DNA from: a virus
IMG/VR virus record: IMGVR_UViG_3300025687_000443
Location: 1 to 20,139 of that record
DNA length: 20,139 nt
Reading direction: 5' to 3' (one strand)
The notes under the pieces were generated by a model. It saw only the letters and a program-made list of their open reading frames with translations. It did no database searches and was not told where the DNA came from. Shown here piece after piece: positions 1-20,139 of the stretch (its first letter is position 1; the number at the start of each line of letters is the position of its first letter). The position numbers were made by a program, and so were the translations under genes.

Positions 1-374
1 GATGAGTTACCGATAAAGCCGCCATTGCCGTATTTCTCGAATCTCTTTCTAACTTGCTCATTGCGCTTCATGATGGTATCAGTCCACTTGCCGCCACGCT
101 CGGCCATGCGTGCTCTTAAGGTAGGCTCATCTTCTTGAATAGCTACGATGATGAAGTTAAACTCATCTGAGTGTCTACGGATAACGGTTGATATCTTGAA
201 AGTAGGATCATAGAGTTTAGGTTTAGTAGACGGTACGCGAAGTAGATCTAGATGAGTCTTCTTTCGATTTCCATCGTAGGAGACGTAGTCGAACTTATCG
301 ATCAACTGATTAGCTACCCATGATTTGCCAGAAGCAGGTGCACCAACGAGCAAGTAGACAGTTGGCTTACTCAT
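1..374 (-). CDS. P-loop kinase/ATPase (AAA_33, PNK-like), 3' part outside window
   Basis: The first 124 codons of a P-loop NTPase are present; the C-terminus runs off the window. A Walker A motif, GAPASGKS, lies at about residues 11-18, right after a hydrophobic first strand (VYLLV). This layout resembles small phage kinases of the polynucleotide-kinase, zeta-toxin or AAA_33 type. A basic stretch with two arginines (around TLRARMAERGG) could be the lid region. The ATG at 374 follows an AAGGA Shine-Dalgarno sequence by 8 nt and lies 11 nt after the stop of the endonuclease gene upstream. The substrate cannot be decided from this half. Nucleic-acid end repair or nucleotide phosphorylation are the family-based options. 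Confidence 0.75.
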   Translation of the reverse strand, partial: MSKPTVYLLVGAPASGKSWVANQLIDKFDYVSYDGNRKKTHLDLLRVPSTKPKLYDPTFKISTVIRRHSDEFNFIIVAIQEDEPTLRARMAERGGKWTDTIMKRNEQVRKRFEKYGNGGFIGNS

Positions 375-385
375 CCACTTAATCC

Positions 386-1921
386 TTATTTAAGAATGAA
401 TTTTGCTTGACCAGCATCATATATTTTATACAAACCTTTTTCTTCTGCATGCTCTCTTTCAGTCATCATTCTTTCGTCCATATTTGCTTTACAAAAACTT
501 CTATCATACGTGAAACTTCCATCTGTCCATTTCCAACCCAAAGTAGTACTTTCATGAATAAAACCTACTTTCTTTAAGCCATTACCGTCTGCGTATCTTA
601 AGTCAACAAAAGAGATAATTGGTAATGACTCAACATTTTTAATATATTTTAATAACTTTGAAAGACCACCTACAACAGTATGTCCTACTTTAGTGCAAAG
701 TCTAGATAGTTCTATCGTAGAGTTTATTTTGCGATATGACATCAACAGAATCAACTCATCATTAAAAAATAAGCCAATGTGTTTAGCACCGTTATAGGCA
801 CCCATCATATGGTTATTGTGTAGAAAGTTGTGAGCTACCGATTGCTTAACTTCTGATATTTTTGTTTTTCTTCCGTTAATTGTTTTATTTAAGCCCAACT
901 TTGATTTTAATAATCCAACTAATATCTGAAAACTTTCTCCATATATCTCGTCTTGTCGTATCTGTAAAAGATTAAGGTTGCATGCTTGATAAGCTTGAAC
1001 TTTATCCATATGATATCTATTATCTTTACGTTTCTCTGAATGATAATAAAGCCCATCAATATCAAGATAGATTGTTTTATCATTATGATGAACTGCAAGA
1101 TCAGGTCTGTAAGAAAAGCCAGAATTCTTAAGCTCTTTCACTTCTCTATTGAATTTTTCAACAATAAAGCCATAATCTGTAAGTCGCTTTAGCACATCAC
1201 TTTCTAATGAAGAGGCAGTTTTATCTTCACTATACAACCAGTGAATGAAAGCGGATTCCCCTCTTTTTTTAATAATATTTCTAGCAGAAGTAGGCAAAAC
1301 TCCATACTTCTTACACTCATCGACCAATAATTTTCCATTACTTAGTCTATAGATACCTTTTGCTCTTCTCGACTCTTTAACCTTTTGACCAATATAGGAC
1401 GCATTGTTCTTGTCCTTCATCCAATTAGAAACACCAAATCTTTCAAATGTAGTAGATTCCATTTTTTCTTGAACTAATGTATTTTGAGCAGGTGCTATAC
1501 AACCAAATTTTGATAAATTAGTTTCAGCTATCTTTTGCTTTACTTCTTCATTAGAAGCTGGACTGATAGCTCCATAGCGTTTTAAGTTAGTTTGTTTTCT
1601 GCGTTGCTTTACTTCATCAGTTTGAGCTGCTTTAGTAGCTTTTGCAATAATCTCTGATCGATTTGGATCAGATATCATTGCTTGTCTGACTTTCTCTCTC
1701 ACATTGTCTCTATACATAGGATTATCAATGGATAATAATTGAGATCGGAGACAGCCGCAACTTTTAGATTTGCCTTTTATTACGGTAGTAAAGTTTTTAA
1801 TTAGCTTGGTTTTTCCGCATTTACATAAACATAGGCGACCAACTAGTTTTCCTGACTCATCTTTAACTTCTTCTATTACAGTAAAATTATAGAATATGTC
1901 GCCAATCTTAACTTTTGCCAT
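386..1921 (-). CDS. Vsr-like 'EDxHD' homing endonuclease, multidomain
   Basis: A 511-residue free-standing homing endonuclease is predicted. The N-terminus (about 1-60) is a zinc-ribbon-like module, CLCKCG at 31-36 and SCGC at 54-57, followed by three imperfect repeats (about 109-180) of the form 'TNLxRYG..P..N..VxxK' common in phage endonucleases. The nuclease core (about 235-330) has E240, P273-D274, D289-G-x-Y-Y-H294 and H304, matching the Vsr-like EDxHD family known from phage introns and split-intein loci. A C-terminal domain (about 355-480) contains a GNAT-like or Mom-like pattern (VVGGLSKLLK) often attached to such enzymes. The ATG at 1921 is chosen over an upstream ATG at 1948 because GGAGG lies 5 nt before it. 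It sits between the capsid gene terminator and a P-loop kinase gene, probably as a mobile insertion. Confidence 0.8.
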   Translation of the reverse strand: MAKVKIGDIFYNFTVIEEVKDESGKLVGRLCLCKCGKTKLIKNFTTVIKGKSKSCGCLRSQLLSIDNPMYRDNVREKVRQAMISDPNRSEIIAKATKAAQTDEVKQRRKQTNLKRYGAISPASNEEVKQKIAETNLSKFGCIAPAQNTLVQEKMESTTFERFGVSNWMKDKNNASYIGQKVKESRRAKGIYRLSNGKLLVDECKKYGVLPTSARNIIKKRGESAFIHWLYSEDKTASSLESDVLKRLTDYGFIVEKFNREVKELKNSGFSYRPDLAVHHNDKTIYLDIDGLYYHSEKRKDNRYHMDKVQAYQACNLNLLQIRQDEIYGESFQILVGLLKSKLGLNKTINGRKTKISEVKQSVAHNFLHNNHMMGAYNGAKHIGLFFNDELILLMSYRKINSTIELSRLCTKVGHTVVGGLSKLLKYIKNVESLPIISFVDLRYADGNGLKKVGFIHESTTLGWKWTDGSFTYDRSFCKANMDERMMTEREHAEEKGLYKIYDAGQAKFILK

Positions 1922-1990
1922 AATGCCTCCACATATTTTATTATACATAGAGGTTATTATTGCGAAGTTAAAATAAGTTTTTACAAAATA

Positions 1991-2018
1991 AAAAAGAGGG
2001 CTATTAAACCCTCTTTTT
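1991..2018 (-). terminator. Rho-independent terminator after capsid gene
   Basis: A perfect 10-bp stem (AAAAAGAGGG / CCCTCTTTTT) with an 8-nt loop lies 26 nt after the capsid stop codon. On the minus strand the stem is followed by a T-rich run. Because the stem has A tracts on one side and T tracts on the other, it could work in both directions. It closes the head-gene transcript and isolates it from the endonuclease gene. Confidence 0.88.
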
Positions 2019-2043
2019 AAAGAAATTAAGTAAATAAATTAAA

Positions 2044-3492
2044 TTATTTACCCATGTTCTTGAAGACACCATTGAATCTGGGGCAATAAACAAAGAGCGC
2101 ACCGTATAGTACAATAGCAAATTCGAGAGCAGTTGTAACTACGGCGAAATTTAGCTTCGACAATGGTGCCAATTGTTTGAATCGCATAGTCTCAGCACCC
2201 ATGTCGAGCATGAATCCTTCGCCAAGTCCAGGCTTCTTCTCACCAGCATCACGAGGAGAGGTTAGACCAACTCGGAAGTTGCCAACGAACTCTTCTGATC
2301 CAGCAGCACCACCAGCCTTAGTTCGGTATACTCGGAAATACTTAACTCCAGCTGGAGCAGCTGGGAAAGTAAGAAGAGCAGAACCGTCAGCAGAGATAGC
2401 AACAGGAGCAACGATAGAAGTTGGTGAAGACTCACCGAAGTCGTTAACCTGAGTAACCTTGTACCAGTAAGAACCAGCTTCTAGCTTACCAGTGGAAGCT
2501 CCACCATCAGCAACTGAGAATGCTCCTGGAGCAGCTGGTGCATTGAGGTTAACTCCCTTAGCACGAGCTCGTGAGCGTGGTCTCAAGAAGAGGTTTGGCT
2601 TAAGATCCATAGCACCAGAAGTGGTTTGAACCTTAGAAACATCATAGCCAACAGTCTGGTTAGCAAGACCAGGTGCAGACCTGAACTGAGGATAGAACTG
2701 ACGAACGAATGAGCTTACTACCTGAGGCTCAAGGTGAAGCTGATCAGGTGAACCGAAGTTCTCGAGTAGGATAACTGCGAGTTCTTCTACGTCGTCTTGA
2801 GTAAGAACGTTGCCTTCTAGATCACGAGCAATGGACTCGAATGATCCGTAGCCTTCGAAGTCGCCTGACTTCTGTTGAGCATCGTCATCACCACGGAGTA
2901 GCTGCTGTAGCAAGCCGTTCATGGAGATAGAGTCAGCAGGAAGGTCAGAGTTAGAACCAGTGAATAGACCAGCTGCACTAGCAAAGTGGCCATGTCCCCA
3001 GTACATCTCTCGCTCTACGTGCTTGAGAAGGTGCATAGTTCCTTCTTTAGCTTGCTGAGCTACGATGTCACCAACTGAGGTTCGAACTAGAGTCATCTGG
3101 TGAGACACCTTACGACGTGTACCAAAGAACACGATCCTTTGGCCATCACGGATGTAAGTGCTGTCTTCTTCCTGAGGAGCTCCACCTTCTCCGATGTATG
3201 GAGAAGCGTCAGAACCATAGCTGGTTAGACGGTTGTATTGCTCGAATAGGTTGTAAGCTTTGTCAACTGAGACAGCTGGCCAAAACTTGAGGTTCTTCAT
3301 GTCGAAGGTTACTGACTTGAGTGTCGCTTCGAGTGACTCAGTCTGTAGCACTCCACCATGAGTTAGGTCGGTTGGACGACCAGAATAACCATATCCAGCA
3401 GTGATTGCCTTCTGAAGTGCTTGTACTTCTTCAGCACTGACCAAGCCCTGCTCGATGCCTTCTTGAATCTGATTAACTACTTCGTTAAACAT
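2044..3492 (-). CDS. Major capsid protein, HK97 fold, SPO1/Twort-like, with FN3/Ig-like insert
   Basis: At 482 residues this is the likely main shell protein. It is the last gene of a portal, protease, scaffold, capsid series, the usual order in tailed phages. The N-terminus (1-52) looks like a removable propeptide and carries, at 28-54, a motif shared with the prohead protease. Cleavage after E52 would leave a mature N-terminus SLEATLKS, similar to the start of SPO1/A511-type capsid proteins. Residues about 318-410 form an Ig/FN3-like segment (SYWYKVTQVNDFGESSP, then YFRVYRT) inserted before the last strand region, likely exposed on the capsid surface. The ATG at 3492 follows AAGGAG by 10 nt. 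The capsid call rests on family resemblance and gene order; the cleavage site is inferred. Confidence 0.85.
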   Translation of the reverse strand: MFNEVVNQIQEGIEQGLVSAEEVQALQKAITAGYGYSGRPTDLTHGGVLQTESLEATLKSVTFDMKNLKFWPAVSVDKAYNLFEQYNRLTSYGSDASPYIGEGGAPQEEDSTYIRDGQRIVFFGTRRKVSHQMTLVRTSVGDIVAQQAKEGTMHLLKHVEREMYWGHGHFASAAGLFTGSNSDLPADSISMNGLLQQLLRGDDDAQQKSGDFEGYGSFESIARDLEGNVLTQDDVEELAVILLENFGSPDQLHLEPQVVSSFVRQFYPQFRSAPGLANQTVGYDVSKVQTTSGAMDLKPNLFLRPRSRARAKGVNLNAPAAPGAFSVADGGASTGKLEAGSYWYKVTQVNDFGESSPTSIVAPVAISADGSALLTFPAAPAGVKYFRVYRTKAGGAAGSEEFVGNFRVGLTSPRDAGEKKPGLGEGFMLDMGAETMRFKQLAPLSKLNFAVVTTALEFAIVLYGALFVYCPRFNGVFKNMGK

Positions 3493-3506
3493 TTGTTAAA
3501 TTCTCC

Positions 3507-4178
3507 TTACCTAAGACCATACTTAGATGAAATTGAAACTAATTCGGCAGGACCAGCCAATTCCGCCCTGACAATGTCAGCACTATCAACGAAAGAACCT
3601 GACTTCTTTAGCTCAAGAAGCTTGTTAGCAACTTCAGCCTTAGAAAGAGGTTGAACTTCTTCATCTGCAGACTTCTTAAGAGGAGTCACATTCTTATAGG
3701 ATGTGCTCTTAGCAGGTGCAGGTGTATCAGCCAACTCTTTAACGAGATCAAACAAACTGTTGATCTTTGTCTCGATTGGGCTAATTCGCTCATCAACATA
3801 AGACTTCATAAGAGTTTCGAGTTGTTCGCTAGAAGACTTCTTCATTGGCTCATCACCACAATCTGCCTTCTTGGCTTCGTCCTCGTCTTCTTCCTCTTCT
3901 TCGTCTTCTTCGTCTTCTTCCTCTTCTTCGTCTTCATCCTTTGCCATTGTGCCTTCAGGCATAGCATCGGCTTTCTTAGCTTCTTCCTCGTCTTCGTCTT
4001 CTTCTTTGTCTTCTTCTTTTCCTAGGGAACCGTTCTTCTTAGCTCCGTGAAGCTTCGAATCATCTTCTCCAATAGAAATCTCAGAAGCAGAGAAGCGACT
4101 TGACTTTTTTAGCTCATCAAGCTCAGCGAGCGCCTCGTCGATGATTGCTACTAAACTTTTAGTCAATTGATCGCTCAT
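3507..4178 (-). CDS. Acidic head scaffold / assembly-core protein
   Basis: A 223-residue protein with a long Asp/Glu tract (about 54-105) broken by two copies of EAKKAD (66-71 and 101-106). A mixed-charge helical region (about 115-150) and a Lys-rich C-terminal part follow. No enzyme motif is visible. The position between the prohead protease and the capsid gene, the very acidic composition and the predicted helices fit an internal scaffolding protein removed by the protease during maturation. The C-terminus (KYGLR) ends 14 nt before the capsid ATG. The ATG at 4178 follows AAGGAG. The role is inferred from context; the sequence itself shows only composition and repeats. Confidence 0.62.
   Translation of the reverse strand: MSDQLTKSLVAIIDEALAELDELKKSSRFSASEISIGEDDSKLHGAKKNGSLGKEEDKEEDEDEEEAKKADAMPEGTMAKDEDEEEEEDEEDEEEEEDEDEAKKADCGDEPMKKSSSEQLETLMKSYVDERISPIETKINSLFDLVKELADTPAPAKSTSYKNVTPLKKSADEEVQPLSKAEVANKLLELKKSGSFVDSADIVRAELAGPAELVSISSKYGLR
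3864..4019 (-). repeat. GAA/GAT/GAG-rich low-complexity tract coding Asp/Glu run
   Basis: Simple trinucleotide repetition (plus-strand ttc/tct/tcg) inside the scaffold gene encodes the acidic run. It includes two copies of the EAKKAD coding segment, so the tract probably grew by internal duplication. Such DNA is prone to length change between relatives. Confidence 0.8.
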
Positions 4179-4202
4179 TTCCGTCTCCTTAAGATTTAAC
4201 TA

Positions 4203-4598
4203 TTAAGATCCCATTCCTAGGAGGTGCTCATGACCGCGAACGCGAGCTAGTTCAGCAGTTGAATCTCCTGCTTCTACTACTACATCGTTAGCATAGCCAG
4301 CTAGTTCATGCATAAGCTCAAGAGCTTCTTTTTGATCCATGATAGCAGCTAGAGTATTTTCACCAGCAGCACCCTTGATCTTAAGTGATCCTGGAGCAGC
4401 AATACCAATACCGAGGAAAGGAGAAGCAGCATCGCTTACACCGCCCATAGGTGATTGAACACTCTTGTCTACATAAGATACTGTTAGAACGTCACCACCA
4501 GTCTTAGTGACTAATACTGAATCACCAGACTGAACTGCAGCTACACCGCGCTGCTTTAGGTTTCGCTCAACTTTTTCTAGAATAAAGCGCTTATTCGC
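4203..4598 (-). CDS. Unknown small head-module protein
   Basis: A 131-residue protein that I do not recognise with certainty. It has a basic N-terminus (MANKRFILEKVERNLKQRG), a central Gly/Ala-rich stretch (around LGIGIAAPGSLKIKG), and an acidic helical C-terminal part ending GHEHLLGMGS. There is no signal peptide or membrane segment. The ATG at 4598 is chosen over an in-frame ATG at 4640 because AAGGAG lies 6 nt upstream. It lies between the prohead protease and the scaffold gene, so a structural or assembly role such as a minor capsid or decoration protein is plausible but unproven. Confidence 0.6.
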   Translation of the reverse strand, partial: ANKRFILEKVERNLKQRGVAAVQSGDSVLVTKTGGDVLTVSYVDKSVQSPMGGVSDAASPFLGIGIAAPGSLKIKGAAGENTLAAIMDQKEALELMHELAGYANDVVVEAGDSTAELARVRGHEHLLGMGS

Positions 4599-4619
4599 CA
4601 TTTCTGACTCCTTAAGTTG

Positions 4620-4632
4620 TGATGTCACATCA
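4620..4632. promoter_or_regulatory. 13-bp near-palindrome upstream of small head gene
   Basis: TGATGTCACATCA has perfect 6-bp arms around one central base. It lies 21 nt upstream of the ATG at 4598, just before the Shine-Dalgarno sequence, where a repressor or RNA stem could act. No matching promoter hexamers are convincing, so the function is open. Confidence 0.35.
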
Positions 4633-4649
4633 AAACACAATAATAAGAA

Positions 4650-4679
4650 TATCAGGTTGGTCTAGTTAAACATCTGATA
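4650..4679 (-). terminator. Hairpin between prohead protease and next gene
   Basis: TATCAG and CTGATA form a 6-bp stem, extended by GTT/AAC across a 2-nt bulge, with a 10-nt loop. On the minus strand it is followed by a T-rich but interrupted stretch. It lies in a 115-nt gap that is long for this window. It could be a weak terminator or an mRNA processing/stability element. Confidence 0.4.
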
Positions 4680-4713
4680 AGGCGGGATATTAGTATTGTA
4701 TCATGCGATAGGG

Positions 4714-5691
4714 TTAATTCTTCAGCATGAGTTTAGCTAACTGATCAAAACCAAAGGACTTGCCGCATCTACGACATTTTGTTTGGTTTTTTCCGTGAAC
4801 TTGCTCATCTCCGCAAGAGTAACAAGTAATGTACTTGAATCCTCGTCCAAGTGGCAAAGATTCAGTTTGAATAACTGAGCCACCAGTTCTATCAGTGGGC
4901 GCTGAAGCTCCACCATAACCAGCCACTAAAGCTTTAGTAAGCTCATCTATCTGATTGATCTTATCTACGATTCGATCTTTCAGCACTGACTGCACTAATT
5001 TGTTGACATCTAGATCTGCATCTACTTCTATACCTTGTGACTTAGCGAGATCTACTATCTGCTCAATCTTCTGTCGAACTGACTCTGCTGTAGCTTGTCT
5101 AGTAATCTGGCGAAAAGATGGGGCATCAGTCTGAACAAGATGCATAGCTTTCTTAATCAGTAGCATGTCAGCTTCATGATTAGTAGCACTCTTATCTAGA
5201 TTTAATGGCTCTACTAGCGTATTCTGGTTAGCTGGCGTGAATGTTAGTGCTACCTTAGTGATCTTAGTGCGAGCGAGTAAGCGAGGATCAGTGACCCCTC
5301 TCATAATAACGCCACCTTCTACTGAAGCTTTCATCTTAAGTGGACAATCTTCTTTATGTATGTTCCTTAAAATTGCTGCAGCTGCTCGAGCATTCGGGTG
5401 ATCTTCATCATCAAACAAATAACCACTAGCATAAATATATGGAGCTTTAACTTTATTCCAATAATATCTATGCCTTTCGTTCTCACAATCTTCTTCTTTT
5501 AAAATCTTTTTTGCTTCTGTAATTCGACCCAGAGTGTTATAAATTCCGGCACCATGATTATCGTTCCATAATCCTAAACCATTCTCTAAATGAGAAATAT
5601 CAGCACCTTCTACACTTAGCAATTCACCTTGTGTATCACGAATTTCACTTCCTGCTAAGCAATCAAAATATAGCGGCTTTTTATTTGACAT
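4714..5691 (-). CDS. Prohead maturation protease with capsid-like motif and C-terminal zinc ribbon
   Basis: A 325-residue protease expected to cleave scaffold and capsid N-termini inside the prohead. The catalytic part (about 1-165) has H46 (in NDNHG) and S123 (in KASVEGG), fitting the His/Ser layout of phage prohead serine proteases. A helical linker (about 170-255) follows. Residues 253-279 share 17 of 27 positions with capsid residues 28-54, including QTESL. The last part is a zinc ribbon with C290, C293, C306 and C309, an unusual addition. The start ATG overlaps the stop of the GIY-YIG gene (TAATG), with AGG 8 nt upstream. Family assignment is from motifs and gene order; roles of the two C-terminal pieces are inferred. 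Confidence 0.82.
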   Translation of the reverse strand: MSNKKPLYFDCLAGSEIRDTQGELLSVEGADISHLENGLGLWNDNHGAGIYNTLGRITEAKKILKEEDCENERHRYYWNKVKAPYIYASGYLFDDEDHPNARAAAAILRNIHKEDCPLKMKASVEGGVIMRGVTDPRLLARTKITKVALTFTPANQNTLVEPLNLDKSATNHEADMLLIKKAMHLVQTDAPSFRQITRQATAESVRQKIEQIVDLAKSQGIEVDADLDVNKLVQSVLKDRIVDKINQIDELTKALVAGYGGASAPTDRTGGSVIQTESLPLGRGFKYITCYSCGDEQVHGKNQTKCRRCGKSFGFDQLAKLMLKN

Positions 5692-6344
5692 TATAAATAC
5701 CTAAATTTATAGCCTTTACTACTCTTATATCGACCATTTAAACAATCTCTAACTTGCTCTCGACTTAATCCAAGACTTATAGCACATTGAGTCTTATTTA
5801 TCCATATACCTATAATATTACCAGACAAAGAAACTTCAAAAGGCTTTGATCCATTAGATTCACAATTTTTAATAATTGAACTTACTGAATGAAAACGTCC
5901 ATGCATTGGATTTCTATCTCCAGCTGCAGATTTTCTTTTTCGTTTTGTTTCAGATATCTTCTTTTTAGTTTCTTCTGAAAGACTTTTTCCTAACCAAAAT
6001 TTTTTATTGTTTTTTGATACAGATTTTGAAATTTTCTCTTTAGTTTCAGCATTTAATATATGAGAGCAGCCACCAATTTGGCAATTATATCCATTCTTTA
6101 CACTCTTATATAAAGCTATAAGGTTTTTCTCAACTCTATTCAACTCATCGATACTAGCCAAACTATGCACGAGAACTTTTATTTCAAAACAATTTATCCC
6201 ATATTTATTAATAGCATGATGTATAGGTGTTTTGGGATTTTTAGAGCTTTTGATATGCTGTTTCCAGCGAACTTCAACTGTTTTTGAAGTTTGCCCAATA
6301 TATACTTTTTTATTTATCTTATTTCTAATTAAATATACAATCAT
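5691..6344 (-). CDS. GIY-YIG homing endonuclease (Seg-like) with NUMOD motifs
   Basis: A 217-residue free-standing homing endonuclease. The GIY-YIG core (1-90) shows Y4, the VYIGQT motif at 14-19, R26 and E72 in the expected order. NUMOD3-type DNA-binding repeats follow (about 97-135, KEKIS and KKKIS) with NPMHGR at 145-150. A NUMOD1-like helix-turn-helix closes the protein (about 178-212). This resembles the SegA-E proteins of T4. No clear Shine-Dalgarno sequence precedes the ATG at 6344. Its stop codon overlaps the start codon of the prohead protease by one base, so ribosomes finishing it can start the protease. It lies just downstream of a strong terminator, so it may have its own promoter or depend on read-through. 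Confidence 0.92.
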   Translation of the reverse strand: MIVYLIRNKINKKVYIGQTSKTVEVRWKQHIKSSKNPKTPIHHAINKYGINCFEIKVLVHSLASIDELNRVEKNLIALYKSVKNGYNCQIGGCSHILNAETKEKISKSVSKNNKKFWLGKSLSEETKKKISETKRKRKSAAGDRNPMHGRFHSVSSIIKNCESNGSKPFEVSLSGNIIGIWINKTQCAISLGLSREQVRDCLNGRYKSSKGYKFRYL

Positions 6345-6366
6345 ATTGTTATTTTACTAAATTAAA

Positions 6367-6397
6367 AACCCTACCAACAGCAAGTGTCAGTAGGGTT
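6367..6397 (-). terminator. Rho-independent terminator
   Basis: On the minus strand AACCCTAC pairs with GTAGGGTT (8 bp), with three more pairs (ACA/TGT) across a CA/CA internal loop and a 5-nt loop, followed by TTTTT. It splits the head region between the sigma-like gene and the GIY-YIG/protease group. Confidence 0.85.
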
Positions 6398-6401
6398 AAA
6401 G

Positions 6402-6443
6402 ATGTTCTGGAGGGAACATATGCTAACAATATAGTAGCATATG
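6402..6443. repeat. Two overlapping inverted repeats upstream of the terminator
   Basis: ATGTTC/GAACAT (6402-6419, 6-nt loop) and CATATGCTA/TAGCATATG (6417-6443, perfect 9-bp arms, 9-nt loop) share the bases CAT at 6417-6419, so the two stems cannot both form fully. Together with the terminator they fill the gap at 6345-6450, which has no gene. An operator, an RNA processing site or a conditional terminator are all possible. Confidence 0.55.
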
Positions 6444-6450
6444 AGGGAGG

Positions 6451-6816
6451 TTAATCTTCAAACTCTTTATACATATCTCCACTAGCATGCAGTTCAGCTA
6501 ACTCCTCAAATACTTCATCCTTACGCAATTTCTCTAGTGCTGCTGATTCAGTCTGTTTCACTGTCTCAACAGATACGCTAGTTAAATGTGCTATCTCGAT
6601 GTCCGATAGCTGAGAATCAGACTCAGATTGAAGAAAGTTAAAGAAGCAGTAGTTGTTAACTTGGCTCGATATAGCCCATGGACAACCGGGCAGTTTAGCT
6701 TCTTCCTCTTCAGTCAACTCTCTATTAGCAAACCTTAAAGCCTTCAATCTCTGTACCGCTAGAGGGCAGAAGGTTTTAGGGCATTGCTTAAGTTTTCTGG
6801 GACATCGAGAGTCCAT
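6451..6816 (-). CDS. Cys-rich protein with sigma-70 region-4-like helix-turn-helix
   Basis: A 121-residue protein. The first half has five cysteines (C5, C12, C17, C45, C57), three of them in CP pairs, suggesting a metal or Fe-S site. The second half (about 68-99) looks like sigma region 4: an EIA helix, a turn (TSVSVETV), then a recognition helix ending AALEKLRK. It may help direct host RNA polymerase to phage promoters, but no sigma region 2 is present. The frame is open back to 6939, but the upstream part overlaps the HNH gene and reads as a hydrophobic shadow, so the ATG at 6816 is preferred. No Shine-Dalgarno sequence is visible, so translation is probably coupled to the HNH gene that overlaps it by 29 nt. 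Confidence 0.6.
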   Translation of the reverse strand: MDSRCPRKLKQCPKTFCPLAVQRLKALRFANRELTEEEEAKLPGCPWAISSQVNNYCFFNFLQSESDSQLSDIEIAHLTSVSVETVKQTESAALEKLRKDEVFEELAELHASGDMYKEFED

Positions 6817-7462
6817 TTTCGATTGCGGTTTTTGCAAAATGCTCTTCCTCCCATAACGGCTGAGTATTTGAATAATGATAGAGAGACATGTCGTTAAAAT
6901 CAGTAGACAGCGGAACGATATGATCGATATGCCAACCATTTACACCATAGTTTTCCCAAGTCATTCCTGGTTGGAACTTAGACTCAAGATACTTTCTATA
7001 ATCATTGATTGAGCAGCCTAAAAATTTTACGATTGATGAGCTTTTTGATCCAAAAGATTTTTTTAAGCGGCTTTTAATATTTTCTCTTATTTTTGTAGGT
7101 AAATGCTCTTTTTTTCTTTTTAATTGGTACTGTATCTTCTTTTCTTTTCTATTGTTTTGAGAGCACGATGCGCAGAAATGATATCGTGATCCTTTAAGAG
7201 AAACAGAGCCACATTGACAAAAATTTTTAGCTAAGCGATTTTCTCGATACTTTAAATAATATCTTTCCTTACTTTTTATACGTCTATTTTCTTTTCTTGC
7301 GGGATCAGAAGCGATCCTGGCATTGCAAGCTCTCTTATCTCTTTTTCTTTTTAGGAGATAACATATATCACACAATTTTAATCTTTTATGCGATATATGC
7401 GATCCACAACTACACAACTCTGACTTAATATAAGAATTTATATTAGAGTCCATCTTAGACAT
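6788..7462 (-). CDS. HNH homing endonuclease with two zinc ribbons
   Basis: A 224-residue free-standing HNH endonuclease. Two zinc ribbons are visible (C17-C19 with C31-C34, and C82-C84 with C97-C100), then a basic helical linker and the HNH core with HIDH at 178-181 and a late QPLW box. The segment before the core (LGC, then LESKFQPGMTW) is shared with the other three HNH proteins here, so all four are one family. The ATG at 7462 overlaps the end of the gene upstream by 8 nt; the ATG at 7453 is an alternative. The 3' end covers the start of the sigma-like gene. A 15-bp near-repeat flanks the insertion. Confidence 0.9.
   Translation of the reverse strand: MSKMDSNINSYIKSELCSCGSHISHKRLKLCDICYLLKRKRDKRACNARIASDPARKENRRIKSKERYYLKYRENRLAKNFCQCGSVSLKGSRYHFCASCSQNNRKEKKIQYQLKRKKEHLPTKIRENIKSRLKKSFGSKSSSIVKFLGCSINDYRKYLESKFQPGMTWENYGVNGWHIDHIVPLSTDFNDMSLYHYSNTQPLWEEEHFAKTAIENGLSMSQKT
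6808..6822 (-). repeat. Flanking near-repeat of HNH insertion, copy at downstream gene start
   Basis: TCGAAAATGGACTCT on the minus strand contains the start codon of the sigma-like gene. It matches the copy at 7445-7459 at 13 of 15 bases, including nine exact bases from ATG. Confidence 0.6.
7445..7459 (-). repeat. Flanking near-repeat of HNH insertion, copy at HNH start
   Basis: TCTAAGATGGACTCT on the minus strand contains the second ATG of the HNH gene and the stop codon of the gene upstream. It is the partner of the copy at 6808-6822. Confidence 0.6.
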
Positions 7463-8015
7463 TTTCAGTAGCTTCCTGGACAGGAGTTTCAGGGAGCTTC
7501 TTAACTTGCAGAACAGTTACCTGATGAGTGGTTCCATTAAACTGAGCTGAGAATGAGTCTCCAACCTTCTTGCCTAGAAGTGGTTGCTTAAGCTCTTCGA
7601 TAAGAAGCTTAGAGTAGTCAAACTTAGATCGACTAATTGACTGGCCATTCTCAGCTACTGTAGTAATAGTAACCACTGAGTCTTCAGCTACTTCTTCTGA
7701 TGGTAGCAAGTTTCGTTCAGTGTCATCCTTAGATGAGTATTCCTCAAAGTCTTTGATCTGGAGTGCTTCTGAGTCAGCTAATAGATCTGCTTCAGGGAAG
7801 GTGTTAGAAATGAAGTTCTGAACAGCGAGAAGACGATATTGTACTGATCTCTGCTTATCCGTTAGCTTAGATACATCTTCATTAATTGACCCAATGGCTT
7901 TACCAACTTGTTGAACCATAAGCTGACAAATTCTGATAGAAGCTTCTAAGTTAGCTAGCCTCTTATCTGCATCATTAGTCTTATCTCTACGTCTTACTTT
8001 CTCTTTAGTAGCCAT
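7455..8015 (-). CDS. Coiled-coil protein with GreA/FKBP-like C-terminal domain
   Basis: A 186-residue protein of uncertain role. Residues about 14-70 form a helical, probably coiled-coil segment after a basic N-terminus. A Ser/Asp/Glu-rich linker follows (80-112). The C-terminal part (about 112-174) contains LLGKKVGDSF, then a strand ending HQVTVLQV, which resembles the FKBP-like domain of GreA/GreB transcript-cleavage factors. Coiled coil followed by an FKBP-like domain is also the Gre layout, so a secondary-channel RNA polymerase modulator is possible, but the similarity is short. AAGGAG lies 6 nt before the ATG at 8015, and the gene follows the kinase gene by 10 nt. The sigma-like protein two genes on is a possible partner. 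Confidence 0.5.
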   Translation of the reverse strand: MATKEKVRRRDKTNDADKRLANLEASIRICQLMVQQVGKAIGSINEDVSKLTDKQRSVQYRLLAVQNFISNTFPEADLLADSEALQIKDFEEYSSKDDTERNLLPSEEVAEDSVVTITTVAENGQSISRSKFDYSKLLIEELKQPLLGKKVGDSFSAQFNGTTHQVTVLQVKKLPETPVQEATENV

Positions 8016-8025
8016 ATGTTTCTCC

Positions 8026-8871
8026 TTATTGTTTCAGCTTGAAACGTTCACAGACTAGTTTTACTAACTGAATCTCTTCTCTAGTTAAAGTATGAGCCTC
8101 TTCTCCAAATAGAGAAGACAGCTTATTATTCAGAAACTCTTTGATATCGAGTTCTAGTTCATCAAAGATCGGTCCTCGTTGCTTGATGATTCGCTTAGTG
8201 AGTATAGAGTTGATGGCATTGGCACGATTAAGTTTCTTCTGCTGCTCGGTTTCTGTTGCGGTGGAGGCTTGATAAGAAACTTCTTCGTCGCTAGGAACAC
8301 TAGAGTGTGCTTGATCAACAGCATCTTCTGGCGCGCTGTTAAGGACTGCTTGTTTGACAGCACCATCATCTGCAGTCTTGCTCTTTGACATGCTATCGAA
8401 ATCCTGTAGTGTAACTTTTTTAAAGTTGAATCTTTCTGCAAGCTTCTCATACTCTCTATAGGCAGCCACGAACTGAACTCTAGTTAATGGCTCGTTGTTT
8501 GCTACACATCGTTGCCAGTGAGCTTCTTTATCTTTATCATAGAATAGGAAGTACTGAGCATTATTTTTATACTCAAACTCTAGTAGAGGCTCTAAATCAT
8601 CTTCAGTTAACAGACTTTTTCTACTAAATACATTGGGCCAAACGAACTCGCCATAGATAGTGCGGTCGAAAACTACGTCTTCTCCGTCATACTGCATATA
8701 TAAATCAATTAGCTCATCTATATAAGATGGACCAACATAACCTGGTTTAAAGTATTTCTTATCTGGGGCAGACATATGAACTACCTTGTAGCCTTGCTCC
8801 TCATACATTTCGGCTACTGTCGATTTCCCCGAACGATCGACGCCCTCAATTAAAATGAAGCTCATATGCAT
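8026..8871 (-). CDS. Thymidylate-kinase-like P-loop protein with extra C-terminal domain
   Basis: A 281-residue protein. Residues 1-155 look like a deoxynucleotide kinase: the Walker A motif GVDRSGKST is at 10-18, in the same form as bacterial TMP kinases, and VVFDRTIYGE (66-75) matches the DR(x)nGE-type substrate-binding segment. Residues about 155-212 are a low-complexity acidic linker, and about 212-281 form a charged helical domain that kinases of this type lack. GGAG precedes two in-frame start codons, ATG at 8871 (4 nt away) and ATG at 8865 (10 nt away), so the start is uncertain by two codons. The HNH gene upstream overlaps the start by 26 nt. The reaction is inferred from the family; the added domain is unknown. 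Confidence 0.7.
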   Translation of the reverse strand: MHMSFILIEGVDRSGKSTVAEMYEEQGYKVVHMSAPDKKYFKPGYVGPSYIDELIDLYMQYDGEDVVFDRTIYGEFVWPNVFSRKSLLTEDDLEPLLEFEYKNNAQYFLFYDKDKEAHWQRCVANNEPLTRVQFVAAYREYEKLAERFNFKKVTLQDFDSMSKSKTADDGAVKQAVLNSAPEDAVDQAHSSVPSDEEVSYQASTATETEQQKKLNRANAINSILTKRIIKQRGPIFDELELDIKEFLNNKLSSLFGEEAHTLTREEIQLVKLVCERFKLKQ

Positions 8872-9610
8872 CTTTCTCCAGCAATTTATTATTTTTAGAG
8901 TTATTTTCGTCTGCCCACATAGGCTGTAAATTATCTAGCGACCAACAATGCTTAAATGATTCTGAATTTGGATCATCTAAGTTTTTGTAAAAATATTCGC
9001 CATCTTTTTTATAATTTATGGGAACAATATGATCGACCTCCCAACATCTTGTTTTGTTTAGCTTTCTTCCATAATTATCCCAAGACATTCCTGCCTGGAA
9101 CTTAGATTCTAAATGTTTTTTGAGATCTTCTATAGACCAATCAACATGACGCAATTGTCCAGTTTTATTTTTTAAGCAATTGTAAATGTTAGATCTAATA
9201 TTTTTAGCCAAACGTCTGCGAACTAAAATGTCTTTCTTTATGAGAGAATATTCGGAAAGGGACATATTCATCTTAGCAGCACCATGAAGATTTGATAAAT
9301 ACTCTTTAGAGTATTTTTGCTTTTTGGTTATGCTCCCTCTTTTTCCTGCTAATGATCTAGATTGTACTGTATGACTTAAAAAATTCTTGTTTCCTTTTAA
9401 AGCTTTGCTAATTTTACTTTTCTGCTCGTTAGAAATAACCTTACCTTTAGCAGAACAAGATGCGCACGATGTAGTTCGGTTTTTGGGCATATAAGAGCGT
9501 TTAGCACCACATCGATCACAATAGTGCATGTACCATCTTTGTGGCTTTTTTTTACCAGTTTTCTTACATATATATTGTTTTACAATAAAATTATTAATAT
9601 CAAATGGCAT
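8846..9610 (-). CDS. HNH homing endonuclease with zinc ribbon and NUMOD3
   Basis: A 254-residue free-standing HNH endonuclease. A zinc ribbon (C31, C34, C49, C52) is followed by a NUMOD3-like repeat (about 60-76, QKSKISKALKGNKN), a basic linker, the family box LESKFQAGMSW (167-177) and the catalytic core with EVDH at 191-194. The final catalytic region (DNLQPMW, then N) is present, so it is likely active. GGAGG precedes the ATG at 9610. Its last dozen codons (about LLEKDAYELHFN) read through the ribosome-binding site and start of the kinase gene. It sits between the portal gene and the kinase gene. Confidence 0.9.
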   Translation of the reverse strand: MPFDINNFIVKQYICKKTGKKKPQRWYMHYCDRCGAKRSYMPKNRTTSCASCSAKGKVISNEQKSKISKALKGNKNFLSHTVQSRSLAGKRGSITKKQKYSKEYLSNLHGAAKMNMSLSEYSLIKKDILVRRRLAKNIRSNIYNCLKNKTGQLRHVDWSIEDLKKHLESKFQAGMSWDNYGRKLNKTRCWEVDHIVPINYKKDGEYFYKNLDDPNSESFKHCWSLDNLQPMWADENNSKNNKLLEKDAYELHFN

Positions 9611-9675
9611 TATTCCTCCAGAATAATAGATATATGATCTTTATACAAATTTTGATGATAGATATAGTAGAGCTA

Positions 9676-11616
9676 TTACTCTTCGCCGAATTCGTTTACA
9701 GGATTGGCAACAGGTTCTCCAGATATGTTACCCGGTTTTGTTGCTAGACCTGATTCTTTAGCGAGATCTTTTAAGGACTTATGATTAGCGACTGCATGTG
9801 CTTTTGCTGATTCAGCTGACTCCATTTGACTGTCGTGAACTTCTTGATTACGCTGTTCTTCAGCTTGCTGCAGCTGAACTTGCTGCTCAGCTTGAGCTTG
9901 CTGTGCCTTCATCTGCTCAGCTTCCATCTTATCTTGCTTCTTAGTGCGATTAAGAGTCATAACCATCTGATTCCATTGTAGAAAAGCAGGGTCAGCAGGG
10001 ATGTACTGAAGTTCTGGGCGTTTTGAGGCACCTTTATCTCCTAAGAAGAATTCTCTAATTTCGCCGCGAGTCATATTCTTCTCAACAATTGCCCAAAAAG
10101 TCTGATTAAGTGGCAAATCAAATATCGGGTGCTCTACCTTCTCCTTATTAGACTTGGTGAGCAAGTCATTCATCGAGGAGTAGATAGTCATCTCCGCTTG
10201 AAGCAGAGCAGCATTAGTCTGAGGAGTCTCGTCAGTGTATCCCACGAACTTAAACTCGTACTTCTCCGCTAGAGACTTGTCAACACAAGGCAAAATATCA
10301 GAGTTTATGAAGTCTTCGTATAAGAAGAGTAAGGGATAGAGTCCTCGCTCTCTGGAAAAATTGATCTTAAACTCATTGCTGGCAGCATTGGAAGACGGTC
10401 GATTTGTTCCGCTAATAAGATAGTCGAGTCCCAACTCCATGGGATCAATTTGGAACTGCGAGCAAATGGCTCGCATGATGTGGTTATTATAGTTAAGGTA
10501 CTCCATCTCACGTGCACTTCCTGACAATGGGATCCACTGGACATCATCTAGCCCCGCTACGATAGGAGTTCTCCAAGCATTCTGTGTGCCGGAAATAGTG
10601 TTGTAAAATTGTCTGCGGAATGCAGTTAAGTTAGCTTGAGTAACTGTACCCTTAAGGTGAAGCACGCCACGAGCTGCATACCCATGAGTAAAGAATAGCG
10701 AATTGTAGTTCTCTACATTCAAGTGGCTCGTAATGTTGATGATAGAAAGTTCTAGTGGTGAAAAGCAATATCCATTAGAGTCGCTGAAGTTTTGAGGATT
10801 AAAGGTCTTGAAGACCATATCTTCGTCGCCAAAAGCAGCCATTACTCGATTGTCGTAAGACATCTGAACGTATCGATATACCGGATCTTCGGGGGAGTTG
10901 ATCTCGTATTTCTCTTCTGGTGCACCAGCATCATTGAACAATCGAGACTTTTGGTTCATGATGCTAGCATTCTTGAGGTGCTGATCTAGCACTTCTCGCT
11001 GTGATCTCTGATTCACTATATAGACTGATTCACCAGGCACTGGGCGAAAGCGATGAATAGCCTTTTTTCTAGTTAAAACCTTCTCAACTGCTATGTGACC
11101 AAAGGTAAGTGCATCTCTAGCAGTTAGCTTGAGAAACTCACCGAAGTTCATGTGATCACCAGGAGGCACTTTGTCAGTTCGTCCACACTTCAAGATGAAT
11201 TCTTCTAGATTTGCTATCTCTTCTTTCTCATCAGCAGTCAAGTTTTCTGATGAGTTTCTTTTCATGATCTTAAAGCCAGTCTCAAACTGCTGTCTCTGAG
11301 GTTTAGCAAACTGAATTAGAGTATCGACTCGATGTTGAATGATAGAGGATACTAGCCAGTCTCGCACCGAGGTATCTTTTAGGGTCTTGTTGGATAGTCT
11401 GCTGCTTTTGTTCTTGAAGATAAAGTGTTGCTGGACTCTATCGAAGTAAGGATCATCGATGATAGCTTGACGTCCGATCTTGTTATCATGATCGATACCT
11501 TGAGGTAGTTCAGGGACTTGATTAGCACTAGGCACTAACTGAGCTTTACTAAGATCTTCGATGTCGTTACTCAAAGAATCTCTAATACTTTTAGTTAGTC
11601 TGTCAAAAAGTCCCAT
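9676..11616 (-). CDS. Portal protein
   Basis: At 646 residues this is the likely head-tail portal, the dodecameric ring through which DNA is packaged. It follows TerL by 40 nt and precedes the head-assembly genes, the expected position. The middle (about 290-440) carries a pattern typical of portals: a helix ending in SPLELSI, a loop region with RGVLHLKG, and a stretch rich in aromatic and Asn residues. The C-terminus (about 555-646) is a long Gln/Glu/Ala-rich coiled-coil-like tail ending in NEFGEE. CTGGAG lies 6 nt before the ATG at 11616. The assignment rests on size, position and overall resemblance. Confidence 0.82.
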   Translation of the reverse strand: MGLFDRLTKSIRDSLSNDIEDLSKAQLVPSANQVPELPQGIDHDNKIGRQAIIDDPYFDRVQQHFIFKNKSSRLSNKTLKDTSVRDWLVSSIIQHRVDTLIQFAKPQRQQFETGFKIMKRNSSENLTADEKEEIANLEEFILKCGRTDKVPPGDHMNFGEFLKLTARDALTFGHIAVEKVLTRKKAIHRFRPVPGESVYIVNQRSQREVLDQHLKNASIMNQKSRLFNDAGAPEEKYEINSPEDPVYRYVQMSYDNRVMAAFGDEDMVFKTFNPQNFSDSNGYCFSPLELSIINITSHLNVENYNSLFFTHGYAARGVLHLKGTVTQANLTAFRRQFYNTISGTQNAWRTPIVAGLDDVQWIPLSGSAREMEYLNYNNHIMRAICSQFQIDPMELGLDYLISGTNRPSSNAASNEFKINFSRERGLYPLLFLYEDFINSDILPCVDKSLAEKYEFKFVGYTDETPQTNAALLQAEMTIYSSMNDLLTKSNKEKVEHPIFDLPLNQTFWAIVEKNMTRGEIREFFLGDKGASKRPELQYIPADPAFLQWNQMVMTLNRTKKQDKMEAEQMKAQQAQAEQQVQLQQAEEQRNQEVHDSQMESAESAKAHAVANHKSLKDLAKESGLATKPGNISGEPVANPVNEFGEE

Positions 11617-11656
11617 GTATAACTCCAGTTAATATCTATATTATACAATGTATTAT

Positions 11657-13192
11657 CTAAAATGACCAGATGAACCCACCATCGCCGCTCATGGTCTCAT
11701 CATCATCATCTGCTAGCTGAGCAGTGTTAGATATATTTCCTAGTTTACTCTTATCGGTAGGCTGATCTAGATCATGAGCTAATATACCTCGAGAGCGCAC
11801 GAACTCTTCAGGAGATGGCATCTTTAAGTAGTTACCTTGAGAGTCTACTGCTCTACTAGATCCCAAATCTAGATCATCAGCATAGACCATCTTAGCTTTA
11901 CCGAATAAGTCATACATAGCGTAGCGCATCGCGTCGAGCCAGTGATCCGATCCCTTATCTGGCTCGTCGGTTACGCGTCCAGCTGCATCAAGCTTATAGT
12001 GGTACATCTGGAATTCATGGATGATGTGAGCACAAGTATCTTTAGCAAAGAAGATCTTAGGTTCAGGAGAAGCAAGACTTCTCAACCACTTCTTCACTAT
12101 CTGTATTCCACCTTTAGTATCTTTAGTCTGCTCAGATGGGCAAGGCAAACCTTCCTGCTTCATAGTTACTGCATCACCTGGGTTAGCTAAGTCAGGGTAG
12201 TAGAGCTGGACCCTATACATGTTGTGCCACTTAGCTTTGATTGTTTGTATCCAGGTAGGGTTATTAGTATAAGTTTGACCTTCTGTTCTGACTACGTAAA
12301 CGTTTTCTCTATTATCAACAAAAAACACTACTAATGTTGAGGGGTTAGACCAACCCCAGTCTATGCCGGCGTACGATGGCAACTTCATCTGATGACATTT
12401 TTTTACAAATATGTCATGAGTACAGGTTCCAGGATAGTCAAGACCAGTGAGGACTTTCCACATCCCGTTCCAGTCTTTTACGTGTAATTTTTCATCAAAT
12501 TCTTTATAGATAATGCCTTCTACAGAAGGTTTTAGGTTAAAGAGCTGAGAAATTGCCCAATCTGCGCCGTTTTCCATCGCCTTCTTTATCGGGTCACTGA
12601 TAGGTTTTAACATAGAAGAAGTAGAAGTCTGCTTCTTAGAATCACCTAGACACAATGCTCCGATAGGGCAAGTTAAGCACTTCTCTCCTGGAAAGGTATT
12701 CTTGCGATACTCGTTTTGCTTCTGTACTGACAGCTGATTAAAGATATCTTCAGTAATTATAGAGAGATCATCTTCATTATAGTATGCTACAGTTGGTTTA
12801 GTGCCTGATCTAGAATCAGGGCATCTCTCAGAGAACTCGAGCACTGTCCACTTCTTAATAGTTCTTCCTGACTTCTCTGCGTCTTCTATCTGCTGGTTCA
12901 TCAAGCCATAGCGAGACTTTCTCGTAGAGATTCCAACTCGCATAGCTTTTCTCTTGCCTTTAGAGTCGAGCATGCCAGCGATGTCCTTGAAAGCCTTAAC
13001 ACTCTCTCCAGTAACTGTGTCGATCTCGTCTACGACTACTAGTGGTACGTGCGGACCGTTGCAATTATGATGTAATATCATATCATTAGATAAGTAAGCA
13101 TTACTAAATTGCTTATTCTCATTATTGTGAGCTACTTCAATCTGAGCAACTTTTTTTATGCCTACTTGTGTCTTTTTTTTCAACTTAGGCAT
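11657..13192 (-). CDS. terL: TerL C-terminal piece: intein C-fragment + Walker B and nuclease domain
   Basis: This frame starts with the C-terminal part of an intein and continues as the large terminase. From the ATG at 13192 the first 43 residues contain an intein block F-like stretch and end MILHHN (block G: penultimate His, terminal Asn), immediately followed by Cys, the expected +1 residue. The C-extein begins CNGPHVP and has Walker B VVVDEID, so it needs the Walker A half from another frame. The nuclease domain shows aspartates in YAGIDWGW, in YYPDLANPGD and in GSDHWLDAMRY. A four-Cys cluster (CLTCPIGALCLG) occurs between the two domains. AAAAAAGG lies 8 nt before the ATG, so the piece has its own ribosome-binding site. 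A GTG at 13201 is an alternative start. Confidence 0.88.
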   Translation of the reverse strand: MPKLKKKTQVGIKKVAQIEVAHNNENKQFSNAYLSNDMILHHNCNGPHVPLVVVDEIDTVTGESVKAFKDIAGMLDSKGKRKAMRVGISTRKSRYGLMNQQIEDAEKSGRTIKKWTVLEFSERCPDSRSGTKPTVAYYNEDDLSIITEDIFNQLSVQKQNEYRKNTFPGEKCLTCPIGALCLGDSKKQTSTSSMLKPISDPIKKAMENGADWAISQLFNLKPSVEGIIYKEFDEKLHVKDWNGMWKVLTGLDYPGTCTHDIFVKKCHQMKLPSYAGIDWGWSNPSTLVVFFVDNRENVYVVRTEGQTYTNNPTWIQTIKAKWHNMYRVQLYYPDLANPGDAVTMKQEGLPCPSEQTKDTKGGIQIVKKWLRSLASPEPKIFFAKDTCAHIIHEFQMYHYKLDAAGRVTDEPDKGSDHWLDAMRYAMYDLFGKAKMVYADDLDLGSSRAVDSQGNYLKMPSPEEFVRSRGILAHDLDQPTDKSKLGNISNTAQLADDDDETMSGDGGFIWSF

Positions 13193-13607
13193 CAACAACA
13201 CCTTTTTTCTTCTGATTACGCAAAGATGATCTATAACATTTTCTGCATTTGGGACCAGAGTACCGTTTGCTGGTGCTGCTTACAGAGCATGATACACATC
13301 TCTTAGCGTCTTTAATATCGACACTCTTTCCAACGCTTTCTAATGATATTGTGTTGAAGCTTAGTATCTCGTGTTCTTCAGTAAGATCTTTTAGCTCTAT
13401 CCAACCTTTGTCAGTCATTATTTTGTGATCTAGTGTACCAGTAAAAATAGTGCCATCATCCAACTCTATTTCTATACATTCTTTCTCTATCGAGTTATTG
13501 TCTTTAACTTCTGTGAAGCCATCAGGGGCTAATATTAGATCACCTGGTTTTACTTCATGTAACTCGACTTCTTGAGCTTTAGAATACTGAATAGATATTT
13601 GTAGCAT
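13185..13607 (-). CDS. Intein middle piece (Hint block B) plus zinc ribbon
   Basis: A 140-residue frame that contains no terminase sequence. Residues 11-82 are typical intein: VELHEVKPGDLILAPDGF, then an acidic strand and TGTLDH at 56-61 (block B TxxH), then TDKGWIELKDL. The last part (about 100-135) is a zinc ribbon (C104, C107, C121, C124), the kind of module found at the N-terminus of HNH proteins in this window, perhaps a remnant of an older intein endonuclease. The ATG at 13607 directly follows the TAA of the preceding frame in the same phase, and AAGGG lies 7 nt upstream. The 3' end overlaps the next piece by 8 nt, with that piece in the +1 frame. Confidence 0.75.
   Translation of the reverse strand: MLQISIQYSKAQEVELHEVKPGDLILAPDGFTEVKDNNSIEKECIEIELDDGTIFTGTLDHKIMTDKGWIELKDLTEEHEILSFNTISLESVGKSVDIKDAKRCVSCSVSSTSKRYSGPKCRKCYRSSLRNQKKKGVVDA
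13201..13208 (-). promoter_or_regulatory. Ribosome-binding site of the TerL C-terminal piece
   Basis: AAAAAAGG on the minus strand lies 8 nt before the ATG at 13192, inside the last codons of the preceding piece. It supports independent translation of this fragment rather than a sequencing frameshift. Confidence 0.6.
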
Positions 13608-15092
13608 TTATGGACCCTTATTTGATTTAATAAAGTTATCTTGAGCCCATAATGGCTGAAGATTCGTATAATGCTGCAGATTTTCTAACTCCTCTAACGT
13701 TTTTGCAGAACTTACTGGAAGTATATGGTCTATGTGCCATTCACCATGATTCTCCCAAGTCATTCCAGGCTGGAACAGAGATTCCAAATGCTTTCTTACT
13801 TGCTCGATTGAGCATCCAAGCAGTAATTCTATCTTTTTAGCTCTATTAGATCCAGAGACTCTTTTAATATCATTAGTTATTCTAGTCCTTATTCTTCTAG
13901 CAAACTGTTTATCAGCGGGAAGGGAGGAATACCAATGTTTAAAGCACAGACCTTTCTTTCTTACTAATTCAGTGCAGCTTTCCACACTGCATACTTTCTC
14001 CATATTACGAATACGATGTTGCTGATAATGAGCACAACATAGTTTACGTTTAGTGGCTGGCTTATGGCAATCTATAACCGAACATGCTTCTTTTTCACTT
14101 TCTGATAATATTCGATAATGACTAGAACATAAACCTCTATGAGAGATGTAATTATTACATCCTTCTTCATTACACTTACCACGCTTTAAAGAACGCTGCT
14201 CTTCATAGTGATTTCTGCATAAATCCCGTTTATAAACTTTACTGCTACATTCATCTGTCATACAGGTTTGTGTAGATTTGCACTTTTCACATTTTATTGT
14301 TCTAATAGAGTAGATTGGAGCACCACAGTTAGGAGATGGGCAGATATTGATTGGGCGTTTTAGCTCTTTTTTTCTATAATAGGAGGAATCGAGAGTGTCT
14401 TCTGATTTTAGCTCCTCTATTGATTTTAGCCCATTAGTGGTCAATATAGAAGATCCTGATTGCACTCTAAGATGGAGACCATTATGTTTAATGTGGTAGA
14501 TAGCTTTTTTAATGGTTACTTTTGAGTTTTCTGTCAAGCATGCCTTTAGAGTGCACGGGAGCACTTCGATAGTTGCTTGTATACTCTCCCCAGTATACTT
14601 GTCTATTAAATTGAAAGATGACTTATCCATGTTCATCTTATCGAGTATCTTAGTACCATCTACCTCTTGCTCGATAACTGGGCGAATCTTATCGTTTAAG
14701 AGAAACTTAGTCTGATACTCGTAGCAGCGCTTGGCCTGAGATAGAATTGCTCCTACATGAGCTACTTCTCTCTGATCATGAAGCATAACTAGAAGCTCAG
14801 CAATAGCAACGCCAAGCGTTTTTCCAGAACCTCTTGACGCAACATATAGTAATTCTTGAATATTTTCTGGGTTATTACCATTAACGCAGACATCATAGAT
14901 CTGCCAAACTGAATCAAAAGGGTTACAGTTAGAGTGTCTAGAAACTGTAGCATCTGGCAGATCGATGTTTAGATGATATTTAATCCAGTTCTTGAGCTGT
15001 TGAGATGTCTTACAAGAAGTGAGCAGCAACTGGCGTCGCTGCTCCATAGTGAGTTTAGTTTTGTTTTTAGAACTCTTACTCGAATTCGTCAT
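13608..15092 (-). CDS. terL: TerL N-terminal piece + intein Cys1 + zinc-finger/HNH endonuclease
   Basis: A 494-residue composite. Residues 1-184 are the N-terminal half of the large terminase with Walker A ASRGSGKT at 85-92. Residue 185 is the intein Cys1 (CLTENSKVTI). Residues about 206-234 form a second Hint-like stretch (SILTTNGLKSIEELK). A zinc ribbon (C251, C256, C268, C271) is followed by four regular fingers of the form C-x4-C-x9-C-x2-H at 277, 307, 337 and 368. The HNH domain follows (LESLFQPGMTW, HIDH at 453-456, NLQPLW), ending just before TAA. The start overlaps the terS end by 17 nt. Terminase ATPase needs the Walker B half from 11657-13192, so splicing or trans-association is required. 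Confidence is high for the domains, moderate for how the pieces act. Confidence 0.9.
   Translation of the reverse strand: MTNSSKSSKNKTKLTMEQRRQLLLTSCKTSQQLKNWIKYHLNIDLPDATVSRHSNCNPFDSVWQIYDVCVNGNNPENIQELLYVASRGSGKTLGVAIAELLVMLHDQREVAHVGAILSQAKRCYEYQTKFLLNDKIRPVIEQEVDGTKILDKMNMDKSSFNLIDKYTGESIQATIEVLPCTLKACLTENSKVTIKKAIYHIKHNGLHLRVQSGSSILTTNGLKSIEELKSEDTLDSSYYRKKELKRPINICPSPNCGAPIYSIRTIKCEKCKSTQTCMTDECSSKVYKRDLCRNHYEEQRSLKRGKCNEEGCNNYISHRGLCSSHYRILSESEKEACSVIDCHKPATKRKLCCAHYQQHRIRNMEKVCSVESCTELVRKKGLCFKHWYSSLPADKQFARRIRTRITNDIKRVSGSNRAKKIELLLGCSIEQVRKHLESLFQPGMTWENHGEWHIDHILPVSSAKTLEELENLQHYTNLQPLWAQDNFIKSNKGP
13615..13619 (-). promoter_or_regulatory. Ribosome-binding site of the intein middle piece
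   Basis: AAGGG on the minus strand lies 7 nt before the ATG at 13607, within the last codons of the HNH domain. Stop and start codons are adjacent (TAAATG), allowing reinitiation. Confidence 0.6.
13935..14264 (-). repeat. Four tandem C-x4-C-x9-C-x2-H zinc-finger units
   Basis: Four coding repeats of 30 to 31 codons, each with identical Cys/His spacing and a conserved basic-Leu-Cys step (for example KRDLCRNHY, KRKLCCAHY). They sit before the HNH domain and probably extend the DNA target contact. Confidence 0.85.
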
Positions 15093-15720
15093 CGCTTATC
15101 TCTGCTTCTAGTAAGGCGTGGATGTGATCGTTTGCTTTCTTGCCTACTAACTTTTTGCTGGCATAGGAGCGATTCTCTGCTGGTGCTGGCACTAAGGCTT
15201 GCATCATTGGAGAAGACTTGCCTGCTCCTGAACCACTAGTAGCACCTGCTACGATTTTTTGAAGTGTGTCTGTGATATCCTTGTAGTCTTTGATACTAGT
15301 GATTCTGAAAGATGGCTTCGGGTTATTAGCTGGATCTAGAATATAGTTGCGCATCTCCTCGATGTGCTCTGTATTGAGCACTGAGATCATGTTGGTCAGG
15401 ATATCGACTTGTTCTAGTACTGACTTAATGACTTTAGTTTGAACTCTATCTTTAAGAGAACCCATCATCTTCTCTCGATCATGCATCCAACCTTTTAGAG
15501 CTGCAGTTAAGATGATCTGCTCAATTGGGTATTGGGGATATTGCTTGCTGATATCGAGGAAGCTGTAGCCTAACATCATGAGCTCGTACAAGCTCATTGA
15601 CTGGGGATCTGGGACCGCGCCTTTCGTCTTGTGCATGCGAAGGTACTTTTCTGCAAGCCTGATCTCTTCATCGGTAAGGCCGTATCTCTCGTGTTCAGAT
15701 AGATTACGTTTGAGTGCCAT
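15076..15720 (-). CDS. terS: Probable terminase small subunit
   Basis: A 214-residue protein directly before TerL and overlapping it by 17 nt, the usual terS-terL arrangement. The N-terminal third has a helix-turn-helix-like region (about 44-80, LGYSFLDISKQYP then a second helix), suited to recognising the packaging site. The middle (about 85-160) is helical and could form the oligomer core. The C-terminus is acidic (DDEFE), where terminase small subunits often contact the large subunit. AGGTGG lies 7 nt before the ATG at 15720. Sequence similarity alone would not prove the call; position is the main support. Confidence 0.65.
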   Translation of the reverse strand: MALKRNLSEHERYGLTDEEIRLAEKYLRMHKTKGAVPDPQSMSLYELMMLGYSFLDISKQYPQYPIEQIILTAALKGWMHDREKMMGSLKDRVQTKVIKSVLEQVDILTNMISVLNTEHIEEMRNYILDPANNPKPSFRITSIKDYKDITDTLQKIVAGATSGSGAGKSSPMMQALVPAPAENRSYASKKLVGKKANDHIHALLEAEISDDEFE

Positions 15721-16067
15721 AATTTATACCACCTACTTTCAACTATACTGGTCAAAACTTGTTGTACCTCAAGCTCATTGCACTCAAGCACTTGAGATAT
15801 CTCATAAATATTATAACCCAATATAGTTAAGTATATGATACTTAATGAAGTTTCTGACCACTGTGATTCGGTGTTAGAGGAAATTAGGAGTAGAAATAAT
15901 GACTTACCTTTAAGATAAATGTCTTCAGAAAGGCGAATCTTAAATAGCTCTTTTGATAAGTCACACTTATGATTTTCTAGGTAGGCTAGAAAAAGGGACT
16001 GCCTTTCATCCTCACACTCAGTAAGTGAGCTGATCTCCTGGTAAGCTTTTCTGCTCTTCAAATCCAT
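15594..16067 (-). CDS. Unknown helical protein, resembles the terS helix-turn-helix; long overlap
   Basis: A 157-residue frame. Residues 1-113 look like a real helical protein with LGYNIYEISQV (83-93), which lines up with LGYSFLDISKQ of the small terminase (same LGY, acidic-I-S and later Glu positions). After about residue 115 the frame runs 127 nt through the start of terS in another phase and reads as basic, non-natural sequence (STFACTRRKARSQ), so the natural stop may have been lost. AAGG touches the ATG at 16067 directly; a TTG at 16061 is spaced better (6 nt). It may be a diverged terS duplicate or a terminase accessory; this is inference. Confidence 0.5.
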   Translation of the reverse strand: MDLKSRKAYQEISSLTECEDERQSLFLAYLENHKCDLSKELFKIRLSEDIYLKGKSLFLLLISSNTESQWSETSLSIIYLTILGYNIYEISQVLECNELEVQQVLTSIVESRWYKLWHSNVIYLNTRDTALPMKRSGLQKSTFACTRRKARSQIPSQ

Positions 16068-16452
16068 CCTTATAATCAGAGCTCCTTAATATAGAGCACT
16101 CTGCCTTCCATTGATCGCCACAGTAACTTCTAACGAAGCTGTTAAGTATAGCACCATAATCTAGCAAACCGTTCTTTCTAAGCAACCTTCTTAGTCTCCA
16201 GAGAGAAAAGATGTTTTTAGAATCCTTTAGTCTTTTATACTTATCGAGAGCTCTAAGTAACTTGTTATTGCAGTATAGCTTATAACTTACTGTCTTGCTC
16301 TCGATATGTATATCTAGCTCAACTGCCATCACATTCACATTAAGTATGGCACCATACATATACAGATTATCTTTATGCAGATCATTTATGAAGCCGTTGT
16401 TCATAAGCCACTGCTGATGCTGTAAGTGCTCGTTAATGTTCAGTTCAGACAT
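16018..16452 (-). CDS. Unknown protein
   Basis: A 144-residue protein I do not recognise. It has two copies of YGAILN (about 33-38 and 99-104), a strand-rich middle (VMAVELDIHIESKTVSYKLY) and a basic helical stretch (LWRLRRLLRK). There is no signal peptide, metal site or enzyme motif. AGGG lies 5 nt before the ATG at 16452. It overlaps the following gene by 50 nt and sits between the gp47-like and terminase genes. Confidence 0.6.
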   Translation of the reverse strand: MSELNINEHLQHQQWLMNNGFINDLHKDNLYMYGAILNVNVMAVELDIHIESKTVSYKLYCNNKLLRALDKYKRLKDSKNIFSLWRLRRLLRKNGLLDYGAILNSFVRSYCGDQWKAECSILRSSDYKDGFEEQKSLPGDQLTY

Positions 16453-16489
16453 ATCTACCCTATCATAAATTAATTATTAGATAAGTTTA

Positions 16490-17485
16490 CTAACTTGATC
16501 CAGCTAACTCTGATAAAATATCTTTTAGCTTACTCTTATCTAAGCTGCCATCGTAAATCTTGTCTACATATTCATTCAATATAGACTTAAAATCTTTAGA
16601 TTTTATCTTAGCTTGCTTTGCTTTCTCAGAGTTAGTATATTTTGGCCTAAACTTCAAGTTTCTAGCTTTCCTGATCTTTTCTACCCTTGGATCAAATATA
16701 AGAGCATTTACTTCAGCCCTAGGTCCACATACGTCTAGATTCCATACATTTGTAGAGTCAGTGTTGGACTCGATGAAGCTAACTTGAGCATCTAGATCGC
16801 TACTAGGAATTGTTAAGCGCTTCCACTGGGGAAGAGGTGACTTGATGAATGAAAGAGATCTAGATTCCGAGTCCAGCAAGTAAACACCTTTCTCCTGATC
16901 TACATCATCTACAGATTGCGCAAAAGGAGTCCCTGGATAAAATACCTTGTCAGAAAGCCATTGGGATCCATGAATATGACCGCTGATGATCAGATCGGCA
17001 GAAACGTCTTCTAGATGCACCTCTGTATCAGGGGCAAGATATCCACCGCCATAGTTAGCACCAGTAAATGTTTGATGTACGAAAGCTATTGGCTTAGTCT
17101 CTAGCGGGAAATCAGATGGATTGTGAATGTAAGGGATGAAGGAGAAAAGGGAGTCATGAAATGGCTTATCATATACAGTGAAACCTTTGATTGACTTGAA
17201 TGGTATCAAGGCATGATAAGTAGAGTCATTTGGCTTAAACATATCATGATTACCTAATATATAACGGTAATCTCGACATAAATCTAAAACATCATCAACA
17301 TGCTTCTTGAACATACCAGCTATCTCAGAACGAATCACTGCGTGATCGTTAAAAGTGTCACCTAAATTTATCACCATGTCCGGCTTCTTTTCTTCAATTA
17401 TCTCTAATATCCAATTCAAAAATTGTGAAACTAATGAGATATTAGATAATTTTAGGTGCGGGTCACCGATAAGTAGGATCTTCAA
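16490..17485 (-). CDS. Recombination nuclease subunit, gp47/SbcD/Mre11-like phosphoesterase
   Basis: A 331-residue metallophosphoesterase, the nuclease half of a gp46/gp47 (SbcCD, Mre11/Rad50) complex that resects DNA ends for recombination-dependent replication. All metal-binding motifs are present in order: GDPH at 7-10, GDTFND at 42-47, GNHD at 78-81, H137 and GHIHG at 169-173. The C-terminal quarter is basic and helical and probably binds the ATPase partner, which is not in this window. The start is TTG at 17485, because the conserved first strand KILLIGDPH follows at once; AAAAGG lies 8 nt upstream. The start lies inside the end of the HNH gene (23-nt overlap). Two stop codons (TAG TAA) end it. 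Confidence 0.92.
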   Translation of the reverse strand: MKILLIGDPHLKLSNISLVSQFLNWILEIIEEKKPDMVINLGDTFNDHAVIRSEIAGMFKKHVDDVLDLCRDYRYILGNHDMFKPNDSTYHALIPFKSIKGFTVYDKPFHDSLFSFIPYIHNPSDFPLETKPIAFVHQTFTGANYGGGYLAPDTEVHLEDVSADLIISGHIHGSQWLSDKVFYPGTPFAQSVDDVDQEKGVYLLDSESRSLSFIKSPLPQWKRLTIPSSDLDAQVSFIESNTDSTNVWNLDVCGPRAEVNALIFDPRVEKIRKARNLKFRPKYTNSEKAKQAKIKSKDFKSILNEYVDKIYDGSLDKSKLKDILSELAGSS

Positions 17486-18071
17486 GTTTTGCGCCTTTTG
17501 CTAGATTATCCGCAGCCCATAATGGCTGTAGATTAGTGTAGTGACAAGCTTTCTTGAACTGCTCTGGATCGGAAAGATCAAAATTAGAGAGAGGGATGAT
17601 ATGGTCAATGTGCCAACCTTTATGACCATAATTATTCCAAGTCATTCCTGGTTGAAATTTAGATTCTAAGTATTTCCTTAATTCTTCAACGGTGCAACCT
17701 AGATGTCTAATTGCAGAAGGCCACCCTTTTCTTCCTGTAATAGCATGAGACATGCGTGATCTTAAATTAGATGAAAGCCTATACAATATATCTACAGATT
17801 TACGCTTAATATCATAAGCATTATTATAAGCTCTTTTACGATCTTTATTCTTTTCTACCCACTTTTTAACTGCACGACGATGTGATTCTGAAACCTTATC
17901 TTGCTCAACTGACTTAGGGTTAGCTTTCCGCCATTTTCTCTGCAGTTCTCTTCTACGCTCTACATTGTTATTGTCCCAACTCTTTTGCCTACACTTACTT
18001 GAACAAAATTTACTATTAAAATGCGCGTTATAAATCGTATTACAAAACTGACAAGACCTGTTAGAATACAT
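17463..18071 (-). CDS. HNH homing endonuclease with zinc ribbon
   Basis: A 202-residue free-standing HNH endonuclease. A zinc-binding module (C7, C10, C23, C27) is followed by a strongly basic helical linker (about 30-95), the family box LESKFQPGMTW (135-145), the catalytic HIDH at 154-157, N180 in NLQPLW and N189. It starts 8 nt after the uvsX stop with AAGG before the ATG, and its end overlaps the gp47 start. It therefore separates two recombination genes and could move using their repair activity, as for other homing genes in T4-like phages. Confidence 0.92.
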   Translation of the reverse strand: MYSNRSCQFCNTIYNAHFNSKFCSSKCRQKSWDNNNVERRRELQRKWRKANPKSVEQDKVSESHRRAVKKWVEKNKDRKRAYNNAYDIKRKSVDILYRLSSNLRSRMSHAITGRKGWPSAIRHLGCTVEELRKYLESKFQPGMTWNNYGHKGWHIDHIIPLSNFDLSDPEQFKKACHYTNLQPLWAADNLAKGAKLEDPTYR

Positions 18072-18079
18072 AGTGCCTT

Positions 18080-19180
18080 CTAATCTAATTCACTAGGATC
18101 AAAAGAGACATCTTCATATCCTAACTCTTTATTATGTTTTTGGACTTGTTCATCTCCAACATTTGTACAAGCGTCCTCAATCTCACGATGCAATTCAGGG
18201 TGAGCTTTAAGCCAATCCCGCATCGCTTGTTCACCACGAACTATTTCGTAATCCGCAAACTGATAACTTACTGGGCTAGGCTTTTTAATGACTCCTAATG
18301 CCTTAGCAAGATCAAATAGCTCATCATGAACATTAATAATACCGCCAGTATATGATAAAGTAAATTCCCCTGCGCGAAAAGGTGCACCAATGCGGTTCTT
18401 TTTACCTCTTACGCGAACTTTATGACCAATCTGTAGTGCTCCACCATAAATATTCTTACCATCTTCAATACGGCCTGCTTTTGTATCTACTCGAGTCACC
18501 TCTAACATTAAATCTGCCCAATGTTTCAGAGCCCTTCCGTCCGGTATAACGTACGGATTGCTCATCGCCTTATATTGATCAAGTTCCTGATAAACTTGCT
18601 GCACAAAAAGAGTCGTAATGTTATAAGTACGAATAACTGGCAATATTAGCTTTAGTGCAGGTCCTAAATAAGAAGCTCCACCTCCACCCATAGTTAAGTC
18701 GGTGGTCTTGTTTTTGCGATCTTTAGGATAAAGAATAGATTTAACTGAATCTACAGATAGTCCTACAATTGGAGCTCCATCTTGAAGAGCTTCTGCCATA
18801 TCTCCAGCTATATAATCAAATATATAAATTGGATCATTTGTCTGTCTTACGATTAATCGAGAAGCAATAGATTCATCGCCTCCACACAACTTAAGCCACC
18901 AATCTTTATTGAAAGAATACTCTGCATCGTGATGGATTGCAATCCCACCAATATTAGCTGTATCTATCAATAGCTGCTTAATGATAAGCTGCATGAGAAG
19001 CGATTTGCCACTTGATTCTGGTCCAAAAAGTACTGCAGCTTTACCTCTTGTTAATCCACCATTACCAACTACGTAATTAAGTGATGGCGACGGCATTCTA
19101 ATAACACTATCTGCTGGTGAAGGCATATCTAGGGCTAATTTACCAAAACTCTTAGTTAACTTACTCATCCAATCAGTCAT
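18080..19180 (-). CDS. uvsX: UvsX/RecA-like recombinase
   Basis: A 366-residue strand-exchange recombinase. Walker A GPESSGKS is at 53-60, followed by the RecA-type segment HHDAEYSFNKDWW (83-95) with E87. Walker B (APIVGLSVDSV) lies at about 136-146. A Gly-rich DNA-binding loop region (around TMGGGGASYLG) and the FVQQVYQ segment, the position of the RecA sensor Gln, follow. Size and order fit T4 UvsX and related phage RecA proteins. No intein is present here, although uvsX is a common intein host. AAGGAG lies 6 nt before the ATG at 19180. The gp47-like nuclease downstream would produce its single-stranded substrate. The acidic C-terminus (about 350-366) is typical of RecA-family proteins. Confidence 0.92.
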   Translation of the reverse strand: MTDWMSKLTKSFGKLALDMPSPADSVIRMPSPSLNYVVGNGGLTRGKAAVLFGPESSGKSLLMQLIIKQLLIDTANIGGIAIHHDAEYSFNKDWWLKLCGGDESIASRLIVRQTNDPIYIFDYIAGDMAEALQDGAPIVGLSVDSVKSILYPKDRKNKTTDLTMGGGGASYLGPALKLILPVIRTYNITTLFVQQVYQELDQYKAMSNPYVIPDGRALKHWADLMLEVTRVDTKAGRIEDGKNIYGGALQIGHKVRVRGKKNRIGAPFRAGEFTLSYTGGIINVHDELFDLAKALGVIKKPSPVSYQFADYEIVRGEQAMRDWLKAHPELHREIEDACTNVGDEQVQKHNKELGYEDVSFDPSELD

Positions 19181-19206
19181 CTTGTTCTCCTTTTAAATCC
19201 GTAGAT

Positions 19207-19220
19207 CCTGACGTATCAGG
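19207..19220 (-). promoter_or_regulatory. Small hairpin in the uvsX leader
   Basis: CCTGA/TCAGG with a TACG tetraloop on the minus strand, in the 97-nt gap before uvsX. It may limit read-through from the repeat genes or shape the leader. No convincing promoter hexamers are visible in the gap. Confidence 0.3.
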
Positions 19221-19277
19221 TAGCTTATTAGATTTTACTAAATCGTATTTACCTGTGGTGATTATAGATTAGCAGAG

Positions 19278-19682
19278 TTATGCGAACCACCTATCTATCT
19301 GTTGCTGGACTTCTAGCTTGATCTTGATATCTTCTACTTCTTCTTCAGTTAGTTCTTTACCATCTAAGTACCAACGTTCTGATTCTATAGAACCATCTTT
19401 AGAGTACCAAACTTGAGCAGGACCATCTAGTCTGTGTAGATTATCATATAAGCGCCAGCATTCTGAACTTATAGAACCATTTTCGTGGTACCAAACTTGA
19501 GCAGGACCATCTAGTCGATGTCGTTTACCATTTACCCACCATTGTTTTGAATAGATAGAACCATCTTCATAATATCTAACTACAGCTGGACCGTCTAGTC
19601 TATGTTGCTTATCATCTAAGTACCAGCGTTCTGATTCTATAGAACCGTGTGATCTTCTGAAGATCTTATGTTCTAAGCTCAT
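19278..19682 (-). CDS. LDGPA-repeat protein (MORN-like), paralogue A
   Basis: A 134-residue protein made of about 22-residue units of the form 'HRLDGPAxVxYYxDGSIxSExWYLDGK'. Three LDGPA units and an extra DGSI/WYLD piece at each end are visible. The short strand-turn-strand units resemble MORN-like or similar beta-repeat proteins known in large phages and giant viruses; their function is not established. The C-terminus leaves the repeat with ELTEEEVEDIKIKLE, a charged helix. The ATG at 19682 overlaps the previous stop (ATGA), with AGG 6 nt upstream supplied by the conserved end of the previous gene. Confidence 0.75.
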   Translation of the reverse strand: MSLEHKIFRRSHGSIESERWYLDDKQHRLDGPAVVRYYEDGSIYSKQWWVNGKRHRLDGPAQVWYHENGSISSECWRLYDNLHRLDGPAQVWYSKDGSIESERWYLDGKELTEEEVEDIKIKLEVQQQIDRWFA

Positions 19683-20008
19683 AGTTCACCTACTAACATG
19701 AGTTCAGTTAGTTTTTCTATCTCTAACTTGATATTGTAGTCTTCTACTTGTTCTTTAGTTAACTCTTCATCATATAAGTACCATTGTTCTAATTCTATAG
19801 AACCATCTTCATAGTAATGAACTATAGCTGGACCATCTAATCGATGTAGATTACCATACAATAACCATACTTCTGCTTCTATGGAACCGTTTGAGTAGTA
19901 ATAAGCCATAGCTGGACCATTGAGTCGATGAAGCTTACTATCTAAGTACCAATATTGTGATATTATGGAACCATCTGGTTTTCTATTTACTATATGATCT
20001 AGATTCAT
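19679..20008 (-). CDS. LDGPA-repeat protein (MORN-like), paralogue B
   Basis: A 109-residue paralogue of the next gene, with two full LNGPA/LDGPA units. It has the same C-terminal helix (ELTKEQVEDYNIKLE), then LTELMLVGEL, an end shared with the gene fragment upstream. The ATG at 20008 overlaps the previous stop (TAATG), with AGG 7 nt upstream. The tandem array probably arose by gene duplication. Function unknown. Confidence 0.75.
   Translation of the reverse strand: MNLDHIVNRKPDGSIISQYWYLDSKLHRLNGPAMAYYYSNGSIEAEVWLLYGNLHRLDGPAIVHYYEDGSIELEQWYLYDEELTKEQVEDYNIKLEIEKLTELMLVGEL
19688..19712 (-). repeat. Conserved gene-end repeat, copy 1
   Basis: Twenty-five bases that match 20014-20038 at 24 positions. 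They encode the shared ending LTELMLVG and the Shine-Dalgarno sequence of the following gene. Confidence 0.8.
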
Positions 20009-20139
20009 TATTTACCTACTAACATCAGTTCAGTTAGTCTGTGGTTTTCTAGTTTCTTATTATTAAAAACGCCACTTTCGTGCTGCTTTATTCTAGCACA
20101 AGAGTGACATCTTTTTGATTTATTACTTTTCTTTGGCTT
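20008..20139 (-). CDS. C-terminal end of an upstream gene (partial)
   Basis: An open frame enters from the right edge and ends TAA at 20008. Its last 43 residues contain a CHSC pair in a basic context, not an LDGPA repeat, but end RLTELMLVGK, almost the same as the end of the next gene. It is the 5'-truncated remainder of a gene that starts outside the window; it may be a different protein that received the shared tail by duplication. Confidence 0.6.
   Translation of the reverse strand, partial: KPKKSNKSKRCHSCARIKQHESGVFNNKKLENHRLTELMLVGK
20014..20038 (-). repeat. Conserved gene-end repeat, copy 2
   Basis: Partner of 19688-19712, one mismatch in 25 bases. It lies at the end of the partial gene and precedes the start of paralogue B. 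Confidence 0.8.

Follow-up and report, generated by a model that had tools for sequence, protein, structure and literature searches.

The fractured-gene split inteins, such as gp41-1 and AceL NrdHF, are two-piece elements in which the canonical S0 break separates block B from block F and which have a homing endonuclease gene close by. Natural two-piece inteins with atypical splits include VidaL and PolB16 OarG, which are broken at S1, and AceL TerL and GOS TerL, which are broken at S2, and the IntN pieces of such inteins are reported to measure 15-37 aa (PMC13014065). A split at S1 was tolerated in the laboratory by 4 of 14 inteins, with S1 IntN pieces of 10-12 aa being functional (PMC3620165), and engineered three-piece DnaB inteins that carry breaks at both S1 and S0 have been found to work (PMC3834826). 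Natural two-piece inteins of the S1 and S2 types are described in the open-access literature, and a full-text search covering 5.4 million open-access papers found no natural three-piece intein.

The DNA considered here is a phage sequence of 20,139 nucleotides (IMG/VR record IMGVR_UViG_3300025687_000443), referred to below as the window, in which the gene for the large terminase (TerL) consists of three separate reading frames that jointly carry one complete intein (Table 1). The catalytic residues C1, TxxH, HN and C+1 of a class-1 intein are all present, spread over the three ORFs and placed as a first-pass annotation had reported: Cys1 (ORF1 residue 185, codon 14540-14538) lies in the first frame after the LPCTLKA junction, as in all two-piece relatives, block B is found as TLDH in the second, and HHN followed by Cys+1 is found in the third, with the Asn codon at 13066-13064 and Cys+1 at 13063. 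The same annotation had rightly put ORF1 and ORF2 in one phase, the ORF2 start (ATG 13607) directly following the TAA at 13610-13608, and HHN and Cys+1 in the +1 frame. It had also claimed a Shine-Dalgarno sequence before both internal starts, and candidate stretches do lie there (AAGGG at 13619-13615 and AAAAAAGG at 13208-13201), although their strength is only moderate, as 8% and 14% of the other ATGs on the same strand score equally well. The early first split that it likened to AceL-TerL is real, but its position is S1 and not S2. The HNH homing endonuclease that forms the bulk of piece 1 beyond Cys1 had been overlooked. The best explanation of this arrangement, and in our judgement a fairly likely one, is a natural three-piece (S1 + S0) class-1 split intein in the phage large terminase that trans-splices from three polypeptides.

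Table 1. Features of the split TerL gene in the window (predicted from sequence)
Feature	Position	Strand	Basis or remark
ORF1: TerL N-extein, Cys1 with 12 intein residues, then HNH homing endonuclease	15092-13608	minus	
TerL N-extein, 184 aa, Walker A SRGSGKT, first part of ORF1	14541..15092	minus	contiguous with C-extein in empty-site relatives
Intein piece 1 (S1-type IntN), C1-LTENSKVTIKK, 12 aa	14505..14540	minus	fit to N-halves of two-piece relatives; alignment
AAAGCT, left copy of direct repeat at insertion site	14502..14507	minus	repeat analysis
Inserted element, 927 bp, 309 codons, frame-preserving; carries homing endonuclease, TAA and ORF2 start	13575..14501	minus	repeat at length-restoring register
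HNH homing endonuclease domain behind piece 1	13611..14360	minus	phrog_5351, phrog_28061
TAA stop separating ORF1 and ORF2	13608..13610	minus	present in second strain (L002) too
ORF2, 140 aa, intein piece 2 (middle piece)	13185..13607	minus	44% identity to N-half of relative L003; intein_Nterm TIGR01445, E 0.0021, below cut-off
ORF2 intein part, residues 11-84	13356..13577	minus	homologous to family N-half from residue 13 onward
Block B TLDH (TxxH), ORF2 residues 58-61	13425..13436	minus	invariant across two-piece family
Zinc-ribbon-like ORF2 tail	13224..13304	minus	59% identity over 27 aa to L097 ORF; 35% to HNH-type ORF of L051
ATGCCTAA, overlap of ORF2 stop with ORF3 ATG	13185..13192	minus	also in L002
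Intein piece 3 (IntC), 43 aa, terminal HHN	13064..13192	minus	start position and length class of natural IntC of two-piece relatives
TerL C-extein from Cys+1, 468 aa, Walker B VVVDEID + nuclease domain	11657..13063	minus	Terminase_6C PF17289, E 9e-6; phrog_5653, E 1.9e-26

Related TerLs with an empty site are uninterrupted and joined exactly between LKA and CNG, with CNG opening the C-extein, and thus the extein junction of the window is confirmed exactly; the intein fragments, which in the window lie on separate ORFs, are absent as a unit from these homologues. In about a dozen distinct related phages the same TerL site holds a two-piece split intein of the fractured-gene kind, with a single break at the usual endonuclease site and with C1 and TLDH in one frame of the N-half. 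Their IntC frames start with M[AS]K[IV]K, as does ORF3, and since the start of ORF3 coincides in position with this conserved start, the second break is, by this comparison, ancestral, an S0 break common to the relatives. One alignment, in which endonuclease sequences were included as rows, put the N-halves in the wrong place and was excluded from the results. Among isolated-phage records only distant TerLs were found, the best of them, from Myxococcus phage Mx1, at about 30% identity, and GTDB genome contigs searched with the ORF2/L003 alignment gave no match. A group I or group II intron in the window was considered and rejected, as an Rfam scan gave no match at gathering thresholds.

The first break is, judged from the sequence around it, new, and consists of an endonuclease element in IntN at S1. 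A 927-bp insert, its length a multiple of three, lies between AAAGCT repeats after IntN residue 12, and the register of the repeat is exactly the one needed to bring the N-half back to family length (probability by chance about 1.7%). When reading continues across the insert, the N-half made up of ORF1 and ORF2 has exactly that length, and in it the composite of CLTENSKVTIKK and AQEVELHEVKPGD keeps, without gaps, the 25-residue distance to the GD motif seen in the family. The 12 residues of piece 1 fit the two-piece N-halves better than 99.7% of 2989 other Cys-12mers (top 0.3%), and the first 12 residues of ORF2 itself showed no fit to the family N-halves. The two breaks are accordingly located at S1, where IntN pieces measure 10-12 aa, and at S0, before block F. 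The endonuclease of ORF1 is about 42-46% identical to free-standing homing endonucleases found between the split-intein halves of four other loci, and the zinc-ribbon-like tail of ORF2 is probably what is left of an HNH endonuclease that occupied the canonical endonuclease site.

An insert that is a multiple of three, with ORF1 and ORF2 in the same frame, would also suit an intein that is two-piece after all, in which sufficiently frequent readthrough or bypass of the TAA makes ORF1-ORF2 a single IntN that contains the endonuclease, ORF3 being the IntC. This is improbable: of the stop codons, TAA is the one that bacteria read through least, it serves for ordinary termination elsewhere in the window, and here it is directly followed by an ATG that has a possible Shine-Dalgarno stretch. 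Residues 13-60 of piece 1 show a weak block-A-like match; as a candidate second, degenerate N-half they were rejected, their profile score being no better than that of shuffled sequences. This resemblance in the roughly 48 further residues that precede the endonuclease, together with strands predicted there by a low-confidence model, could be taken to mean that splicing needs only ORF1 and ORF3, as the two pieces of the intein, and that ORF2 is a relic. Apart from its profile score, however, the stretch is without TxxH and without the strands from residue 13 to block B, which only ORF2 supplies, and ORF2 does not differ between the two strains compared below; we regard this reading as very improbable.

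Both breaks recur in a second strain (L002), another IMG/VR contig that was compared with the window over 4593 bp and differs by 40 SNPs and no indels, sharing the TAA-ATG, the A-run and ATGCCTAA. The first-pass annotation had proposed that its reading would fall if one frame were restored by an indel in the A-run near 13203-13208 together with a sense codon in place of the TAA (13608-13610), and this is contradicted by the independent strain. Although the A-run lies close to the frame change, as one might expect of a sequencing or assembly artefact, the preservation of the frame change and the TAA in L002, identical at both breaks, argues against sequencing error, and with the start of ORF3 conserved among relatives the artefact appears close to refuted. 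L002 is the only second contig with the exact first-break junction; it ends short of Cys1, and the Cys1 junction is known from the window record alone, as a degenerate DNA scan of IMG/VR returned no other record. Relatives of piece 1 joined to the start of the endonuclease were likewise sought in IMG/VR, and none were found.

Comparison of the two strains also bears on whether the terminase is still in use. The TerL C-part has accumulated 9 synonymous and 1 nonsynonymous changes (P 6e-5 under neutrality), a pattern that indicates purifying selection in the broken state and hence a TerL that is probably functional. There are 0 SNPs in the 552 bp of ORF2 and IntC (P 0.006 for uniform placement), and recent recombination could be an alternative cause of the SNP-free ORF2. 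The endonuclease, with 6 nonsynonymous and 5 synonymous changes, is under relaxed constraint, which, along with the restriction of the whole arrangement to one species-level lineage, would fit an intein in decay, one whose splicing was killed by the endonuclease insertion, in a phage lineage that is either defective or dependent on a different terminase. Such decay is unlikely given the strong selection on TerL-C since the breaks arose, the intact C1, TxxH, HHN and C+1, the unchanged ORF2 and IntC, and the persistence of two strains; classification as an inactivated intein or pseudogene was rejected on the first two of these grounds. The same selection would be expected if TerL-N and TerL-C were not covalently joined and associated as separate chains, perhaps via the intein fragments, and split enzymes are sometimes able to complement. 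However, the break falls within the ATPase domain and separates Walker A from Walker B, the nucleophiles have been retained together with the terminal Asn, and at this site the TerL of every relative is uninterrupted or else holds a complete intein, which makes a non-covalent terminase quite improbable.

With regard to its origin, the three-piece intein is reasonably likely to be a functional one that arose when a homing endonuclease moved into the S1 loop of an intein that was split before. The ancestor would have been a two-piece intein with its break at the canonical endonuclease site, and the HNH homing endonuclease element would have entered the loop after IntN residue 12; at its end this element has a stop codon and directly after it a start codon, which would yield three polypeptides. 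The first would comprise TerL-N, C1 and 12 intein residues with the endonuclease fused behind, the second would be the free 140-aa middle piece bearing block B, and the third would consist of IntC and TerL-C, with translation of pieces 2 and 3 perhaps coupled via the TAA-ATG and ATGCCTAA. If expressed, the three pieces would assemble into one HINT domain, in which C1, TxxH, Asn and C+1 would carry out the standard splicing steps, releasing full-length TerL with the junction LKA-CNG and freeing the endonuclease with a short IntN peptide on its N-terminus. Of the natural three-piece intein proposed by the first-pass annotation, the anatomy over three ORFs is borne out by the S1 and S0 breaks, the residues, the exact extein junction, the relatives and the selection on TerL-C, and splicing is what this anatomy predicts. 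A model of ORF2 and IntC, joined by a modelling reading frame with piece 1 left out (mean pLDDT 69), matches solved PDB inteins (gp41-1, E 4e-7, and also DnaB inteins) and so predicts a HINT fold for these two pieces. An AlphaFold model of the ORF1 tail with ORF2 has low confidence for piece 1. Two points count against three-piece splicing: an S1 split is tolerated by only a part of the inteins tried in the laboratory, and the IntN of the window carries about 300 further residues besides.

If the three proteins really splice, this would be the first natural example of a design built in the laboratory, and, if active, a new tool for three-input protein ligation. The locus shows the S1 and S0 cuts of that design in nature with a readable cause, and the endonuclease insertion at S1 of an S0-split lineage suggests a route by which atypical S1 splits could arise, a question posed by VidaL, PolB16 and AceL TerL. 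With three frames, one predicted junction and two-piece relatives as controls, it is also a compact system that lends itself to direct testing.

The locus shares with the fractured-gene split inteins the canonical S0 break and a homing endonuclease, but differs from them in its additional S1 break, which gives a third polypeptide, and in an endonuclease that is fused behind IntN, whereas theirs is free-standing between the halves; AceL NrdHF, moreover, is class 3, and the intein of the window class 1. A very short IntN (12 aa before the insert) and the S1 position are shared with VidaL and PolB16 OarG, and a very short IntN and the TerL host protein with AceL TerL and GOS TerL, yet all four are two-piece inteins, whereas the large C-terminal part in the window is itself broken at S0, and the 12 aa of its IntN fall short of the 15-37 aa reported for such inteins. 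Assignment to the AceL-TerL type (S2, IntN about 25 aa, the remainder one polypeptide) was rejected, as the break here follows residue 12 and the remainder forms two polypeptides. The closest design is that of the engineered Ssp DnaB and Rma DnaB three-piece inteins, which have the same S1 and S0 breaks and divide C1, block B and HN alike; unlike them, the intein of the window is natural, is located in TerL and carries an endonuclease on piece 1.

Within the window (the complete IMG/VR record, 20139 bp), the large terminase (TerL) and its intein are distributed over three reading frames, ORF1 to ORF3, whose intein parts are here called pieces 1 to 3. The first-pass annotation had described this layout correctly, with the first intein residue (C1) in ORF1, block B in ORF2, and HHN followed by Cys+1 in ORF3. 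The ATG of ORF2 directly follows the TAA of ORF1, and the stop of ORF2 lies inside ATGCCTAA, the same stretch that holds the ATG of ORF3. The endonuclease part of ORF1 matches phrog_5351 (E 3e-9) and phrog_28061 (E 1.4e-8). The layout was checked against sequencing error with an independent contig from a second strain of the lineage (L002), which matches window positions 14267-9675 with 40 SNPs and 0 indels and in which the TAA-ATG, the A-run and ATGCCTAA are all unchanged; the two breaks are not an artefact. This contig starts within the endonuclease, so that Cys1 is seen in the window record alone, and scanning for the Cys1 junction with a degenerate pattern gave no record besides the window.

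Features of the window discussed in the text
Feature	Positions	Strand	Content
ORF1	15092-13608	minus	494 aa; TerL N-part, then Cys + LTENSKVTIKK, then ~300 residues ending in HNH homing endonuclease
TerL N-part in ORF1		minus	184 aa; Walker A SRGSGKT
Stretch between piece 1 and endonuclease	14361-14504		RVQSGSSILTTNGLKSIEELKSEDTL
ORF2	13607-13185	minus	140 aa; carries TLDHKIMTDKGWIELKDLTEEHEIL, intein block B
ORF3	ATG 13192	minus	43 residues ending ILHHN, then CNGPHVP + remaining TerL; PF17289, phrog_5653
Further putative endonuclease genes	386-1948, 5691-6344, 6788-7462, 8846-9610, 17463-18071
Two adjacent repeat ORFs	19278-20008		repeated LDGPA...DGSI...W units

Scans with the TerL C-part yielded about 100 loci of related TerLs, many of them uninterrupted at the site; one group reads LKA-CNGPHV, its two parts directly abutting (0 bases in between), and in a second group one residue differs at the site. 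Because related TerLs run uninterrupted through the site, everything from Cys1 to Asn43 is an exact insertion. A single-break intein occupies the same site in about a dozen distinct phages, and a contiguous one is found in L098. In the two-piece relatives an N-half of about 80 residues, containing both C1 and TLDH, forms the end of the TerL-N frame; one or more other ORFs follow, and then the C-terminal (IntC) frame, which opens with M[AS]K[IV]K or a close variant and runs to [HK]N|CNGPH. An intervening ORF is an HNH endonuclease with about 42-46% identity to that of the window in L051/L139, L070/L135, L122 and L124/L140, and another large ORF in L058/L059 and L063. As the start of ORF3 falls at the same alignment position as the relatives' IntC starts, the second break was inherited as an S0 split and requires no frameshift to explain it. 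The ORF2 tail is similar to the zinc-ribbon beginning seen in other HNH endonucleases; it is probably what remains of an earlier endonuclease that sat at the canonical site.

Some relatives depart from this pattern. In L003 a trypsin-like protease ORF (5242-5985; PF13365, E 1.5e-6) lies between the split-intein halves in place of the endonucleases. The TerL of L140 (3187-10618) apparently carries three inteins: two are contiguous, a large one at Walker A (GSGK|C...SHN|T) and another at FVKK|C (...SGN|C), and the third, at LRA|C, is split. The TerL of L025 has the two contiguous inteins (Walker A and FVKK|C) but lacks the split one.

The first break lies at the S1 position, where C1 and block B, which share one frame in the relatives, are in separate frames in the window. 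Residues 1-12 of piece 1 joined to ORF2 from residue 11 give CLTENSKVTIKKAQEVELHEVKPGD, which in nearly all relatives gives a gapless alignment with their first 25 residues; L063, with its longer loop, is the exception. The 6-bp sequence AAAGCT occurs as a direct repeat (14507-14502 and 13580-13575) that falls exactly at the register of this join, a coincidence reached in about 1.7% of shuffles, and the 927 bp between its copies are a multiple of three. Over positions 2-12, piece 1 outscores 99.7% of 2989 other Cys-led 12-mers in its fit to the family; the initial 12 residues of ORF2 itself, tested against the family, showed no fit. Moving the join a few residues further on gives composites with about equal scores, so the join is placed only to within a few residues. 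On the simplest history, an endonuclease element was inserted into the loop after about residue 12. Between piece 1 and the endonuclease, RVQSGSSILTTNGLKSIEELKSEDTL is weakly like block A of the relatives' Walker A intein (52% over 25 aa).

We consider it fairly probable that the three frames form a natural three-piece S1 + S0 intein whose polypeptides splice TerL in trans. Coupled translation would yield the three polypeptides. In the HINT fold, C1 and the opening strands would then come from piece 1, the central part including TxxH from piece 2, and the closing strands together with the Asn from piece 3; TerL would be spliced at LKA-CNG and the endonuclease set free. The translation signals for ORF2 and ORF3 are only moderate, and read-through of the TAA is a main rival. 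When ORF2 and IntC were modelled as one chain, a reading device that makes no claim on translation, the model (mean pLDDT 69, core about 90) matched solved inteins, gp41-1 first (E 4e-7) and also DnaB inteins. A model of the ORF1 tail with ORF2 had low confidence, pLDDT being about 44 near Cys1, and docking of piece 1 is not visible in it; splicing of ORF1 with ORF3 alone is likewise a main rival to the three-piece reading.

Decay of the intein, a further main rival, is addressed by the SNPs that separate the window from L002, two strains that both carry the breaks. TerL-C has 9 synonymous changes and 1 nonsynonymous (P 6e-5 for neutrality), and the portal 17 and 2; the endonuclease, with 5 and 6, does not depart from neutrality (P 0.15). 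TerL-C has therefore been maintained since the three-frame state arose, which makes a dead intein unlikely unless TerL functions unjoined. Such function without joining is itself a main rival, but the TerL break falls between Walker A and Walker B. ORF2 with IntC (552 bp) has 0 SNPs (P 0.006 under uniform SNP placement); recent recombination could also explain this lack of change.

Putative endonuclease genes are found at five or more further places among the structural genes of the window (DUF7487 type, GIY-YIG, HNH). L002 has a different HNH ORF behind its portal gene, indicating that endonuclease elements swap between strains. The two adjacent repeat ORFs of the window look like YwqK-type repeats. 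Elsewhere, a helicase gene (L030, 2426-5297) is broken in fractured-gene style into an N-half intein, a free-standing ORF and an IntC frame. A DNA polymerase III alpha gene (L004, 2832-7509; also L005) has a split intein, with a second intein upstream; its C-terminal frame opens with an HNH/NUMOD-like domain ahead of IntC, so that the layout mirrors that of the window.

In the literature searched, natural split inteins are two-piece, divided at the canonical S0, at S1 (VidaL, PolB16) or at S2 (AceL TerL, GOS TerL), and no natural three-piece intein was found there; it is likely, not certain, that none has been reported earlier. The position of the window's first break is that at which VidaL and PolB16 are naturally split (PMC13014065), and IntN pieces of 10-12 aa made by artificial splitting at S1 are functional (PMC3620165). 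According to PMC3834826, citing Sun et al. 2004, engineered DnaB inteins are functional with the same S1 + S0 three-piece division as that seen in the window.
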